From Paracoccus fistulariae (GTDB lineage: Bacteria; Pseudomonadota; Alphaproteobacteria; Rhodobacterales; Rhodobacteraceae), in assembly GCF_028553785.1 (NCBI RefSeq), contig NZ_CP067136.1, positions 496,001 to 560,000 of the forward strand: DNA of 64,000 nucleotides, written 5' to 3'. Of this stretch, positions 1 through 64,000 are shown piece after piece; within the stretch, counting starts at the first letter, position 1; every line of letters starts with the position of its first letter. The notes below the pieces were generated by a model. That model saw only the letters and a program-made list of their open reading frames with translations. It was not told the DNA's origin and did not search any database. A program made the translations under genes and the position numbers.

Positions 1-17
1 TCGCGCTGCAGGACTGA

Positions 18-785
18 TCAGTCGCGCAACTCCTTGAGCTGCGTGGACAGATGCGCCTCGGCAAATTCCGAGCGTTTGGGCAGATCGGCGATCAGGATCG
101 CCTCTGCCTTGCCCGCGCTGGCCAAGGCGCGCCCGTCAGGCCCGACGATCAGCGAGCCGCCCCCGAAAGTCAGATCCCCGTCGGCGCCGATATAATTGGC
201 ATAGAGGATGCTGACGGCATTTTCATTTGCCCGCGCGGGAACCAGAAATTCGTTCACATGGCCATAGCCCGCAGGGTTCGCCGTCGGCACCACCAGAATC
301 TCGGCACCCTGCCGTGCCAGCACCCGCGCATGTTCGGGAAATTCGATGTCATAGCAGACCAGCATGCCGATCCGGTGGCCGCGATATTCAAAGACCGGCG
401 GCGTTTCGGCGCCATGCTGAAAACTTTCGCGCTCCATCGGGCCGAAAAGCTGCTTCTTGCGGTAATGGCCGCGCATCGACCCGTCCGCGCCGATGAAAGA
501 GGCGGCGTTATAGACCTTGTCGCCGGACCGTTCGGCCCAGCCGAAGGTGATGGCCAGACCGGCGCTGCGTGCAATCGCGCCGACCTGCTGGATCCATTTT
601 CCCGAAACGGGCTGCGCCTGTTCGCGATGGGCCTCGGGGCGGTTATAGCCCGGCAGGATCAGTTCTGGCACGACCATGATCTCGACGCCAAGCGCGGCCA
701 GATTGCGGGCCACCGGCTCCAGCCAGCCGGGATCGGCGCTGTCGGCGGCGCTGCGGGGCAGTAATTGAAGAAGCGCAACTTTCAT
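18..785 (-). CDS. Carbon-nitrogen hydrolase (nitrilase-fold amidase)
   Basis: Hydrolyses a carbon-nitrogen amide-type bond of an unidentified small molecule in the cytoplasm. The 255-residue protein spans one whole nitrilase-superfamily domain and has the Glu-Lys-Cys triad: E41 in VPELILPGY, K110 in YRKKQLFGP and C144 in CYDIEFPE. The size and the CYDIEFPE context resemble the small aliphatic amidases and R-amidases, but I cannot name the substrate. It lies downstream of a dipeptide-type ABC importer on the same strand, separated by about 100 bp containing a hairpin, so it may be partly co-transcribed and act on an imported amide. The start gives a normal N-terminal beta strand (MKVALLQL) without a signal peptide. 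Confidence 0.85.
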   Translation of the reverse strand: MKVALLQLLPRSAADSADPGWLEPVARNLAALGVEIMVVPELILPGYNRPEAHREQAQPVSGKWIQQVGAIARSAGLAITFGWAERSGDKVYNAASFIGADGSMRGHYRKKQLFGPMERESFQHGAETPPVFEYRGHRIGMLVCYDIEFPEHARVLARQGAEILVVPTANPAGYGHVNEFLVPARANENAVSILYANYIGADGDLTFGGGSLIVGPDGRALASAGKAEAILIADLPKRSEFAEAHLSTQLKELRD

Positions 786-851
786 CGGAACCCAACCAGT
801 TTTCAGGTCAGGATAAGGTGATCAAATTAGTTTGGAAACAGTCTTCTGTGG

Positions 852-880
852 CTCCCCGGCCCGGAGCGCAGGCCGGGGAG
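852..880 (-). terminator. Hairpin after the dpp-type operon
   Basis: A 10-bp perfect GC stem (CTCCCCGGCC pairing with GGCCGGGGAG) with a 9-nt loop lies just past the end of the ATP-binding gene. No T tract follows, so it may be a weak or Rho-assisted terminator that separates the transporter from the amidase gene. Confidence 0.5.
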
Positions 881-886
881 ATGTCG

Positions 887-1726
887 TTACGCCTGTGCCC
901 GTGCGGCCTCACGCTGGGCTACGCGGGCGCGGATCGCGTCGATATTGGTCACCGGGGTCGCCGCGAAAAGCTGGCGGGTATAGGGGTGTTTGGGATCGGC
1001 AAAGACCTCATCCCGGCTGCCCTGTTCCACCGCTTCGCCCTTGTGCATCACCAGCACCTCATCGGCGATATAGCGCACCACCGACAGATCGTGGCTGATG
1101 AAGACATAGGCCAGGTTGAACTCTGTCTGCAGATCCGCCAGCAGGTTCAGCACCTGCGCCTGCACCGACAGATCCAGCGCCGAGACTGGCTCGTCCAGCA
1201 CCAGCAGCGTCGGGTTCAGCATCAACGCCCGCGCAATCGCGATCCGCTGCCGCTGCCCGCCCGAGAACATATGCGGATAGCGGTTATAAACCTCTCGCGG
1301 GAGGCCGACCTTTTCCAGCATCTCTTCGGCGCGCTGACGGCGTTCGGGCCCGGGCACATCGGTGTTCAGCGCCAGCGGCTCGGTCAGCACATCGCCGATC
1401 TTCTGGCGCGGGTTCAGACTGCCATAGGGGTTCTGAAACACCATCTGCACGGTTGACCGCATCTCTCGCGTCGGTTTTTGCGACGCGATATCGACGGGTT
1501 TGCCCTCGATCAGCAATTCGCCCTCGGTCGCGGGGTCGATCAATGCGATGATCCTGGCCAGCGTCGATTTGCCCGAGCCGGATTCCCCCACGATGGCCAG
1601 GGTTTGCCCCCGGCGGACCGAAAAGCTGATCCCCTTGACCGCGCGCACGGTCGAGGCGCTGCGGAACAGGGATCCGGGCACCTCGTAATCGCGGATCAGG
1701 TTGCGGCCCTCTGCGACGACGCTCAT
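887..1726 (-). CDS. Oligo/dipeptide ABC transporter ATP-binding protein (DppF-like)
   Basis: Second ATPase of a peptide-type importer, working on the cytoplasmic side of the membrane. The 279-residue protein shows Walker A (GESGSGKST), the signature LSGGQ variant FSGGQRQRIAIARAL, Walker B (LLVLDEP) and the C-terminal oligopeptide-transporter region with the HPYTRQL motif typical of DppF/OppF. Its start overlaps the stop of the other ATPase by 4 bp, so the two are translationally coupled. The substrate may be a dipeptide, but related systems also carry nickel, opines or glutathione; the sequence does not decide this. Confidence 0.92.
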   Translation of the reverse strand: MSVVAEGRNLIRDYEVPGSLFRSASTVRAVKGISFSVRRGQTLAIVGESGSGKSTLARIIALIDPATEGELLIEGKPVDIASQKPTREMRSTVQMVFQNPYGSLNPRQKIGDVLTEPLALNTDVPGPERRQRAEEMLEKVGLPREVYNRYPHMFSGGQRQRIAIARALMLNPTLLVLDEPVSALDLSVQAQVLNLLADLQTEFNLAYVFISHDLSVVRYIADEVLVMHKGEAVEQGSRDEVFADPKHPYTRQLFAATPVTNIDAIRARVAQREAARAQA

Positions 1727-2571
1727 GCCTGTTCCTCCTCGGCTTCGGGGTTGAAGAAATCGGCCACCGTGGGCAGCCGGTCGCCGGTGGCGTTTTCGGG
1801 CAGCGCCGACAGCAGGGCGCGGGTATAGGCGCTTTGCGGATTTTCGAACAGTGACAGCACGTCTGCCTCTTCCATCTTCCTGCCCTTGTACTGCACCGAC
1901 ACGCGATCCGCCGTTTCGGCCACCACGCCCATGTCATGGGTGATCATGATCAACGCCATGCCGTAATCCTCTTGCAGCTTCAGCAGCAGGTCGAGGATCT
2001 GTTTCTGGATGGTCACATCCAGCGCGGTGGTGGGCTCATCCGCGATCAGCAGGCGCGGATTGGTGGCAATCGCCATGGCGATCATCACCCGCTGGCTCTG
2101 GCCGCCCGACATCTGGTGCGGATAGACCTTCAGCTTCTGTTCGGGGTCGGGGATGCCGACGGCATCGAACAGCTCGATGGTGCGGGCGCGGGCGTCGCGG
2201 CGGCTGAGCCCGACCTTGAAGCGCAGCACCTCTTCGACCTGAAAGCCGACCGTGAAGGACGGGTTCAGCGAGGCGATCGGTTCCTGAAAGATCATGGTGA
2301 TCTCATTGCCGATGATCTGCCGGCGCTGGCGTGCGCTGAGGCGCTGCAGATCCTGCCCGTCGAAGATCATTTCATCGGCGGTGATGGTGGCGGTGTCGGG
2401 CAAAAGCCCCATCACCGCCAGCATCGACACCGATTTGCCCGAGCCGGATTCCCCGACGATGGCCAGCACCTCGCCCTTGTCCACCGTCACGTCGATGCCG
2501 TCGACCGCCTTGAAGCTGCCGGTCGAGGTTGCGAATTCGACGGTCAGGTTCTTGATTGTCAGAATTGCCAT
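1723..2571 (-). CDS. Oligo/dipeptide ABC transporter ATP-binding protein (DppD-like)
   Basis: First ATPase of the importer. The 282-residue protein contains Walker A ([10 protein letters not shown]), Q-loop, signature [15 protein letters not shown], Walker B ([12 protein letters not shown]) and the H-switch ([10 protein letters not shown]). The C-terminus carries the peptide-transporter extension with [10 protein letters not shown]. It follows the permease gene by 6 bp and overlaps the next ATPase by 4 bp, so it belongs to one operon of five genes. The acidic Glu-rich end (PEAEEEQA) is unremarkable. Confidence 0.92.
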
Positions 2572-2577
2572 GATCCG

Positions 2578-3486
2578 TCAGCTCCGCTTCAGTTTCGGGT
2601 CAAAGGCGTCGCGCAGACCGTCGCCCATCAGGTTGATGGCCAGAACCGAGACCAGGATCGCCAGACCCGGGAAGGTCACGACCCATGGCGCGCGGGTGAT
2701 GAATTCGCGCGCTTCGGCCAGCATGGTGCCCCATTCCGGCGCAGGCGGCTGCGCGCCCATGCCCAGAAAGCCCAGGGCCGCCGCATCAAGGATGGCCGAG
2801 GAAAAGGACAGCGTCGCCTGCACGATCAGGGGCGCCAGACAGTTGGGCAGGATGGTCTTGAACATCAACCGCAGATTGCCCGCACCCGCGACCCGGGCCG
2901 CGGTGACATATTCGCGGCGCTTTTCCGACATCACCGCCGCGCGCGTCAGTCGCGCGAAATGCGGCTGATAGACGATGGCGATGGCGATCATGGCATTGGT
3001 CAGCCCCGGCCCCAGCACGGCGACCAGCACCAGCGCCAGCAAGAGCGAGGGGAAGGCCAGGATCACATCCATCACCCGCATGATGACGGTATCGACCCAT
3101 CCGCCGTAAAAGCCCGCGATCAGCCCGATGACGATGCCGCCGACCAATGCGACGCTGACCACGACGATGCCGATGAACAGCGAATATTGGGCGCCAAAGA
3201 TCAGCCGCGACAGCAGATCGCGGCCCACCGCATCGGTGCCCAGCAGGTAATCGGGATTGCCGCCCTCTTGCCAGACCGGCGGCACCAGCAGGGCATCGCG
3301 GAACTGCGTGGCGGGGTTATAGGGTGCCAGGATCGGTGCAAAGATCGCGGTCAGGACCAGCAGCACGAAGACCACAAGCCCGATGACCGCGCCTTTGTTG
3401 CGGCTGAAATAGAACCAGAACTCTTTCAGCATCTGCCGGCGGATCTGACCGCTTGAGAGCTTGGCCGGTGTGGTTGTATCGGTCAT
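2578..3486 (-). CDS. Oligo/dipeptide ABC transporter permease (DppC-like)
   Basis: Inner-membrane permease subunit. The 302-residue protein has the OppC-type N-terminal tail with a first transmembrane helix (GLVVFVLLVLTAIF), a periplasmic loop containing YLLGTDAVGRDLLSRLIFG that is diagnostic of DppC/OppC, and the BPD permease core with an EAA-like loop (YVTAARVAGAGNLRLMF). It overlaps the partner permease by 4 bp. Function as the second pore subunit is secure from the family; the transported compound is not. Confidence 0.92.
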   Translation of the reverse strand: MTDTTTPAKLSSGQIRRQMLKEFWFYFSRNKGAVIGLVVFVLLVLTAIFAPILAPYNPATQFRDALLVPPVWQEGGNPDYLLGTDAVGRDLLSRLIFGAQYSLFIGIVVVSVALVGGIVIGLIAGFYGGWVDTVIMRVMDVILAFPSLLLALVLVAVLGPGLTNAMIAIAIVYQPHFARLTRAAVMSEKRREYVTAARVAGAGNLRLMFKTILPNCLAPLIVQATLSFSSAILDAAALGFLGMGAQPPAPEWGTMLAEAREFITRAPWVVTFPGLAILVSVLAINLMGDGLRDAFDPKLKRS

Positions 3487-4490
3487 TTGTGACGGATCCT
3501 CGGGTTGATGAGACCATAGGTCAGGTCAACGATCAGGTTCACGATCATCACGATCAGCGCGATCATCAGCAGGCCGCTTTGAACCACGGGATAGTCGCGA
3601 CGCGAGATGGAATCGATCATCCACTTGCCGATGCCCGGCCAGGAAAAGATCGTCTCGGTCAGGATCGCACCGGCCATCAGCGCACCGATCTGCAGACCGA
3701 TGGTGGTGATGACGGGGATCATCGCGTTGCGCAGGGCGTGGATGCCCACGACGCGGCGGGGCGCCAGGCCCTTGGCGCGGGCGGTGCGGACGTAATCCTC
3801 GCCCATGACCTCCAGCATGGCGGAGCGTGTCTGCCGCGCGATCACCGCCAGCGGGATCGTCGCCAGCACGATGGCCGGCAGGATCAGGTGCGACACGGCC
3901 GAGCGGAAGGCGCCTTCCTGACCCGACAGCAGGCTGTCGATCAGCATGAAGCCCGTCACCGGCTGGACATAATACAGCAGCGATATCCGACCCGAGACCG
4001 GCGTCCAGCCCAGATGGCCCGAGAAGAAGATGATCAGCAGCAGGCCCCACCAGAAGATCGGCATCGAATAGCCGATCAGCGCGCCCGCCATCGAGATCTG
4101 GTCGAACCAGGATCCGCGCTTGATGGCGGCCATGACGCCGATGGGAATCCCCAGCAGCGCGGCCAGCGTGATGGCGACCAACCCCAGTTCCACCGTGGCC
4201 GGGAACAGCGCCATGAATTCGTCCAGAACCGGCTTTTTGGTGATCAGCGAGGTGCCAAGATCGCCCTGCAGCAGATTGCCCAGATATGTCAGATATTGTT
4301 GCCAGACGGGCTTGTCGAAGCCCAGCTGTTCGCTGATCGCCGCATAGCGTTCAGGCGAAACACCCCGTTCGCCCGCCATCAGCAGCACCGGATCGCCTGG
4401 CAATAACCGAATAAAGCCAAAGGCCACGATCGTGATCCCGATAAAGGTGGGGATCAGATAGAGCAGTTTAGAAATGATGAATTTGAACAT
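3483..4490 (-). CDS. Oligo/dipeptide ABC transporter permease (DppB-like)
   Basis: Inner-membrane permease subunit of 335 residues. It starts with the DppB/OppB-type first helix (LLYLIPTFIGITIVAFGFIRLLPGDP), then a periplasmic region and the BPD core with the EAA-type loop (DYVRTARAKGLAPRRVV). The motif FIRLLPGDP is characteristic of this subunit. It is the first permease after the binding protein gene, with an 81-bp gap that holds a strong hairpin, a usual way to keep binding protein in excess over membrane subunits. Confidence 0.92.
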   Translation of the reverse strand: MFKFIISKLLYLIPTFIGITIVAFGFIRLLPGDPVLLMAGERGVSPERYAAISEQLGFDKPVWQQYLTYLGNLLQGDLGTSLITKKPVLDEFMALFPATVELGLVAITLAALLGIPIGVMAAIKRGSWFDQISMAGALIGYSMPIFWWGLLLIIFFSGHLGWTPVSGRISLLYYVQPVTGFMLIDSLLSGQEGAFRSAVSHLILPAIVLATIPLAVIARQTRSAMLEVMGEDYVRTARAKGLAPRRVVGIHALRNAMIPVITTIGLQIGALMAGAILTETIFSWPGIGKWMIDSISRRDYPVVQSGLLMIALIVMIVNLIVDLTYGLINPRIRHK

Positions 4491-4506
4491 CGCATCCTAG
4501 CCCAAA

Positions 4507-4543
4507 GGGCCGCGAAAGTGCGGTTTTTCCTCTTTCGCGGCCC
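4507..4543 (-). terminator. Intercistronic hairpin between dppA-like and dppB-like genes
   Basis: A perfect 12-bp stem (GGGCCGCGAAAG with CTTTCGCGGCCC, 13-nt loop) lies between the binding-protein stop and the first permease start; on the minus strand it is followed by TTTGGG. It should act as a partial terminator or as a 3' stabiliser of the binding-protein mRNA. The role is inferred from position. Confidence 0.65.
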
Positions 4544-4571
4544 CAGTGATGTTACAGGAAGATGGCGGCTA

Positions 4572-6170
4572 TTACTCGGTCAGATCCACCGTGCCGAAGG
4601 CATAATCGCCAAGCGGGGACTGATGGAAGCCGGTCACGTTCTTGCGCATCGGGACATATTGCGTCGAATGCGCCAGCGTGGCCCAGGGCGCCTGCTCCTT
4701 GAAGATCACCTGTGCCTGCTCGTACAGCTTGGTGCGCTCTTCGACATCGCTGGTGGCCTTGGCCTGTGCCAGCAGATCCGAGAATTCTTCATTGCACCAG
4801 AATGCACGGTTGGCCCCGCCTTCGGTGGCGCTGGCGCAGGACAGAAGCACCGACAGGAAGTTGTCGGGATCGCCGTTATCGCCGGTCCAGCCCAGGATGA
4901 CGGCACCCTTGCGGTCGGCTTCCATCGATTTGGCCAGATATTCGCCCCATTCATAGGACACGATCTCGGCATTCACGCCGATCTTGGCAAAGTCAGCCTG
5001 CATCATTTCGGCTGCGCGGCGGGCGTTGGGCATATAGGGACGCTGCACCGGCATCGCCCAGATCTCCATCGACAGATCGGTGACGCCTTCCTCTTCCAGC
5101 ATCATCTTGGCGGCTTCGATATCCAGCCCGTCATCCTCGATGGCGTCGTTATAGCTCCACATGGTTGGCGGAAGCGGGTTCTTGGCCACCTCGGCGCTGC
5201 CTTGGAACACGCCTTCGATCAGCGCCTCCTTGTCGATGGCCATGTTCAGCGCCTTGCGGACCTTGGGATTGTCGAAGGGCGCGACGGTAGTGTTATAGGC
5301 CAGATAGCCGACGTTCAGGCCCGGCTGTTCGTCCATCTTCAGATCGGGGTTGTCGCGGATCATGTCCAGATCGGCCGGCGAGGGGTAGGGCATCAGGTGG
5401 CATTCACCCGCGCTCAGCTTTTGCAGGCGGACCGAGGCGTCGGGCGTGATCGCGAAGACCAGATCGTCGATCTTGGGCGCTTCGCCCCAGTAATCGGGGT
5501 TCTTCTTGTAGCGGATCACGGCGTCTTTCTGATAGGCCACGAACTGGAACGGCCCGGTCCCGATGGGATTGTTGTTCAGATCTTCGCGCGTGCCTGCTTC
5601 GGCAAGCTGGTCGGCATATTCCTTCGAAGCGATCGACACGAAGGGCATGGCGAGGTTGGCGATAAAGGGGGCCTCGGGCGTGGTCAGCGTGATCTTGACG
5701 GTGTAATCATCCACCTTCTCGATCTTCTCGATCAGCTTGTCCATCGACATCGAGCTGTAATATTCATAGGTCAGGCCCGGAATATACTGGTGCCATTCAC
5801 TGTCGGTATCTGCCTGACGGGTCAGGCTGAAAATCACGTCATCCGCGTTGAAATCACGGCTGGGCGTGAATTTGTCATTGCTGTGAAACTTGACGCCCTT
5901 GCGTAGATTGAAGGTGTATTCCTTGCCATCTTCCGACACTTCCCAGCTTTCGGCCAGGCCGGGCTCGACCTCGGTGGTGCCGGGTTTGAATTGGGCAAGA
6001 CGGTTGTAGATGGTATGGGCCGCGGCATCGAATGTGGTGCCCGAGGTATAAGGCGCAGGATCGAAGCCCTCGGGCGATCCTTCCGAGCAATAAACAAAGG
6101 TCTTGGCCGACAGCGGAGCAGCCGCGATCAGTGCAAAAGCTGATGCAGTCATCAAGGTGCGAATTTTCAA
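4572..6170 (-). CDS. Peptide-type ABC transporter substrate-binding protein (DppA-like, SBP family 5)
   Basis: Periplasmic receptor of the importer. The 532-residue protein has a Sec signal peptide (about residues 1-22, ending APLSAKT) and the SBP_bac_5 architecture, including the family motif around AESWEVSEDGKEYTFNLRKG and the C-terminal lobe with NNPIGTGPFQF and DPDNFLS. The YCSEGSPEGFDPA start of the mature chain and two-Cys pair (LLSCASATEGGANRAFWC) are typical of dipeptide and haem-binding DppA proteins. A good ribosome site (GGGAGG) lies before the ATG. It heads the five-gene operon. Ligand could be dipeptides, haem or 5-aminolevulinate, as known for DppA. Confidence 0.92.
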   Translation of the reverse strand: MKIRTLMTASAFALIAAAPLSAKTFVYCSEGSPEGFDPAPYTSGTTFDAAAHTIYNRLAQFKPGTTEVEPGLAESWEVSEDGKEYTFNLRKGVKFHSNDKFTPSRDFNADDVIFSLTRQADTDSEWHQYIPGLTYEYYSSMSMDKLIEKIEKVDDYTVKITLTTPEAPFIANLAMPFVSIASKEYADQLAEAGTREDLNNNPIGTGPFQFVAYQKDAVIRYKKNPDYWGEAPKIDDLVFAITPDASVRLQKLSAGECHLMPYPSPADLDMIRDNPDLKMDEQPGLNVGYLAYNTTVAPFDNPKVRKALNMAIDKEALIEGVFQGSAEVAKNPLPPTMWSYNDAIEDDGLDIEAAKMMLEEEGVTDLSMEIWAMPVQRPYMPNARRAAEMMQADFAKIGVNAEIVSYEWGEYLAKSMEADRKGAVILGWTGDNGDPDNFLSVLLSCASATEGGANRAFWCNEEFSDLLAQAKATSDVEERTKLYEQAQVIFKEQAPWATLAHSTQYVPMRKNVTGFHQSPLGDYAFGTVDLTE

Positions 6171-6556
6171 GTTACCCTCCCAGGTATTGTTTTTTTTACG
6201 TCAGCAAAAGCTGGCGCGAAGTGCTCAGAATGTGGGGTAAAGGCAAAAATGGTGCAAGTAAAAACCGGACAGGAATGTTGACTTAATCCGCAATTTGGAC
6301 GGATGATTGCGCAAACAATTCAGGCGGATGCCGACAAAACCCATTAGACTCAAGGACAACCGCCTGCGGTAACGGCGGCGAAGAAAGTGATCCTTGCGGT
6401 TGCATTCCGGACGCCACCCGGCCCGATTGCAAAGACCACACCCCGCACACGGCCCGCGCAAGGCAGCGTGCCGCCGCGAAAACGCAGCCTGTGGCGGGCC
6501 AACAAGGGCGAAGATGCCGCGTCAGCAGCGGATGACGAATGCAACCGGGGTGGGGA
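6171..6556. other. Intergenic stretch upstream of the dppA-like gene
   Basis: About 390 bp without a convincing gene. The half next to dppA is AT-rich and must hold the operon promoter, but I see no clear -35/-10 pair. The half near the tRNA is GC-rich and contains nothing I recognise. Confidence 0.5.
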
Positions 6557-6632
6557 TGGTAGGCCCGGAGGGACTCGAACCCCCAACCAAGGCGTTATGA
6601 GCGCCCTGCTCTGACCATTGAGCTACAGGCCC
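6557..6632 (-). tRNA. tRNA with CAU anticodon, probably tRNA-Ile2 (lysidine type), otherwise tRNA-Met
   Basis: A full cloverleaf reads from the minus strand: acceptor GGGCCTG with CGGGCCT, D arm GCTCAATGGTCAGAGC, anticodon loop CTCATAA and T arm GGGTTCGAGTCCC, with an encoded CCA. The anticodon is CAU. Alphaproteobacterial elongator tRNA-Met usually has another acceptor (GGCGGGG), and this acceptor plus the GGGCG anticodon stem look more like the tRNA that TilS converts to read AUA. The identity is from memory of relatives, so it stays open. Confidence 0.85.
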
Positions 6633-6783
6633 ATCAACAGTCCCGACCTGACTAGACAGACGGGCAGGGCCGGTCAAGTGGAACCGCAGATTGCGGCTGT
6701 GGATCGCCCCTGCCTGCATCGCGTGATTGCCAGATCGCGGGGCTTGCGGTATCGGGTGCCTGACTCAGAAACAGGGGGTGCCG

Positions 6784-7830
6784 ATGACCGAGCGCAGGAA
6801 CGGTCTGTCTTATGCCGAGGCAGGTGTTGATATCGATGCGGGCAATGCGCTGGTAGAGCGGATCAAGCCGGCCGCGGCAGCGACCCGGCGTCCGGGTGTG
6901 ATGGATGCGCTTGGCGGTTTCGGCGCGCTGTTCGATCCGCGCGCGGCAGGTTTCGACGACCCGGTGCTGGTCGCGGCGACCGATGGCGTGGGCACCAAGC
7001 TGCGGATCGCAATCGACACCGGCCATCTGGATGGGATCGGTCAGGATCTGGTTGCGATGTGCGTCAACGACCTGGTCTGTCAGGGTGCAGAGCCGCTGTT
7101 TTTCCTTGATTATTTCGCGACGGGCAAGCTGTCCGTCGACGAAGGCGCGCGGGTTGTGGAGGGCATCGCGCGCGGCTGTACGGCGGCGGGTTGCGCGCTG
7201 ATCGGCGGTGAAACGGCCGAGATGCCGGGCATGTATCACGATGGCGATTTCGATCTGGCGGGTTTTGCGGTCGGCGCCATGCAGCGCGGCACGGCGCTGC
7301 CTGCGGGCGTGGCCAAGGGGGATGTGCTGCTGGGCCTCGCCTCCGACGGGGTGCATTCCAACGGCTATTCGCTGGTGCGCAAGGTGGCCGAACGTGCCGG
7401 GCTGGGATGGGCCGATGCCGCACCCTTTGCCGATCAGACCCTGGGTCAGGCGCTGCTGGTGCCGACGCGGCTTTATGTCAAACCGGCGCTGGCCGCGATC
7501 CGCGCGGGGGGCGTGCATGCGCTGGCCCATATCACTGGCGGCGGGCTGACCGAAAACCTGCCCCGCGTCCTGCCCAAGGATCTGGGGGCCGAGATCGATC
7601 TGGGCGCATGGCAATTGCCGCCCGTCTTCCGCTGGCTGTCCGAGGCCGGTGGGATCGAGACGGCAGAGATGCTGAAGACCTTCAACAGCGGTATCGGCAT
7701 GATCCTTGTCGTCGCGGCGGATCGCGCGGATGCGGTCGCGGCGCTGTTGCAGCAAGAGGGCGAGACCGTCACCCGTCTGGGTCAGGTCACCGAAGGGTCG
7801 GGCGTCCGCTACAGCGGGACGCTTGCGTGA
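6784..7830 (+). CDS. purM: Phosphoribosylformylglycinamidine cyclo-ligase
   Basis: Fifth step of purine synthesis: ATP-dependent closure of FGAM to AIR in the cytoplasm. The 348-residue protein has the AIRS features: the start [20 protein letters not shown], the ATP site [10 protein letters not shown], the phosphate loop [11 protein letters not shown] and the C-terminal domain motif [17 protein letters not shown] chose the ATG preceded by a GGGGG ribosome site; an in-frame upstream start would add 19 unrelated residues. The stop overlaps the GTG of purN (GTGA), so both are co-translated. Confidence 0.97.
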
Positions 7831-8414
7831 AACGCGTCGCGATCCTGATTTCCGGCGGCGGGTCGAACATGGTTCGGCTGGTCGAGGATATGGCGGGGGA
7901 TCATCCCTGCCAGCCGGTTCTTGTGGCCTCGAATGATCCGGATGCGGGCGGGCTGGCCAAGGCGGCTGCCATGGGCCTGCCTACGGCGGCGGTCGATCAC
8001 CGCGCCTATCGCGGCGACCGGGCGGGCTTCGAGGCCGCCTTGCTGGAACCGATTCTGGCAGTCAGACCCGATATCATTTGTCTGGCGGGCTTCATGCGCA
8101 TTCTGACGCCCGATTTCGTGGAGCGCTTTCAGGGGCGGATGCTGAATATCCACCCCTCGCTGCTGCCGAAATATACCGGGCTGCACACCCATGCCCGCGC
8201 CATCGAGGCAGGCGATGCCGAGGCCGGCGCCACGGTGCATCTGGTGATCCCGGATCTGGATGCGGGGCCGATTCTGGGGCAGGCGCGGGTGCCGATCATG
8301 CCGGGCGACACGGCTGACAGGCTGGCCGCGCGGGTGCTGATCCGCGAACATCAGCTTTACCCCGCCGTGCTGCGGCGCTTCGCAAGCGGCGATCAGACGC
8401 CGCTTTACCTGTAA
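7827..8414 (+). CDS. purN: Phosphoribosylglycinamide formyltransferase
   Basis: Transfers the formyl group of 10-formyl-THF to GAR in purine synthesis. The protein of 195 residues starts at a GTG that overlaps the purM stop and shows the family pattern: [14 protein letters not shown] at the N-terminus, the folate and catalytic region [13 protein letters not shown], and [32 protein letters not shown] with the catalytic His and Asp. Coupled expression with purM is the usual arrangement. Confidence 0.97.
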
Positions 8415-8424
8415 GCCGCAGAGC

Positions 8425-9030
8425 CTATCCCCACAGGGTGGACAGCGCGGCGACCGGATCGTCGCCGGTCCAGATTTCCGGGCCGATGGCGATGAAATCC
8501 GACACCGGCGACAATTGCCGGATCAGATCGCGGGTGATCGCGCCCTCGGCCACGACGGGCAGTTCGATCATCTCAGACCACCACTGGAACAGATCGAGCG
8601 AGGCAGGCTCGCCTCGCCCAAGCGCCGTATCGCCGACCGGGCCAAAGCTGACGTAATCGGCCCCTGCCTCGCCCGCCGTCATGCCGTCATGGCGCGAGGA
8701 TCCGCAGAACGCGCCGACAATCGCATCCGTGCCCAGTTCCTTGCGCGCCTCGCGCACGCCACGGGTGCCGTCGGTCAGGTGGATCCCGTCCAGCCCGTGC
8801 CGTTGCGCCAGTCGAAGATGGTCGTCGATCACCACGGCCACGTCGCGCTGATGGGCGATCTCGCGGTACAGATCGGCCAGCCGGCCCAGCTCATCCTCTT
8901 CCGCGCCGCCGCGAATGCGCAGGCAGGCCACCGCAAAGCGGTCCATCACCTCGGACAAAAGCGGCGCAAGGGTCGAGGCCTGCGCGCCTGTCGGGGTCAT
9001 AAGGTAAAGTTGCGGTGCGTCCGTCATCAA
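8425..9030 (-). CDS. Thiamine phosphate synthase/TenI-family protein
   Basis: A 201-residue TIM barrel of the ThiE/TenI family. Visible parts are the first strand QLYLMTP, the VVIDDHLRLAQRHGLDGIHLTD stretch that corresponds to the pyrophosphate site (ND-x-x-x-A in true ThiE), GAFCGSSRHDGMTAGEAGADYVSFGPV, and the late Gly-rich strands VVAEGAI and FIAIGPEIW. The canonical GxSxH loop is altered to CGSSRH, and no thi gene is adjacent, so real thiamine phosphate synthase activity is unproven; a paralogue of unknown function is possible. It converges on purN with an 11-bp gap. Confidence 0.7.
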   Translation of the reverse strand: MMTDAPQLYLMTPTGAQASTLAPLLSEVMDRFAVACLRIRGGAEEDELGRLADLYREIAHQRDVAVVIDDHLRLAQRHGLDGIHLTDGTRGVREARKELGTDAIVGAFCGSSRHDGMTAGEAGADYVSFGPVGDTALGRGEPASLDLFQWWSEMIELPVVAEGAITRDLIRQLSPVSDFIAIGPEIWTGDDPVAALSTLWG

Positions 9031-9099
9031 TGATCTCCGTCTTTAGACAGCAAATAGCGCAGCTTGCCGCGCGCGACCAGACGGACTATGCGGCAGGGC

Positions 9100-9831
9100 A
9101 TGGAACAAATGCCCTCGACCCCCGTGATTATCCTGGTTCGCCCGCAAATGGGCGAGAATATCGGCGCCGCCGCCCGTGCGATGCTGAATTTCGGCCTGAC
9201 CGAGATGCGGCTGGTCGATCCGCGCGATGGCTGGCCGAATCCCCGGGCGGTGGCCATGGCATCGGGGGCTGCGGGCAGGGTGCTGGACCGCGCCCGCGTC
9301 TATCCCACGCTGGCGCAGGCGATGGAGGGCATCGATTACGCCTTTGCGACGACGGCACGGGGCCGGGAACTGACCAAGCCCGTCTTCACCCCGGCCACGG
9401 CGATGGAGAGGGCGCGTCAGGAACAGGGCCGCTGCGCGATCATCTTTGGCCCTGAACGTGCGGGTCTGGAAAATGACGATGTCGCGCGGGCCAATGCCAT
9501 CGTGACCGTGCCGGTCAATCCCGATTTCCCCTCGCTCAATCTGGCGCAGGCGGTGCTGCTGATGGGCTATGAATATGGCCGCGACATTTTGCCGCCCGAG
9601 CCCGCCCCCCATCACCGCCGGGCCGAGGCAGAGCTGCCCGCCGACCGGATCGAGATCGAAAAGCTGGGCGATCACTATGAAGAGCGCCTTGATCAGGCAG
9701 GATTTTTCTTTCCTGAACAGAAATCGGCAAATATGAAGCTGAATCTGCGCAACATGTGGTCGCGTCTTGCGTTGACCCGCAGCGATGTGCGCATGTTGCA
9801 TGGCATCCTGCGGCAATTGACCCGCCGCTAA
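9100..9831 (+). CDS. TrmJ-like tRNA/rRNA 2'-O-methyltransferase (SPOUT)
   Basis: Methylates a ribose 2'-OH of RNA using S-adenosylmethionine. The protein shows the SpoU/TrmH knot: VRPQMGENIGAAARAMLNFG, the motif 2 stretch IIFGPERAGLENDDV, and motif 3 TVPVNPDFPSLNLAQAVLLMGYE. The C-terminal NMKLNLRNMWSRLALTRSDVRMLHGILRQ helix is what separates TrmJ (tRNA Cm32/Um32) from other SPOUT enzymes. The start is uncertain: ATG at 9100 or 9109, with GGCAGGG upstream fitting 9109 best; earlier TTG and ATG codons extend an unrelated Arg-rich tail. Confidence 0.85.
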   Translation: MEQMPSTPVIILVRPQMGENIGAAARAMLNFGLTEMRLVDPRDGWPNPRAVAMASGAAGRVLDRARVYPTLAQAMEGIDYAFATTARGRELTKPVFTPATAMERARQEQGRCAIIFGPERAGLENDDVARANAIVTVPVNPDFPSLNLAQAVLLMGYEYGRDILPPEPAPHHRRAEAELPADRIEIEKLGDHYEERLDQAGFFFPEQKSANMKLNLRNMWSRLALTRSDVRMLHGILRQLTRR

Positions 9832-9869
9832 GCCCGACCTACTGTCCGCCCGTTCTGAAGGAGCAAGCG

Positions 9870-11018
9870 ATGGCCAAACGCCCCGTATTCGAGGAAGTAT
9901 CGGATCCGACCGCCAGCAGCCGCCCCATTGCCACCAAAGGCATGATCGACAGCGCGCCCAAGGGTGCCCGCAGGGGCATCCGGCTGTGGCTGGTCCTGTT
10001 ATTCGTGCTGGTCTCGGTGATGATTGCCATCGGCGGCGCCACGCGGCTGACCGATTCCGGCCTGTCCATCGTGGAATGGGCGCCCGTCACCGGCACCTTG
10101 CCCCCGATGAACGAGGCCGACTGGCAGGCCGAATTCGACGCCTATCAGCAGATCCCGCAATATCAGGAACTGAATGCCGATATGGATCTGGCCGGGTTCA
10201 AGCAGATCTACTGGTGGGAATGGGGCCACCGCCTGCTGGGCCGGGTGATCGGGCTTGTCTGGGCGCTTGGCTTCTTTGGCTTCCTGCTGGCCAAACGCAT
10301 CCCGACCGGCTGGACGCCGCGCCTTCTGGGCCTTGGCGTGCTGGGCGGCATGCAGGGGGCCATCGGCTGGTGGATGGTCAGTTCCGGTCTGGTCGAGGGG
10401 ATGACCAGCGTCGCCTCTTACCGGCTGGCGATCCATCTGGGGCTGGCCTTTGTCATCCTTGGGCTGATCGCCTGGTATGTGCTGCTGCTGGGCCGGTCCG
10501 AGGCCGACACCATGCGCGCCCGCCGCGCGGGGGAAGCAAAGCTGTTTTCCATGTCCACCGGGCTGATGCATCTGGCCTTTCTGCAGATCCTGATCGGTGC
10601 GCTGGTGGCCGGGATCGACGCGGGCCGCACCTATACCGGCTGGCCGACCATGGGCGGCGAATGGATCCCCGAGGCGATCTGGGACCCCGCCCTTGGCTGG
10701 CGCAACCTGTTCGAAAACCCCGCTCTGGTGCAATTCGTGCATCGCATGACCGGCTATCTTCTGGCGATCTTTGCCGTCGTGGTCTGGCTGCGTGCGCGCA
10801 AATCGCCGCATCCGATGACGCGCGGCGCCTTTACCGCTATGCTGGTGATGGTCGCGGTTCAGGTCGGGCTGGGCATTCTGAATGTGCTGCACGCCTCGCC
10901 CCTGGGTCTGGCGCTGGCGCATCAGGTCGGGGCGGTTGCGCTGTTCGCGCTGATCATCCGCGCGCGGTATAACGCCCGCTATCCCTATGCCACATCAGTC
11001 CGGGGGACGATCCGATGA
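9870..11018 (+). CDS. ctaA: Haem A synthase (COX15/CtaA)
   Basis: Oxidises the C8 methyl of haem O to give haem A for aa3-type cytochrome oxidase, in the inner membrane. The 382-residue protein begins at an ATG preceded by AAGGAG and has eight predicted helices with the family motifs: GGATRLTDSGLSIVEWAPVTGTLPP, the haem ligand His in WEWGHRLLGRVIG, a second in LAIHLGLAF, AGIDAGRTYTGWPTMGGEWIP, QFVHRMTGYLLA and LAHQVGAVAL. This is the longer alphaproteobacterial/mitochondrial type. Its stop overlaps the ATG of the carboxypeptidase gene (ATGA). Confidence 0.95.
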   Translation: MAKRPVFEEVSDPTASSRPIATKGMIDSAPKGARRGIRLWLVLLFVLVSVMIAIGGATRLTDSGLSIVEWAPVTGTLPPMNEADWQAEFDAYQQIPQYQELNADMDLAGFKQIYWWEWGHRLLGRVIGLVWALGFFGFLLAKRIPTGWTPRLLGLGVLGGMQGAIGWWMVSSGLVEGMTSVASYRLAIHLGLAFVILGLIAWYVLLLGRSEADTMRARRAGEAKLFSMSTGLMHLAFLQILIGALVAGIDAGRTYTGWPTMGGEWIPEAIWDPALGWRNLFENPALVQFVHRMTGYLLAIFAVVVWLRARKSPHPMTRGAFTAMLVMVAVQVGLGILNVLHASPLGLALAHQVGAVALFALIIRARYNARYPYATSVRGTIR

Positions 11019-12487
11019 GTGCCATGAACGATCTTCTTGCCTTTCAACGCCAGACCGAGGCGCTGTCCTCGATCGCGGAACGGCTTGGCTGGGATCAGGA
11101 AACGGTCATGCCCCGGGGCGCGGCCGAGCAGCGTGGCGAAGAGATGGCCGCCATTGAATCGGTGCTGCATGAGCGCCGCACCGATCCGCGCATCGGCGAA
11201 TGGCTGGAGGCCGCGACACCGCAGACCGAGGCGGAAACCCGCGTTGTCGAACTGATTGCGCGCGATTTCAACCGCGCCAGCCGGGTGCCTGCGCGTCTGG
11301 CCTCGGAACTGGCGCGGCTGACCTCGCTGTCGCAGGGCGTCTGGGCCGAGGCGCGGGCCAAGGAAGACCCCTCGGAATTCCTGCCGACGCTGGATCAGGT
11401 CCTGATGCTGAAGCGGGAAGAGGCGGCGGCACTGGCCGATGGCGGCGATCTGTATGATGCGCTTCTGGACGATTACGAGCCGGGAATGACCGGCGCCGAG
11501 ATCGCGGGCCTCTTTGACGTCATGCGTCCGCGTCTGGTGACCTTGCGCGACGATATCATGGGCGCGGATGTGCAGCCCGACGCGCTGAGCGGGCATTTCC
11601 CGCAGGGCACGCAGCTTCGGCTGGCCCGGACCTGCGCGACTGCCTTCGGCTACGACTGGACGCGCGGGCGCATGGATCTGGCCGTGCATCCCTTCAGCAG
11701 CGGCCGTTGGCAGGACAGCCGCATCACCACCCGCGTGGTCGAGCCCGATCCCTTCAACTGCCTCTATTCCACCATCCACGAGGTCGGCCATTCCAGCTAT
11801 GAGCTGGGCATCGACCCCGATTACGCCTTCACCCCGCTGGGCCGAGGCGTGTCGATGGGCGTGCATGAAAGCCAAAGCCGCATCTATGAAAATCAGATGG
11901 GTCGCGGCCGCGCCTTTACCGGCTGGCTGTTCAACCGCATGTCCGATGCCTTTGACGGGCTGAACATCGCCGATCCGGACGCCTTTTATGCCACCGTGAA
12001 TCGCGTCGTCCCCGGCTTTATCCGCACCGAGGCGGATGAGGTGCAATATAACCTGCATATCATGCTGCGCTTCGATCTGGAGCGTGACCTGATCGCGGGG
12101 CGTCTGGACACGGATGATCTGGTCGAGGCCTGGAACAGCCGTTTCCAGACCGATTTCGGCGTGGCGGTGGATCGTCCGGCCAATGGTGTCCTGCAGGACG
12201 TGCATTGGGCGGTGGGCCTGTTCGGCTATTTCCCGACCTATGCCCTGGGCAATGTCTATGCCGGCTGCCTGAACGCGGCGATGCGCGAGGCCACCCCCGA
12301 TCTGGAGGCCACGCTGGCCGAGGGCGATGCCGCGCCCGGCGTCGAATGGCTGCGAGAGAATATCCACCGCCATGGCGGCCTGCTGCCGCCGCGCCAGCTG
12401 ATCGAAGAAGCGACCGACGACGACATCACGCCCGAGCCGCTGCTGGATTATCTGGAAGACAAGTTCTCGGCCATTTACCGGCTTTGA
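11015..12487 (+). CDS. Carboxypeptidase Taq (M32 metallopeptidase)
   Basis: Zinc-dependent carboxypeptidase that trims C-terminal residues from cytoplasmic peptides. The 490-residue protein contains the HEXXH zinc motif at residues 255-259 (TIHEVGHSSYE), the following third-ligand helix with MGVHESQSRIYEN, the DPFN near the substrate site and HPF/DSRITTRV, all conserved in M32. It is slightly overlapped with ctaA, which suggests shared transcription without clear functional link. The length agrees with the family (about 490-510). Confidence 0.94.
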   Translation: MSAMNDLLAFQRQTEALSSIAERLGWDQETVMPRGAAEQRGEEMAAIESVLHERRTDPRIGEWLEAATPQTEAETRVVELIARDFNRASRVPARLASELARLTSLSQGVWAEARAKEDPSEFLPTLDQVLMLKREEAAALADGGDLYDALLDDYEPGMTGAEIAGLFDVMRPRLVTLRDDIMGADVQPDALSGHFPQGTQLRLARTCATAFGYDWTRGRMDLAVHPFSSGRWQDSRITTRVVEPDPFNCLYSTIHEVGHSSYELGIDPDYAFTPLGRGVSMGVHESQSRIYENQMGRGRAFTGWLFNRMSDAFDGLNIADPDAFYATVNRVVPGFIRTEADEVQYNLHIMLRFDLERDLIAGRLDTDDLVEAWNSRFQTDFGVAVDRPANGVLQDVHWAVGLFGYFPTYALGNVYAGCLNAAMREATPDLEATLAEGDAAPGVEWLRENIHRHGGLLPPRQLIEEATDDDITPEPLLDYLEDKFSAIYRL

Positions 12488-12579
12488 TCTTCGGGAAGTG
12501 GCAAGCCGGGCGCTGACCTTGTGGCGCTGGTCCGGGGCCTTCTTTGCCGGGCCATATGAGACGATATGAAGTACCGCAA

Positions 12580-12605
12580 CAAGCGGCCGTGAGATGGGCC
12601 GCTTG
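12580..12605. terminator. Hairpin between convergent genes
   Basis: A 9-bp perfect stem (CAAGCGGCC with GGCCGCTTG, 8-nt loop) lies between the carboxypeptidase and the ArsR-type gene that points toward it. There is no T tract; a bidirectional terminator is the simplest reading. Confidence 0.5.
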
Positions 12606-12625
12606 CCGCAGGACCTCCGGTGCGA

Positions 12626-12931
12626 TCAGTCCTGATGATCTTCCGCGACATGGCTCATCATGTCGTTCAGCATCGCGCTGACATGGTGATCCGACGCCTG
12701 ATAAAAGACCTGCTTTGCCTGCCGCTCTCCTCTGACCAGCCGCGAGCCCCGCAAAAGCCGCAGGTGGTGGCTGACAAGCGATTGCGACAGGCCAAGCCCC
12801 TCGACGATCTCACCCACCGATTTCGGCTCTGACAGGCAGTACAGCATGATGCGCAGCCGGGTGGGATCGCCAAGCAGGCGGAAGGTTTCGGCAAGAATGA
12901 CGATCTCGGCCTGATCACGCTCGGTGCTCAT
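12626..12931 (-). CDS. ArsR/SmtB-family zinc-type repressor
   Basis: Metal-sensing winged-helix repressor of the adjacent exporter. In the 101 residues the DNA-binding helix is SLVSHHLRLLRGSRLV. The last helix carries D81-x-H83 and, 11 residues on, H94-x-x-E97, exactly the alpha-5 zinc site spacing of SmtB and CzrA; the alpha-3 Cys motif of ArsR/CadC is absent. It overlaps the CDF gene end by 4 bp and is therefore its co-transcribed autoregulator. A palindrome of SmtB type lies upstream of the pair. The metal is most likely zinc, with cobalt or nickel as alternatives. Confidence 0.88.
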   Translation of the reverse strand: MSTERDQAEIVILAETFRLLGDPTRLRIMLYCLSEPKSVGEIVEGLGLSQSLVSHHLRLLRGSRLVRGERQAKQVFYQASDHHVSAMLNDMMSHVAEDHQD

Positions 12932-13956
12932 TGAACTTTCGCCGCCTGTGCAGGTTCATGGCTGTGATCGCCATGCTCATGGTCGTGGTCATGGTCATGG
13001 TCATGGTCATGGTCGTGCGCATCCGCGTCTGACACGCCTGACAGGCTGCAGGTGCTGGCCCCATCGTTCCAGTCGATCGCAACGGTCGAATGCTCGACGC
13101 CGAAGCTTTCCTTCATCCGGTGCTCGACGGCCCGAACGACGGTGCGCGGATCGGCGTCGGGTGCCGGGCGAACCTCCATCGTGGCCAGAACCCGGCCGGA
13201 GGTGATCGACCAGACATGGATATGGCTGACAGCCTCCAGCCCCGGCACGTTTTGCGTCAGGTCGCTTTCGACCTCTTCGGCCGAGACGCCCTCGGGCGCG
13301 CCTTCCAGCAGGATATGCAGCGTATTGGCCAGAAGCTTCCAGGCGCTGCGCAGCACAAGGGCCGACACGACGACCGACAGGATCGGGTCGATGGGCGTCC
13401 AGCCGGTGAAATAGATGATGATGGCCGCACCAACCGCGCCGACCGAGCCCAGCATGTCGCTGAGAACATGCAGCGAGGCGCCCTTGATATTGACGTGATC
13501 ATTGTCACCACGGGTGAGGATCCAGAAGACAAGGATATTGACCAGAAGACCCGCGATGGCGACGGCCATCATCGGCCCTGCCAGCACCACATGAGGGGCC
13601 TGCAGCCGCTGCCACGCCTCATAGAGGATCCATCCGACGATGGCGAACAGCGTGACCGCGTTCAGCAGACCTGCCAGCACCTCGAAACGGGCATAGCCAT
13701 AGGTGCGGCGCGCATCTGCGGCGCGACGGCCAAAGCGAAAGGCCAGATAGGCCAGCGCAAGGGCAACGGCATCCGTCAGCATATGGCCGGCATCGGCAAT
13801 CAGTGCCAGCGAGCCGGACAGAAGACCGCCGATCACTTCGACCACCATGAAGCTGGCGATCAGGAAGAAGGATATCAGAACCTTGCGTTCATTGTCGCTG
13901 GTGACCTCTGGCGCGTGCGAGTGGTCGTGACCCGCATGGTCATGAGAGTGGGACAT
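12928..13956 (-). CDS. Cation diffusion facilitator, zinc-type exporter (CzcD/ZitB-like)
   Basis: Proton-coupled efflux of Zn2+ and similar ions across the inner membrane. The 342-residue protein has six predicted helices, the two HxxxD metal sites in helix 2 (ADAGHMLTDAVAL) and helix 5 (LHVLSDMLGSV), and a cytoplasmic C-terminal domain (EVRPAPDADP...). Both ends are His/Asp-rich: MSHSHDHAGHDHSH at the start and a run of alternating His-Asp near the end. I start at MSHSHD; an in-frame ATG at 14001 lies inside the operator palindrome and would add a non-conserved tail. Confidence 0.92.
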   Translation of the reverse strand: MSHSHDHAGHDHSHAPEVTSDNERKVLISFFLIASFMVVEVIGGLLSGSLALIADAGHMLTDAVALALAYLAFRFGRRAADARRTYGYARFEVLAGLLNAVTLFAIVGWILYEAWQRLQAPHVVLAGPMMAVAIAGLLVNILVFWILTRGDNDHVNIKGASLHVLSDMLGSVGAVGAAIIIYFTGWTPIDPILSVVVSALVLRSAWKLLANTLHILLEGAPEGVSAEEVESDLTQNVPGLEAVSHIHVWSITSGRVLATMEVRPAPDADPRTVVRAVEHRMKESFGVEHSTVAIDWNDGASTCSLSGVSDADAHDHDHDHDHDHDHEHGDHSHEPAQAAKVQ

Positions 13957-13984
13957 CGTAAATCTCCGAAATTCAAAATCAATA

Positions 13985-14003
13985 GATGAATACTTGTTCA
14001 TAT
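13985..14003 (-). promoter_or_regulatory. SmtB/CzrA-type operator
   Basis: Read from the minus strand the site is ATATGAACAAGTATTCATC, with the inverted repeat TGAA-N6-TTCA. It matches the SmtB/ZiaR/CzrA operator pattern known to me (TGAAcA...TaTTCA) and lies about 30-45 bp before the CDF start, where a repressor would block transcription. Confidence 0.7.
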
Positions 14004-14382
14004 ATTGCGTGTCAACAGGCCGCGTAGAGAGCCTGACATCGGAGGAGGAGCGCCTTTGACGTGACCGCGCAACGGAGGATTTGTGCGTTGGATCCTAATG
14101 CGCGATCTGGTCAGGGCAGGGCACGCGCCAGATAAACCACCGCAGCGGCGCGTCAAACGGGGTGGCCGTGATAGGCCGAATTCCTGTTGTGTCGAACGCC
14201 GCGGATCTTTGGCACTATGCACCGGATTTTCTGAATCTCACCAATGGGTGGCGCGGCGCACTATTGGCCCAAACGTCATGCAATTCTAGCTGGACGGCCC
14301 TTTACCACTGCCTATGCCAAGGTCGGCAGCGCGGGACAAAATCGACTTTGAAGCCTTCCCTTCGAATGGCCGCTTTTAGCCA
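14004..14382. other. Gene-poor stretch with no recognised feature
   Basis: About 380 bp between the zinc operon and the next gene. Short open frames exist on both strands but none has a plausible ribosome site or recognisable product. The base composition drops toward the HEPN-like gene, so this may be the edge of an inserted segment. Confidence 0.5.
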
Positions 14383-15573
14383 TTATCGCCAATCGATATT
14401 CAATTCGTCATCGTAGTTGAGCGGCACCAGCATCATGGCTCCATGCGACGGAAATAGACGACCGGCACGTTCGCGCGAAACGTCATATCCAAACGTCGAT
14501 TCCTCCATCATTAACTTCATCTCTGCTCTGGGCTTCTCCTCAAGTAGGTTCAGAACATAGTAAAAGAATGTATGAACATCGTGGTAACGAGTGAGCACAC
14601 CGGCCACATCGAACACCGCCTCTTTGTTCCTGAATAATTCGAGGATCGGATCAGCGCCTCTTTCGTAGAGTGGCGTGGACTTGTCAAAAAACACTGTTTC
14701 GATAGCATCCTCAGCGGGATCAATATTTCCATGGAGGTTATGGTTCCGGCGATCCATGACCCGCTTGAACGCCCTATACTCATCGCGATTCGGGTCGACC
14801 CCTGCTCTGAAGTAGTTGCATTTCAAGTGCAGGTCAAAGACCCGCGTATCAATCGGCTGTCTGATATAGTGGTCATACTGCCTCGGATTGCGCTTTAGTT
14901 CGTCTTTACGACACGAGAATATTATAAAATTGATGAAAGACTCAGCCAGCACCGGCGTAATTAGATCAAGAGATAGAGATGCACTAAACACTCTATTCGC
15001 CCGATTCCTAATTTTCTTTATATGCTTGTGATAGCGCTTGATGCCCGCCTCGGATCTGCGCTTTCCCGGCGCGAAGTCCGGAGCATCTTGCTCGTCGATC
15101 AATACCTCGTGAAAGCCGGCACAGGTATCCGCGATCAAGGCAAATCGGTTCGAGATAATGCTCCATTTTTCGAATGTCGCGCCGGCTACTGCCATTTCTC
15201 GACCACAGCGAACAAAGTCACCCTTTAAAGCATTTGCGAATTTCACCCATTTCTTGGGCGACATATGTAATCCAAAAATCGCGACCTGAACGTCGCGGTT
15301 CCCACCTTGGATGTGAATCCACGCGTCGCCAGCTTTCAGCAGGTAGTCCCAATGAAAAAGGTTGTCGCTGTCGGGTGGCTTCTTCGCCATAGTTTGAAAA
15401 CCATAGGGTTGGCCAAAGCGGGCAACGAGGTACTTGTAGACAGAGAGCGGTGAGAGTTGCTTACGAAAGACCAGAATACCGCCAGTGGCTTTCCCCGGCT
15501 TCTTTTTGCGATCCATGAAATCTAGCATCTCTCTTGGAGACGGCTTTTCCCATTGTTTGGGTTCAAAAATCAT
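14383..15573 (-). CDS. Hypothetical protein with HEPN-like RNxxxH motif
   Basis: I do not recognise a named family over the 396 residues. The C-terminal third looks like an all-helical HEPN domain: a helix AESFINFIIF (about 210-219), then about 55 residues later R276-N277-x3-H281 (MDRRNHNLHGN), the R-N-x-x-x-H signature of HEPN ribonucleases. The first 200 residues are mixed alpha/beta and basic near 170-190 (KRRSEAGIKRYHKHIKKIRNR is split here as KRR and IKKIRNR). The gene has clearly lower GC and different codon use than its neighbours, stands alone, and is flanked by non-coding stretches. A stand-alone RNase-type defence or stress protein acquired by transfer is plausible; the family assignment is an inference from the motif. 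Confidence 0.7.
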   Translation of the reverse strand: MIFEPKQWEKPSPREMLDFMDRKKKPGKATGGILVFRKQLSPLSVYKYLVARFGQPYGFQTMAKKPPDSDNLFHWDYLLKAGDAWIHIQGGNRDVQVAIFGLHMSPKKWVKFANALKGDFVRCGREMAVAGATFEKWSIISNRFALIADTCAGFHEVLIDEQDAPDFAPGKRRSEAGIKRYHKHIKKIRNRANRVFSASLSLDLITPVLAESFINFIIFSCRKDELKRNPRQYDHYIRQPIDTRVFDLHLKCNYFRAGVDPNRDEYRAFKRVMDRRNHNLHGNIDPAEDAIETVFFDKSTPLYERGADPILELFRNKEAVFDVAGVLTRYHDVHTFFYYVLNLLEEKPRAEMKLMMEESTFGYDVSRERAGRLFPSHGAMMLVPLNYDDELNIDWR

Positions 15574-15844
15574 CGGTGCCCATCAGCTATTCACGCTCAC
15601 TTATTTTCAATGAAGATATCCGACATCTGAATAGGTTGCAGTATCGGTCGATTCGGGCTCAAAGCCAACGTCGATCTGCCCGCGGCTGAAGCTGTGTTTG
15701 GGCCAGAAATCTGACCGAAAGCCAAGAACATCTGACAAACACCATGTTCGAAAGCCACGCCACATGAACCGATTCGACGTTGCCGGGCGCACATCGTAGC
15801 GTGACCCTGACTCACGCAAGCGTGACGAATCGGAGGGAGTTATT

Positions 15845-17308
15845 ATGGCGACAGGGATCTGGATCAGTTTGATCCTCTATTTTGTGTTGATGCTGGGGAT
15901 CGGGGTCTATGCGTGGCGCAAGTCCACCTCGAATTCCGAAGAATATGTGCTGGGTGGACGCAACCTGTCGCCCGGTGTGGCGGCGCTGTCGGCCGGCGCC
16001 TCGGATATGAGCGGCTGGCTGTTGATGGGCCTGCCCGGCGCACTTTATGCGGCCGGTCTGGTCGAGGCATGGATCGGCATCGGCCTTTTCGTCGGCGCCT
16101 TCCTGAACTGGATCATCGTCGCGCCACGCCTGCGCGAACAGACCGAGCGCTATGACAATTCGCTGACCATCCCGGCGTTTCTGGCCAATCGTTTTCCCAG
16201 CCGGGCGACGATGCTGCGGGTCACCTCGGCCATTATCATCGTGGTGTTCTTTGCGGTCTATACGGCCTCGGGTCTGGTGGCGGGCGGCAAGCTGTTCGAA
16301 AGCGCCTTTGGCGGCAGCTACATGACCGGCATCTGGCTGACCCTTGGCATCGTTCTGGCCTATACGGTGGTCGGGGGCTTTCTGGCCGTCAGCCTGACCG
16401 ATTTCGTTCAGGGCGTGATCATGATGCTGGCGCTGGTCATCATGCCGCTGGTCATCCTGTACGGTCCCGGCGGCGGCGGGATCGCACAGGCGCGCGAAAC
16501 GCTGTCCACCCTTGGCGATGATTACCTGTCGCTGACGACGGGGCTGACGCTGTTCGGCTTTCTGTCGGCGACCGCCTGGGGACTGGGCTATTTCGGCCAG
16601 CCCCATATCATCGTGCGCTTCATGGCCGTCCGCAGTGTCGAGGCCGTGCCCACCGCCCGCAATATCGGGATGAGCTGGATGGCGATCTCGCTGCTGGGGG
16701 CAATCGGCATCGGCATCTTCGGCCGCGCCTATGTGATGCGCAACGGGATCGAGGTGACGGACCCGGAAACCATTTTCATCGTGCTGGCCAATCTGCTGTT
16801 CCACCCGCTGATGACCGGCTTCCTTTATGCCGCGCTGCTGGCCGCGATCATGAGCACGATCTCCAGCCAGCTTCTGGTCGCCTCGTCCTCGCTGACCGAG
16901 GATTTCTATCACCTCTTCCTCAACCGCGAGGCCAGCGATGCGACGCTGGTGATGGTCGGTCGTTTCGCGGTTCTGGCGGTGGGCGTGGTGGCGGCGCTGA
17001 TCGCGCAGAACCCAGATTCCAACGTGCTGGGTCTTGTGTCCAACGCCTGGGCCGGTTTCGGCGCCGCATTCGGGCCGCTGATCATCCTGTCGCTGACATG
17101 GTCGCGGATGACCGGCGCAGGGGCGGTGGCCGGGCTGATCGTCGGGGCGGTGACGGTGATCCTGTGGATCGCGCTTGGGCTGAACAGCAGCATCATGGGC
17201 GGGCCGGGCCTTTACGAGATCATCCCGGGTTTCATCCTGTCGATGATCGCGATTGTCGTGGTCAGCAACATGACGCAATCGGGCAACGAATTCCGCCCGC
17301 TCGGCTGA
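15845..17308 (+). CDS. putP: Sodium/proline symporter
   Basis: Imports L-proline with Na+ across the inner membrane. The 487-residue protein has the SSS-family topology of about 13 helices and the PutP-specific motifs YVLGGRNLSPGVAALSAGASDMSGWLLMGLPGALY, LTIPAFLANRF and SSQLLVASSSLTEDFY. The match to PutP is closer than to pantothenate or glucose SSS carriers. A GGAG ribosome site lies before the ATG, and an intrinsic terminator follows, so it is a single-gene unit. No putA is in the window. Confidence 0.93.
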   Translation: MATGIWISLILYFVLMLGIGVYAWRKSTSNSEEYVLGGRNLSPGVAALSAGASDMSGWLLMGLPGALYAAGLVEAWIGIGLFVGAFLNWIIVAPRLREQTERYDNSLTIPAFLANRFPSRATMLRVTSAIIIVVFFAVYTASGLVAGGKLFESAFGGSYMTGIWLTLGIVLAYTVVGGFLAVSLTDFVQGVIMMLALVIMPLVILYGPGGGGIAQARETLSTLGDDYLSLTTGLTLFGFLSATAWGLGYFGQPHIIVRFMAVRSVEAVPTARNIGMSWMAISLLGAIGIGIFGRAYVMRNGIEVTDPETIFIVLANLLFHPLMTGFLYAALLAAIMSTISSQLLVASSSLTEDFYHLFLNREASDATLVMVGRFAVLAVGVVAALIAQNPDSNVLGLVSNAWAGFGAAFGPLIILSLTWSRMTGAGAVAGLIVGAVTVILWIALGLNSSIMGGPGLYEIIPGFILSMIAIVVVSNMTQSGNEFRPLG

Positions 17309-17334
17309 CGCGGATCAGGATTCCAAATCAGAAG

Positions 17335-17362
17335 GGGCGACCCGTCACGGGTCGCCCTTTTT
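17335..17362 (+). terminator. Rho-independent terminator of putP
   Basis: Nine-base-pair stem GGGCGACCC with GGGTCGCCC, loop GTCAC, then TTTTT. It lies 26 bp after the putP stop. Confidence 0.92.
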
Positions 17363-17533
17363 GCAATCCGGGCGCCGCCCGTCGCCTTTCGGGCGTGACA
17401 TCGCCCGTGTTTTCGTGATCAATTCCGAACAGATCGGGGCATGGCGCGGGATATCGTCAGATCGCGCAGTATCCTGACATCGCATTGTTTTCCCCAAGGC
17501 CACTCTTCACGGCGACAACAGGCAGAGGTTCGG

Positions 17534-17989
17534 ATGACACAGAACTTGGATCATAAATTCCTGGGCATCGCGCTGGCCGAGGCCGAAATGGGGCTGGCCG
17601 ATGGCGGCCTGCCCATCGGCTCGGTCCTTGCGCGCAATGGCGAATTGGTGGCCAGCGGGCATAATCAGCGCGTCCAGCAGGGCGACCCGATCGCCCATGG
17701 AGAGATGGACTGCCTGCGCAAGGCCGGGCGCCAGCGCAGCTATCGCGATACGGTGCTTTATACCACGCTCAGCCCCTGCATGATGTGCAGCGGCACCATC
17801 GTCCAGTTCGGCATCCCCCGCGTCGTCATTGGCGAGGCCGAGACCTTCGCGGGCAATATCGATTTCCTGCGCCAGAACGGGGTCGAGGTGCTGCTGATGG
17901 ATGATGAGGGCTGCAAGGATGTGATGCGCCGCTTCCTGTCCAGTCCCGAAAACAGGCAGATCTGGCTGGAAGATATCGCCGAGGATTAA
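17534..17989 (+). CDS. Cytosine deaminase, fungal FCY1-like (CDA superfamily)
   Basis: Zinc enzyme expected to deaminate cytosine to uracil. The 151-residue protein follows yeast cytosine deaminase along its whole length: zinc ligands and catalytic Glu in H55-G-E57 and PC82MMC85, and the C-terminal segment with GIPRVVIGEAETF and a Trp-containing end (IWLEDIAED) like the yeast WFEDIGE that caps the active site. It is unrelated to the amidohydrolase CodA of E. coli. A codB permease follows by 21 bp, which supports cytosine as substrate. The ATG at 17534 has GCAGAGG upstream. A nucleoside or guanine deaminase role is less likely given the C-terminus. Confidence 0.85.
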   Translation: MTQNLDHKFLGIALAEAEMGLADGGLPIGSVLARNGELVASGHNQRVQQGDPIAHGEMDCLRKAGRQRSYRDTVLYTTLSPCMMCSGTIVQFGIPRVVIGEAETFAGNIDFLRQNGVEVLLMDDEGCKDVMRRFLSSPENRQIWLEDIAED

Positions 17990-18010
17990 GCCGCGAAAGG
18001 AACCCGAAGA

Positions 18011-19291
18011 ATGCGACGATCCGCTGCCACCGAAGACCGACAGGATTTCCCTCTGTCCGAGGTGCCGCCCTCCGCGCGCAAAAGCTTTGCATCGCTCTGC
18101 GTCGTGCTTCTGGGCTTCACCTTCTTCACCGCGACCATGTTCGCGGGCGGGCGCATCGGCGTGGCCTTCCCGCTCTGGCCGGATCTGGTGCTGATCATCC
18201 TGACGGGCAACCTGCTTCTGGGCGCCTATGTGGCCATCCTCGGCCTGATCGGATACCGCACCGGGCTGAACACCGCGCTTCTCAGCCGCTTCAGCTTTGG
18301 CCGCATCGGCGCCAGGCTGCCCGATCTGGTGCTGGGCCTGACGCAGATCGGCTGGTACGGCTGGGGCACGGCGACCATGGCGGTGGTCCTGCTGCGCCTC
18401 ATAGGCTTTGACCCGGAAGCCAATGCTGCCCTGACGACGATCCTGATCCTGTTCTTCGGCATGGCCTTCTGCTGGACCGCCTATATCGGCTATCGCGGGC
18501 TGGAAATCCTGTCGCGCATCTCGGTGCCGCTGATGGTGCTGCTGCTGGCCGTCTCGCTCTGGATCGCGATTGGCGATGCGGGCGGCATCGCCGGACTGTC
18601 CGCCATCGCGCCGACGGCGGCGATGGGCATCGGCACCGCCATCACCATCGTCTTCGGAACCTTCGTCTCGGGCGGAACCCAGGCCACCAACTGGACCCGC
18701 TTCGCACGCAGGCCCAGCCATGCCGTCTGGGGCGCGCTGGCCGCCTTTTTCATCGGCAACGGGCTGATGATCGCCACCGGTGCAATCGGCGCATTGGTCT
18801 ATCAGCAACCCGATGTGGTCGATATCCTGGCGGCTCAGGGGCTCACCTTCCTGGGCATCATCATGCTGGTCCTGAACCTCTGGACTACCCAGGACAACAC
18901 GATCTACAATTTTTCCGCCGTCGGATGCGCGGCACTGGAAACCGACCGGCGCCGACAGGTCACGCTGATCGGCGCGGTGATCGGCACGATCCTGGCGCTG
19001 ATGCGGATCGACCTCTATCTGATCCCCTTCCTGCTGATGCTAGGCACCTTCATCCCACCGATCGGAGGCGTCATCATGGCCGATTACCTCTACAAACATC
19101 GCGGCAAATACCCGCTGCTCGCACAGGCCTCTATCCCCGCAATCAATATCCCCGGCCTCGCAGCCTATGTCCTCGGCTGCCTGACGGCATATCTGACGCC
19201 CGGCATCCCGCCGCTGAACGGCATTCTGGCCGCGATCATCGCCTATATCCTCGCCGACAAGATCCTCGCCCGCAGCACAGAGGCCAACTGA
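18011..19291 (+). CDS. codB: Cytosine permease (NCS1 family)
   Basis: Imports cytosine through the inner membrane. The 426-residue protein has 12 predicted helices and the CodB features: GRIGVAFPLWPDLVLIILTGN in helix 1-2, SRFSFGRIGARLPDLVLGLTQIGWYGWGTATMA, NLWTTQDNTIYNFS in helix 8, and PPIGGVIMADY in helix 10. It is the second gene of a two-gene operon with the deaminase, so import and deamination are linked. It converges on preA, which uses the resulting uracil. Confidence 0.93.
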   Translation: MRRSAATEDRQDFPLSEVPPSARKSFASLCVVLLGFTFFTATMFAGGRIGVAFPLWPDLVLIILTGNLLLGAYVAILGLIGYRTGLNTALLSRFSFGRIGARLPDLVLGLTQIGWYGWGTATMAVVLLRLIGFDPEANAALTTILILFFGMAFCWTAYIGYRGLEILSRISVPLMVLLLAVSLWIAIGDAGGIAGLSAIAPTAAMGIGTAITIVFGTFVSGGTQATNWTRFARRPSHAVWGALAAFFIGNGLMIATGAIGALVYQQPDVVDILAAQGLTFLGIIMLVLNLWTTQDNTIYNFSAVGCAALETDRRRQVTLIGAVIGTILALMRIDLYLIPFLLMLGTFIPPIGGVIMADYLYKHRGKYPLLAQASIPAINIPGLAAYVLGCLTAYLTPGIPPLNGILAAIIAYILADKILARSTEAN

Positions 19292-19310
19292 TCCCATATC
19301 TTTTGTGCCG

Positions 19311-19344
19311 AAATATCCCGGGGGTCCGGGGGCAGCGCCCCCGG
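19311..19344. repeat. Intergenic hairpin repeat, copy 1
   Basis: A 34-bp element beginning AAATATCCCGGGGGTCC and ending in an 8-bp stem CCGGGGGC-AGC-GCCCCCGG. A second copy at 31585-31618 differs at one base in the loop. Here it sits between the convergent ends of codB and preA and probably terminates both. Similar elements are common between genes in Rhodobacteraceae as far as I recall. Confidence 0.8.
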
Positions 19345-19347
19345 TGC

Positions 19348-20646
19348 CTATTCCGCCGCCCGCGCCATCGGGTTATTGGGATGCGTCGTCCAATTGGCAT
19401 AGCTGCCACGCTTCAGCCCTGTCCTCGGATCCAACTCGCCCGGATCCAACTCGCGCATGGTGATGCAATCCTCGACCGGGCAGACATCGACACATAGATT
19501 GCAGGCCACGCATTCCTCTTCGATCACCTCGAAGACCCGGCCCGGCTTCATCGCAATGGCCTGATGGCTGGTATCCTCACAGGCGGCATAGCAGCGCCCG
19601 CATTTGATACAGGCCTCCTGATCGATCACCGCCTTGGTCACGTAGTTCAGGTTCAGCTGGTTCCAGTCGGTCACATTCGGCACCGCCCGCCCGATCAGAT
19701 CGGAGAGCTGCATCTCATGACTGTCCAGATAGTCGCGCAGGCCCGAGATCATCTCCTGCACCACCTTGAACCCATAGGTCATGGCGGCGGTACAGACCTG
19801 CACATTGCCCGCGCCAAGCGCCATGAATTCGGCCGCATCGCGCCAGGTCGTGACCCCGCCGATGCCGCTGATCGGCAGTCCGCGCGTCTCGGGGCTGCGG
19901 GCGATCTCGGCCACCATGTTCAGCGCGATGGGCTTGACCGCAGGCCCGCAATAGCCGCCATGCGCGCCCTTGCCGTCAATGGTCGGCTGCGGCGCGAACA
20001 GATCCAGATCGACCGAGGTGATCGAGTTGATCGTATTGATCAGGCTGACCGCATCGGCCCCGCCGCGCCTGGCCGCCTCGGCCGGTTTGCGCACATCGGT
20101 GATATTGGGTGTCAGCTTCACGATACAGGGCATGCGGCTGTATTGCTTGACCCACCGGGTCACCATCTCGATATATTCGGGCACCTGACCGACGGCGCTG
20201 CCCATACCGCGCTCGCTCATCCCATGGGGGCAGCCGAAATTCAGCTCGACCCCGTCGGCGCCGGTATCCTCGATCTGTTTCAGGATGGTCTTCCAGCTTT
20301 CCTCATCGCAGGGCACCATCAGGCTGATGATCAGCGCGCGGTCGGGATAGTCGCGCTTGACCGACTTGATCTCGCGCAGGTTCACCTCCAGCGGGCGGTC
20401 GGTGATCAACTCGATATTGTTCAGCCCCAGAACCCGCCGGTCGGCCCCATGGACCACACCATAGCGCGGCCCGTTCACATTGACGACCGGAGGCCCCTCG
20501 GCGCCAAGCGTTTTCCAGACGACACCGCCCCAGCCGGCCTGAAAGGCGCGGCGGACGTTATATTCCTTATCCGTTGGCGGGGCAGAGGCCAGCCAGAAGG
20601 GATTGGGCGATGTGATCCCGATAAACTCACTGCGAAGATCCGCCAT
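19348..20646 (-). CDS. preA: NAD-dependent dihydropyrimidine dehydrogenase, PreA subunit
   Basis: Catalytic subunit that reduces uracil and thymine to dihydropyrimidines (reversible, NADH-linked) in the cytoplasm. The 432-residue protein has the FMN barrel of dihydroorotate-dehydrogenase type (ITSPNPFWLASAPPTDKEYNVRRAFQAGWGG, NFGCPHGMSERGMGSAVGQ, VKLTPNITDV, SGIGGVTTWRDAAEFMALGAGNVQVCTAAM) followed by two 4Fe-4S clusters (CIKCGRCYAAC and CVACNLCVDVC-PVEDC). It pairs with PreT just upstream. This first step feeds the dihydropyrimidinase and amidohydrolase encoded 10 kb away. Confidence 0.96.
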   Translation of the reverse strand: MADLRSEFIGITSPNPFWLASAPPTDKEYNVRRAFQAGWGGVVWKTLGAEGPPVVNVNGPRYGVVHGADRRVLGLNNIELITDRPLEVNLREIKSVKRDYPDRALIISLMVPCDEESWKTILKQIEDTGADGVELNFGCPHGMSERGMGSAVGQVPEYIEMVTRWVKQYSRMPCIVKLTPNITDVRKPAEAARRGGADAVSLINTINSITSVDLDLFAPQPTIDGKGAHGGYCGPAVKPIALNMVAEIARSPETRGLPISGIGGVTTWRDAAEFMALGAGNVQVCTAAMTYGFKVVQEMISGLRDYLDSHEMQLSDLIGRAVPNVTDWNQLNLNYVTKAVIDQEACIKCGRCYAACEDTSHQAIAMKPGRVFEVIEEECVACNLCVDVCPVEDCITMRELDPGELDPRTGLKRGSYANWTTHPNNPMARAAE

Positions 20647-20722
20647 GGTTCAGTTCTCCTCCTCGATCTTGCGGGCGTCGGCAGGGCAGGGCGATCGGCC
20701 CGCCCGGCGTCACCGTGCAAGG

Positions 20723-22057
20723 CTATTGCCGCAAATTCTGGTCGATATCCTCGGCCGCGTCACGCCCTTGCGCCACGGCGGTGACGGTCAGATCGTCGCC
20801 GCCCGCCGTGCAGTCGCCACCCGCCCAGACCCCGTCCAGATTGGTGCGACCGGGACCGTTCACCGCGATCTTGCCACCCTCCAGCGCCAGTCCGGCGGGC
20901 ATCAGGTCCAGTTTCTGCCCGATGGCGCGGAACAGTTGATCGGCCTTCAGGCGAAAACGCTGATCGGTGTCCAGCAGCCGACCTTCGACCTCTTCGGTAT
21001 AGGCGAATTCGACCTCGGTCACGGCGCCATTGCCATGCACCTTCAGCGGCGCGGCGTTGTGAATGATCCGCACCCCGGCCGAGGTCGCGTGATCCTGTTC
21101 ATGCGTGCTGGCCCCCATGCGGGACTGATCGCGGCGATAGACGATGGTGACGTTTTCCGCGCCCAGCAGGCGGGCCTGCACCGCCGCATCCACGGCTGTC
21201 ATGCCGCCGCCGATAATGACCACATCGCGACCGACCGGCAGGGTGGTCAGATCCGCAGCCTGACGCAGATCGCGGATGAAGCTGACCGCGTCCAGCACAT
21301 TCTCGCGATCCTCGCCCTCGGCGCGCAGGGCATTCACGCCGCCCAGACCCATGCCCAGAAACACCGCGTCATATTCGTCGCGCAGCGATTCAAGCGAGAT
21401 ATCCTTGCCCAGTTTCTGATCATAGCTGATCTGGATGCCGCCGATGCGCAGCAGCCATTCGACCTCGGCCTGCGCAAAGCCGTCCACGGCTTTGTAGCTG
21501 GCAATGCCGAATTCGTTCAGACCGCCGGGTTTCCGGCGTGCTTCGAAGATCGCCACGTCATGGCCCTTGGCGGCCAGCCGATGGGCCGCCGACAGACCGG
21601 CCGGGCCCGCGCCCACGACTGCGATACGCTTGCCGGTCGCCTCGCCGCGCCGGAAGGGATGGCCCGGCTGCGCCATCAGCCCATCGGTGGCATAGCGTTG
21701 CAGGGCGCCGATCTCGACCGGCAGGCCCTCGGCCTCCATCCGCACGCAGGCGCCTTCGCACAGGTTTTCGGTCGGGCAGACACGGGCGCACATGCCGCCA
21801 AGGATATTCGAATGAAAGATCGTCATCGCCGCCGCATCGGGCGTTCCCGTCGCGATCTGGCGGATGAACAAGGGAATGTCGATGCCGGTCGGACAGGCCG
21901 TGATGCAGGGCGCATCATGGCAGAAATAGCAGCGGTCGGCGGCGACATGGGCCTCGTGATCGTCAAGCGGCGGTGCCACATCGACGAAATTCGCGGCAAG
22001 TTCCTGACGGGTCAGACGACCGGGGGCGACCCCGGGCGCAAGTCTGGCTTGGGACAT
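20723..22057 (-). CDS. preT: NAD-dependent dihydropyrimidine dehydrogenase, PreT subunit
   Basis: Electron-input subunit that passes NADH electrons through FAD and Fe-S centres to PreA. The 444-residue protein is GltD-like: N-terminal Cys-rich cluster region (CYFCHDAPCITACPTGIDIP and CARVCPTENLCEGACVR), FAD motif VVGAGPAGLSAAHRLAAKGHDVAIFEA and NAD(P) motif VVIIGGGMTAVDAA. It is upstream of preA by 76 bp in one operon. A partial RutR-like palindrome lies 16 bp before the start. Confidence 0.95.
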   Translation of the reverse strand: MSQARLAPGVAPGRLTRQELAANFVDVAPPLDDHEAHVAADRCYFCHDAPCITACPTGIDIPLFIRQIATGTPDAAAMTIFHSNILGGMCARVCPTENLCEGACVRMEAEGLPVEIGALQRYATDGLMAQPGHPFRRGEATGKRIAVVGAGPAGLSAAHRLAAKGHDVAIFEARRKPGGLNEFGIASYKAVDGFAQAEVEWLLRIGGIQISYDQKLGKDISLESLRDEYDAVFLGMGLGGVNALRAEGEDRENVLDAVSFIRDLRQAADLTTLPVGRDVVIIGGGMTAVDAAVQARLLGAENVTIVYRRDQSRMGASTHEQDHATSAGVRIIHNAAPLKVHGNGAVTEVEFAYTEEVEGRLLDTDQRFRLKADQLFRAIGQKLDLMPAGLALEGGKIAVNGPGRTNLDGVWAGGDCTAGGDDLTVTAVAQGRDAAEDIDQNLRQ

Positions 22058-22072
22058 ATTCCTGTCTCCTGG

Positions 22073-22088
22073 CTCACCTGTTGGTCAT
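22073..22088 (-). promoter_or_regulatory. Weak RutR-like box before preT
   Basis: Minus strand ATGACCAACAGGTGAG matches the RutR consensus TTGACCA-NN-TGGTCAA at 10 of 14 defined positions and keeps the TGACCA half. It lies 16 bp upstream of the preT start. Suggestive only. Confidence 0.35.
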
Positions 22089-22158
22089 AATCAGGCTGGC
22101 ACAGGTTCGATTTTTTATCAAACGGTAAAATCACGTCCCGCCGCGGGATCCGCGAATT

Positions 22159-23454
22159 TCAGGCCGGAAGGACCAGTTTTGCGGCCAGACCGCCCAGATC
22201 CGAACGCTCCAGCCGCAATTCGCCGCCATGCAGCGCGGCCAGATCCGCGACAATGGCCAGCCCAAGGCCCGAGCCAGAGGCTCCGTGTTCATCCAGCCGC
22301 CCGCCCCGGATCAGCGCACGCGGCCTGTCGGTTTCGGCCATGCCGGGGCCGTCATCCTCGATCACGATATGCAGGGCCTGATCGTCGCTGGTGACGGTAA
22401 TGCGCAGGGCCTTGCGTCCCCATTTCACCGCATTTTCGGTCAGGTTGCCGATCATCTCTTCCAGATCCTGCCGCTCTCCGGCGAAGGCCGCGTCTTCGGG
22501 GCAGTCGATCTGCACCTGCATCTCCTTGTCCCGGATCGGCCAGCGCAGGACCAGCAGGATATCGTCGATCACCGGGCGCAGCGGGCTGCGTTGCCCCAGA
22601 AGGCGCGGGCCGGCGGTGCGGGCGCGGCGCAGATGCCAGCCGATCAGCCGGTCCATGCGGGCAATCAGCGCCTGCCCGTCATGGTCGGGCGGCAGCAGGT
22701 TGGACAGCGCCGCCAGAGGGGTTTTCAGCGAATGGGCCAGATTGCCCAGATGCTGACGCGCGCGTGCCAGCAGGCTGGCATTCTGATCCAGGCTGGCATT
22801 GATCTCGGCCGTCAGGGGCTGCAATTCGGTCACATCGGGCATGGTCAGGCGTTCCGCCGTGCCCGCCCGGACCTCCGACAGGTTGCGCCGCATCCGGTTC
22901 AGGCTGTTCAGCCCGGCCAGCACCTGCACCAGACTGGCCAGCGCAAGGCCCAGACCCAGCACCGCCAGAGAGATCGCCAGCGGTCGCCTGATCTTGGACA
23001 GGCTCAGATCAATCTCTTGCTGCGGGGCGGTGACGGTGACGGCGATCCGGGCATTGCTGAAGGGGATGCTCAGCTGGCGTCGCGTGACGCGCAGCGCGGC
23101 GCCATCCGCGCCGATGCCATGGCCGCCGGTGTAATCGCCCGTCGGGCCCTCCAGCTTGCCATCCAGCAGCGAGGCGGAGCGGGCGACCACGCGCCCATCC
23201 GCCCCCACCTGCCAATACCAGCCGGTAAAGGGCATGGCGAAGCGCGGATCGACGGGGCGGTCCTCCAGCTCGATCCGGTCGCCGTTCACCTTCAGGCTGG
23301 CAATGACGCCATCGGCCATGGCGCCGGTTTCCGCGTCGAAGCGGTCGGTCACGAAATCATTCAGCAGGGACGAGATGAACAGGAACGCCGCCAGCAAGGC
23401 CGCCGTGATCCAGACCGCCGCAAGCAGCAGAAGGCGCCCACGAATGGACCGCAT
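22159..23454 (-). CDS. Sensor histidine kinase (PhoQ/FeuQ-like)
   Basis: Membrane sensor that autophosphorylates and controls the paired response regulator. The 431-residue protein has two membrane helices (about 8-33 and 158-181) around a 125-residue periplasmic domain, then a HAMP-like linker, the phosphoacceptor H241 in LGNLAHSLKTPLAAL, the N box in GNLTENAVKWG, and the G boxes DDGPGMAE and GSGLGLAIV. Layout resembles PhoQ and the alphaproteobacterial FeuQ. Its start overlaps the regulator stop. The neighbouring PepSY-like periplasmic proteins are candidate inputs or outputs. Confidence 0.9.
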   Translation of the reverse strand: MRSIRGRLLLLAAVWITAALLAAFLFISSLLNDFVTDRFDAETGAMADGVIASLKVNGDRIELEDRPVDPRFAMPFTGWYWQVGADGRVVARSASLLDGKLEGPTGDYTGGHGIGADGAALRVTRRQLSIPFSNARIAVTVTAPQQEIDLSLSKIRRPLAISLAVLGLGLALASLVQVLAGLNSLNRMRRNLSEVRAGTAERLTMPDVTELQPLTAEINASLDQNASLLARARQHLGNLAHSLKTPLAALSNLLPPDHDGQALIARMDRLIGWHLRRARTAGPRLLGQRSPLRPVIDDILLVLRWPIRDKEMQVQIDCPEDAAFAGERQDLEEMIGNLTENAVKWGRKALRITVTSDDQALHIVIEDDGPGMAETDRPRALIRGGRLDEHGASGSGLGLAIVADLAALHGGELRLERSDLGGLAAKLVLPA

Positions 23455-24116
23455 CAGACGCTGTCCTGCAAGACATAACCCTCGCCCCGCCGCGTTTCGA
23501 TGACGCCATTGCCGACCTTCTTGCGCAGGCGGCCGATGACAACCTCGATGGATTTGAAGTCACGATCGGTATCGGCCTCGTACAGATGTTCGGAGAGTTC
23601 GGTCCTGCTGACGACGCGGTTCTTGTGATGGATCAGATAGCTGAGGATGCGGTTCTCGAAGGCGGTCAGCTTCAGCGTGGTGCCGTCCAGCGTGATGACC
23701 CCAAGCTGGCCGTCCAGCTTCAGCATGCCCGCCTGAATGACCGGACGGGCATGGCCCGCCGCGCGCCGGATCAGGGTCTGGCAGCGCAGGACGACTTCAT
23801 CCAGACGGAACGGCTTCACCGCGTAATCATCCGCGCCCGCCCGAAAGCCCGCCACCTTGTCTGTCCAGTCGCCCCGTGCGGTCAGGATCAGCACCGGCAT
23901 GGTGACGTCATGTTCGCGCCATGCGGTCAGAACCTCGATCCCCGACATGCCCGGAAGCCCCAGATCGAGGATCGCCACATCATAGGTTTCGGTCGAGCCC
24001 AGAAACTCTCCCTCATCGCCATTCGCCGCACAGTCGGTCACGAAACCCGCATCCTGCATTGCCGAGACAAGCTGCTGCGACAAGACCGGGTCATCCTCGA
24101 TGATCAAAGCCCGCAT
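23454..24116 (-). CDS. OmpR-family response regulator (PhoP/FeuP-like)
   Basis: DNA-binding response regulator of 220 residues. The receiver domain has the acidic pocket E7-D8-D9, phosphoacceptor D51 (VAILDLGLPGMSG), T79-type switch in LILTARG and K in YAVKPF. The winged helix includes LTAFENRILSYLIHHKNRVVSRTELSEHLY and VIGRLRKKVG. It overlaps the kinase and follows the small PepSY gene by 26 bp, so these three are one operon. Target genes probably include the divergent 24637 gene, by position. Confidence 0.92.
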   Translation of the reverse strand: MRALIIEDDPVLSQQLVSAMQDAGFVTDCAANGDEGEFLGSTETYDVAILDLGLPGMSGIEVLTAWREHDVTMPVLILTARGDWTDKVAGFRAGADDYAVKPFRLDEVVLRCQTLIRRAAGHARPVIQAGMLKLDGQLGVITLDGTTLKLTAFENRILSYLIHHKNRVVSRTELSEHLYEADTDRDFKSIEVVIGRLRKKVGNGVIETRRGEGYVLQDSV

Positions 24117-24142
24117 AGTTTAAATCCTGATTACTCTCTAAG

Positions 24143-24502
24143 TTAATTTTTACCGCGCCGCTTGCCTGGCTTTCGTTGCGCGGCAAGCTGTCCGCGCCCG
24201 CCGACGTCCAGAAAACGGCCATCGCGGGCATCCATCCGCACGATCAGCAGATTGCGCTGCGGCGTGACCAGCCGGAACTCATAGACCAGCGCGGCGCCCA
24301 GTTGATGTTCCTGTTCGGTCGGGGGCTGGATCTGCGCCGCGATCATGCGCCCGGCATAGCGCGCGCCGACCTTTCTGGCCATCTCGTGAAAGGGCAGGGG
24401 CCGGAACTGCTGGATCTCCTGCGGCACCGGCGACAGATCCTGCGCCGCAAGGGGCAGGGCCAGCATCGCCGGAATCAGCAGGAAGGAAAGGTATCTGCGC
24501 AT
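24143..24502 (-). CDS. Small periplasmic PepSY-like protein
   Basis: A 119-residue exported protein with a Sec signal (about 1-20, LALPLAAQ). The remainder fits one PepSY unit: a helix with ARKVGARYAGRMIAAQ, then strands ALVYEFRLVTPQRNLLIVRMDARDGRFLDV, followed by a basic tail (KPGKRRGKN). It is the first gene of the operon with the response regulator and kinase. Small periplasmic proteins encoded with PhoQ/FeuQ-type kinases can act as inhibitors of the sensor (FeuN is one known case), so that role is a reasonable guess. Confidence 0.75.
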   Translation of the reverse strand: MRRYLSFLLIPAMLALPLAAQDLSPVPQEIQQFRPLPFHEMARKVGARYAGRMIAAQIQPPTEQEHQLGAALVYEFRLVTPQRNLLIVRMDARDGRFLDVGGRGQLAAQRKPGKRRGKN

Positions 24503-24636
24503 TTGTCGTGACTACTACCGGGATCCCCAACGGAAACCAAACGGGCTGTTGCCGGTTCATTCGGTCTCTGGCAGGTAAAAGCGATTCGTCCGGTTGCGGC
24601 AAGTCTGCAACCCGTATCGAAGAAAGGTAGTCAAAG

Positions 24637-25746
24637 ATGACCAAAGCAAAATTCACCAGCTCGGCCGCAATTCTGGCAATTGTCGCCAGCCTTGGCGTTG
24701 CGGCCCATGCGCAGACCGCCCCCGCCCAGACCACGCCCGCCACGGATGCCGGGTCGCTGCCGCAACCGCTGAGCGCGCTGAACCTTGGCGATCTGCAGAT
24801 CGAGACCAAGCGCGACGGGCTGCGCGAAATCGAGGGCGTGACCGCAGATGGCGTCAAGATCGAAGCCATGATCGACATGGCGGGCAATGTGCTGGAGATC
24901 GAGGCCGATGACGGCGCCGTTCCGCAATCCCTGATCGAGGCCTATGTTCCGCAGGCGGCCCGCGATCACGCCTTCATGTCGAATTTCACCGAGGTCGAGG
25001 AAATCAACCTTCTGCCCGATCTCGTCGTCGTCAACGGCAATCGCGAAAACGGCGATGACGTCGAGGCCGTGTTCAACCGCGACAACCAGCTGGTCAAGGC
25101 CGATTTCGACGATTCAGCGCTGCCTGCCCAGATCATCGAAGAGATCGTGCCGCAGTCTGTGCGGCAGGGCGACATCTTTGCCCAATTTGCCAGCGTGAAT
25201 GAGGTCGGCCAGATGCGCGACATTCTGGTGGTGAAGGGCCAGGATGCCGAGGGCAAGGGCATGGGCGCAGCCTTTGATCAGGATGGCCGCGTGCTGCGCT
25301 TTGGCCGGGCCGATGACGATCATCGTCGGCGCGGCGGCAAGGATCGCGGCGAACGCTTTGGCGACAAGGGTCCGCGCGGCGGTGACCACCGTGGCGGCGA
25401 TCACGGCGATCATGGTCCCCGTGATGGTGGGCCCCGCGATGGTGGACCTCGGGGTCATGGGCCGGACGATCGCGGACCGGGCGGCAAGCATGGGCGCGAT
25501 ATGGGCCGTGACGGCGACCGCGGCGGTGATCGGGGCGGGGATCAAGCCCGCCTGTCGCCTGCCGCCCCCACAGGCTTTGACGCCGTTGCGGTGAACAAGG
25601 CGCTGAGCGATGCGGGCTATGGCAATTTCGGCTTCCTGCGCCCGCAGGGCGACACCGTGCTGATCGAGGCCACCAACCCGCAGGGCGAAGCGGTGCTGCT
25701 GGAACTTGGCGCCGATGGCGACGTGATGCGCGAAACCGCACGCTGA
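24637..25746 (+). CDS. Periplasmic protein with PepSY-like repeats and a Gly/Asp/His-rich linker
   Basis: A 369-residue exported protein with signal peptide ending AAHAQ (about 26). Residues 40-225 hold three tandem units of about 60 residues, each with a helix (for example PQSLIEAYVPQAARD and PAQIIEEIVPQSVRQ) and paired strands ending in an FNRD/FDQDGRVL type turn; a fourth, partial unit ends the protein (GDVMRETAR). Between them residues 228-305 are almost only Gly, Asp, Arg and His (for instance HRGGDHGDHGPRDGG). It is transcribed divergently from the PepSY/regulator/kinase operon and ends in a strong terminator. Metal binding by the His/Asp linker is possible. No family name is safe. Confidence 0.75.
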   Translation: MTKAKFTSSAAILAIVASLGVAAHAQTAPAQTTPATDAGSLPQPLSALNLGDLQIETKRDGLREIEGVTADGVKIEAMIDMAGNVLEIEADDGAVPQSLIEAYVPQAARDHAFMSNFTEVEEINLLPDLVVVNGNRENGDDVEAVFNRDNQLVKADFDDSALPAQIIEEIVPQSVRQGDIFAQFASVNEVGQMRDILVVKGQDAEGKGMGAAFDQDGRVLRFGRADDDHRRRGGKDRGERFGDKGPRGGDHRGGDHGDHGPRDGGPRDGGPRGHGPDDRGPGGKHGRDMGRDGDRGGDRGGDQARLSPAAPTGFDAVAVNKALSDAGYGNFGFLRPQGDTVLIEATNPQGEAVLLELGADGDVMRETAR

Positions 25747-25775
25747 TCTCGATTGGCAGGACAGTCGCGACGAAG

Positions 25776-25797
25776 GGGGCGGGCGACCGCCCCTTTT
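25776..25797 (+). terminator. Rho-independent terminator with GNRA loop
   Basis: Stem GGGGCGG/CCGCCCC closed by a GCGA tetraloop and followed by TTTT, 30 bp after the PepSY-repeat gene. Confidence 0.9.
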
Positions 25798-25799
25798 GC

Positions 25800-26414
25800 T
25801 TATTGAACGATATATCTGTCGCGGCGGTGATTGATGGCGATGGTCATGTTCAGCACGACCGCGCCAAGAAAGCTCCAGGCGATGGTCATGGGGTCGCGCA
25901 AGGTCAGCGCGATCAGGAACAATGCGGCGTCGAAGATCAGCTGCACCCAGCCTGCCTTGAAGCCCGTCGCGTCCTGAATATACAGCCCGACGATGCCGAC
26001 CCCGCCCAGCGAGGATCCGTGCCGGAACAGCGCCAGAAGCCCGGCGCCGCACATGCAGCCGATCAGCGCCGCCGCCACCGCCGGATGGATCCTGCCGAAC
26101 TCCAGATAATTCGGCAGGATGATGGTCATGGCCGACAGCATCGCCACCGCGACAAAGCTTTTGGCGACGAAACGCGTGCCAAAGCGTTTCCAGCCCAGCC
26201 AGTAGAAGGGGATGTTGATGACGAAGAAGACGAGGCCAAAGGACCAGCCGGTGGCATAGCTGATCAGCAGCGCCAGCCCCGCCGTCTGCCCGGTGACAAA
26301 GCCCATATGCGTCAACAGCAGCACGCCCACGCTGGACATGAAGCTGCCGAAGGTGATGCCCTGAAGGTCATCGACGAAACCATGCGTCTGTGTGGTGATG
26401 TCCGAATTCTGCAT
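25800..26414 (-). CDS. YitT-family membrane protein
   Basis: A 204-residue inner-membrane protein of the YitT/DUF161 family with five or six predicted helices and the motif GSSLGGVGIVGLYIQDATGFKAGWVQLIFD that is typical of the family. The function of the family is not established. I start at MQNSDI rather than 12 codons upstream, because the added Arg-rich tail is not typical. It follows the pyrimidine ABC operon on the same strand, but a hairpin lies between them. It converges on the PepSY-repeat gene. Confidence 0.82.
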   Translation of the reverse strand: MQNSDITTQTHGFVDDLQGITFGSFMSSVGVLLLTHMGFVTGQTAGLALLISYATGWSFGLVFFVINIPFYWLGWKRFGTRFVAKSFVAVAMLSAMTIILPNYLEFGRIHPAVAAALIGCMCGAGLLALFRHGSSLGGVGIVGLYIQDATGFKAGWVQLIFDAALFLIALTLRDPMTIAWSFLGAVVLNMTIAINHRRDRYIVQ

Positions 26415-26452
26415 GGCCCTGCTGATGCCGCGTCGCGACCTTTCAGGCAAGA

Positions 26453-26479
26453 GGGAAAGGCCGCGAACCAGCCTTTCCC
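26453..26479 (-). terminator. Terminator hairpin after the pyrimidine operon
   Basis: Nine-base-pair stem GGGAAAGGC with GCCTTTCCC, 9-nt loop, followed on the minus strand by TCTTGCC. It lies 10 bp after the binding-protein stop and probably ends the six-gene operon. Confidence 0.65.
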
Positions 26480-26488
26480 GTCGCGGCG

Positions 26489-27475
26489 TTATTCCACGGC
26501 GCGTTCGGTGACGACATGGCTGAATGCGCCTTCTGGCGCGGCCGAGATCACCGGGTCAGAGCCGCCCGACAGCAGCGTATCGACGGTGCGCTGGTAATCG
26601 GCCTCGTCCAAAGCGCCGGTGCTGCCCTCGGTCAGCTTGGCAATCTCTTGCACCATGCGCAGCTGGTGATCCATCGTCTGGGCGCCGGTTTCGTCGTTAT
26701 CCAGCACGATCTCGGCCGCTTCCTCGGGGTTCTGGGCGGCATAGTCCCAGCCTTTCATGCTGGCGCGCACGAATTGCACCAGACTGTCCACCATGGCCGG
26801 ATCCTCCAGCGTGCTTTCCAGCACATAAAGCCCGTCCTCCAGCGTGGCGACGCCCTGATCCTCGTATTTGAAGGTGACCAGATCCTCGGGCGTCAGACCG
26901 GCGTCCAGCACCTGCCCATATTCGTTATAGGTCATGGTGCTGATGCAGGCCGCCTGCTTTTGCAGCAGCGGATCGACGTTGAAGCCCTGTTTCAGCACGG
27001 TCACCCCTTCTGCACCGCCCTCGGTCGACAGGCCCAGATGGTTCATCCAGCTGAGGAAGGGATATTCATTGCCGGAAAACCAGACGCCCAGCGTCTTGCC
27101 CGCGAAATCGGTCTTGGGATCGGTGATGCCGCTTTCCTTCAGGCAGGTCAGCATCATGCCCGAGCGTTTGAAGGGCTGTGCGATATTGACCAGCGGCAGC
27201 CCCTTTTCCCGCGCGGCCAGCGCGGCGGGCATCCATTCGACAATCACATCCGCGCCGCCCCCGGCCAGCACCTGCGTGGGCGCAATGTCAGGCCCGCCGG
27301 GCAGAATCGTCACATCCAGCCCTTCCTCTTCATAAAAGCCCTTGTCCAGCGCGACGTAATAGCCCGCGAACTGGGCCTGCGTGACCCATTTCAACTGCAG
27401 GGTCAGTTCGCCCTCGGCCCAGGCGGCGCTGCCACACAGGGCGGCTGCTGCGGCTCCCAGTATCAGTCTTTTCAT
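26489..27475 (-). CDS. NMT1/THI5-like ABC transporter substrate-binding protein
   Basis: Periplasmic receptor, 328 residues, with a Sec signal (GSAAWAEG). It has the NMT1/THI5 start LTLQLKWVTQAQFAGYYVALDKGFYEEEGLDVTILPGGPD shared with ThiY and related pyrimidine or riboflavin-precursor receptors, and C176-containing TMTYNEYG. It is the last gene of an operon with dihydropyrimidinase and N-carbamoyl-beta-alanine amidohydrolase, and is under the RutR box, so uracil, thymine or a dihydro/ureido intermediate is the likely ligand. A hydroxymethylpyrimidine role is the alternative suggested by the fold alone. Confidence 0.85.
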   Translation of the reverse strand: MKRLILGAAAAALCGSAAWAEGELTLQLKWVTQAQFAGYYVALDKGFYEEEGLDVTILPGGPDIAPTQVLAGGGADVIVEWMPAALAAREKGLPLVNIAQPFKRSGMMLTCLKESGITDPKTDFAGKTLGVWFSGNEYPFLSWMNHLGLSTEGGAEGVTVLKQGFNVDPLLQKQAACISTMTYNEYGQVLDAGLTPEDLVTFKYEDQGVATLEDGLYVLESTLEDPAMVDSLVQFVRASMKGWDYAAQNPEEAAEIVLDNDETGAQTMDHQLRMVQEIAKLTEGSTGALDEADYQRTVDTLLSGGSDPVISAAPEGAFSHVVTERAVE

Positions 27476-27505
27476 GTCGTCCTCTCCTGTTGGGCCGTGG
27501 CCCGG

Positions 27506-28342
27506 TTAAGCGCGCTGCGACGGGTGCCAGAATGTCACCTTCTTTTCGATCAGCGCGACAAGTCCGTAAAACAGCGATCCGGCAATGGCGGCGGCCAGGA
27601 TCTCGGCCCAGACAAGGGGCAGATCCAGCCGCCCCACGGCGGTCGAGATGCGAAAGCCCATGCCCTTGGTCGGGCTGCCAAAGAATTCCGCCACGATGGC
27701 GCCGATCAGGGCCAGCGTCGTGGTGATCTTCAACCCGTTGAACAGAAAGGGCATGGCGGCGGGCATGCGCAGCTTCCACAGCGATTGCCAATAGGGCGCC
27801 GCCCAGGTCCGCATCAGATCGCGCTGCATCGGATCGGTCGCGGCCAGCCCGGCGACCATGTTCACCAGAATGGGAAAAAACACCATGACCACGACGACGG
27901 CGGCCTTGGATTGCCAGTCAAACCCGAACCACATGACCAGAATCGGCGCGATGCCGACGATCGGTAGGGCGGCGACGAAATTGCCGATGGGCAGCAGGCC
28001 GCGACGCAGGAAGGGGCTGCGGTCGATGGCGATGGCGGTGGCAATGGCGGCCAGCGCGCCGATGATCCAGCCGGTTAGCGCGCCCCTGAGGATGGTTTGG
28101 ACGAAATCGGTCCACAGGATCGCGCGGTTTTCGACAAAGCTGGCGCCGATCTGGCTGGGCGCGGGCAGGATGACCGAGGGCACATCATAGATCCGGACGA
28201 TCATCTCCCACAGGATCAGGATCGTCGCGCCAAAGATCAGCGCGACCAGCAGACGTGTCAGCCGGGTGTCGAACCGCGCCAGCCATGTATTCAGGCCCCA
28301 GGCCCCCAGCCAGACGATCAGGATCGGCGCGGCGGTCAGCAT
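27506..28342 (-). CDS. ABC transporter permease (SsuC/ThiX type), first
   Basis: Inner-membrane permease of 278 residues with about six helices, the family stretch LPAPSQIGASFVENRA and an EAA-like loop (DPMQRDLMRTWAAPYWQSLWKLRMPAAMPFLFNGLKI). It lies 28 bp after the other permease and 30 bp before the receptor gene. Together with that permease it would form a heterodimeric pore, an arrangement often found with pyrimidine-type NMT1 systems. Confidence 0.88.
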   Translation of the reverse strand: MLTAAPILIVWLGAWGLNTWLARFDTRLTRLLVALIFGATILILWEMIVRIYDVPSVILPAPSQIGASFVENRAILWTDFVQTILRGALTGWIIGALAAIATAIAIDRSPFLRRGLLPIGNFVAALPIVGIAPILVMWFGFDWQSKAAVVVVMVFFPILVNMVAGLAATDPMQRDLMRTWAAPYWQSLWKLRMPAAMPFLFNGLKITTTLALIGAIVAEFFGSPTKGMGFRISTAVGRLDLPLVWAEILAAAIAGSLFYGLVALIEKKVTFWHPSQRA

Positions 28343-28370
28343 GCGGGCACCATCTGTCCTGCGTCCCGGA

Positions 28371-29234
28371 TCATCGCGCCAATCCCATGCGCTGCAGGAC
28401 CAGCCGCTCGATCAGCCCAATGACCATGACCAGCAGGGCGGCCAGGATCGCAGCGGCAAAGAGCGCCGCCCAGATCTGAACCGTCTGCCCGTAATAGCTG
28501 CCCGACAACAGCCGCGCGCCCAACCCCGCCGTGGCCCCTGCGGGCAGTTCCCCGACAATCGTGCCGACCAGCGCCGCCGCCACCGCGACCTTCAGGCTGG
28601 CGAAAAGATAGGGCAGCGACGCAGGCAGCCGCAGCCGCCAGAACACCTGCGCGGCCGAGGCATTCCAGGACCGCATCAGGTCAAGCTGCATCTGATCGGG
28701 CGTGCGCAGCCCCTTGACCATGCCCACCAGCACCGGAAAAAAGGACAGCCAGGCCGCGATGATCGCCTTTGGCAGCAATCCGGTCACGCCCGCGCTGGCA
28801 AAGACCACGATCACCATCGGCGCAATCGCCAGGATCGGCACGCTCTGGCTGGCCACCGCCCAAGGCATCACCGACTGATCCATGGCGCGGCTATGCACGA
28901 TGCCGACAGCCAGCAGGATCCCGGCAAGGGTGCCGATGGCGAAACCCGCCATGGTCGCTGACAGGGTGATCCCGCCATGCCAGACAAGGCTGCGCTTCGA
29001 GGTGATCTTTTGTCCGAAAAGCCCCTCCCACAGGCCCAGGGCGACCTGATGCGGGGCAGGCAGCACCGGGCGGTCCTGCGTCAATGTCTGCCTGACCAAT
29101 TCCGCATTGCTGAGCGTCACATCCGCCCGCGCCGCCTGATCCCGCGCCCATGTCGCGTTCATCGCCACCGCCGCGACATACCAGACAAGGATGATCGCCA
29201 GCAGAACGGTCAGGACGGGCAGGGCGGTCCTCAT
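28371..29234 (-). CDS. ABC transporter permease (SsuC/ThiX type), second
   Basis: Inner-membrane permease of 287 residues with an extra periplasmic stretch between helix 1 and the core (residues 35-75). The EAA-like loop reads TPDQMQLDLMRSWNASAAQVFWRLRLPASLPYLFASLKV, clearly homologous to that of its partner. The start at MRTALPV is chosen because 13 codons of non-membrane sequence would otherwise precede it. Same operon as the ATPase (42-bp gap) and dihydropyrimidinase. Confidence 0.88.
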   Translation of the reverse strand: MRTALPVLTVLLAIILVWYVAAVAMNATWARDQAARADVTLSNAELVRQTLTQDRPVLPAPHQVALGLWEGLFGQKITSKRSLVWHGGITLSATMAGFAIGTLAGILLAVGIVHSRAMDQSVMPWAVASQSVPILAIAPMVIVVFASAGVTGLLPKAIIAAWLSFFPVLVGMVKGLRTPDQMQLDLMRSWNASAAQVFWRLRLPASLPYLFASLKVAVAAALVGTIVGELPAGATAGLGARLLSGSYYGQTVQIWAALFAAAILAALLVMVIGLIERLVLQRMGLAR

Positions 29235-29276
29235 GGCATTGCCCCTACCGTCGGGGTCGGCACAGGTGGGCACCGC

Positions 29277-30056
29277 CTAGTCATGGCCGTGCCCCTCTCG
29301 CAGGCCCTCGCGGACCTCATGGGCCAGCGCGATGAATTCCGGCGTGTCGCGGATTTCCAGAGGTCGTTCGCGCGGAAGCGGGCTGTCGATTATCTTGGTA
29401 ATGCGCCCGGGTCGCGGCGACATGACCACGATACGGGTTGAAAGATAGACGGCCTCTGGAATGGAATGTGTCACGAAACCAATGGTTTTTCCGGTTTTCC
29501 TCCAAAGTTCCAGTAATGCCTCATTCAGCTTGTCGCGGACGATTTCATCCAGGGCGCCAAAGGGCTCATCCATCAGCAGGATATCGGCGTCAAAGGCCAG
29601 CGCGCGGGCAATGCTGGCCCGCTGCTGCATCCCGCCCGACAATTGCCAGGGGTATTTCCCGCCGAACCCCGCCAGATCGACCAGATCCAGCACCTGGTCA
29701 ATGCGGTCCCGCCTGTCTGACCTGGAAAATCCCATGATCTCAAGCGGCAAGGAGATATTCCTTGAAATCGTCCGCCACGGATAAAGGCCCGGCGCCTGAA
29801 AGACATAGCCATAGGCCCGCGCCCGCCGCGCCGCATCCGCGGTCATCCCATTGACGGTCAGACTGCCGCCCGTGGGCACTTCCAGCGCGGCAATCGTGCG
29901 CAGAAAAGTCGTTTTCCCGCAGCCGCTTGGACCGATAAAGCTGACAAAATCTCCGCGATCGATCGTCAGATCCACACCCTTCAGCGCATGGACCGGCCCA
30001 TCCGCCGTCTGAAAGGTCAGGTCGATATTCCGGGCCTCTATCACGGGGACGGTCAT
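29277..30056 (-). CDS. ABC transporter ATP-binding protein (SsuB/ThiZ type)
   Basis: Cytoplasmic ATPase of 259 residues: Walker A GPSGCGKTTFL, signature LSGGMQQRASIARAL, Walker B ILLMDEPFGALD and switch VTHSIPEAVYLSTRIVVMS, all of nitrate/sulfonate/NMT1 importers. The true start is MTVPVIEARNIDL; an upstream in-frame start would add 39 Cys- and Gly-rich residues unlike the family. It follows the dihydropyrimidinase gene by 53 bp in the same operon. Confidence 0.92.
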   Translation of the reverse strand: MTVPVIEARNIDLTFQTADGPVHALKGVDLTIDRGDFVSFIGPSGCGKTTFLRTIAALEVPTGGSLTVNGMTADAARRARAYGYVFQAPGLYPWRTISRNISLPLEIMGFSRSDRRDRIDQVLDLVDLAGFGGKYPWQLSGGMQQRASIARALAFDADILLMDEPFGALDEIVRDKLNEALLELWRKTGKTIGFVTHSIPEAVYLSTRIVVMSPRPGRITKIIDSPLPRERPLEIRDTPEFIALAHEVREGLREGHGHD

Positions 30057-30109
30057 GCGGATCTCGCGATGCCGCGCCAGACAGCAATCACCGCAATCTT
30101 CCTCATGCG

Positions 30110-31561
30110 CTAGACCCCGCTTGCCGGAATGCCCGAGCGCTCTACCGGCCTCGGCGCCGTCAACTCCTTCCATTGCGACAGCGCCCGGTTCACCTGACCG
30201 CGCGGTTCGCGCGCAACGAATTCGCCATGCCCCTCGCGGCTGTCCACCTCGCCCTCGCGCACTGCCACCACGCCGCGCGTCAGCGTATAGCGCGGCAGGC
30301 CCTTCACATGCTGTCCCTCGAAGACATTGTAATCAATGGAAGATTGCTGCGCACCTGCGGTGATCCTCTTCTCGGCCTCGGGGTCCCAGACCACCAGATC
30401 GGCATCGCTGCCCACCAGAACCGCGCCTTTCTTCGGATACATGTTCAGGATCTTGGCGATATTGGTCGAAGTCACCGCCACGAATTCATTCGGCGTCAGC
30501 CGCCCGGTATTCACGCCATGTGTCCATAACATCGGCATCCGGTCCTCAAGACCCCCGGTGCCGTTGGGTATCTTGGTGAAATCGCCGACGCCATAGCGTT
30601 TCTGCTCGGTTGTAAAGGCGCAGTGATCGGTGGCCACCACCGACAGGCTGCCCGATTGCAACCCGGCCCAGAGGCTGTCCTGATGCTGCTTGTTGCGGAA
30701 GGGCGGCGACATGACGCGGCGCGCGGCATGGTCCCAATCGGCGTTGAAATATTCGCTCTCATCCAGCGTCAGATGCTGGATCAGCGGCTCACCCCAGACC
30801 CGCTTGCCCTGCTGGCGCGCGCGCCGGATCGCCTCGTGACTGTCCTCGCAAGAGGTGTGAACCACATAAAGCGGCACGCCGGCCATATCGGCCACCATGA
30901 TGGCGCGGTTCGTCGCCTCGCCCTCGACCTGAGGCGGGCGGGAATAGGCATGCGCCTCTGGCCCCGTATTCCCCTCGGCCAGCAGGCGCGCCGACAGTTC
31001 CGCCACCACATCGCCATTCTCGGCATGAACCAGCGCGATCCCACCCAGATCGCCCACCCGGCGGAAGCTGGCGAAGAGTTCGTCATCATTCACCATCAGC
31101 GCGCCCTTATAGGCCATGAAATGCTTGAAGCTGGTGATGCCGCGCCCGACCACCGCCTCCATCTCGTCAAAGACCTGCTCGCCCCACCAGGTGATCGCCA
31201 TGTGATAGGAATAATCGCAATGCGCGCGCCCGGATTTGTTATCCCACATCTGCAACGCATCCAGCAGCCCCTGTCCGGGTGAGGGCAGGGCGAAATCCAC
31301 CACCATCGTGGTGCCCCCGGCCAGCGCCGCGCGCGTCCCGCTTTCGAAATCATCGGCGGAATAGGTGCCCATGAAGGGCATCTCCAGATGCGTATGCGGA
31401 TCGATCCCGCCCGGCATGATCAGGCAGCCGGAGGCGTCCAGCACCTCATCCCCGCTCAACCCCTCGCCAATCGCGGCAATACGCCCGCTCTCGATCAGCA
31501 CGTCGGCCTTGTAGGTCAGATCGGCGGTGACGATGGTTCCGTTCCTGATAACCGTGCTCAT
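30110..31561 (-). CDS. hydA: Dihydropyrimidinase (D-hydantoinase)
   Basis: Second step of reductive pyrimidine breakdown: opens dihydrouracil or dihydrothymine to N-carbamoyl-beta-amino acids. The 483-residue amidohydrolase has a binuclear metal site: H56 and H58 (DPHTHLEMPFMG), carboxylated K146 (TSFKHFMAYKGAL), H179 (VHAENG), a further His in HTSCEDSHEA and the Asp of ATDHCAFT. The YADDFESGTRAALAGGTT-like stretch and the C-terminal RFVAREPRGQ tail are of this family (here FVAREPRG). It is between the amidohydrolase and the transporter, in a RutR-controlled operon. Confidence 0.95.
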   Translation of the reverse strand: MSTVIRNGTIVTADLTYKADVLIESGRIAAIGEGLSGDEVLDASGCLIMPGGIDPHTHLEMPFMGTYSADDFESGTRAALAGGTTMVVDFALPSPGQGLLDALQMWDNKSGRAHCDYSYHMAITWWGEQVFDEMEAVVGRGITSFKHFMAYKGALMVNDDELFASFRRVGDLGGIALVHAENGDVVAELSARLLAEGNTGPEAHAYSRPPQVEGEATNRAIMVADMAGVPLYVVHTSCEDSHEAIRRARQQGKRVWGEPLIQHLTLDESEYFNADWDHAARRVMSPPFRNKQHQDSLWAGLQSGSLSVVATDHCAFTTEQKRYGVGDFTKIPNGTGGLEDRMPMLWTHGVNTGRLTPNEFVAVTSTNIAKILNMYPKKGAVLVGSDADLVVWDPEAEKRITAGAQQSSIDYNVFEGQHVKGLPRYTLTRGVVAVREGEVDSREGHGEFVAREPRGQVNRALSQWKELTAPRPVERSGIPASGV

Positions 31562-31584
31562 GGCCCTCCCTTTCTTCTTTGTCC

Positions 31585-31618
31585 AAATATCCCGGGGGTC
31601 CGGGGGCCGCGCCCCCGG
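31585..31618. repeat. Intergenic hairpin repeat, copy 2
   Basis: Differs from the copy at 19311-19344 at one of 34 positions, in the loop. It sits between the end of the amidohydrolase gene and the start of the dihydropyrimidinase gene, where it could attenuate the operon. A TTTGT-CC block precedes both copies. Confidence 0.8.
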
Positions 31619-31630
31619 CCATCAACCGCC

Positions 31631-32896
31631 TCAGCGAACGACCTCCGCCGCTTCCAGCACCGCATGCAGCAGCACATCCGCGCCCGAGCTGGCCCATTCC
31701 GGGCTGATCTCTTCGGCCTCATTATGCGACAACCCGTCGACGCAGGGGCACATGATCATCACCGTGGGCGCGACGCGGTTGATCCAGCAGGCATCGTGAC
31801 CCGCGCCCGACACAATATCCCTATGCGAATAGCCCAGACGATCCGCCGCATCGCGCAGGCTTTGCGCCAGATCCGCGTCAAAGGTCACCGGGTCGAAATG
31901 GCCGACCGGTTCGATCTCGATCCCAAGGCCAAGATCGGCCGCAATCTCCGTCGCCTCTGCCTCCAGCGCGCTCCGCATCGAGGTCAGTTTCTCAAGATCG
32001 GGGCTGCGAAAATCGATGGTGAAGACCGCCTTGCCGGGGATCACGTTGCGGCTGTTGGGATAGACATTCGCCTGACCGACCGCGCCGACGGCATTCGGCT
32101 GATGATCCATGGCGATGCGATGGACGGCCTCGGTGATCCGCGCCATGCCCAGACCCGCATTCACCCGCATATCCATGGGGGTCGATCCCGTATGCGCGTC
32201 CTTGCCGGTCAGGGTGACCTGCAGCCACCATAGCCCCTGACCATGGGTGACAACGCCGATCTGCCTGTCTTCGGCTTCGAGGATCGGGCCCTGTTCGATG
32301 TGATATTCGAACATGCAATGCATGGGCCGACCGCCCACATCCTCGGTCCCGCGCCAGCCGATGCGGTCCAGCTCATCCCCGAAACGCTTGCCCTCGGCAT
32401 CCTCGCGGCTGTTGGCGTAATCCTCGTCATGCATCCCGGCATAGACGCCGCTGGCCAGCATGGCGGGGGCGAAACGGGTGCCTTCCTCATTGGTCCAGTT
32501 CACCACCACGATGGGGCGACGGGTCTGCAAACCCATATCCCTGATCGAGCGCACCACCTCCAGCCCGGCCAGCACGCCCAGCACGCCGTCATATTTGCCG
32601 CCCGTTGGCTGCGTATCCAGATGGCTGCCGATATAGACCGGGTCCAGATCGGGTTCCGATCCTTCGTGGCGCATGAACATATTGCCCATGCGGTCCAGAC
32701 CCATGGTCATGCCGACCTCCTCGCACCAGCTTTTGAACAGGCTGCGGCCTTCGGCATCGGCATCGGTCAGGGTCTGGCGATTATTGCCACCGGCGACACC
32801 GGGACCGATCTTGGCCATCTCCATCAGGCTGTCCCACAGCCGGTCGCCATCGATCTTCATATTCGCGGCAGGGGAGGTCTCGCGGGTCACGCTCAT
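31631..32896 (-). CDS. N-carbamoyl-beta-alanine amidohydrolase (M20, HyuC/AmaB family)
   Basis: Third step of the pathway: splits N-carbamoyl-beta-alanine into beta-alanine, CO2 and ammonia. The 421-residue protein has the binuclear M20 ligands: His and Asp in GSHLDTQPTGGKYDG, Glu-Glu in NEEGTRFAP, His in FEYHIEQGP, and the late His in CVDGLSHNEAEE, with the dimerisation insert between (KDAHTGSTPMDMRVNAG). The start MSVTRETSP follows a GGAAGGA ribosome site; the longer frame adds 32 Arg-rich residues. It is the first gene after the RutR box. L-carbamoylase activity is the alternative in this family. Confidence 0.93.
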   Translation of the reverse strand: MSVTRETSPAANMKIDGDRLWDSLMEMAKIGPGVAGGNNRQTLTDADAEGRSLFKSWCEEVGMTMGLDRMGNMFMRHEGSEPDLDPVYIGSHLDTQPTGGKYDGVLGVLAGLEVVRSIRDMGLQTRRPIVVVNWTNEEGTRFAPAMLASGVYAGMHDEDYANSREDAEGKRFGDELDRIGWRGTEDVGGRPMHCMFEYHIEQGPILEAEDRQIGVVTHGQGLWWLQVTLTGKDAHTGSTPMDMRVNAGLGMARITEAVHRIAMDHQPNAVGAVGQANVYPNSRNVIPGKAVFTIDFRSPDLEKLTSMRSALEAEATEIAADLGLGIEIEPVGHFDPVTFDADLAQSLRDAADRLGYSHRDIVSGAGHDACWINRVAPTVMIMCPCVDGLSHNEAEEISPEWASSGADVLLHAVLEAAEVVR

Positions 32897-33061
32897 TCTG
32901 TGTCCTTCCTGTCTGGCCATCCCGTCTTGACGCAGGATCGGCTGGATACGGCGCCCATGCGCCACCAGGCCGCCGCGCCTCAATCTCTGCAAGGTTGCAT
33001 TTTAGCGACTGTTTACAGGACGCTATGCGGATGCCTATCATCCGGGGAACCTGACAGAATA

Positions 33062-33077
33062 TTGACCGGACGGTCAA
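33062..33077. promoter_or_regulatory. RutR operator
   Basis: TTGACCGGACGGTCAA is a perfect palindrome that matches the RutR consensus TTGACCA-NN-TGGTCAA except in the central A/T pair. It lies between the amidohydrolase operon and rutR, about 165 bp and 90 bp from their starts, so it can control both. Confidence 0.85.
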
Positions 33078-33165
33078 AGTCAGGCTAGCACGGACCAGAA
33101 ACCAGTCAAGCGCTCTGGCTTGTCCAAGGCGACAGAAGTTCGCAATTGCCCGGATTTGAACCAGC

Positions 33166-33807
33166 ATGGAACATGACAGCGTGATGCCCGAAGAGAACGA
33201 GCCGCGTTTCACACGCATTCAGCAGGAAAAACGCGATGTCATCCTGGGTGCGGCGCTGAATGTGTTTTCGGCAGGCGGGTTCCGGGGCTCGACCATCGAC
33301 CAGATCGCCGAGGCTGCAGGCATGTCCAAGCCGAACGTGCTGTATTATTTTGCCTCGAAAGATGCGATCTATCGCAGCCTTCTGCAGCAATTGCTGGATA
33401 CCTGGCTGGCGCCGTTGCGGCAATTGGATCCCGAGGGCGACCCGCTGGAGGAATTGCTGAAATATGTTCGTGTAAAGCTTTATATGTCCAGAGATTTCCC
33501 GCGCGAAAGCCGCTTGTTCGCGCATGAGATCCTGGAGGGCGCGCCGCAGCTTCGCGATGTGCTGGAGACCGAGTTGAAAGCCCTGATCGACGCGAAGGTC
33601 GCGATTCTGAACGACTGGATAGAACGCGGCGCGATTGCACGCAGCGACCCGCATCATCTGATCTTTTCGATCTGGGCGCTGACCCAGCATTACGCCGATT
33701 TCGAGACGCAGGTGGATGCCGTCCTTGGCGCGGGCCATGATCCCTTCGCCGAGGCTGAACTGTTCCTGGATAACCTGTATCGCCGGATGCTGGCCGTCAG
33801 AGAGTAG
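33166..33807 (+). CDS. rutR: Pyrimidine-responsive TetR-family regulator
   Basis: Repressor that leaves DNA when uracil or thymine binds. The 213-residue protein matches E. coli RutR over its length: HTH region (RDVILGAALNVFSAGGFRGSTIDQIAEAAGMSKPNVLYYFASKDAIY) and the effector domain with SRDFPRESRLFAHEILEGAPQL, LKALIDAK and DPHHLIFSIWALTQHYADFETQV, the last containing the Trp and Gln of the uracil pocket region. It is divergent from the operon it should control, with a RutR palindrome between them. Alternative start 18 bp later (MPEENEP) is possible. Confidence 0.93.
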   Translation: MEHDSVMPEENEPRFTRIQQEKRDVILGAALNVFSAGGFRGSTIDQIAEAAGMSKPNVLYYFASKDAIYRSLLQQLLDTWLAPLRQLDPEGDPLEELLKYVRVKLYMSRDFPRESRLFAHEILEGAPQLRDVLETELKALIDAKVAILNDWIERGAIARSDPHHLIFSIWALTQHYADFETQVDAVLGAGHDPFAEAELFLDNLYRRMLAVRE

Positions 33808-34393
33808 CCGTGCAGGGCTCTTCCAGCAGTTCGGATGAAGGGCCGATCATATCCAGATAACCGTCCACGGTGGTTACGAAATCCTCGACCACATGATGCG
33901 CCCAGTGCCGCATCGCCAAATTCGTTGCGGCGATGATGGAAGAAGAGAGCAGCTCGACCTGGACCTCATGCCCGGGCGGAAGGCGACGGCGCAGCAGGTC
34001 ACACATCTCGGTTCGGCTCGCCAGGACAGAGGTGCTGCGAAGCGCTTCTAGCTTCGGGTCGTTCTCGGCCAGGGTCAGGACATGGCCAATCAGCTCGCGC
34101 TCATTTTCGAAGCGGCGGAAATGGGCGAAAATCATCGCCTTCAGATCCTCGATCAGCGGCCCGCGTGAGATCACGAATTTCTCGGATGCATCTCTGGGAT
34201 AGCCCGGTGAAGGGCCCATGATCGCAGCTTCCTTATAGGGGTAATAGTTGAAGAAACTGCGCGTGCTGATGCCCGCCTCGCGGGCAATCGCTTCTGTCGT
34301 AGTGTGCGCCAGCCCGTCGCGTATCGCGAGCTGGACCGCCGTCTGCTGGATCTTTTTAGCCGTACGGTACCGCCTGGTAAGCACGGTGGGCAT
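33797..34393 (-). CDS. TetR-family transcriptional regulator
   Basis: A 198-residue TetR protein with HTH IRDGLAHTTTEAIAREAGISTRSFFNYYPYKEAAI and a helical C-terminal ligand domain. The FFNYYPxKE form belongs to the actinobacterial/alphaproteobacterial subgroup that often controls efflux or membrane genes. Its 3' end overlaps rutR by 11 bp on the opposite strand. No neighbour makes the target obvious. The start at MPTVLTRR is preferred to one 24 codons upstream that adds an Arg-rich tail. Confidence 0.85.
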   Translation of the reverse strand: MPTVLTRRYRTAKKIQQTAVQLAIRDGLAHTTTEAIAREAGISTRSFFNYYPYKEAAIMGPSPGYPRDASEKFVISRGPLIEDLKAMIFAHFRRFENERELIGHVLTLAENDPKLEALRSTSVLASRTEMCDLLRRRLPPGHEVQVELLSSSIIAATNLAMRHWAHHVVEDFVTTVDGYLDMIGPSSELLEEPCTATL

Positions 34394-34584
34394 GGTCGTA
34401 TTCCTGTTCTCATAGGCATCGCTTGGCCGATATGCCGGACGCCGAAATATCTTCGTCCGAAACAACGCAATCGGAACAATTGGATGATTTTTGGAAAACA
34501 GGTAACCGGATAAAACGGCTACGCCACCCGCTGTGAAGCGGGCAGCGTTGCAGGCACAGGTATTGCTTTACGCCAGGCCCGGGG

Positions 34585-35145
34585 TTAGGCGCCCCAGGTC
34601 CGAATCGGCCCACAATCCATATGGACAAAGTTCGAACGAGAGTATTTCCCGACGCCGCCAGCTTTGCAAGAGATAGCAGCCCTGTACATTTGCGCAACAG
34701 AGCGCGATTTCAGACGCAGATCGGCCGCTTTGCCGGTCATATGCAGCGAATTGCGCGCAACGCCCGAGGAACGGCGGCGCAGCATCGCATTGGTGCGCGG
34801 CGAGCGATAGCCAGACAGCATCATGTAGGGTTCATTGGTTTGCAGCAGCCGGTGCGATGCGGCGGCAACGTCAATGGCGCGCGGATCGATCCCGATCGTG
34901 TCGCCGCTGCGCCAGTCGCGCATGAAGACGTTGATTTCGTTCAAAGCTTCCCGGACGTATTTGCCGTCAACCCAGTAGACGGTATCGATGCTTTCGCCGG
35001 TTCTTCCGGAATACATGCGGATGCGCCGCACATCCCCGGCACCGCGGAGGAAGCCGAATGCATTTGCCATTACCGGCGCCGCAGCGACGGAGGTTGCCGC
35101 AAACACACCCAAAACACCCCGGCGGGAGAGAAGGTCAATTGTCAT
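34585..35145 (-). CDS. DUF882 (YcbK-like) M15-type murein peptidase, Tat-like signal
   Basis: A 186-residue exported protein of the YcbK/MepK type, which cuts meso-DAP crosslinks in peptidoglycan. The N-terminus SRRGVLGVFAATSVAAAP is a twin-arginine-like signal. The zinc ligand pattern is visible: H and D in SLHMTGKAADLRL and the late His in SNFVHMDCGPIRTWG, with SGYRSPRTNAML before them. It is divergent from a YcbB-like L,D-transpeptidase, which makes the 3-3 links this family cleaves; in E. coli ycbB and ycbK are also adjacent. Confidence 0.88.
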   Translation of the reverse strand: MTIDLLSRRGVLGVFAATSVAAAPVMANAFGFLRGAGDVRRIRMYSGRTGESIDTVYWVDGKYVREALNEINVFMRDWRSGDTIGIDPRAIDVAAASHRLLQTNEPYMMLSGYRSPRTNAMLRRRSSGVARNSLHMTGKAADLRLKSRSVAQMYRAAISCKAGGVGKYSRSNFVHMDCGPIRTWGA

Positions 35146-35443
35146 GTCAGATCGCCTGTCCTGCTTCGTTTTTTGTCGCCAATCAACGTGGCGAGACCGA
35201 ATTTACCTTCGGCTGGTTAAGAATATGTCAAAAAGAATCTGAAGCAGAAATAGATTCTTCATCATTGTTCCTCTTGATGCTTGTAAGCGGCGAAATTTTG
35301 CCGATGACTTGAAACTGTGGCAGGATGGTCGCCGACTGTGATTTGCGGGACACAGCTGTGATTTCGCCGTCCTCCGGCCTCTGCCAGCGGTGGCGGCGGC
35401 GATGGCGGAATGTCATAGCGTGGCAGGATTTTGAGGTTTTTGA

Positions 35444-37042
35444 ATGTTCACGACGAAAAAGGCCGCGGCATTTTTTCTGGCCGTGGCGCTGCCCTTTTCG
35501 GGCCCCGCTGTCGCGCAGCAGGCACAGTCGCTGACCACGGTTGCGGCCCCCCGGCTGGACTTCTCGGCCAAAGAGATGGCTCTGGCGCAGGCGGCCGCGC
35601 GCTTTCCCGATCTGGCGTCCTTTTATGGCGGCAATGATCTGAAGCCGATATTTGCGGGTGATCGAGGCGATCTGTTGCGGCAGGCGCTGTTGCAGGTGAC
35701 CTCGATGGCGCCGACCCATGGCATTCCGGTGTCGCGCTATCGTCCCGAAGATCTGGCGCAGCCCGCCGATGATGCGCAGTCCGAAATCAGGCAGGCGCAG
35801 ATCCTGTCGCTGTATCTGCGGGACATGACGGGCGGCGTGCTTCGCCCGACCTCTGTCGCGCCGACCATCAAGCGAGAGGTCCGTCGCCCGCGCATCGACG
35901 GCCTGATCGCGGGCTTTGCCCAAGCCCCGGATCCGGCGCGCTTTCTGGCGGATCTGGCGCCGCGGAACCCGGCCTATCTGGCGTTGCAGGACGCGCTGAA
36001 CATCGATCAGGACCTGACGGTTCCCGCCGATCTGCCCCGCGCGCCCGAAGCGGTCTGGCGTATCGGTATGAAGGGTCCGGGCGTCCTGCCGCTGCGTGCG
36101 CGTCTGGACAGCATCGGCTTTGCCGCCCCCTCGGGCGATCCCGGCAGCTATGACGCGGCGCTGTCGCAGGCCGTCGCGCGTTATCAGGATGCGGTGGGCC
36201 TGCCCGCCGACGGGATCGCCGGGCCGAACACGATCCGCAGCCTGAATGGCGATCTGGGCGGTGACCGGCGCACGCGGGCCATCATCATCTCGCTGGAGCG
36301 GATGCGCTGGCTGGCGGGAGAGGATCTGAACGCGCGTCATGTCTGGGTGAATATCCCCGAATTTACCGCGCAGATCATGGATCAGGGGCAAGAGGTCTTT
36401 CGCACCCGCGCCGTAGTCGGCAATCTGGGCCCGGATTACGAAACGCCCGAGTTTTCGGATCAGATGGAATATGTCGTGGTCAATCCACGCTGGAATGTGC
36501 CCCGCTCGATGACGGTGCGCGACTATTTGCCACGGCTGAAAGCCAATCGAAATGCGGTCTCGCATCTGGATGTGGTCGATGGCAGGGGGCGGGTCATTCC
36601 GCGCGATCAGATCGATTTCTCACGCTATAATGCCTCTAATTTTCCTTATCGGCTGCGACAGAAATCCGGCGACGATAACGCGCTTGGGCTGGTGAAATTC
36701 ATCTTTCCGAACAGCTGGAATATCTATTTGCACGATACGCCGACCAAACATCTGTTCGGTCAGCGTAATCGGGCGCTGTCCAATGGCTGTATCCGCATCA
36801 GCGATCCCTTCGATCTGGCCTATGCGCTGCTTTCCCGGCAGACAGATAATCCGCAGGCCATGTTTCAGCGCGCGCTGGACAGTGACAAGGAAACCTGGCT
36901 GGCGCTGAAACCGAACGTGCCCGTGCATCTGGTCTATTTCACCGCCTTCCCCGATGCCTCGGGCCGGATCCGGACCTTCAACGATGTTTATGGCCGTGAC
37001 GATCTTGTTTGGGCCGCGCTGCAGAAGGCGGGGTGGAATTGA
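35444..37042 (+). CDS. L,D-transpeptidase, YcbB/LdtD type
   Basis: Periplasmic enzyme forming 3-3 crosslinks in peptidoglycan. The 532-residue protein has a signal peptide (AVALPFSGPAVAQQ), a scaffold domain, a peptidoglycan-binding domain (YDAALSQAVARYQDAVGLPADGIAGPNTIRSLN, about 230-265) and a YkuD catalytic domain with the capping loop and the signature HLFGQRNRALSNGCIRI, catalytic C449. This is the large LdtD architecture, not the small ErfK type found at the end of the window. Divergent from the DUF882 gene over a 298-bp shared promoter region. Confidence 0.92.
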   Translation: MFTTKKAAAFFLAVALPFSGPAVAQQAQSLTTVAAPRLDFSAKEMALAQAAARFPDLASFYGGNDLKPIFAGDRGDLLRQALLQVTSMAPTHGIPVSRYRPEDLAQPADDAQSEIRQAQILSLYLRDMTGGVLRPTSVAPTIKREVRRPRIDGLIAGFAQAPDPARFLADLAPRNPAYLALQDALNIDQDLTVPADLPRAPEAVWRIGMKGPGVLPLRARLDSIGFAAPSGDPGSYDAALSQAVARYQDAVGLPADGIAGPNTIRSLNGDLGGDRRTRAIIISLERMRWLAGEDLNARHVWVNIPEFTAQIMDQGQEVFRTRAVVGNLGPDYETPEFSDQMEYVVVNPRWNVPRSMTVRDYLPRLKANRNAVSHLDVVDGRGRVIPRDQIDFSRYNASNFPYRLRQKSGDDNALGLVKFIFPNSWNIYLHDTPTKHLFGQRNRALSNGCIRISDPFDLAYALLSRQTDNPQAMFQRALDSDKETWLALKPNVPVHLVYFTAFPDASGRIRTFNDVYGRDDLVWAALQKAGWN

Positions 37043-37080
37043 TCCGGCGGAAGCACTAGATCCTGTTCCGGACAAGGGGA

Positions 37081-38211
37081 ATGACGATGGCTGACAATGG
37101 AATGGTGAGCGTGGGCGATCTGGCGCGGGCGCTGGATGCGCGAAGTTGGGGCGATACCGCCCTGCGCGTGACCGGCGCGGCCGAGCCTGCCGCAACCCAG
37201 CCCGTCAGCGCCGGGGGCGGCACCATCGCCATGGCCATGGCCCCGAAATATGCCGAGGCGCTGAAGCCCGGCAGCATGGCCATTCTGGCCGAGGGGATGG
37301 ACCCCGAGGCTTATGGGCTGAAGGCCGCGATCTTTGCGCCGCGCCCGCGCCTGCTGATGGCGGGGCTGACAAAGGCCTTCGATCCGGGGCCGGACATTCC
37401 GGCGGGCATTCATGCGACGGCGGTGATCGACGCTTCGGCCAGGATCGGACCGGGCGCGGCCATCGGGCCTTTCGTGGTCATCGGACCGGATGTGATGATC
37501 GGCGCCAATGCCCGGATCGCGTCGCATGTGTCGATCGGGCGTGGCTCGGTTCTGGGCGACGATATCGTCCTGCATCCCGGCGCGCGGATTGCACATGGCG
37601 TGCGGGCGGGACACCGGCTGATCCTGCAGCCGGGCGCATCGGTGGGCGGCGACGGGTTTTCTTTCGTCACGCCCGAGGAATCGGGGATCGAGGAGATCCG
37701 CCGTACACTTGGCAGCCGCGAGGATATCCGTCAGCAGCATTACACCCGCATCCATTCACTGGGCGGGGTCGAGATCGGCGACGATGTCGAGGTCGGCGCC
37801 AATGCCACCATCGACCGGGGCACGATTCGCGCCACCAGGATCGGCTCGGGCACCAAGATCGATAATCTGGTTCAGGTCGGCCATAATTGCATTGTCGGCG
37901 ATGATTGCCTGCTCTGCGGGCTGGTCGGGATTGCCGGCTCTTCCAAGATCGGCAATCGCGTGGTTCTGGCCGGGCAGGTCGGCGTGTCCGACAATATCGA
38001 GATCGGGGATGACGTAATTGCCGGCGGGGCCTCGAAAATCTTTACGCGCGTGCCCGCCGGGCGCGTCATTCTGGGCCATCCCGCCGTGAAGATGGAAACC
38101 CAGATGGAGATCCAGAAGGCCATGCGCCGCCTGCCGCGTTTCGCACAACAACTGGCAAAACTTCAGGAAACTGTTACACGGCTGTTGGACAAGACTGGAA
38201 AAGACGCTTGA
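37081..38211 (+). CDS. lpxD: UDP-3-O-acylglucosamine N-acyltransferase
   Basis: Third step of lipid A synthesis: adds the N-linked hydroxyacyl chain from acyl-ACP. The 376-residue protein has the N-terminal uridine-binding domain and a left-handed beta helix of hexapeptide repeats (GAAIGPFVVIGPDVMIGANARIASHVSIG...), with the catalytic His in QHYTRIHSLGGVEIGDDVEVGANATIDRG and the LpxD-specific NLVQVGHNCIVGDD. It is 8 bp upstream of an acyl carrier protein gene and then a ketoacyl synthase, so it may use a dedicated acyl chain. Normally lpxD sits in bamA-lpxD-fabZ-lpxA, so this may be an extra copy. Confidence 0.94.
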   Translation: MTMADNGMVSVGDLARALDARSWGDTALRVTGAAEPAATQPVSAGGGTIAMAMAPKYAEALKPGSMAILAEGMDPEAYGLKAAIFAPRPRLLMAGLTKAFDPGPDIPAGIHATAVIDASARIGPGAAIGPFVVIGPDVMIGANARIASHVSIGRGSVLGDDIVLHPGARIAHGVRAGHRLILQPGASVGGDGFSFVTPEESGIEEIRRTLGSREDIRQQHYTRIHSLGGVEIGDDVEVGANATIDRGTIRATRIGSGTKIDNLVQVGHNCIVGDDCLLCGLVGIAGSSKIGNRVVLAGQVGVSDNIEIGDDVIAGGASKIFTRVPAGRVILGHPAVKMETQMEIQKAMRRLPRFAQQLAKLQETVTRLLDKTGKDA

Positions 38212-38218
38212 GGGTAAT

Positions 38219-38479
38219 ATGACGGTCAGGACACGCATCAAGGAAATCATTGCCGAACAGGCCATGTTAGAGCCAGATCAGGTGACCGATGACGCCACCC
38301 CGCAGGATCTGGGCATCGACAGTCTGGGGCTGGTCGATTCCATTTTCGCCATCGAGGAAGAGTTCGACATCTCGATCCCGTTCAATGCGAACGAACCCGG
38401 CAAATCGGATTTCGACATCACGAATATGGGCACGATCATCTCTGCCGTCGAACGGCTGGTGGCCCAGAAAGCCGCATGA
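38219..38479 (+). CDS. Acyl carrier protein (AcpXL-like)
   Basis: An 86-residue carrier with the phosphopantetheine site S35 in DLGIDSLGLVDSIFAIEEEFDISIPF. The FAI-x-x-EF-x-I-x-IP stretch is closer to the AcpXL carriers of alphaproteobacteria, used for lipid A acyl chains, than to the housekeeping AcpP (DLGADSLDTVELVM). It lies between lpxD and a ketoacyl synthase and overlaps the latter by 4 bp, which fits supply of a special acyl group to LpxD. Confidence 0.88.
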   Translation: MTVRTRIKEIIAEQAMLEPDQVTDDATPQDLGIDSLGLVDSIFAIEEEFDISIPFNANEPGKSDFDITNMGTIISAVERLVAQKAA

Positions 38480-39750
38480 GTCCGAAGAAGTCAAAGACGT
38501 CACCGTCCGGAAAAGCTGCCTCGGTCACGACGCCTTCGGGCCTGCGTCGGGTGGTGATTACCGGCGCGGGCACGATCAACGCCCTGGGCCATGACGTCGC
38601 CACCACCTTCGAGGCATTTCGCGAGGGCCGCTGCGGGATCAGCCAGCTTGATTTCCGTGATGTCGACCGGCTGTCGATCCAGATCGGCGCCCAGGTCCAT
38701 AACTGGCGGGCCGAGGATTACTTCAACCGCCAGCAGATCCTGCTTTACGACAAGTTCACGCAATTCACCCTTCTGGCGGCGAAACAGGCCGTGGCGCAGG
38801 CCGGGCTTGATTTTCAGGGCGCGCTTGGCCTGTCCTCGGGCGTCGTGCTGGGCACGGCGGCGGGCGGGCTGAATACCTGGGATGAGAATTATCGCACCGT
38901 TTATGAAGAGGGGAAGAACCGCGTCCACCCCTTCGTGGTGCCGAAGCTGATGAACAATGCGGCCGCCAGCCATGTCTCGATGGAATACGGGCTGCGGGGT
39001 CCGGCATTCACCGTGGCGACGGCCTGCGCCAGCAGCAATCACGCCATGGGGCTGGCCTTCCAGATGGTGCGGTCGGGCGCGACCAAGGTGATGCTCACTG
39101 GCGGGTCCGAGGCGATGCTGTGCTTTGGCGGCGTGAAGGCCTGGGAAGGGCTGCGCGTCATGTCCAAGGATGCCTGCCGCCCCTTCAGTGCCAATCGCAA
39201 CGGCATGGTGCAGGGCGAGGGCGCCGGCGTCTTCGTCTTCGAGGATTACGAACATGCCCGCGCACGGGGTGCCAATATTCTGGCCGAGGTGGTGGGATTC
39301 GCCATGTCCTCGGACGCGCAGGATATCGTCATGCCCTCGGCTCAGGGGGCGGAACGCGCGATCCGCGCCGCCATGCAGGATGCGGGCCTGAACCCGGAAC
39401 AGATCGACTATATCAACGCCCATGGCACCGGCACCGCCGCGAATGACAAGACGGAATGCGCCGCCGTGGCCCATGCCTTTGGCCATCACGCCGACAGGCT
39501 GATGATCTCATCCACCAAGGCCATGCATGGCCATATCATCGGCGGAACGGGAGCGGTCGAATTGCTGGCCTGCATCATGGCACTGCAGGACGGGATCATC
39601 GCGCCGACCATCGGCTATGAAGAACAGGACCCGGAATGCGCGCTGGACGTGGTGCCCAATGACGCCAGAGAGGCGAATGTGGACGCGGTCATGTCAAACG
39701 CCTTCGCCTTTGGCGGGTTGAACGCGGTGATCGCTCTGCGTCGTATATAA
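38476..39750 (+). CDS. Beta-ketoacyl-ACP synthase (FabF-like)
   Basis: Elongating condensing enzyme of 424 residues with catalytic C184 (TVATACASSNHA), H316 (YINAHGTGTAANDKTE) and H353 (KAMHGHIIGGTGA). The first 20 residues are a basic, Ser-rich tail. It differs from housekeeping FabF at several positions and is translationally coupled to the AcpXL-like carrier; an intrinsic terminator closes the lpxD-acp-KAS unit. A role in building the acyl chains for lipid A is inferred from context. Confidence 0.9.
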   Translation: MSPKKSKTSPSGKAASVTTPSGLRRVVITGAGTINALGHDVATTFEAFREGRCGISQLDFRDVDRLSIQIGAQVHNWRAEDYFNRQQILLYDKFTQFTLLAAKQAVAQAGLDFQGALGLSSGVVLGTAAGGLNTWDENYRTVYEEGKNRVHPFVVPKLMNNAAASHVSMEYGLRGPAFTVATACASSNHAMGLAFQMVRSGATKVMLTGGSEAMLCFGGVKAWEGLRVMSKDACRPFSANRNGMVQGEGAGVFVFEDYEHARARGANILAEVVGFAMSSDAQDIVMPSAQGAERAIRAAMQDAGLNPEQIDYINAHGTGTAANDKTECAAVAHAFGHHADRLMISSTKAMHGHIIGGTGAVELLACIMALQDGIIAPTIGYEEQDPECALDVVPNDAREANVDAVMSNAFAFGGLNAVIALRRI

Positions 39751-39777
39751 AGCGTTTCGGGTTGGCCGATAAGAAAG

Positions 39778-39806
39778 GACCGCGCGGTGATCGCGCGGTC
39801 TTTTTT
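39778..39806 (+). terminator. Rho-independent terminator of lpxD-acp-KAS
   Basis: Stem GACCGCGCG with CGCGCGGTC, 5-nt loop, followed by TTTTTT. Confidence 0.94.
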
Positions 39807-39841
39807 GTCTTGATGTCGGCATGTCTGAGTGCCGGAGCAGA

Positions 39842-40612
39842 TCAGTTCGCCGGGGCGGGTTCCGCATCGGCGGCCGGGGCCGGGGCCGCAGCATAGGTCT
39901 GCAATTCATCAAATGCGGCGGTGAAGCCTGCCAGCGACAGTTGCAGCTGAACCGGCTCATCGGTGTTCGCGCCAAAGGGGCGCAGCGAGACTTTGGCGAC
40001 ATTGCCGCGCTTCAGCGATGACAGCTCGCCCGCGGTAAAGCCGATCCGCGCGACACAGCCGACCGGCGCGCAGAAGCTGAACGGATAGGCGCGCGCCTGT
40101 GCGTTGTCGATGCCCAGACCAAGGCCCTGGATCAGATCGGTTTCCAGCGGGGCGATCAGCGTGGCACCGGCGGCGATCTCGCCGTTCTTCAGCGGGATCA
40201 GCGTGATTTCCGCGACCGAGTTGCCCTCATTGTCTTTCATCAGCTGATACAGTTCGCAGGGATCCTTGCCCTGACCGGCGCGGATGCAGCGGGTCGTCCA
40301 GTCGCCATTGGTCGATTTGGCGTAATATTGCCCGACCTGCGATTCCCCGGCGCTGGCGGCGGTGTCACCTGCCTCTGCGGGCGCCTCCGCCGCAGGAGCG
40401 GCCCCGGCCTCTGCTTCGGCGGGGGCGGCCTCGGTCGCGGTTTCAGCGGCTTGCGTCTCTGCCTCGGCGGCGGGCTGTTCGGCGGGTGCCTCGGCCTGCG
40501 CTTCGGCCGGGGCTTCTGCCGGGGCCTGTTCCGGCGTTGCATCCTGGGCGAATGCGGGGGCTGCAATCAGGGCGAGCGCCGCAATAAGCGCCTGCGAATG
40601 TTTGATTGGCAT
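39842..40612 (-). CDS. Invasion-associated locus B (IalB) family protein
   Basis: A 256-residue exported protein: Sec signal (ALIAAPAFAQ), then about 70 residues of Ala/Glu/Pro-rich low complexity (PAEAPAEAQAEAPAEQP...), then an IalB domain with the conserved WTTRCI and CELYQLM, EITLIPLKNGEI, and FSFCAPVGCVARIGFT containing the two disulfide pairs. IalB proteins are periplasmic or outer-membrane linked; their function is known only loosely from Bartonella. The PAE linker suggests an extended spacer across the periplasm. Confidence 0.88.
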   Translation of the reverse strand: MPIKHSQALIAALALIAAPAFAQDATPEQAPAEAPAEAQAEAPAEQPAAEAETQAAETATEAAPAEAEAGAAPAAEAPAEAGDTAASAGESQVGQYYAKSTNGDWTTRCIRAGQGKDPCELYQLMKDNEGNSVAEITLIPLKNGEIAAGATLIAPLETDLIQGLGLGIDNAQARAYPFSFCAPVGCVARIGFTAGELSSLKRGNVAKVSLRPFGANTDEPVQLQLSLAGFTAAFDELQTYAAAPAPAADAEPAPAN

Positions 40613-40825
40613 GGTTGTTTCTTCCCTTTGCTCAATGCGTTGAGGCGGCCTAGCACGTCCTGTCGGCTTTGTCAGGCGGCATTGGCAGCAACCGTCTTCA
40701 CCTTGGCTTGACGTGTTTGACAGACGGCAGTGTTTCGCTGGTTTTCGGGATAATCAAGCGGCTCTGCGCAAAGCGTCGGCTTAATTTTCACGACATTCCA
40801 TTTGTCTAAATTAATAAATGTGTAT

Positions 40826-40904
40826 AAAAAGGGCCGCAGCAGTGCTGCGACCCTTCGTGACGCAATGAAGCGTCCTCTCCCTGCCGGACTGGCCGGTCTT
40901 CATT
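40826..40904 (-). ncRNA. Candidate small RNA of about 80 nt
   Basis: A transcript starting near 40904 would begin AATGAAGACCGG and form a long hairpin (AATGAAG with CTTCATT, inner CCGG/CCGG), then end in a textbook terminator GGGTCGCAGC-ACT-GCTGCGGCCC-TTTTT. A sigma70-like promoter (TTGACG, 17 bp, TAGCGT) fits this start. No protein gene lies in it. Promoter, two hairpins and terminator together make a self-contained sRNA gene likely, but no named family is recognised. Confidence 0.6.
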
Positions 40905-40910
40905 GCCGGC

Positions 40911-40939
40911 ACGCTAATCGCGCTGTCGTGATCCGTCAA
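40911..40939 (-). promoter_or_regulatory. Candidate promoter of the small RNA
   Basis: Minus-strand -35 TTGACG (40934-40939) and -10 TAGCGT (40911-40916), spaced 17 bp. The -10 is weak, the -35 good. Confidence 0.45.
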
Positions 40940-40958
40940 CTGTTCAATTGGACAGTTG
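40937..40958. promoter_or_regulatory. Palindromic operator overlapping the sRNA promoter
   Basis: CAACTGT and ACAGTTG form a 7-bp inverted repeat spaced 8 bp with a TCAATTGG centre. It abuts and partly overlaps the -35 of the candidate sRNA promoter, as an operator or activator site would. Confidence 0.45.
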
Positions 40959-40994
40959 CGATCACATTCGCTGTGGTGATGGATTCCCCCGGGG

Positions 40995-41085
40995 AAAAAA
41001 GTCGCGCCCGAAGGCGCGACAGTCCAACAGGGAGGAAGGTCCGCCGGTCGCGATAGCGACCCTTGGACGATTCGAAGACTGACAC
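40995..41085 (-). ncRNA. Second candidate small RNA upstream of the first
   Basis: The 3' end is a strong intrinsic terminator: GTCGCGCC-TTCG-GGCGCGAC followed by TTTTTT (minus strand, 40995-41020). Upstream lie GGTCGC-TATC-GCGACC, another hairpin, and a single-stranded CCTTCCTCCC pyrimidine run able to pair with Shine-Dalgarno sequences. The 5' end is a guess; no clear promoter was found. Confidence 0.45.
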
Positions 41086-41159
41086 AGATATGTTAACATT
41101 GTATTTTCATGCCGCACGCAGCAGGGTGCTGCACAGAAAAACGATGCAGGGGACAGGGC

Positions 41160-42725
41160 ATGGCCAAGGTGCTTGATGATGCGGCGAACACGATTTTCGT
41201 CGGGGGCGGCGGTGCGGATTACGCGACGGCGCAGAACATGCTGCTGAAATATGCCAATCGTCACGGTCTGATTGCGGGCGCGACCGGGACCGGCAAGACG
41301 GTCACCCTGCAGACGCTGGCCGAAAGCCTGTCACTGGCCGGGGTGCCGGTCTTTCTGTCGGATGTGAAGGGCGATCTTGCCGGTCTGTCGCAGCCGGGCG
41401 GCGATAATCCGAAACTGGCCGAGCCGTTTCAGAGGCGCGCCGGGCAGATCGGCGTTGATCTGGATTATCAGGCCTTCCCGGTGACCTTCTGGGATGTCTG
41501 GGGCGAAAAGGGGCATCCCGTGCGCACCACCCCGGCCGAGATGGGGCCGCTGTTGCTGTCGCGCCTGCTGGAACTGACCGATGCGCAAGAGGGGGTGATG
41601 AACATCGCCTTCCGCGTCGCCGATGAAGAGGGGCTGGCGCTGCTGGATCTGAAGGATCTGCAATCCATGCTGGTCTGGGTCGGGCAGAATGCCGGGGATC
41701 TGTCGCTGAAATATGGCAATGTCAGCGCCGCCAGCGTGGGGGCGATCCAGCGTGCCCTGCTGGTTCTGGAAAATCAGGGCGGTAAGAACCTGTTCGGGGA
41801 ACCGGCGCTGGAACTGGCGGATCTGATGCGCACGGACGGGTCGGGCCGGGGGATGATCAATATCCTGGCCTCGGACCGGCTGATGCAATCGCCGCGCCTT
41901 TACGCAACCTTCCTGTTATGGCTGCTGTCCGAACTGTTCGAACAATTGCCCGAAGTCGGCGATCCCGACCGCCCGCGCATGGCCTTCTTTTTCGATGAGG
42001 CGCATCTGCTGTTCGATGATGCACCCAAGGCCCTGGTCGATAAGGTCGAGCAGGTCGCGCGGCTGATCCGTTCGAAAGGGGTCAGCGTCTGGTTCATCAG
42101 CCAGAATCCGGCGGATATTCCCGAAGATATTCTAGGCCAGCTTGGCAATCGCGTGCAGCACGCCCTGCGCGCCTTTACCGCCAAGGATCAGAAGGCGTTG
42201 CGGATGGCGGCGGAAAACTATCGCCCGAACCCGGAATTCGACACGGCCGATGCGATCCAGCAGGTCGGCACGGGCGAGGCGGTGACCTCTCTTCTGGAAA
42301 ACAAGGGGGTTCCGGGCGTGGTCCAGCGCACGTTGATCCGTCCGCCCTACAGCCGTCTGGGGCCGGTCACCGATGCCGAACGGGGCGCGGTGATGACGGC
42401 CTCGGCCATGGGCGCGAAATATCAGCAGGTGCTGGATCGCGAATCGGCAATGGAGATCCTGACGAAGCGGGCCGAGGATGCGGCGCGGCAAACGGCGCAG
42501 GCCGAGGAAAAGGCCAAGGCCGATGACGCGCTGTTCGACCTTAGCCGCGACGAATATAAAAGCGCCCGCCGTTACGAGCCGCGCAAGGAAGCCAAGCCAA
42601 AGCGCAGCAGCCGCAGCGACACGATCGTGGAAACCTTTGGCAAAAGCCTTGCCCGTCAGTTGGGAACCAAATCCGGGCAGGCTCTGGTCAGGGGTGTTCT
42701 GGGCTCGCTGTTCCGAGGGCGATAG
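41160..42725 (+). CDS. HerA-like ATPase of the DUF853 (YjgR) family
   Basis: A 521-residue AAA+/FtsK-HerA type ATPase of unknown cellular role. Walker A is GATGTGKT (residues 40-47), Walker B MAFFFDEAHLLFD, and the arginine-finger region lies in LGQLGNRVQHALRAFTAKDQKAL. The C-terminal 100 residues are charged and Ala-rich. The ATG at 41160 follows GGGGACAGGG; a longer reading adds 17 Cys/Arg-rich residues. It stands alone, and its 3' end overlaps that of the DUF6477 gene on the other strand by 38 bp. Confidence 0.9.
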   Translation: MAKVLDDAANTIFVGGGGADYATAQNMLLKYANRHGLIAGATGTGKTVTLQTLAESLSLAGVPVFLSDVKGDLAGLSQPGGDNPKLAEPFQRRAGQIGVDLDYQAFPVTFWDVWGEKGHPVRTTPAEMGPLLLSRLLELTDAQEGVMNIAFRVADEEGLALLDLKDLQSMLVWVGQNAGDLSLKYGNVSAASVGAIQRALLVLENQGGKNLFGEPALELADLMRTDGSGRGMINILASDRLMQSPRLYATFLLWLLSELFEQLPEVGDPDRPRMAFFFDEAHLLFDDAPKALVDKVEQVARLIRSKGVSVWFISQNPADIPEDILGQLGNRVQHALRAFTAKDQKALRMAAENYRPNPEFDTADAIQQVGTGEAVTSLLENKGVPGVVQRTLIRPPYSRLGPVTDAERGAVMTASAMGAKYQQVLDRESAMEILTKRAEDAARQTAQAEEKAKADDALFDLSRDEYKSARRYEPRKEAKPKRSSRSDTIVETFGKSLARQLGTKSGQALVRGVLGSLFRGR

Positions 42726-43092
42726 CGCCGCTGGCGCGCAGGGCCGCGTTCTGCGCGCCCTGGCGCAGCCGTTCCACGCCGGTGACCGGGGCGGCCACGG
42801 CCGCACGCATTTCGGCCAGAATGGCGATCATCAGAAGAACATGGCGATTCATGTCGTAATCCGCCCGCCGTTCCAGCCGGGCGGCGTTCAGCATATCCTC
42901 TTCGGCCCGCAGGCGTTTCAGGCAGGCACCGGGCTGCGGACAGCGGTCGCTGCGCAGCAGACGCGGCAGATCGCGTTCGCGCCGCCAGCGCGACTGACCC
43001 TCGCGCGCGGCGCGGATCAGGATTCGGGGACGACGCAAACCGGCTTCGGCGATGCGAGGCTGGAACTGGATGATATTGGGCATGTAGCTCAT
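42688..43092 (-). CDS. DUF6477-family protein
   Basis: A 134-residue basic protein with the start MSYMPNIIQFQPRIAEAGLRRPRILIRAARE that I know from conserved Rhodobacterales proteins of this family. The middle part (YRRERDLPRLL-type Arg-rich helices, then EEDMLNAARLERRADYDMNRHVLLMIAILAEMRA) is helical. Function is unknown. It is divergent from the DUF6456 gene, a pairing seen in relatives, with a palindrome in the shared promoter. The start codon has GGAGA upstream. Confidence 0.8.
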   Translation of the reverse strand: MSYMPNIIQFQPRIAEAGLRRPRILIRAAREGQSRWRRERDLPRLLRSDRCPQPGACLKRLRAEEDMLNAARLERRADYDMNRHVLLMIAILAEMRAAVAAPVTGVERLRQGAQNAALRASGAIALGTASPEHP

Positions 43093-43110
43093 CTGGGATA
43101 TCTCCGTTCT

Positions 43111-43138
43111 GGGTTGTGAACACAGCTTCACACAACCC
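43111..43138. promoter_or_regulatory. Inverted repeat in the DUF6477/DUF6456 promoter region
   Basis: GGGTTGTGAA and TTCACACAACCC face each other across CACAGC, an almost perfect repeat 18 bp upstream of the DUF6477 start. The DUF6456 protein with its N-terminal helix-turn-helix is a natural candidate to bind it. Confidence 0.45.
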
Positions 43139-43309
43139 AAGCGGGTGTTGCCTGATATCGCCCAGCAGCGTGCGCCGCCCCAAGGAATCTTTAGGATTTG
43201 TTAGTGAATGTTGTCCCTATGTGAAGAAATTGTCCGGGAATTAACCGGAGTTAAGCAACCCAGGTGGCGGTCTTCCACTGGACTGCCCAAGGCTCACGAG
43301 GGAACACTT

Positions 43310-44410
43310 ATGACGATACTGACCGGTGATTTCGCGACTGACAGCTGCCTCGCGGATCGCTGTGGCAAAACGCAGCAGCTGAATCGTGACCTGATGCCCG
43401 AAGATGCAAAGCTGTACCTGAGGCATGTCGAAGATGGCGAGTCGATCCGCGCCCTGGCCCGCGAGGCCGGGTGCCACCCCTCGACGATCCTGCGCCGCAT
43501 TCGCCGCTTCGAGGCCCGTCGCGACGACCCGCTGGTTGACCGCGCGATCGCCCAGGCGCAGCGCAGCAAACCCGAATTCGATGACAGGCAGGGCATGCGC
43601 GTGCTGCGCCGTCTGGCCGAACCCTCGGCGATGATGGTGGTGGTCGAGGCCATGCCCAAGGCCATCATCACCCGAAACGATATCCGCACCGCCGTGCTGG
43701 AGCGGGAACTGGCCGAATCCATCGCGCTGAAAGGCTGGGTGATCCTTGTGCCGGGGACCTCCCGTTACCGGCGCTATGTCATCTCGACCGCGGGGCGGGC
43801 GGCGCTGCGCGATATGTTGCAGCCTTCCCATAAACGCGGGGCAATGCCGAATCCGGCGGATTTCAGCGATGCCGAACCCGTCGCGGATACCAACGGCTTC
43901 GCCGAACAGCATCGCGTCTGGCAGCATAAGGTGCTGAGCGACCCCGAGGATGGTCAGCGCCGCCGGATGCGCGTCAATATCGCCGAAAGCCCGCTGCTGC
44001 TGCTGGCGCGGCGCAAGAACAGCAAGGGTGAGGCTTTCCTGACCCCGGATATGGTCGCGGCGGGCGAACGTCTGCGCGAAGATTTCGAGCTGGCCCAGAT
44101 GGGGGCGCGCGTGACCCAGAACTGGGACGGGTTCATGACGGCGGGCATCAGCACCAGCCGCCACGGCGACGGCTACGGCGGCGGATCCGAAAAGGCGCGC
44201 GACCGCGTTGCCGTGGCCTTGCGCGAGCTTGGCCCCGGCATGGGCGATATCGTGCTGCGCGTCTGCTGCTTCCTTGAGGGGATAGAGATGACCGAGCGGC
44301 GTCTGGGCTGGTCGGCGCGATCCGGCAAGATCGTGCTGCGCCTGGCCCTGATGCGGCTGGAGCGGCATTATCAGGACACTTATGGCAGCGGATCCCGGCT
44401 GATCGGATAG
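43310..44410 (+). CDS. DUF6456 helix-turn-helix protein
   Basis: A 366-residue protein with an N-terminal HTH resembling recombinase/RpiR-type folds (YLRHVEDGESIRALAREAGCHPSTILRRIRRFEARRDD) and a C-terminal DUF6456 domain (ESPLLLLARRKNSKGEAFLTPDMVAAGERLREDFELAQMGARVTQNWDGF...). The ending, with VLRVCCFLEGIEMTERRLGWSARSGKIVLRLALMRLERHY, resembles a phage-regulator-like DNA-binding fold. It is conserved in Rhodobacterales; the role is unknown but regulation of DNA is likely. The start at MTILTGD has GAGGGAACAC upstream. A terminator follows. Confidence 0.82.
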   Translation: MTILTGDFATDSCLADRCGKTQQLNRDLMPEDAKLYLRHVEDGESIRALAREAGCHPSTILRRIRRFEARRDDPLVDRAIAQAQRSKPEFDDRQGMRVLRRLAEPSAMMVVVEAMPKAIITRNDIRTAVLERELAESIALKGWVILVPGTSRYRRYVISTAGRAALRDMLQPSHKRGAMPNPADFSDAEPVADTNGFAEQHRVWQHKVLSDPEDGQRRRMRVNIAESPLLLLARRKNSKGEAFLTPDMVAAGERLREDFELAQMGARVTQNWDGFMTAGISTSRHGDGYGGGSEKARDRVAVALRELGPGMGDIVLRVCCFLEGIEMTERRLGWSARSGKIVLRLALMRLERHYQDTYGSGSRLIG

Positions 44411-44434
44411 TGATCGGGCCAGTTCGGAACGACA

Positions 44435-44456
44435 GAGGCGCTTCGGCGCCTCTTTG
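44435..44456 (+). terminator. Rho-independent terminator with UUCG loop
   Basis: Stem GAGGCGC/GCGCCTC closed by TTCG, followed by TTTG, downstream of the DUF6456 gene. Confidence 0.85.
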
Positions 44457-44539
44457 TTTGCGTGCGTCCAGGGTATAAAGAATATACATTTGAATTTGTC
44501 GCCGAGCGTGGTTACAACGCGCTCAGCCTGGACATTCAG

Positions 44540-44555
44540 ATTTATACGTATAAAT
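44540..44555. promoter_or_regulatory. 16-bp perfect palindrome upstream of oxyR
   Basis: ATTTATACGTATAAAT is a perfect palindrome in an AT-rich stretch 34 bp before the oxyR start, where it may be an operator or part of the promoter. It does not look like the classical LysR T-N11-A box. Confidence 0.45.
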
Positions 44556-44588
44556 TTTATTGTTATTATTTAGTAAAGACGATAATTA

Positions 44589-45500
44589 ATGTTTATGAAT
44601 ATTACTTTGCGACAGCTTCGTTATTTCCTGGCCTTGGCCGAACAAAGACATTTCACCCGCGCCGCCGAGGTGATCCACGTCACCCAACCCGCCCTGTCCA
44701 TGCAGATACGCGCGCTGGAAGAGAGCGTGGGCGTGAAACTGGTCGAGCGCACCACCTCGGGGGTTGTGCTGACGCCGCAGGGTCGTGCGCTGGAACATCA
44801 CGCGCGTCAAGTCATGGCCGCCATGGCCGGGCTGGATCAGGGGCTGCGCCGTCCGGGGCAGGGCGGTCGGCTGATGCTGGGGATGATTCCCACCGTCGCA
44901 CCCTATCTGCTGCCCGGCGCCTTGCCGGTGCTGCGCGCCAGCGATATCGGCCGCGATCTGCACCTGCGCGAGGCGCAGACCGAACGGCTGCTGGATGAAC
45001 TGGCCGCGGGACGGCTGGACGCGGCTGTCATCGCCTCGCCCCCTGACAGCAATGACCTCATCGCAGCGCCGCTGTTTCGCGATCGCTTCCTGCTGGCGGG
45101 CAGCGAATCCCGAATTGATCAGCTGCGCGATCGCGCCTTGCAGCCCGATGATCTGGATCCGGGCACGCTGCTGTTGCTGGATGAAGGGCATTGCCTGGGC
45201 GATCAGGCGCTGGAGGTCTGCGGACTGAACCGGCGCAGCAGCAGGCTGGATCTGGGCGCGGCCTCGCTGTCCACGCTGTGCCGACTTGCGGCGCAAGGCA
45301 TGGGGCTGACCTTCCTGCCCGAGATCGCCATGCGCCAGGAAACCGCCGCCGCCCCCGGTCTGACCGCCATCCGCTTTCCCAATCCGCAACCGGCCCGAGA
45401 AGTTTTGCTGGTTCGTCGTGCCTCGACCGAAACCAGTGGCTGGTTTGATGAGTTGGTCGAGGTGCTGCGCCGCACGGGACGCGAACTGATCAAGGGCTGA
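44589..45500 (+). CDS. oxyR: Hydrogen peroxide-inducible LysR regulator
   Basis: Peroxide sensor of 303 residues. The HTH is ITLRQLRYFLALAEQRHFTRAAEVIHVTQPALSMQIRALEE. The redox pair is C202 and C211 in LDEGHCLGDQALEVCG, the same 9-residue spacing as the OxyR disulfide. It also has the OxyR-like IPTVAPYLLPGALP stretch. No catalase or peroxiredoxin gene is adjacent. The start may be the second Met, 6 bp later. Confidence 0.92.
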   Translation: MFMNITLRQLRYFLALAEQRHFTRAAEVIHVTQPALSMQIRALEESVGVKLVERTTSGVVLTPQGRALEHHARQVMAAMAGLDQGLRRPGQGGRLMLGMIPTVAPYLLPGALPVLRASDIGRDLHLREAQTERLLDELAAGRLDAAVIASPPDSNDLIAAPLFRDRFLLAGSESRIDQLRDRALQPDDLDPGTLLLLDEGHCLGDQALEVCGLNRRSSRLDLGAASLSTLCRLAAQGMGLTFLPEIAMRQETAAAPGLTAIRFPNPQPAREVLLVRRASTETSGWFDELVEVLRRTGRELIKG

Positions 45501-45586
45501 AGGCCCCGGTGTCCTGTTCCGGCGTGATTGCGCATCACCGACCGGATCACATATGGCTGTGATCACCTCAACGTGGACAAGGACGA

Positions 45587-46330
45587 ATGGACAATATTCT
45601 TGCGCTGATGAACGACCCGGCCGCCTGGGTCGCTCTGGCAACTCTGGTGGTGATGGAGGTCGTGCTGGGCATCGACAACCTGATCTTCATCTCGATTCTG
45701 ACCAACAAGCTGCCCGAACATCAGCGAGAACGCGCCCGCCGTATCGGCATCGGCCTGGCCCTGATCATGCGGCTTGCGCTGCTGGCCACGGTGGCCTGGA
45801 TCGTACAGCTGACAGAGCCTGTCTTTACCGTCATGGGCAACGAATTCTCGTGGAAGGATATCATCCTGATCGCGGGCGGGCTGTTCCTTGTCTGGAAGGC
45901 GACCAAGGAAATTCACCACCATGTCGATCCCGACGATCACGAGGACACGATGGTGGGCGCAGCGACGACGACCTTCGCGGGCACGATTGCGCAGATCCTG
46001 GTGCTGGATCTGGTCTTTTCCATCGACAGCATCATCACTGCCGTCGGCATGACACCGCATGTCGAGATCATGGTCGTGGCCGTGGTCGCGGCGGTGACCG
46101 TGATGCTTGTGGCCGCAACGCCGCTGGCGAATTTCATCGAAAAGAACCCCACCATCGTGATGCTGGCTTTGTCCTTCCTGCTGCTGATCGGCACGACGCT
46201 GATCGCGGAAGGCTTTGGCGTGCATGTGCCCAAAGGATATATCTATGCTGCGATGGCCTTCTCGGCGCTGGTCGAGGCGCTGAACATGTGGGCGCGCAAC
46301 TCTCGTCAGCGCAAGAAGGGGCAGGAATAG
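45587..46330 (+). CDS. TerC-family integral membrane protein
   Basis: A 247-residue inner-membrane protein with seven predicted helices and the TerC metal-site motifs [15 protein letters not shown] (helix 2) and [18 protein letters not shown] (helix 5). Related proteins export manganese or help metallate secreted enzymes; others are linked to tellurite. It follows oxyR by 86 bp on the same strand, so peroxide control is possible but not shown. No yybP-ykoY riboswitch is visible before it. A strong hairpin follows. Confidence 0.88.
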
Positions 46331-46338
46331 CCCTGCAC

Positions 46339-46373
46339 CGGGCGGCGCGCTGCCATGCGTGGCGCGCCGCCCG
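46339..46373 (+). terminator. Strong hairpin after the TerC gene
   Basis: Twelve-base-pair stem CGGGCGGCGCGC with GCGCGCCGCCCG, 11-nt loop. There is no T tract, so termination strength is uncertain. Confidence 0.6.
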
Positions 46374-46439
46374 GAGCGCGTTGCCTTAACGTCAGATATT
46401 GTTTAGGTTTGCCTGAACCGCGACCGAAAGGAAGTCACC

Positions 46440-47390
46440 TTGCGCGATCTTCGGATTCCAGACCAGAGACACCCGGAAAAGGCCCATCGTCCGGATCAGG
46501 AACAGCCCAAGAAGCCGTCCTGGATTCGCGTCAAGGCGCCGACCTCCGAAGGCTATAAAAGAACCCGCGACATCATGCGCGAAAACCGCCTGTCGACGGT
46601 CTGCGAAGAGGCGGGCTGCCCGAATGTGGGTGAATGCTGGTCGCAGGGCCATGCGACGATGATGATCATGGGGGAAATCTGCACCCGTGGCTGTACCTTC
46701 TGCAATGTCGCCACCGGCCGCCCGGATGCGCTGGATGTGTTCGAACCGGGCCGCGTTGCCCATGCGGTGCAGAAACTGGACCTGAAACATGTCGTCATCA
46801 CCTCGGTCGACCGTGACGATCTGGACGATGGCGGGGCCGAACATTTCGCTCAGACGATCCGCGCGATTCGCCACCGCTCGCCCGCATCGACCATCGAAGT
46901 GCTGACGCCCGATTTCCTGAAATCCAAGCCCGGCGCGCTGGAAGTGGTGGTCGAGGCCCGTCCCGATGTCTTCAACCACAACCTTGAAACCATCCCCGGT
47001 CTTTATCCGACGGTCCGGCCCGGCGCGCGCTATTTCCACAGCCTGCGCCTGCTGCAGAAGGTCAAGGAACTGGACCCGACCATGTTCACCAAATCCGGCA
47101 TCATGGTCGGCCTGGGTGAGGATCGCCAAAGCGTGCTGCAGGTCATGGATGACATGCGCGCCGCCGATATCGATTTCATGACCATCGGCCAATATCTGCA
47201 ACCCACGCCCAAGCATCATGCGGTTGACCGGTTCGTCACCCCGGAAGAGTTCGCCAGCTACGAAAAAGCCGCGTTTGGCAAGGGTTTCCTGATGGTTTCG
47301 GCGACGCCGCTGACCCGCTCGTCCTATCACGCAGGCGACGATTTCGCGCGACTGCGCGATGCGCGCATGGCCAAGCTGGGGCGCGCCTAG
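46440..47390 (+). CDS. lipA: Lipoyl synthase
   Basis: Radical-SAM enzyme that inserts two sulfurs into octanoyl-protein to form lipoyl groups. The 316-residue protein has both Fe-S sites: C55-x4-C60-x5-C66 ([14 protein letters not shown]) and the SAM cluster C81-x3-C85-x2-C88 ([10 protein letters not shown]). The C-terminal [10 protein letters not shown] carries the conserved RSSYHA. Translation begins at a TTG with AAAGGAAG upstream; the next ATG would remove conserved sequence. Confidence 0.96.
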
Positions 47391-47480
47391 AAGCGCGCGG
47401 GACGGCTGATCGCGAATTTCCGGCAGGGGCGATAACAGAGCTTGCCCAAGCCGGAATTCCCCGATATGCCATCCGACGTT

Positions 47481-47564
47481 GCCCGAGTGGCGGAATGGTA
47501 GACGCAGCGGATTCAAAATCCGCCGCCGCAAGGCATGCCGGTTCGAGTCCGGCCTCGGGTACCA
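47481..47564 (+). tRNA. tRNA-Leu (CAA)
   Basis: A class II tRNA of 84 nt with acceptor GCCCGAG/CTCGGGT, D arm, anticodon loop TTCAAAA (anticodon CAA), a long variable arm, T loop GGTTCGAGTCC and an encoded ACCA end. Confidence 0.95.
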
Positions 47565-47733
47565 GCCTTCAGAATGAATGATCTGACAGGGATCGGCCTT
47601 TGTGCCGGTCTTTCGGCGCCACAGGCGAATCGATTCGCCCTGCGCGACCGGATATTTATGTTCGGTTTTTCAGCGGCTTCCCCGCCGATTCGGGCAGGAT
47701 CGGATCAGCACCGGCGCCAAACGCCGCCTTGCG

Positions 47734-48129
47734 CTACTTAGAAGCGGTCTCGGCCTCTTGCAGCACCTTGCGGGCGGCGCGGAAACATTCAAGCGCCTGC
47801 GGGACACCGCAATAGATCGCAACGACATGGATGATCGCGCGGATCTCTTCCTGGCTGACACCATTCCGGATCGCGCCCCGGCAATGCAATTCCCATTCCT
47901 GCATCTTGCCAAGCGCGCCGATCATGGCGAGGTTCATCATCGACCGCGTTTTGGGGTCGATCACATCATCGCCCCAGCCAAAGCCCCAACACCAGGCGGT
48001 CATCGCCTCCTGAAAGGGGCGGCTGAAATCATCGGCGGCGGCAAGGTTGCCTTCGACATATTCCGCCCCAAGGGTTGCCTTGCGCTGTTCCAGCCCTTTC
48101 AGGAAAAGATCTTCGTCGAAAATGCTCAT
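47734..48129 (-). CDS. Carboxymuconolactone decarboxylase-family protein
   Basis: A 131-residue all-helical CMD-family protein. The central part WGDDVIDPKTRSMMNLAMIGALGKMQEWELHCRGAIRNGVSQEEIRAIIHVVAIYCGVPQALECFRAARK is close to PcaC but lacks the AhpD CxxC. It is the last of three genes (GntR, DUF1330, this one) on the minus strand beside the putative trigonelline cluster. It might act on a ring-cleavage product, though no reaction can be assigned from sequence. Confidence 0.85.
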   Translation of the reverse strand: MSIFDEDLFLKGLEQRKATLGAEYVEGNLAAADDFSRPFQEAMTAWCWGFGWGDDVIDPKTRSMMNLAMIGALGKMQEWELHCRGAIRNGVSQEEIRAIIHVVAIYCGVPQALECFRAARKVLQEAETASK

Positions 48130-48164
48130 ATGCTGGCTCTTTGATGATTGGTCGGGTGTAGGGG

Positions 48165-48464
48165 TTACCGGATGCCTTCGACGATGAAGACCTCGGCCCG
48201 GCAGGCGTTCTGACGGTGTTCGCGGGCCGCGCGATATTCCTCTGACTCGTAGCAGGCATATGCATCGGCCAGGCTGTCAAACTCGATCACCACATGCCGT
48301 TCCCAGATGCTGCCCTCGCAGATCCGTGTCTCGCCGCCGCGCGCCAGAAAGCGGCAGTTGTATTTCGCGAAGGCCTGCGGCGCCAGCGACTGATACCCGG
48401 CATAAGCCGCGGGGTCGGTGATCGTGACGCGGGCGATCCAATAGGCCTTGGGCTGCGTCGTCAT
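48165..48464 (-). CDS. DUF1330 family protein
   Basis: A 99-residue dimeric alpha-beta barrel-like protein of the DUF1330 family (KAYWIARVTITDPAAYAGYQSLAPQAFAKYNCRFLARGGETRICEG, then VVIEFDSLADAYACYESEEYRAAREHR). The family function is unsettled. Overlaps the GntR gene by 4 bp and is thus part of its operon. Confidence 0.87.
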   Translation of the reverse strand: MTTQPKAYWIARVTITDPAAYAGYQSLAPQAFAKYNCRFLARGGETRICEGSIWERHVVIEFDSLADAYACYESEEYRAAREHRQNACRAEVFIVEGIR

Positions 48465-49147
48465 GTCGGGGTGCCTTCCTGCGCCAACAGCTTCTTGGCA
48501 ACGGCGGTCGCATCGGTCAGATGGTTTTCCACGGCGCGAAAGGCTGCGCGTGGATCGCGGGCAATGATCGCCTCGCAGATCATGCGCATATGGGCGGGGC
48601 CCGAAATCTCGCGGTCGTTGCAGGTCAGGGTCATGATCCGCAGCCGCGAGATACGACCGTTCAGACGCTGCACGACCTCCCAGGCGATGTCATGGCCGGC
48701 ACCTTCGAAGATGACGCCGTAAAATCGGGTCGATGCCTTGAACAGCGCGCCCGGTTCGCGCGCCTTGCTGGCGGATTCCAGATCGGCAAGGGCGGCGCGC
48801 AGGCGGCGTTCCAGATCGGTTGTCATATTCGCGGCACAGGCCATCGCCGCATCGGTTTCAAGCTTGCGGCGTATATCATAGATCTGTCGCGCCTCGGCCC
48901 ATGTCATCCGCGCGACAATGGGCCCACGATGCGGCACATGCTCCACCAGCCCCTCGGCGTCCAGATAGCGCAGGGTTTCGCGTACCACGGTCCGGCTGAC
49001 GCCCAGCTGTTCACACAGCACGCGTTCGACCAGCCGGTCCCCCGGCTTGAAGATACCATCGATGATCGCATCACGCAGTCGGTCCAGCACGACATCTCTC
49101 AATGTCGCGGGCTGCTGATCTATCCTGCTGAGTCCGGCTTGTTCCAT
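48461..49147 (-). CDS. GntR-family regulator (FCD subfamily)
   Basis: A 228-residue regulator: wHTH VVLDRLRDAIIDGIFKPGDRLVERVLCEQLGVSRTVVRETLRYLDAEGLVEHVPHRGPIVA and an FCD effector domain, whose Asp and His residues (such as HDIAWEVV, AHMRMICEAIIARD) usually bind a metal and organic acid. Divergent from the catabolic operon with a palindrome in the 105-bp gap. It probably represses that operon until a pathway intermediate is present. Confidence 0.9.
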   Translation of the reverse strand: MEQAGLSRIDQQPATLRDVVLDRLRDAIIDGIFKPGDRLVERVLCEQLGVSRTVVRETLRYLDAEGLVEHVPHRGPIVARMTWAEARQIYDIRRKLETDAAMACAANMTTDLERRLRAALADLESASKAREPGALFKASTRFYGVIFEGAGHDIAWEVVQRLNGRISRLRIMTLTCNDREISGPAHMRMICEAIIARDPRAAFRAVENHLTDATAVAKKLLAQEGTPT

Positions 49148-49192
49148 GGCGTTTGATTATCAGGGCGGCCCCGCCGCAGCAAGATTGATTGT

Positions 49193-49219
49193 AGGATTGT
49201 ATTACGGTACACCATAATC
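49193..49219. promoter_or_regulatory. Candidate GntR operator
   Basis: TGTATTACGGTACA (49197-49210) is a palindrome with TGTA/TACA arms, flanked by GGATT and AATCC arms. FCD regulators often bind T-G-T-A/T-A-C-A type sites. It lies in the divergent promoter between the regulator and the operon. Confidence 0.5.
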
Positions 49220-49252
49220 CCATAAGACGAATCATCCGAGAGGGGGGGCGGA

Positions 49253-49855
49253 ATGCCGGCTGAAATCCGCAAGACATTGCTGCATGTCGAAGAGACATTG
49301 ATCGAGGGCGGGAAGGCCGCGCCGGTGCCGCTGAAGATGATCGCGGCCGTCGCCGTGATCAAAAATCCCTGGGCCGGTCAGGGCTTTGTCGAGGATCTGC
49401 GCCCGGCCATCCTGGATTGCGCCCCCGGCCTTGGCGCCCTGCTGACAGAGATGATCCTGAAGGCTGCAGGCGGCGGTGAGCATGTCGAGGGTTACGGGAA
49501 ATCGGCCATCGTCGGGACGGATGGCGAGGTCGAGCATGCCTCGGCGCTGATCCACACGCTGCGTTTCGGCAATCATTACCGCGAGGCTGTCGGCGCCAGA
49601 TCGTATCTGGCCTTCTGCAACACGCGCGGCCCGGCCAATGCGCCCCTGCTGATCCCTCTGATGGACAAGAACGATGCCGGCAGGCGCAGCCATTACCTGA
49701 CGATCCAGCTCTCGGTGGCCGATGCGCCCGCAGCGGATGAGATCGTGATCGCGCTTGGCGCCTCGATCGGCGGGCGGCCGCATCACCGCATCGGCGACCG
49801 TTACCAGGATCTGAAAGAGCTTGGCCATGACGTTGAAAACCCTGCCGCTGTCTGA
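49253..49855 (+). CDS. AA_synth (DUF1185) family protein
   Basis: A 200-residue protein of the family called amino acid synthesis protein, for which no reaction is firmly known. It keeps the pattern KMIAAVAVIKNPWAGQGFVEDL, EGYGKSAIVGTDGEVEHASALIHTLRFGNHYREAVGARSYLAF and the C-terminal LGASIGGRPHHRIGDRYQDL. It is the first gene of the catabolic operon and overlaps the next by 29 bp. In the described trigonelline route a conserved hypothetical protein is needed in a late step; whether this is it, I cannot tell. Confidence 0.85.
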   Translation: MPAEIRKTLLHVEETLIEGGKAAPVPLKMIAAVAVIKNPWAGQGFVEDLRPAILDCAPGLGALLTEMILKAAGGGEHVEGYGKSAIVGTDGEVEHASALIHTLRFGNHYREAVGARSYLAFCNTRGPANAPLLIPLMDKNDAGRRSHYLTIQLSVADAPAADEIVIALGASIGGRPHHRIGDRYQDLKELGHDVENPAAV

Positions 49856-50639
49856 TCCCTATGGCTCGGTCGCCTATCGGGCGGCGGGTCAGGGTGAGCC
49901 GGTCGTGCTGATCCACGGCGTCGGCATGCAATCCGCCGCATGGGGCCCCCAGATCAAGGCGCTGTCGCAGACCCACCGGGTGATTGCGCTGGATATGCCC
50001 GGCCATGGCGGCAGCAGCGCCCTGCCACAGGGCAGCACGCTGACCGATTACGTCGCCTGGCTTCATGCGGTGTTGGTTGCGGCTGATGTGGACAGGGTCA
50101 GTCTGGCAGGGCATTCCATGGGGGCGCTGATCGCGGGTGGCTTCGCGGCCAGCCATCCCGGGATGGTCAGCCGTGTGGCGCTGCTGAATGGCGTCTTTCG
50201 CCGCGACGCCCCGATGCGCGCAGCCGTCGAGGCGCGGGCAGCCGCGATCCGCGCGGGGCGGCTTGATACCGAAACGCCCTTGCAGCGCTGGTTTGGCGAC
50301 AGCGATCTTGAGGCATCGGCACGCAGGCAGGTCGCCCAATGGCTGAACGCCGTGGACCCGGTCGGCTATGCGACGGCCTATACTGCCTTTGCCGGTGGCG
50401 ACTCGACCTATGCCGAACGTTTCGGCGCCATTTCCTGCCCCTTGCTGGCGATCACCGGCGACAACGATCCCAATTCTACCCCGGCCATGGCCCGCGCCAT
50501 GGCCGACGCCGCACCGCAGGGCAGGGCCGTCATCGTCGAAGGGCACCGGCACATGGTCAACCTGACCGCGCCGGAGCTGATCAATGCCGAACTGCGCCGC
50601 TGGCTGGAAACCGATTGCACCCTGGAGGAGACGTCATGA
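49827..50639 (+). CDS. Alpha/beta hydrolase, candidate TgnD-type N-methylformamido-methylene succinate hydrolase
   Basis: A 270-residue alpha/beta hydrolase: oxyanion HGVGMQSAAW, nucleophile S97 in GHSMGALIAG, Asp in ITGDNDPNST and His in GHRHMVNL. In the known trigonelline pathway such a hydrolase splits the linear intermediate into methylamine, formate, CO2 and succinate semialdehyde. Context and fold agree, but the substrate is inferred. The start is the ATG after GAAAGAGC; it overlaps the gene before by 29 bp and the reductase gene by 4 bp (ATGA). Confidence 0.85.
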   Translation: MTLKTLPLSDPYGSVAYRAAGQGEPVVLIHGVGMQSAAWGPQIKALSQTHRVIALDMPGHGGSSALPQGSTLTDYVAWLHAVLVAADVDRVSLAGHSMGALIAGGFAASHPGMVSRVALLNGVFRRDAPMRAAVEARAAAIRAGRLDTETPLQRWFGDSDLEASARRQVAQWLNAVDPVGYATAYTAFAGGDSTYAERFGAISCPLLAITGDNDPNSTPAMARAMADAAPQGRAVIVEGHRHMVNLTAPELINAELRRWLETDCTLEETS

Positions 50640-51553
50640 CGCAACACGACCCGCGCGCCCTGCGCAACGCTTTTGGCACCTTCATGACAGGTGTCACCGT
50701 CGTGACTGGCAAGACCGCCGATGGCACGCCGATCGGATTTACCGCCAATTCCTTCACCTCGGTGTCGCTTGATCCGCCGCTTGTGTTGGTCTGCCTTGCC
50801 AACAGATCCAGCAATTTCGACCATTTCGCGGCGGCCGGGGGCTTTGCGGTGAATGTCCTGTCAGAGGAACAGAAAGACATTTCCAACACCTTCGCACGCC
50901 CGGTCGAGGATCGTTTCGCAGCCGTTGACTGGCGCGACGGGCCGCATGGCGCGCCGGTGATCGAGGGGGTGTCGGCCTGGTTCGATTGTTCGATGCACGA
51001 TACCGTCAACGCTGGCGATCATCTCATCCTGATCGGTCGGGTCGAGGCGTTCGATACCAGCCCGGCGCCCGGTCTTGGCTATGCGCGCGGCGCCTATGTC
51101 ACGCCTGCGTTGGAGAAGGCGGCGCTGGAACAGGGCGTGGATGTGGTTCTGGCCGCCCTGATCCGGCGCGAGCACAAGGTGCTTTTGGTCGAGGGCCGCG
51201 ATGGTGCCCTGACCCTGCCCGAGGCGCGCGTCGGCAAGGTCGGCGTCTCGGGCACCCTGGCCGCGCTGCTGGAACGCACAGGCCTGAGCGCCGAGCCGGG
51301 CTTCATCTATTCGGTTTACGACGATGCCATTCGCGGATGTCAGCAGATCACCTTCCAATGCGCCGCCGAACAGGGCGCGCCGGGCATGGGCGCATTCACC
51401 GAACTTGACCCGGCAATGCTCGGCCGCGTCGCCGATCCCGCGATGCGGCAGATGCTGACGCGCTTTGCCGAGGAAACGCGGATCGGAAATTTCGGCATCT
51501 ATTACGGAAATCAGGACAGCGGCCAGGTTCGCAGGGTTTCGGCAGGGGGCTGA
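50636..51553 (+). CDS. Flavin reductase with a Nudix-like C-terminal domain, candidate TgnA-type component
   Basis: Supplies reduced flavin to the monooxygenase next to it. Residues 1-165 are a DIM6/NTAB flavin reductase (LRNAFGTFMTGVTVVTGKTADGTPIGFTANSFTSVSLDPPLVLVCL, NVLSEEQKDISNTFARP). Residues 170-305 look like a degenerate Nudix fold (VVLAALIRREHKVLLVEGRDG, then GVSGTLAALLERTGL where the box has lost its Glu residues), so probably non-catalytic. Normal reductases of this type end near 170. Overlaps the hydrolase by 4 bp and precedes the oxygenase by 4 bp. Confidence 0.87.
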   Translation: MTQHDPRALRNAFGTFMTGVTVVTGKTADGTPIGFTANSFTSVSLDPPLVLVCLANRSSNFDHFAAAGGFAVNVLSEEQKDISNTFARPVEDRFAAVDWRDGPHGAPVIEGVSAWFDCSMHDTVNAGDHLILIGRVEAFDTSPAPGLGYARGAYVTPALEKAALEQGVDVVLAALIRREHKVLLVEGRDGALTLPEARVGKVGVSGTLAALLERTGLSAEPGFIYSVYDDAIRGCQQITFQCAAEQGAPGMGAFTELDPAMLGRVADPAMRQMLTRFAEETRIGNFGIYYGNQDSGQVRRVSAGG

Positions 51554-51557
51554 TGGC

Positions 51558-52595
51558 ATGAAATTCTCACTCTTCGCGCATATGGAGCGGATCTCGGCCG
51601 AACAGGATCAGCGGCGGATCTATGACGAATTTCTGGCGCTGTGCCGGATTGCCGACGAAGGCGGCATGCATGCCATCTGGACAGGTGAACATCACGGCAT
51701 GAATTTCACCATCGCTCCGAATCCGCTGATCAGCCTTGTCGATATTGCCCGACAGACAAGAAATCTGCGGCTTGGCACCGGCACCGTGATCGCGCCCTTC
51801 TGGCATCCGATCCGTCTGGCGGGCGAAGCTGCGATGGTCGACATCATCACCGATGGTCGGCTTGAACTAGGCATCGCGCGCGGGGCCTATAATTTCGAAT
51901 ATGAGCGGCTGCTGCCGGGCCTTGACGCCTGGGGCGCGGGCCAGCGCATGCGCGAGCTGATCCCGGCGGTAAAGGCGCTGTGGAAGGGCGATTATACCCA
52001 TGAGGGCGAATTTTATACCTTCCCCAAGACCACCTCGGCCCCGCAGCCCGTGCAACCGGGCGGCCCGCCGATCTGGGTCGCGGCGCGCGATCCCAACAGC
52101 CATGAATTTGCCGTCTCGCAAGGGTGCAATGTGCAGGTCACGCCACTGTGGAAGGGCGAAGAGGAAATCGCCTTCCTCATGGAGACGTTCAAGGCCGCCT
52201 GCCAGAAATATCCAGACCAGCCCCGTCCCAGGATCATGCTGTTGCAGCACACCTATGTCGCGGACAGCCCGGCGGATGTGAAGGTCGCCGCGCAAGAGCT
52301 GAACCGCTTCTACTGCTATTTCGGCGCGTGGTTCATGAACAAGCGCGAGATCGAACAGGGCCTGATCGCGCCGCTGAGCGATGCGGAAATCGCCGCCCAT
52401 CCCTTCTATTCGCCCGAGGCGATGGAGCGCGATCTGGTCATTGGCGAGCCGCAGGACGTGATCCGCCGGCTGAAGCATTACGAGGCGCTTGGCTATGACG
52501 AATATGCCTTCTGGATCGATTCCAGCATGACATTCGCGCGCAAGAAAGCCTCGCTTCAACGCTTCATCGCCGAGGTCATGCCCGCCTTTCAGTAA
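51558..52595 (+). CDS. LLM-class flavin-dependent monooxygenase, candidate TgnB-type oxygenase
   Basis: A 345-residue bacterial luciferase-like barrel: KFSLFAHMERISAEQDQRRIYDEFLALCRIADEGGMHAIWTGEHHG, TVIAPFWHPIRLAGEAAMVDIITDGRLELGIARGA and the C-terminal VIGEPQDVIRRLKHYEALGYDEYAFW. It should use reduced FMN from the reductase encoded just before. In the trigonelline pathway this type of enzyme cleaves the N-methylnicotinate ring between C5 and C6. The assignment rests on family plus operon composition; other N-heterocycles are possible substrates. Confidence 0.88.
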   Translation: MKFSLFAHMERISAEQDQRRIYDEFLALCRIADEGGMHAIWTGEHHGMNFTIAPNPLISLVDIARQTRNLRLGTGTVIAPFWHPIRLAGEAAMVDIITDGRLELGIARGAYNFEYERLLPGLDAWGAGQRMRELIPAVKALWKGDYTHEGEFYTFPKTTSAPQPVQPGGPPIWVAARDPNSHEFAVSQGCNVQVTPLWKGEEEIAFLMETFKAACQKYPDQPRPRIMLLQHTYVADSPADVKVAAQELNRFYCYFGAWFMNKREIEQGLIAPLSDAEIAAHPFYSPEAMERDLVIGEPQDVIRRLKHYEALGYDEYAFWIDSSMTFARKKASLQRFIAEVMPAFQ

Positions 52596-52604
52596 GAGGT
52601 CACA

Positions 52605-54071
52605 ATGCAGCGCTTTCAGCACTATATCGACGGCGAATTCTTGGACGGATCGGCGCAGTTCGAAAGCCTCGATCCGGCGACCGGTCAGCCCTGGGCGCTG
52701 ATGCCAGAGGCGCGGCGCGACGATGTGAACCGCGCGGTCGATGCCGCCGCGCGGGCGTTCAATGCGCCCGAATGGGCCGACATGACGGCCAGCCAGCGCG
52801 GCAGGCTGCTGATGCGGCTGGCCGATCTGCTGGCCGAAAACGCGCCGCGACTGGCGGCGCTGGAAACCCGCGATACCGGCAAGATCATCCGCGAAACCAG
52901 CGCGCAGATCGCCTATGTCGCGGAATATTACCGTTACTATGCAGGTCTTGCCGACAAGATCGAAGGCGCGCATCTGCCCATCGACAAGCCCGATATGGAG
53001 GTCTGGCTGCGGCGCGAACCGATTGGCGTGGTGGCGGCCATCGTGCCCTGGAATTCGCAGCTGTTCCTGTCGGCGGTCAAAATCGGCCCGGCCCTTGCCG
53101 CGGGCTGCACCGTGGTGCTGAAAGCCTCGGAAGAGGCGCCGGCGCCGCTGCTGGAATTCGCGCGGATCTTTGATCAGGCGGGCTTCCCCAAAGGCGTGCT
53201 GAACGTGATCACCGGCTTTGGTGCGGAATGCGGCGCGGTGCTGACAAGCCATCCCAAGGTGGCCCATGTCGCCTTCACCGGCGGTCCGGACACGGCGCGG
53301 CATATCCTGCGCAACTCGGCCGAAAATCTGGCCTCGACCTCGCTGGAACTTGGCGGCAAATCGCCCTTCATCGTCTTTGGCGATGCGGATATCGACAGCG
53401 CCGTGAATGCGCAGGTGTCGGGCATCTTCGCGGCGACCGGGCAAAGCTGCGTGGCCGGGTCGCGTCTGATCGTCCAGAATTCGATCAGGGATGCCTTTCT
53501 GGATGCGCTGCGCCGCAAGGCCGAAAGCGCGGTGATCGGACCCCCGGACGAGATGGCGACCGAGATCGGACCGCTCTGCACCCTGCGTCAGCGCGAGCAT
53601 GCCATCGGGTTGATCGAACGTTCCGTTGAACAGGGCGCGCGGCTGATCACCGGCGGGCGGGCGCTGGATCGCGAGGGCTTCTATTTCCCGCCCACGATCC
53701 TTGATTGTTCGGCGACGCCCGATGCGCCCTGCGTCACGCAGGAATTCTTTGGCCCGGTGCTGTCGGTCGTCGGCTTCGATACCGAAGACGAAGCGGTCGG
53801 GATCGCCAATGCGACGGAATTCGGTCTGGCGTCTGGGGTCTTTACCCGCGACCTGGCCCGCGCGCATCGCCTGATCCGCCGTATCCGGGCGGGGATCGTC
53901 TGGGTCAACACCTATCGCGCCGTCAGCCCGATCGCGCCTTTCGGGGGCTATGGATTATCCGGACATGGCCGCGAAGGGGGGATCGCGGCGGCGCTGGATT
54001 ACACGACGGTCAAGGCCGTCTGGCTCAGGACAAGCGAGGATCCGATCCCGGATCCATTCGTCATGCGCTGA
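52605..54071 (+). CDS. Aldehyde dehydrogenase, candidate TgnC-type lactol/semialdehyde dehydrogenase
   Basis: A 488-residue NAD(P)-dependent dehydrogenase with N150 (VPWNSQ), general base E248 (LELGGKSPFIVFGDAD) and catalytic C282 (ATGQSCVAGSR). It falls in the betaine/hydroxymuconic-type ALDH group. In the proposed pathway it would oxidise the hydroxybutyrolactone made by ring cleavage to the succinate derivative, or else succinate semialdehyde. Only one such gene is present here, so the other step must be encoded elsewhere. 9 bp after the oxygenase gene. Confidence 0.92.
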   Translation: MQRFQHYIDGEFLDGSAQFESLDPATGQPWALMPEARRDDVNRAVDAAARAFNAPEWADMTASQRGRLLMRLADLLAENAPRLAALETRDTGKIIRETSAQIAYVAEYYRYYAGLADKIEGAHLPIDKPDMEVWLRREPIGVVAAIVPWNSQLFLSAVKIGPALAAGCTVVLKASEEAPAPLLEFARIFDQAGFPKGVLNVITGFGAECGAVLTSHPKVAHVAFTGGPDTARHILRNSAENLASTSLELGGKSPFIVFGDADIDSAVNAQVSGIFAATGQSCVAGSRLIVQNSIRDAFLDALRRKAESAVIGPPDEMATEIGPLCTLRQREHAIGLIERSVEQGARLITGGRALDREGFYFPPTILDCSATPDAPCVTQEFFGPVLSVVGFDTEDEAVGIANATEFGLASGVFTRDLARAHRLIRRIRAGIVWVNTYRAVSPIAPFGGYGLSGHGREGGIAAALDYTTVKAVWLRTSEDPIPDPFVMR

Positions 54072-54098
54072 GCGGGAATGAACGTCAGGGAGGAGCAA

Positions 54099-55757
54099 AT
54101 GACGTCTATCAAACCACCTGTAACGGATCTTGATATCCCGACCGAAGAGAAAGGTTTCTACGAAGGCTTCTCGAAGGCGGTGACGCTTGGATCCAAGGCC
54201 TTGATCGGTATCCTGATCGTCTGGGCCATCGCCGTGCCAGAGAATGCCGGCGCGGTCCTGAGCGGCATCCGTTCGACCATAGATGCCAATACCGGCAGCT
54301 GGTACATGTATGCCATGGCCTTTTACCTGATCGTGTCGATCGCATTGGCCGCCTTGCCCGCAACCGGCCGCATCCGTCTGGGCGGTGCAGAAAGCAGGCC
54401 TGAATTTTCCGCATTTTCATGGATCTCGATGATGATCGGCGCGGGAACCGGCATCGGGATGCTGACATATTCCAGCGCCGAGCCCCTGTTCCATCTGGCC
54501 TCCAACCCCGAAGTGATTATGGGCGAAGCCACCGCCATGGCAGCGGATAATGTGCGCAACGCGATGAAATGGTCCTTCTTCCACTGGGGCCTGTCGGCAT
54601 GGGGATGCTATGCCATGATCGGGCTGGCCCTGGCCTTCTTTGCCTATGTGCGGGGCTTGCCACTGACGATCCGCTCGGCGCTGACGCCGCTCTTCGGGCG
54701 CTCGCTTGAAGGTCCGCTGGGGCATCTGTTCGACATCCTGTCGGTGATCGCCACGGTTCTGGGCGTCGCAGTCACATTGGGCTATGGCGTGTCGCAATTT
54801 GCCGCCGGGGTCCACAATATCACCGGCATGGGCTGGCTGATGAATGACGAGGGCACGCCCACCGTAACGGCGATGCTGGTCGCGCTGCTGATCGTCATGG
54901 GCCTGTCGACAGTGTCCGCGCTGTCAGGGGTCGGCAAGGGCATCAAATGGCTGTCGAATATCAATATGGGCCTGTCCTTTTTCGTCCTGGCCTTCCTGCT
55001 GATCTTCGGTTCGACAATCTTCGCGCTGAAATCGCTGTTCTTGGGGATTTGGGATTATGTCATCGCCATGCCCGGCATGGTGACAACCATCTGGCGCCCG
55101 GACGGTGTCGAGGGCAGCGTGGCCACCCAGCTTGCCGAATGGCAGGGCGCCTGGACGATTTTCTACTGGGCCTGGTGGATCGCCTTCGCCCCCTTTGTCG
55201 GGCTGTTTCTGGCCCGCATCTCGCGCGGGCGGACGATCCGCGAATATGTGCTGGGCGCCATGATCGTCCCGACGATCATCCATTGCGTCTGGTTTTCCTT
55301 CGCCGGCGGCACGGCCATCGACCTGACCCTGAATGGCGGGGCGGGCGATCAGATCACCGGGGCCGGTATCAGCTCGCAACTGTTCGAAATCATCAATTAT
55401 CTGCTGACGCCGGTGCTGGCCAAGATGATGTCCGCCCTGATCGTGGTGCTGTTGCTGACATATCTGGTCACCTCGGCGGATTCGGCGGTGCTGATCGTCA
55501 ACACGATCTCGGCCGCGGGCGATGAAAGCCCCAAGGGCCGGATCCACATCCTGACATGGGGCGCGATCTTCACGCTGGTGATCGGCGGGCTTCTGGTGGC
55601 CGGCGGGCTTGATGCGATCAATACCGCGATGATTATCGGCGCGCTGCCCTTTTCGGTGGTGATGGTGTTGATGGGGGTTTCCCTGATCAAGGCGCTGATC
55701 CGCGACGGCATGCGCAGGCGGCGGGGCGAGGCCGTCAAACCAGAACTTGCGGAATAA
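54099..55757 (+). CDS. BCCT-family betaine/quaternary amine transporter
   Basis: A 552-residue inner-membrane carrier of the BCCT family with 12 helices, the Gly-rich MMIGAGTGIGMLTYSSAEPLFH in helix 3 and the aromatic box region WTIFYWAWWIAFAPFVGLFLARISRGRTIREYVLGA. BCCT carriers move trimethylammonium betaines, carnitine and choline; trigonelline is itself an aromatic betaine. The start is the ATG after GGGAGGAGCAA. It ends the operon, so it probably imports the cluster's substrate. Confidence 0.92.
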   Translation: MTSIKPPVTDLDIPTEEKGFYEGFSKAVTLGSKALIGILIVWAIAVPENAGAVLSGIRSTIDANTGSWYMYAMAFYLIVSIALAALPATGRIRLGGAESRPEFSAFSWISMMIGAGTGIGMLTYSSAEPLFHLASNPEVIMGEATAMAADNVRNAMKWSFFHWGLSAWGCYAMIGLALAFFAYVRGLPLTIRSALTPLFGRSLEGPLGHLFDILSVIATVLGVAVTLGYGVSQFAAGVHNITGMGWLMNDEGTPTVTAMLVALLIVMGLSTVSALSGVGKGIKWLSNINMGLSFFVLAFLLIFGSTIFALKSLFLGIWDYVIAMPGMVTTIWRPDGVEGSVATQLAEWQGAWTIFYWAWWIAFAPFVGLFLARISRGRTIREYVLGAMIVPTIIHCVWFSFAGGTAIDLTLNGGAGDQITGAGISSQLFEIINYLLTPVLAKMMSALIVVLLLTYLVTSADSAVLIVNTISAAGDESPKGRIHILTWGAIFTLVIGGLLVAGGLDAINTAMIIGALPFSVVMVLMGVSLIKALIRDGMRRRRGEAVKPELAE

Positions 55758-55818
55758 GGGTCACCCGCATCCTGCCGCCAGATGAGGGGCAGCCATGTTG
55801 CGGCACCTCACCGACCAT

Positions 55819-55846
55819 CGACAAAGCGGCAGGCGCCGCTTTGTCG
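55819..55846. terminator. Symmetric hairpin between convergent operons
   Basis: Twelve-base-pair perfect stem CGACAAAGCGGC/GCCGCTTTGTCG with a 4-nt loop, between the BCCT gene and the GH68-like gene. No T tract on either side; probably serves both directions. Confidence 0.6.
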
Positions 55847-55893
55847 CACAGAAGACGGCGATGGCGCGCCTGTCGGGGAACCAGCCCGACACC

Positions 55894-56964
55894 TTATCCA
55901 AGGTCCAGATCAAGCCGAAAGGCGGGGGCGAAGGTCAGCCCCTTGTCGGCTTCTGCCACATCGGTATAGGGCGCCATGCAAAGCAGCCTGTTCGCCTGAT
56001 TCTCGTGCCGCAGCACCGTCATGCCGAACAGGAAATCCAGCCCCGTCAATTCGCTGCCCTTGTTGCCGCAGGGCTGCCATGGTCCGTCGACTGAGGCAGA
56101 GCGGTAGATGCGCATCATCTTTTCCACCTCGGAATCGGGTTGGTTCTCGTGGCGGCGGCTGCAGGTGGATCCGATAAGGATATAGTTGCCCAGTGTCGCG
56201 TCCCGGTAGATCTTGGGCAATTCGAACTGGGTGAACTGCGCGCTGTCGGGCAGGGGGATCGGCGGGAACAGCCTGTCCAGCTGAAAACCGTCACCCTCTG
56301 GTCGCAGCGTCGCGCGGCCCATCGCGCCTGTCGTGGGATCTGTCTTTGCGCTGAAGAACAGGTTTATCACGCCCTCGTGATCGATGAAGATGAACGGATC
56401 GCGCCATGCCATGATCGGTCCGCCCGCCTCACCAGAGCTGTGGCCCAAAGCCTCGCGATCGGCCAGATAATAGCCCGCCTGCGTGATCATGTCCCAATCG
56501 CGGCGCGGGCAAAGCACCGGTGTGGACGCGCGCCAGGTCACCTTGTCACCATCGGTCAGCGCCAGCATGAGGTTTTGCAGAAAGCACTGCTCGGGGCCAA
56601 GCTCGTAAAGCCCGGTATAGGCCAGAAGAATCCTGCCATCGGGCAATGGCGCGATCGAGCCGCTCCAGATCGTGCGCGCGTCGGGCGATTCCGGATCGCT
56701 GCGCGGCTCCAGCAGGCTTCCCCGATCCGCCCAGCTTGCCCCGTCATCGGTCGAGGTGAAATGGCGGATGTGAAAGGGAAAGCTGTTGCGCTCGGCCGGG
56801 GTCAGGCGCGATCCGTCGGCCTTGGTCCGGCTGACGGCCAGCGAATAAAGGTGGATGTCACCTTCTGGCGCGACAAAGGACCACGCATCCCACAGGTAAA
56901 GATCGGGATGCCGGATTCCGTCGGTAAAGTGTTCCGCGACGGGCGGGGGAATGGTTACGGGCAT
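55894..56964 (-). CDS. Cytoplasmic GH68-like five-bladed beta-propeller glycosidase
   Basis: A 356-residue clan GH-J-type enzyme without signal peptide. The catalytic set is visible: nucleophile D26 (LYLWDAWSF), WSGS at 100-103, transition-state Asp 189 in AWRDPFIF and acid/base E248 in FELPKIYR. These fit GH68 (levansucrase group) better than GH32, but the protein is shorter than secreted levansucrases and is cytoplasmic, so hydrolysis of imported fructosides is more likely than polymer synthesis. It is downstream of a GPH sugar transporter. The start MPVTIPPP is preceded by GGAGACC. Confidence 0.82.
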   Translation of the reverse strand: MPVTIPPPVAEHFTDGIRHPDLYLWDAWSFVAPEGDIHLYSLAVSRTKADGSRLTPAERNSFPFHIRHFTSTDDGASWADRGSLLEPRSDPESPDARTIWSGSIAPLPDGRILLAYTGLYELGPEQCFLQNLMLALTDGDKVTWRASTPVLCPRRDWDMITQAGYYLADREALGHSSGEAGGPIMAWRDPFIFIDHEGVINLFFSAKTDPTTGAMGRATLRPEGDGFQLDRLFPPIPLPDSAQFTQFELPKIYRDATLGNYILIGSTCSRRHENQPDSEVEKMMRIYRSASVDGPWQPCGNKGSELTGLDFLFGMTVLRHENQANRLLCMAPYTDVAEADKGLTFAPAFRLDLDLG

Positions 56965-57068
56965 TGTTCGGTCTCCGCGAAAAGTCTTAAGGCGAAATGT
57001 CTGACATGCGCGCCCGTCTGAAATCCGGGCGTGAAAGGGCGACCGGGGCCGCCCTTCGCGGTTCGCCC

Positions 57069-58493
57069 TCAGGCCTCGCCGCGGCGCTGAAGCAGATCGG
57101 CCTCGACCTTGTCCATCGTCGGACCGTCCAGCCGGTAGAAAACCATCAGAATGGCGGCGCCAAGGAAGAAGAAGGCGGGGATGATGTTCCACATCATGCC
57201 GATGCCCGACAGCGCCTGTTCGGTCTGCTGCTGATCCTTCACGAAGCCATAGTAGCCCAGCACGAATCCGGGAACCGCGCTGCCCACGGCAGAGCCGAAT
57301 TTCAGCGCGAACATGGATGCCGACACGGTCAGCCCGGCGCTGTTGTGACCCGACACCCACTCCCCGTATTCGGCGCAATCCGTATACATCGAAAAGACCA
57401 GCGTGATGATGATCCCGAAGGCGAAGATCCCCACCGCGTAAAGCAGCATGGTCGGCATGAACATGGTGGGCGGGATCATGTAGGTGGCAAAGATCGACGC
57501 GGCGAACAGCAGGTTGCTGCCGATCATCAGCTGACGCTTATCCGCCCATTTCAGCAGCGATGGCGTGACCAACGCGCCCAGAAGCTGCGCGACGAAACCG
57601 CCGGTGATGATCAGCGTCGTGGAATCCATCCACCACAAGGTCTTTTCGGTTCCCAGCGACATATTGTATTTGGTGAAGAAGGCGGTCGACGAAATCCGCG
57701 CGACCAGGCCGACCACGATCAGGATGCTGCACAGCGCAAGGATGATCCAGGACGTGTTGTTGCGCAGGACCGTCAGATCCTCCTTGATGCTGGTGTCATG
57801 CTTTTTGGGGCGCACCCGCTCGGTCGTGGTGAAGAAGGTGAACAGGAACAGGATGACGGTCAGCGTTGCGAATACCAGCACCGCGCCGCGGAAGCCCAGC
57901 AGCTCGTCCCCGCCGCCGATCCAGTCAACCAGCGGCTTGGCCGTCGCGCCAATGATGATCGTGCCCATCGAGGCCATGACAAAGCGGTATTGCGTGGCCT
58001 TGGTCCGCTCGGCCGAGACCGGAGAGATCACCGCCAGAAGGGCAGAATAGGGCACGTTGATCAGGGTATAGCCCAGCATGATCAGCGAATAAGAGACATA
58101 GGCAAAGATCAGCTTGCCCGCCGAGGGAAAGTCGGGACCAAGAAACAGCAGATAACCCAGGGCGGCATAGGGAACCGCGCCCCACAGAAGATATGGCCGG
58201 TATTTGCCCCAACGGGTATCCGTCCGGTCCGCGATGATCCCCATGGCCGGATCGCTGATCGCATCGATCACCTTGGTGACCAGAAACATCGTCGCCACGC
58301 CGGTCGGCGACACGCCCCAGACATCCACATAATAATACAGCAGGAAGATGTTGAAGAATCCCATGTAGAACTGGGATGCCATGTCGCCGCTGCCATATCC
58401 CACCTTTTCCAGGAAGGATAACGGGGCAGTTGCGCTGCCCTTGCGTGGCACGGCGGCCGCGCTTTGATCATTAGCGGTAATACTCACGGTCAA
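57069..58493 (-). CDS. Sugar:cation symporter of the GPH family
   Basis: A 474-residue 12-helix MFS-related transporter of the glycoside-pentoside-hexuronide family. The typical stretches are KVGYGSGDMASQFYMGFFNIFLLYYYVDVWG, KVIDAISDPAMGIIADRTDTRWGKYRPYLLWG (family signature with DP and DRT-x-RWGKYRP) and MYTDCAEYGEWVSGHNSAGL. It should import a di- or oligosaccharide with Na+ or H+. First gene of an operon with the GH68-like enzyme, divergent from lacI-type regulator. Confidence 0.9.
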   Translation of the reverse strand: MTVSITANDQSAAAVPRKGSATAPLSFLEKVGYGSGDMASQFYMGFFNIFLLYYYVDVWGVSPTGVATMFLVTKVIDAISDPAMGIIADRTDTRWGKYRPYLLWGAVPYAALGYLLFLGPDFPSAGKLIFAYVSYSLIMLGYTLINVPYSALLAVISPVSAERTKATQYRFVMASMGTIIIGATAKPLVDWIGGGDELLGFRGAVLVFATLTVILFLFTFFTTTERVRPKKHDTSIKEDLTVLRNNTSWIILALCSILIVVGLVARISSTAFFTKYNMSLGTEKTLWWMDSTTLIITGGFVAQLLGALVTPSLLKWADKRQLMIGSNLLFAASIFATYMIPPTMFMPTMLLYAVGIFAFGIIITLVFSMYTDCAEYGEWVSGHNSAGLTVSASMFALKFGSAVGSAVPGFVLGYYGFVKDQQQTEQALSGIGMMWNIIPAFFFLGAAILMVFYRLDGPTMDKVEADLLQRRGEA

Positions 58494-58900
58494 ATATCTC
58501 CTGTAAATCTGGGTTACATCGAAGGCAGTTCGTCGTGGCTTGTCAGGGTGGCTTCCGGCATCCGAGTTCCGCGCGGAGGTTGCGGCTTCCCTTTTAGTTG
58601 CGCCCCGATAAGGGGCATGGATGGTGGTTGGATCGGCAAAATCCGTCCCCGGCCAGCGCCTTTGAATGCGCTGACCCTGGCCCGGATCCGGGCCCGAAAT
58701 CCTGAAATGAATGGCTCCCCCTCAACCGGCGCCGCATCGCGGTCGAGCACCGCCCCCTCCCAAAGGCGTGGTCTTTCGGCATGATCCAGAGGACGGATGC
58801 CGAACTGTTGATTTGTCGAAGGTTAATGATTTATGACATCGGTGTCAATGCTTGACTGAACCAGCGGGATTGCGTCGAGTAGGAACAGCGAGGGAAGCGA
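58494..58900. other. Divergent promoter region of the sugar cluster
   Basis: 407 bp between the transporter and the LacI-type gene, with no convincing ORF. It holds a 14-bp palindrome near the LacI start (described separately) and a GC-rich central part of no recognised function. Confidence 0.5.
58834..58847. promoter_or_regulatory. LacI-type operator
   Basis: TGACATCGGTGTCA is a near-perfect palindrome with a central CG as expected of LacI-family operators (compare TGACACCGGTGTCA). It is 53 bp upstream of the LacI-type start. A degenerate relative (AGACACCGTTGTGC, 59989-60002) precedes the next glycosidase gene. Confidence 0.65.
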
Positions 58901-59950
58901 TTGCCAACGATTTACGATGTAGCCCGCACGGCCGGAGTGTCGCCCAAGACCGTATCGCGCGTGATCAACCGCGATGCGCTGGTGCGCGACGAGACGCGCG
59001 AGCGGGTTGAAAAGGTGATCGACGAGTTGGGCTATACGCCCTCGCGCGCGGCACGCAGCATGCGGTCCAGCCAGTCCGGGCTGGTCGGCATCCTGACCGG
59101 CGCCATCAATGGCCGCCATTCCGAAGGCGCGGCAAGCGGTCTGCCCGCCTTTCTGATCGTGCAGAAGATCCAAAGCACCCTGGCCGAGCATGGCATCACG
59201 GCCCTGATCTCTGACATCGGGGCGCAGACCGACAAGATCCCGCGGTTCCTGCGCGATCTGGGCGAACACCGGGTCGAGGGCATATTCTATATCGCGCCGC
59301 ATCATCAACGCGTCGCCCTGCCACAGGGCAGCGGCAGCCCTGTCGTGCTGGTCAATGCATTCGACGATCTTGGCACGCCCTGCATCCTGCCCGACGATGC
59401 CACCGGCCAATATGAATTGACTGCCGCCCTGATCGCGCAGGGGCACCGCCAGATCGGCTATCTGACCCTGCCCGAGGATTTCGTCGCGCAGAAATTGCGG
59501 CTGGACGGTCACAACCGCGCGCTGCGCGAGGCCGGGATCGCCCCGGATCCGGGCCTGATCATCATCGGCGATGAAGAAAGCGCCATATCGGAACGCGACC
59601 ACCTGGCCGAGGCCATCGACCGGCTGCTTGCCCGGCAGGATCCGCCGAGCGTGCTGTGCTGTGCGAATGACAGGCTGGCCATTGCCGTATTCGGCATGCT
59701 GCGCGCGCGCGGCGTGTCCGTGCCGGGACAGATGTCGGTCGCGGGCTATGACGATTACCGGGTGATATCGGAAACCCTCTATCCCCAGTTGACCACGATG
59801 GAACTGCCCTATCAGAGCATGGGCGAGGCCGCCGCGCGGTTGATGCTGGGCCAGTTGCGCGGTGAAGAGCCGCTGACACCGGGCACGCGGATCGAGGTGA
59901 AGGGGCAGCTTCGCTGGCGCGCCTCGGTGATCCCCGGCCCGCACAGGTGA
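58901..59950 (+). CDS. LacI-family transcriptional regulator
   Basis: A 349-residue repressor: HTH TIYDVARTAGVSPKTVSRVINRD and hinge ARSMRSSQSG, then a periplasmic-binding-like sugar domain (LVGILTGAINGRH..., VLLCCANDRLAIAVFGMLRARGVSVPGQMSVAGYDDY). Translation starts at TTG with AGGGAAG upstream. Between a transporter operon and a glycosidase gene, it should respond to a fructoside or its breakdown product. Confidence 0.92.
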   Translation: MPTIYDVARTAGVSPKTVSRVINRDALVRDETRERVEKVIDELGYTPSRAARSMRSSQSGLVGILTGAINGRHSEGAASGLPAFLIVQKIQSTLAEHGITALISDIGAQTDKIPRFLRDLGEHRVEGIFYIAPHHQRVALPQGSGSPVVLVNAFDDLGTPCILPDDATGQYELTAALIAQGHRQIGYLTLPEDFVAQKLRLDGHNRALREAGIAPDPGLIIIGDEESAISERDHLAEAIDRLLARQDPPSVLCCANDRLAIAVFGMLRARGVSVPGQMSVAGYDDYRVISETLYPQLTTMELPYQSMGEAAARLMLGQLRGEEPLTPGTRIEVKGQLRWRASVIPGPHR

Positions 59951-60070
59951 CCATCCCCGCAATGCGCCCTTATCCGCAGCCCTGACGCAGACACCGTTGT
60001 GCCAGTCCCGGCGGCTGTCCATCGACAGCGCGCAATATCCTTCCCGCCACGCCACTCAACAGGAGCCTTC

Positions 60071-61072
60071 ATGACAATCGCCTTGGAACATAAATGGATC
60101 TGGGACAGCTGGTATATCCGCGATGGCAAGACCTGGCATGCCTATTTCCTGCAGGCCGACAAGTCGCTGGTCGATCCCGATCTGCGCCATTTCAATGCGA
60201 CGCAGGGGCATGCGACCAGCACCGATCTGGTCAACTGGACCCATCACGGCACCTCGTTCGGACCGGCCGAGGGCCCCGCATGGGACGATTACACGACCTG
60301 GACAGGCTCGGTGGTCAAGGGCGATGACGGGCTGTGGCATCTGTTCTATACCGGATCCTGCCGGGCGGAAAACGGGCTGAAACAGCGGATCGGCCATGCG
60401 ACCAGCCGCGATCTGCACCATTGGGAGCGGGTGGGCGACGGTCTGGCGCTGGATATCGACCATCGCTACGAGGAATTGACGCCCGCGCATTGGCCCGATC
60501 GCGCGATGCGCGACCCCTGGGTCATGCGCGATCCGTCGGGCGAGGGCTGGTTGATGTATTTCACCGCCCGCGTCCCGAATGTGGCCGAGCCGAATGCCGG
60601 GGGTGCCATCGGCTTCGCGACCTCGCCTGACCTGAAGGTCTGGACCCTGCAGGACCCGGTATTCGCGGGCGGGCTGTTCGGCCAGATGGAGGTGCCGCAG
60701 GTGTTTTCGGCCGAGGGCCGTTGGTATTGCCTGTTCTGCACCGATGTTCAGCATTATTCGGCGGGCTACGCGGCCTCTTATCCCGGTGCGCCCGTGCGCG
60801 GGATGCATTATCTGGTGGCCGACGATCCGCGCGGCCCCTGGCAGATTGCGCCCGGCCCGTTTCTGGACGGCGACCCCGCGCTTGACCGATACGCCGCCCG
60901 CATTCTCGATACCGGCGACGGTCTGGCGCTGATGGGGTTTCTGCACAATCCCGGCGGCGGCAGCTTTGTGGGTGAGATCGCCGACCCGGCCCCGGTCGCA
61001 ATTGATGCCGATGGCTGGCTGCGGCTTGACGATCCCGCGCTGGCCGTGCCCCGGACAGCGTCGTTCGCGTGA
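60071..61072 (+). CDS. Cytoplasmic GH32/GH68-like beta-propeller glycosidase
   Basis: A 333-residue clan GH-J-type enzyme without signal peptide. Catalytic residues by pattern: D12 (WIWDSWYI), WTGS at 77-80, D148 in AMRDPWVM and E207 in QMEVPQVF. The WDSW form, instead of WMNDPNG, is like GH68, while length and the EVP motif are closer to intracellular GH32. It is probably a beta-fructosidase acting on sugars brought in by the GPH carrier. AGGAG precedes its ATG; a terminator-like hairpin follows. Confidence 0.82.
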   Translation: MTIALEHKWIWDSWYIRDGKTWHAYFLQADKSLVDPDLRHFNATQGHATSTDLVNWTHHGTSFGPAEGPAWDDYTTWTGSVVKGDDGLWHLFYTGSCRAENGLKQRIGHATSRDLHHWERVGDGLALDIDHRYEELTPAHWPDRAMRDPWVMRDPSGEGWLMYFTARVPNVAEPNAGGAIGFATSPDLKVWTLQDPVFAGGLFGQMEVPQVFSAEGRWYCLFCTDVQHYSAGYAASYPGAPVRGMHYLVADDPRGPWQIAPGPFLDGDPALDRYAARILDTGDGLALMGFLHNPGGGSFVGEIADPAPVAIDADGWLRLDDPALAVPRTASFA

Positions 61073-61080
61073 TGGAACGC

Positions 61081-61116
61081 GCCGTCATGCGCTGACGCGG
61101 TGCAGCGCGTGACGGC
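61081..61116 (+). terminator. Terminator hairpin after the glycosidase
   Basis: Fourteen-base-pair stem GCCGTCATGCGCTG with CAGCGCGTGACGGC (one T-G pair), 8-nt loop, followed by CGCTTTC. Confidence 0.65.
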
Positions 61117-61239
61117 CGCTTTCACCAGGTCAACATGCTGCTGCGGGCTGACCCGGTGGGGGCAGTTGATCAATCCGTGAATTGAATGAATGTGGTCGTA
61201 TCATTACCATATAGGCGAATATTCGGAATCCGAGGGGTC

Positions 61240-61590
61240 ATGATTCTCCGCTGGATAGGTTCAGTGTTGATTTTTCTGATCGCCGCAGGCGGCATGATGC
61301 AGCATGGCCAGACGGCAGAGGCGGGAAACATGCCCGATATGCATATCGTCGTCTCGATGGCCAAGGCGGTCAGTCCCGACGCGCAGGATGACCGTACCGC
61401 GCATCAGTCGCCCTCGACTGGGATGTCCGATCTTTGCGCGATCATCTGCCTTGGAACACCGACCCATTGGCTGACGGCGGCGCCATTCGCGCCCGTCGAG
61501 ACGGAACGATCACTGAAGCGCCAATTCGCGGCGGTGACGCATGAGGGCCGCCTTGTCGGGCCGGGATATCGCCCTCCAAGATCCATCTGA
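61240..61590 (+). CDS. Small exported protein upstream of a multicopper oxidase
   Basis: A 116-residue protein I cannot name. It has an N-terminal signal or anchor helix (MILRWIGSVLIFLIAAGGM), then His and Met residues (MQHGQ, NMPDMHIVVSM) and a Cys pair in SDLCAIICLG. Placement before a multicopper oxidase resembles small exported copper-regulon proteins such as DUF2946. The ATG follows CCGAGGGGTC. The oxidase follows by 71 bp, on the same strand. Confidence 0.65.
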   Translation: MILRWIGSVLIFLIAAGGMMQHGQTAEAGNMPDMHIVVSMAKAVSPDAQDDRTAHQSPSTGMSDLCAIICLGTPTHWLTAAPFAPVETERSLKRQFAAVTHEGRLVGPGYRPPRSI

Positions 61591-61661
61591 ACATCGGCTT
61601 TGCCGCACCGTCCGACGGTGCACGACCTTGTTCGCCCCACGGGGCATGATGGATAAATCAG

Positions 61662-63137
61662 ATGACACACAGACCGACACGCCGTGGTTTTATGGCCGCA
61701 TCGGCCGCCACGGCGGCGATCTTTGCGATGCCGCGCCGAAATATGGCTCAAAGCGCCGCCCTGACCCTTCGCGCGACGACCCGCACGCTGGATGTGGACG
61801 GGCGCGCCGCCACCGTCTTTGGCCTGACAGACGGCGCAGGATCCCCCGGCCTGACGCTGCAGCCGGGCCAGCCCTTCCGCCTTGATCTGAAGAACGATCT
61901 GGCCGAACCCACGATCATTCACTGGCACGGGCAGATCCCGCCCAATGTGCAGGATGGCGTGCCCGACCTGCCAATGCCGCCGCTGCAACCCGGCGAGACG
62001 CGATCCTATGACTATCAGCCCGCAGCGGGAACGCATTGGATGCACAGCCACATTCCGTTGCAGGAAATGCGCCAGCTGGCCGCGCCGCTGATCGTCCTTC
62101 GGCCCGAGGATCTGCGGGCGGACCGGCAGGAGGTGGTGATGTTCCTGCATGATTTCTCATTCCGCTCACCCGAGGAGGTTCTGGCAGAGATCGGGTCGGG
62201 CAAGGGGCATGGCGACGCCGATGGCATGGTCGATGGCGCGATGAGCGCGCAGGGCGGCGGGCATGATATGGCCGCGATGGGCGCGCCGACCGGGGACGGC
62301 ATGTCGATGGCGGGCATGCAGATGGATCTGAACGATTTCGATTTCGACGCCTATCTGACGAATGATCGCACCCTGAACGACCCGGATATCCAGCGGGTTG
62401 AAAAGGGCGGTCGCATCCTGCTGCGCGTCATCAATGCCGCCGCCGCGACCGTCTTCTGGATCGACAGCGGAGAGCTGGCCGGTCGGCTTGTCGCCGTGGA
62501 TGGCCAGCCGATCCGGCCTGTGCCGGGGACACGCTTTGGCCTTGCCATGGGCCAGCGTCTGGACATCGCGCTTGATCTGCCGGACGGGCAGGGCGCCTGG
62601 CCGATCCTTGCGCTGAGAGAGGGAGCCCGCGAACGCACCGGCCTGATCCTGGCGACCGCCGGGGCAGAGGTGCCGAAGATATCGGATATGGCGGATCAAC
62701 CGGCCCCGGCCTTCGATCTCGATCTGACGCAGGAAGCTGCCCTGCAGGCCGTGACGCCCCTGCCGGATCGCGCCGCCGACACCACGCCCATGCTGATGCT
62801 GGGCGGACAGATGCAGCCCTATCGCTGGACCATCAACGATCGCGTTTTCGCGGACCGGGTGCCGGTCGCCGCAGTCTCGGGCCAGCGGGTGGAGATGACG
62901 TTCCATAACATGTCGATGATGGGACACCCGATGCACCTGAATGGTCACCATTTTCAGGTCGTCGCGATCAATGGCACTCGCCTTGCCGGTGCGCTGCGCG
63001 ACACGGTCTATGTGCCGCCCATGGCCCGCGTGACCGTGGCGCTGGATGCGGGCGAGGCGGCAGAATGGATGCTGCATTGCCATCACATGCCGCATATGGC
63101 CAGCGGCATGATGACCACCCTCGCGGTCGCGGCCTAG
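61662..63137 (+). CDS. Multicopper oxidase with Met/His-rich insert (CueO/CopA-like)
   Basis: Periplasmic copper oxidase, probably Cu(I) detoxification. The 491-residue protein has a Tat signal (TRRGFMAASAATAA), copper motifs HWHG (H87, H89), HSH (H128, H130), HPMHLNGHHF and LHCHHMPHM, i.e. type 1, 2 and 3 sites in three cupredoxin domains. A His/Met-rich insert at about 195-225 (GKGHGDADGM, GGGHDMAAM, DGMSMAGMQM) parallels the CueO Met-rich helix. It may be co-transcribed with the small exported protein. Confidence 0.92.
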   Translation: MTHRPTRRGFMAASAATAAIFAMPRRNMAQSAALTLRATTRTLDVDGRAATVFGLTDGAGSPGLTLQPGQPFRLDLKNDLAEPTIIHWHGQIPPNVQDGVPDLPMPPLQPGETRSYDYQPAAGTHWMHSHIPLQEMRQLAAPLIVLRPEDLRADRQEVVMFLHDFSFRSPEEVLAEIGSGKGHGDADGMVDGAMSAQGGGHDMAAMGAPTGDGMSMAGMQMDLNDFDFDAYLTNDRTLNDPDIQRVEKGGRILLRVINAAAATVFWIDSGELAGRLVAVDGQPIRPVPGTRFGLAMGQRLDIALDLPDGQGAWPILALREGARERTGLILATAGAEVPKISDMADQPAPAFDLDLTQEAALQAVTPLPDRAADTTPMLMLGGQMQPYRWTINDRVFADRVPVAAVSGQRVEMTFHNMSMMGHPMHLNGHHFQVVAINGTRLAGALRDTVYVPPMARVTVALDAGEAAEWMLHCHHMPHMASGMMTTLAVAA

Positions 63138-63244
63138 ATGACCGCCATGCAGGAAACCCCGTCATGCGGCCCGGAAAATCCACCTGCGGGATGCCTGTTT
63201 GGGACGATGCCCAAGCGCCGCGCACAAATGACATGCCGAACACT

Positions 63245-63262
63245 CAAGGGTCGCAACCCTTG
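63245..63262. promoter_or_regulatory. Inverted repeat before the L,D-transpeptidase gene
   Basis: CAAGGGT-CGCA-ACCCTTG, 7-bp arms, 34 bp upstream of the ATG. Possible operator; the regulator is unknown. Confidence 0.35.
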
Positions 63263-63296
63263 GATTATCTGATCAAAACACGTAAGGAGTAGCACC

Positions 63297-63947
63297 ATGC
63301 TAACACGTAGACATTTTATCCGAACGACGACCGCGCTGTTCTCGGCGGCCGCCGCGACCCCGGTCTTTGCCTCATCATGGCCCGATGCCGCCCAGAAGGC
63401 GGCCTGGGATGCCGAGGTGACGCCGTCCTATCCCAACCCCTGGGGGCTGCATCCGCGCTTTCTGCCGCAGCGGGTTCTGGCCAATGACGGGCTGGTGCCG
63501 GGCGACGTCCATGTCGATGCGGTGGCCCGATATCTCTATCACATCGAGGAAGGCGGCACCGCGATGCGCTATGGCGTCGCGATTGGCCGGGATGATCTGT
63601 ACGAGCCGGGCACCTACAAGATCAAGCGCAAGGTCGAATGGCCGCACTGGACGCCGACGCAGAACATGATCGACCGCGAGCCAGAGATTTACGCGCAATA
63701 TGCCAACGGCATGGAGCCGGGACCGAAAAACGCCCTGGGTTCGCGGGCGCTGTATCTTTATGTCGGCGACCGTGACACCTATCTGCGCATCCACGGCACG
63801 CCATTCCCGACATCCATCGGCAGCCGCGCCAGCTCTGGCTGTGTGCGCATGGTCATGGCGCATATCAACCAGCTTTATCCGCTGGTGAAGCTGGGCTCGA
63901 CCGCCTATCTGTATTCGCCGGAAGGCAGCGTCACTGCGATGAGCTGA
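63297..63947 (+). CDS. L,D-transpeptidase, ErfK/YkuD type
   Basis: Periplasmic enzyme that links murein peptides or attaches proteins to them. The 216-residue protein has a Tat-like signal (TRRHFIRTTTALFSAAAATPVFA) and a YkuD domain with HGTPFPTSIGSRASSGCVRM, catalytic C182. AAGGAG precedes its ATG. It follows the multicopper oxidase by 160 bp. Copper is known to inhibit this enzyme class, so the placement may have meaning. Confidence 0.92.
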   Translation: MLTRRHFIRTTTALFSAAAATPVFASSWPDAAQKAAWDAEVTPSYPNPWGLHPRFLPQRVLANDGLVPGDVHVDAVARYLYHIEEGGTAMRYGVAIGRDDLYEPGTYKIKRKVEWPHWTPTQNMIDREPEIYAQYANGMEPGPKNALGSRALYLYVGDRDTYLRIHGTPFPTSIGSRASSGCVRMVMAHINQLYPLVKLGSTAYLYSPEGSVTAMS

Positions 63948-64000
63948 TCGCAGCCCTCCGACGGCGGCCCGATCAGCTTGGTCGGGCGTTGCAGATCTGG

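Follow-up and report, generated by a model that had tools for sequence, protein, structure and literature searches.

Which compound does a compact catabolic locus of Paracoccus fistulariae, situated at 47.7–55.8 kb of the 64,000-nucleotide stretch analysed here (the window), allow its host to use? Judging from its genes and their homologs, we infer with good confidence that it is an uptake and ring-cleavage operon for trigonelline (N-methylnicotinate), which most likely serves the host as food, being imported and having its ring opened. Plants and phytoplankton contain trigonelline, a betaine that carries nitrogen. The preliminary description had already proposed this substrate, and the gene set, the regulator, its operator and the linkage of a succinate semialdehyde dehydrogenase (SSADH) gene in close relatives all agree with it; homology, synteny and the domain folds of models are further computed results. 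The enzyme set itself is already known; what differs is the kind of importer and several accompanying helper genes without an assigned step.

The locus consists of two divergent units, and each gene named in the preliminary description is present, open and correctly typed by its Pfam domains. The minus-strand unit encodes a GntR-FCD transcription factor (48461..49147; PF00392 and PF07729), a DUF1330 protein of 99 aa (48165..48464; PF07045, 108.4 bits) and a PcaC-like CMD family protein of 131 aa (47734..48129; PF02627, 72.9 bits). The plus-strand unit begins with an AA_synth/DUF1185 protein of 200 aa (49253..49855; PF06684, 228.6 bits) and an alpha/beta hydrolase of the TgnD type (about 49827..50639; PF00561), which we take to be an (N-methylformamido)methylene-succinate hydrolase. 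It continues with a TgnA-type flavin reductase of 305 aa (50636..51553; PF01613), a TgnB-type luciferase-like (LLM) protein of 345 aa, predicted to be an FMNH2-dependent ring-opening oxygenase (51558..52595; PF00296, 183.3 bits), a TgnC-type aldehyde dehydrogenase (ALDH; 52605..54071; PF00171, 545 bits) and a BCCT carrier, the presumed trigonelline importer (54078..55757; PF02028, 483.1 bits). In both units, same-strand neighbours either overlap or are separated by no more than about 35 bp.

A trigonelline pathway, tgnABCD(E), has reportedly been described in Acinetobacter, where the ring is cleaved at C5–C6. A figure legend of PMC11354265 gives Q6F9F6 as the TgnB of A. baylyi ADP1. We made the comparison via plasmid NZ_CP094644 of Acinetobacter sp. 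PK01. In the annotation of this one record, the source of the tgn names used here, the reductase is called tgnA, the oxygenase tgnB and the dehydrogenase tgnC, and the hydrolase just alpha/beta hydrolase. Eight of the nine genes of the locus, the BCCT gene excepted, have PK01 counterparts, seven of them arranged in identical order and followed farther along by CMD and SSADH. Both clusters combine reductase, LLM oxygenase, ALDH and alpha/beta hydrolase with AA_synth, GntR, DUF1330 and CMD and an operator identical in kind, and by analogy the same chemistry may be expected of both. Unlike in PK01, the CMD gene of the window lies behind DUF1330 on the regulator strand; PK01 possesses a permease annotated as cytosine permease (NCS1 type, in our labelling) and a linked SSADH gene, whereas the window carries a BCCT gene and the SSADH candidates lie elsewhere. 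The catabolic enzymes had been likened to TgnA–D, and the alignments with PK01 support this: identity reaches 71.5% for the LLM oxygenase (annotated TgnB) and 48.8% for the reductase (annotated TgnA), both nearly full length, 70.9% for ALDH (annotated TgnC) and 52.4% for the hydrolase. The LLM oxygenase, ALDH and AA_synth all fall at 69–72%; GntR, DUF1330 and CMD show 51.2%, 51.1% and 49.6%. The reductase (49%) and the hydrolase (52%) are only moderately similar to those of PK01, an observation that counts against the trigonelline reading.

The window shares both its regulator and its operator with the tgn cluster. A GntR ortholog is found at 70/70 oxygenase loci with full flanks in groups M1 (39 loci), M2 (10) and T (21; the Acinetobacter tgn clade), near-identical copies being kept in the count; given this recurrence, the co-occurrence of the gene set is far from chance. 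Of 79 gaps before AA_synth, 68 contain an operator consensus, ATGGTATACCAT, with at most one mismatch and 76 contain it with at most two; among 1580 random 200-bp stretches drawn from these loci, some of them spanning the true site itself, the figures are 17 and 22, respectively. At up to two mismatches the consensus was absent from all nine loci of the LysR-regulated sister clade H. The window copy, the palindrome ACGGTACACCAT (49204..49215), lies in the divergent gap 49 bp before AA_synth and has two mismatches to the consensus; a search with WYGGTAYACCRW returned this palindrome as the sole match across the whole genome. Free-standing SSADH genes in Acinetobacter (locus L117) and Ruegeria (L040) each have an operator copy of their own. 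The GntR-FCD protein is presumed to be a repressor responding to trigonelline or a pathway intermediate. In the closest relative, Sulfitobacter L007, there is no full operator (five mismatches), which counts against the trigonelline reading. Regulator, operator and gene neighbourhood differ between the trigonelline-type cluster and its look-alike sister, and genome surveys could use them to tell one from the other.

The preliminary description had stated that no SSADH is encoded here. This holds for the window: in a search of the whole genome with an SSADH query (E <= 1e-60), the single window match was the ALDH of the cluster itself (37% identity). Candidates lie elsewhere in the genome; the two best are 55% and 57% identical to the PK01 SSADH, and no operator copy was found at either. 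In Sulfitobacter L007, whose LLM oxygenase is 86% identical, an SSADH gene follows the BCCT gene; the same directly 3′ position is seen in L008, L009, L012, L017, L033 and L050. The linkage in L007 fits trigonelline, because a C3-carboxylate route needs SSADH. An SSADH gene near the oxygenase is present at 8/39 M1 loci and 0/10 M2 loci; SSADH is linked in several close relatives yet not at most loci, and is therefore regarded here as a variable rather than a defining feature of tgn clusters. A route for methylamine was not found, the glutamine-synthetase III model scoring below its cut-off and the mau search having an uninformative control. The missing SSADH gene, the lack of an operator at its best candidates, the sparse linkage of SSADH and CMD across loci, the absent methylamine route and the origin of the tgn names in a single record all weigh against the trigonelline reading.

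The BCCT carrier matches PF02028 and has the Trp-rich motif of the family as FYWAWWIAFAPF, with Phe replacing one Trp: the second F is W in the three closest solved BCCTs. In the equivalent place Sulfitobacter L007 has a BCCT with 81% identity to it, and ten other loci carry a second BCCT type there, mostly with SSADH next. Many related loci have no BCCT gene (it is present at 10/39 M1 and 2/21 T loci), and importers at related loci vary between two BCCT types, a cytosine-permease type and ABC systems. The importer is an exchangeable part of the cluster, and the marker set suggests that the uptake part was swapped while the ring-opening core was kept.

We propose the following route. The BCCT carrier would import the trigonelline zwitterion, and the reductase would supply FMNH2 to the LLM oxygenase, which would split the ring (C5–C6) and yield an N-formyl-N-methyl enamine aldehyde that equilibrates with a hydroxybutyrolactone. 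ALDH would then turn this aldehyde into an acid, from which the hydrolase would take off the formyl group, and hydrolysis of the enamine, possibly assisted by AA_synth at the enamine or imine step, would release methylamine. Loss of the C3 carboxylate, perhaps assisted by CMD, would yield succinate semialdehyde, which an SSADH encoded at another site in the genome would oxidise. Until trigonelline or an intermediate binds, GntR-FCD would repress both divergent units from the intervening palindrome.

DUF1330 and CMD had been set aside as extra genes. This proved wrong, because the GntR gene shares its unit with both of them and both keep recurring in clusters of this kind: DUF1330 lies no more than 7 kb from the LLM gene at 51/70 loci of M1, M2 and T and 0/9 loci of clade H, and CMD is found at 22/70 of the former. 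The CMD protein scores 119 bits against the PcaC model, below the cut-off of 155.7, and its residues E78 and H82 are invariant in 25/25 cluster CMDs, the window included. We propose that CMD is a decarboxylase or a helper of the last step, and that AA_synth helps on the enamine or imine left after deformylation. A bolder combination is possible, and we hold it only tentatively, as rather doubtful: the published four-enzyme route would be incomplete, AA_synth (PF06684) would be a dedicated enamine/imine hydrolase acting after deformylation, and the PcaC-like CMD would be the decarboxylase forming succinate semialdehyde in the C3-carboxylate version; homarine, a C2-carboxylate, would be the substrate of the LysR-regulated sister cluster, which would need neither CMD nor SSADH, and the reductase would be gated by a dead, substrate-sensing Nudix domain. 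The three recurrent helpers (AA_synth, DUF1330 and CMD) and the Nudix-fold tail of the reductase thereby become directly testable.

Homarine (N-methylpicolinate) could be degraded by the same chemistry to dehydro-N-methylglutamate, and then to N-methylglutamate or to 2-oxoglutarate and methylamine, without SSADH; as the substrate of the window operon we consider it unlikely. In favour of homarine, a conserved bacterial pathway for it has reportedly been published, and the window's clade consists mostly of Rhodobacterales genera, which are usually marine. In the oxygenase tree taken alone, the window LLM oxygenase is also nearer to clade H, in which GC 30–31% stretches from 1.4 and 2.2 Mb genomes are found, than to clade T (SH-aLRT 95 for the 54-row group and 85 for the T group itself), a placement that counts against the trigonelline reading. 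Mgd takes part in the homarine pathway according to PMC13390433, and PMC12817926 describes quick homarine drawdown by R. pomeroyi. However, PMC8269262 argues that TgnA/TgnB action on homarine is unlikely and found that R. pomeroyi grew less well with homarine than with trigonelline; a later correction (PMC10134881) states that the homarine standard of that study was contaminated with picolinic acid. Chemically, a C2-carboxylate route should require neither decarboxylation nor SSADH. GntR and operator are common to the window, its relatives and the tgn-annotated cluster, and in several cases CMD and SSADH are shared as well. GntR, operator, DUF1330, CMD and SSADH were found at none of the 9 clade H loci, where a LysR regulator is present in 3/3 Pfam-tested loci and ALDH differs at 39 positions conserved between M and T. 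Clade H resembles the window in its AA_synth (9/9 loci), hydrolase and ALDH (8/9) and reductase (seen in 4/9), and we suspect that its cluster is a candidate homarine operon. Membership of the window in clade H was rejected, as the window carries GntR, operator, CMD and DUF1330.

Sequence does not reveal the substrate, and the LLM set might act on another N-alkylpyridinium or N-heterocycle (e.g., N-methylisonicotinate or N-methylnicotinamide), the BCCT being a general osmolyte transporter present here by chance. Four further BCCT genes in the genome and the low frequency of BCCT at M1 and T loci speak for this, yet we find it quite improbable in view of the high identities to the tgn-annotated cluster and the recurrence of both BCCT types in equivalent places, the second mostly followed by SSADH. 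That the LLM system is of an alkanesulfonate, sulfone or F420 type, with accessory genes from an unrelated pathway, is disfavoured and seems highly implausible: LLM families are broad and the NCBIfam LLM subfamilies among the matches listed are all weak, but they all stay below their cut-offs (SsuD, 22.7 of 518.2 bits; dimethylsulfone oxygenase SfnG, 46.5 of 382.95), and the operon shares synteny with the tgn-annotated cluster.

The hydrolase (numbered from the TTG at 49821) has G97-x-S99-x-G101 and H244, and ALDH has C282 and E248, all in over 98% of aligned rows; N249 and H281 of the LLM oxygenase are common to the window and clade T and changed in most of clade H. Positions at which M equals T and H differs number 39 in ALDH, 8 in the hydrolase, 7 in AA_synth and 2 in the LLM oxygenase; in favour of the trigonelline reading, the window follows M/T at every one of them except ALDH A418, which is as in H. 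The reductase combines an N-terminal Flavin_Reduct domain with a C-terminal Nudix-fold domain, which seems to lack the catalytic Nudix box. In the model, its flavin-reductase domain superposes on that of the two-domain HPAH reductase C1 (5zc2, 5zyr) over 142 residues (17–161) with an rmsd of 1.4; the alignment stops at residue 161, the C-terminal part of the window reductase matches Nudix folds, and the comparison covers the domains preceding the C-terminal ones.

The Rut pyrimidine pathway comprises RutA (LLM), RutF (reductase), RutC (Rid-type) and RutD (hydrolase), and works alike, with LLM ring opening, a flavin reductase, an alpha/beta hydrolase and a small helper. Membership in it was rejected, RutF (92.9 of 254.75 bits) and RutD (71.6 of 238.5 bits) both being far under cut-off; no RutA model appears among the families listed for the LLM oxygenase, the 25 best of 28.

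A cluster on Sinorhizobium meliloti pSymA (L217) has its best matches divided between both systems: GntR (44%), AA_synth (78%), hydrolase (55%) and reductase (53%) are closest to those of the window, and TgnB (72%), TgnC (72%) and SSADH (57%) to those of PK01. No DUF1330 or CMD match was found at E <= 1e-8 in the 17 kb examined. An operator copy is present and, unlike in the window, SSADH lies within the stretch. The same locus contains the presumed gene of PDB 3rh7 (SMa0793).

The cluster consists of two divergent units separated by one common gap, and the window covers positions 496001–560000 of the main contig (3.62 Mb) in a genome of 3.72 Mb. In three genomes from this genus the oxygenase matches that of Paracoccus methylarcula, P. 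aminovorans and Paracoccus sp. MKU1 identically, which makes Paracoccus the most likely host genus. The left unit (− strand) encodes a GntR-FCD regulator (48461–49147), a DUF1330 protein (48165–48464) and a CMD protein (47734–48129). The right unit (+ strand) encodes an AA_synth protein (PF06684; 49253–49855), an alpha/beta hydrolase (49827–50639), a flavin reductase (50636–51553), an LLM oxygenase (51558–52595), an ALDH (52605–54071) and a BCCT carrier (54078–55757). The gene set was observed correctly in the preliminary description, all nine genes lying at 47734–55757. In the part of the window from 43 kb onward, the flanking genes checked look unrelated: a radical-SAM/lipoyl-synthase-type gene, TerC and a LysR gene on one side and, on the other, a sugar-utilisation set (57069–61072) of MFS_2 sugar transporter, LacI regulator and GH32-type gene.

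A tblastn search of plasmids with the LLM oxygenase matched 1126 records, 60 of them listed, including a gene of Acinetobacter sp. PK01 that is 71.5% identical and annotated tgnB, "flavin-dependent trigonelline monooxygenase oxygenase component"; among the matches listed it alone bears a tgn name, which is a single record's annotation. The PK01 order is DUF1330, GntR | AA_synth, alpha/beta hydrolase, tgnA, tgnB, tgnC, cytosine permease, hypothetical, succinate-semialdehyde dehydrogenase (SSADH; succinate SEMIALDEHYDE) and CMD. Pairwise identities give each cluster gene in the window save BCCT a PK01 counterpart (CMD 49.6%, DUF1330 51.1%, GntR 51.2%, AA_synth 69.4%, hydrolase 52.4%, reductase 48.8%, ALDH 70.9%). 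The SsuD and SfnG models both scored far under cut-off. The proposed trigonelline function holds on the tests run, with the caveat that the oxygenase tree places the window nearer to another clade. Judged from sequence, this is a probable cluster for a known pathway, in a form that is presumably BCCT-fed and has its SSADH encoded elsewhere; of most interest beyond trigonelline are the unassigned helper genes, the operator-defined regulon and a LysR-regulated sister clade. On the PK01 plasmid (L117), genes for sarcosine-oxidase-like subunits, folD, an aminomethyltransferase and an ammonium transporter adjoin the tgn-annotated cluster, perhaps for the methylamine released.

For oxygenase relatives in named genomes, the best 80 of 585 found were taken; further genomes matched at E ≤ 1e-30, all clades pooled, in 6/61 cases within the genus, 83/295 within the family, 50/385 within the class and 24/398 within the phylum. 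A quick tree (104 rows, SH-aLRT support) resolved M1 with the window (26 rows, 99), M2 (14 rows, 100), T (18 rows, 85; PK01, Xanthomonas cucurbitae, Lampropedia, Gemmobacter and several Paracoccus) and H (12 rows, 96), besides more distant sets. Clade H takes in stretches of 30–31% GC whose genomes measure 1.4 and 2.2 Mb; the placement of these stretches is unsure owing to long branches. A 54-row group (SH-aLRT 95) unites H with M; judged on this one enzyme, the window therefore sits nearer H than T, which counts against the trigonelline reading. Five more distant LLM clusters (L201, L202, L204, L207, L208; 40–53%) arrange their genes differently, and AA_synth, CMD or BCCT is present in some.

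Clade H is an unproven candidate for a homarine operon. According to PMC8269262, TgnA/TgnB opens the trigonelline ring and probably does not accept homarine, on which Ruegeria pomeroyi DSS-3 grew less effectively than on trigonelline. Two cautions apply: a correction reports picolinic acid contaminating the homarine standard of that study (PMC10134881), and quick drawdown of homarine by R. pomeroyi is reported in PMC12817926; a 2026 homarine pathway with Mgd participating is cited in PMC13390433. On chemical grounds, loss of the C3 carboxylate after ring cleavage would give succinate semialdehyde, so SSADH is expected; with a C2 carboxylate, as in homarine, it need not follow.

Gene content was counted in loci whose sequence extends 5 kb or more ahead of the oxygenase and 4.5 kb or more past it, with clade assigned by nearest seed and near-identical loci all counted (M1, n = 39; M2, n = 10; T, n = 21; H, n = 9). 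In that order, AA_synth occurs in 39, 10, 21 and 9 loci, the orthologous GntR in 39, 10, 21 and 0, DUF1330 in 25, 5, 21 and 0, CMD in 13, 2, 7 and 0, nearby SSADH in 8, 0, 11 and 0, BCCT in 10, 0, 2 and 0, and a cytosine-permease type in 0, 0, 4 and 0. Positions kept in M and T and mostly changed in H number 39 in ALDH, 8 in the hydrolase, 7 in AA_synth and 2 in LLM; the window carries the M/T residue at all except ALDH 418, where it has that of H. The sister cluster (clade H loci L189–L193, L197, L198, L205 and L206, also L196) comprises AA_synth, hydrolase, LLM, ALDH and, in some, reductase, in Rhodobacteraceae and low-GC stretches from small genomes; no SSADH, CMD or DUF1330 was found near its clade H loci. 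In the three tested by Pfam (L189, L190, L193), the AA_synth-adjacent genes encode LysR proteins.

The commonest words in the GntR/AA_synth gap assemble into ATGGTATACCAT. Among the 79 loci with divergent GntR and AA_synth, window included, it occurs at ≤1 mismatch in 68 (M2 11/11, M1 40/44, T 16/23, one unplaced 1/1) and at ≤2 in 76; per-position counts were tallied over 75 sites. Of 1580 stretches of 200 bp drawn at random from these loci, some of them spanning the true site, 17 and 22 match, respectively. Among the sites listed, the putative operator mostly starts 43–54 bp upstream of AA_synth (69 in L083, 93 in L120 and L118). The misses are L071 and L069 (3 mismatches each) and Sulfitobacter L007 (5), which is the nearest relative of the window and keeps the surrounding sequence only in part. 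None of nine H loci has it (all ≥4 mismatches), and one of five other distant loci does at 2 mismatches (L202). Eight plasmid loci examined separately carry it at 0–2 mismatches, L117, L119 and L120 being also among the 79. The window site, ACGGTACACCAT (49204–49215), lies 49 bp upstream of AA_synth and is the single genome-wide match to the relaxed pattern WYGGTAYACCRW; a reversed control pattern gave 4.

In six M1 loci (L008, L009, L012, L017, L033, L050) the SSADH frame starts −9 to +62 bp from the BCCT end; in L007 SSADH also comes after BCCT. The free-standing SSADH genes of L117 and Ruegeria L040 each have their own operator copy. The window's genome holds two candidates, at 2.72 and 3.29 Mb (55% and 57% identical to PK01 SSADH, 64–65% to that of L007), neither with an operator match at ≤2 mismatches. 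Within ~10 kb of one candidate lies another BCCT gene, 31% identical to the window's (L137, 3.283–3.302 Mb), possibly marking a second betaine-type locus.

The window BCCT shares 81% identity with its counterpart in L007. A second type, 33–40% identical to the first, takes the same place in ten other M1/T loci (L008, L009, L011, L012, L017, L033, L040, L050, L059, L062) and occurs in Thioclava L213; L014 has a third, on the opposite strand. A permease annotated as cytosine or allantoin permease is found in loci of Acinetobacter, Xanthomonas, Lampropedia and Pantoea, and an ABC importer in those of Gemmobacter, Pelagibacterium, some Paracoccus and Rhizobium, with SSADH behind it in R. etli. Many M1 and M2 loci have no recognised importer adjoining the core. 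The importer appears to be the exchangeable part. The window BCCT motif is FYWAWWIAFAPF, at a place where its three nearest relatives of solved structure read FYWAWWIAWAPF, FYWAWWIAWSPF or FFWAWWVAWSPF; the third Trp belongs to the betaine cage. Among the 14 papers listed by a literature search on trigonelline combined with betaine carriers or Acinetobacter, none has a title about trigonelline uptake through a BCCT; two of them contain the word trigonelline, once each.

Hydrolase and flavin reductase share a single open frame in 16/101 loci (L020, L032, L034, L036, L038, L039, L041, L043, L080, L084, L100, L101, L113–L116), a possible gene fusion; the junction shown for L101 has no Met left between them. 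The solved structure PDB 3rh7 (SMa0793), whose title, "putative oxidoreductase", names no function, probably represents the reductase in a trigonelline-type cluster (L217, Sinorhizobium meliloti 1021 pSymA, 426037–443488).
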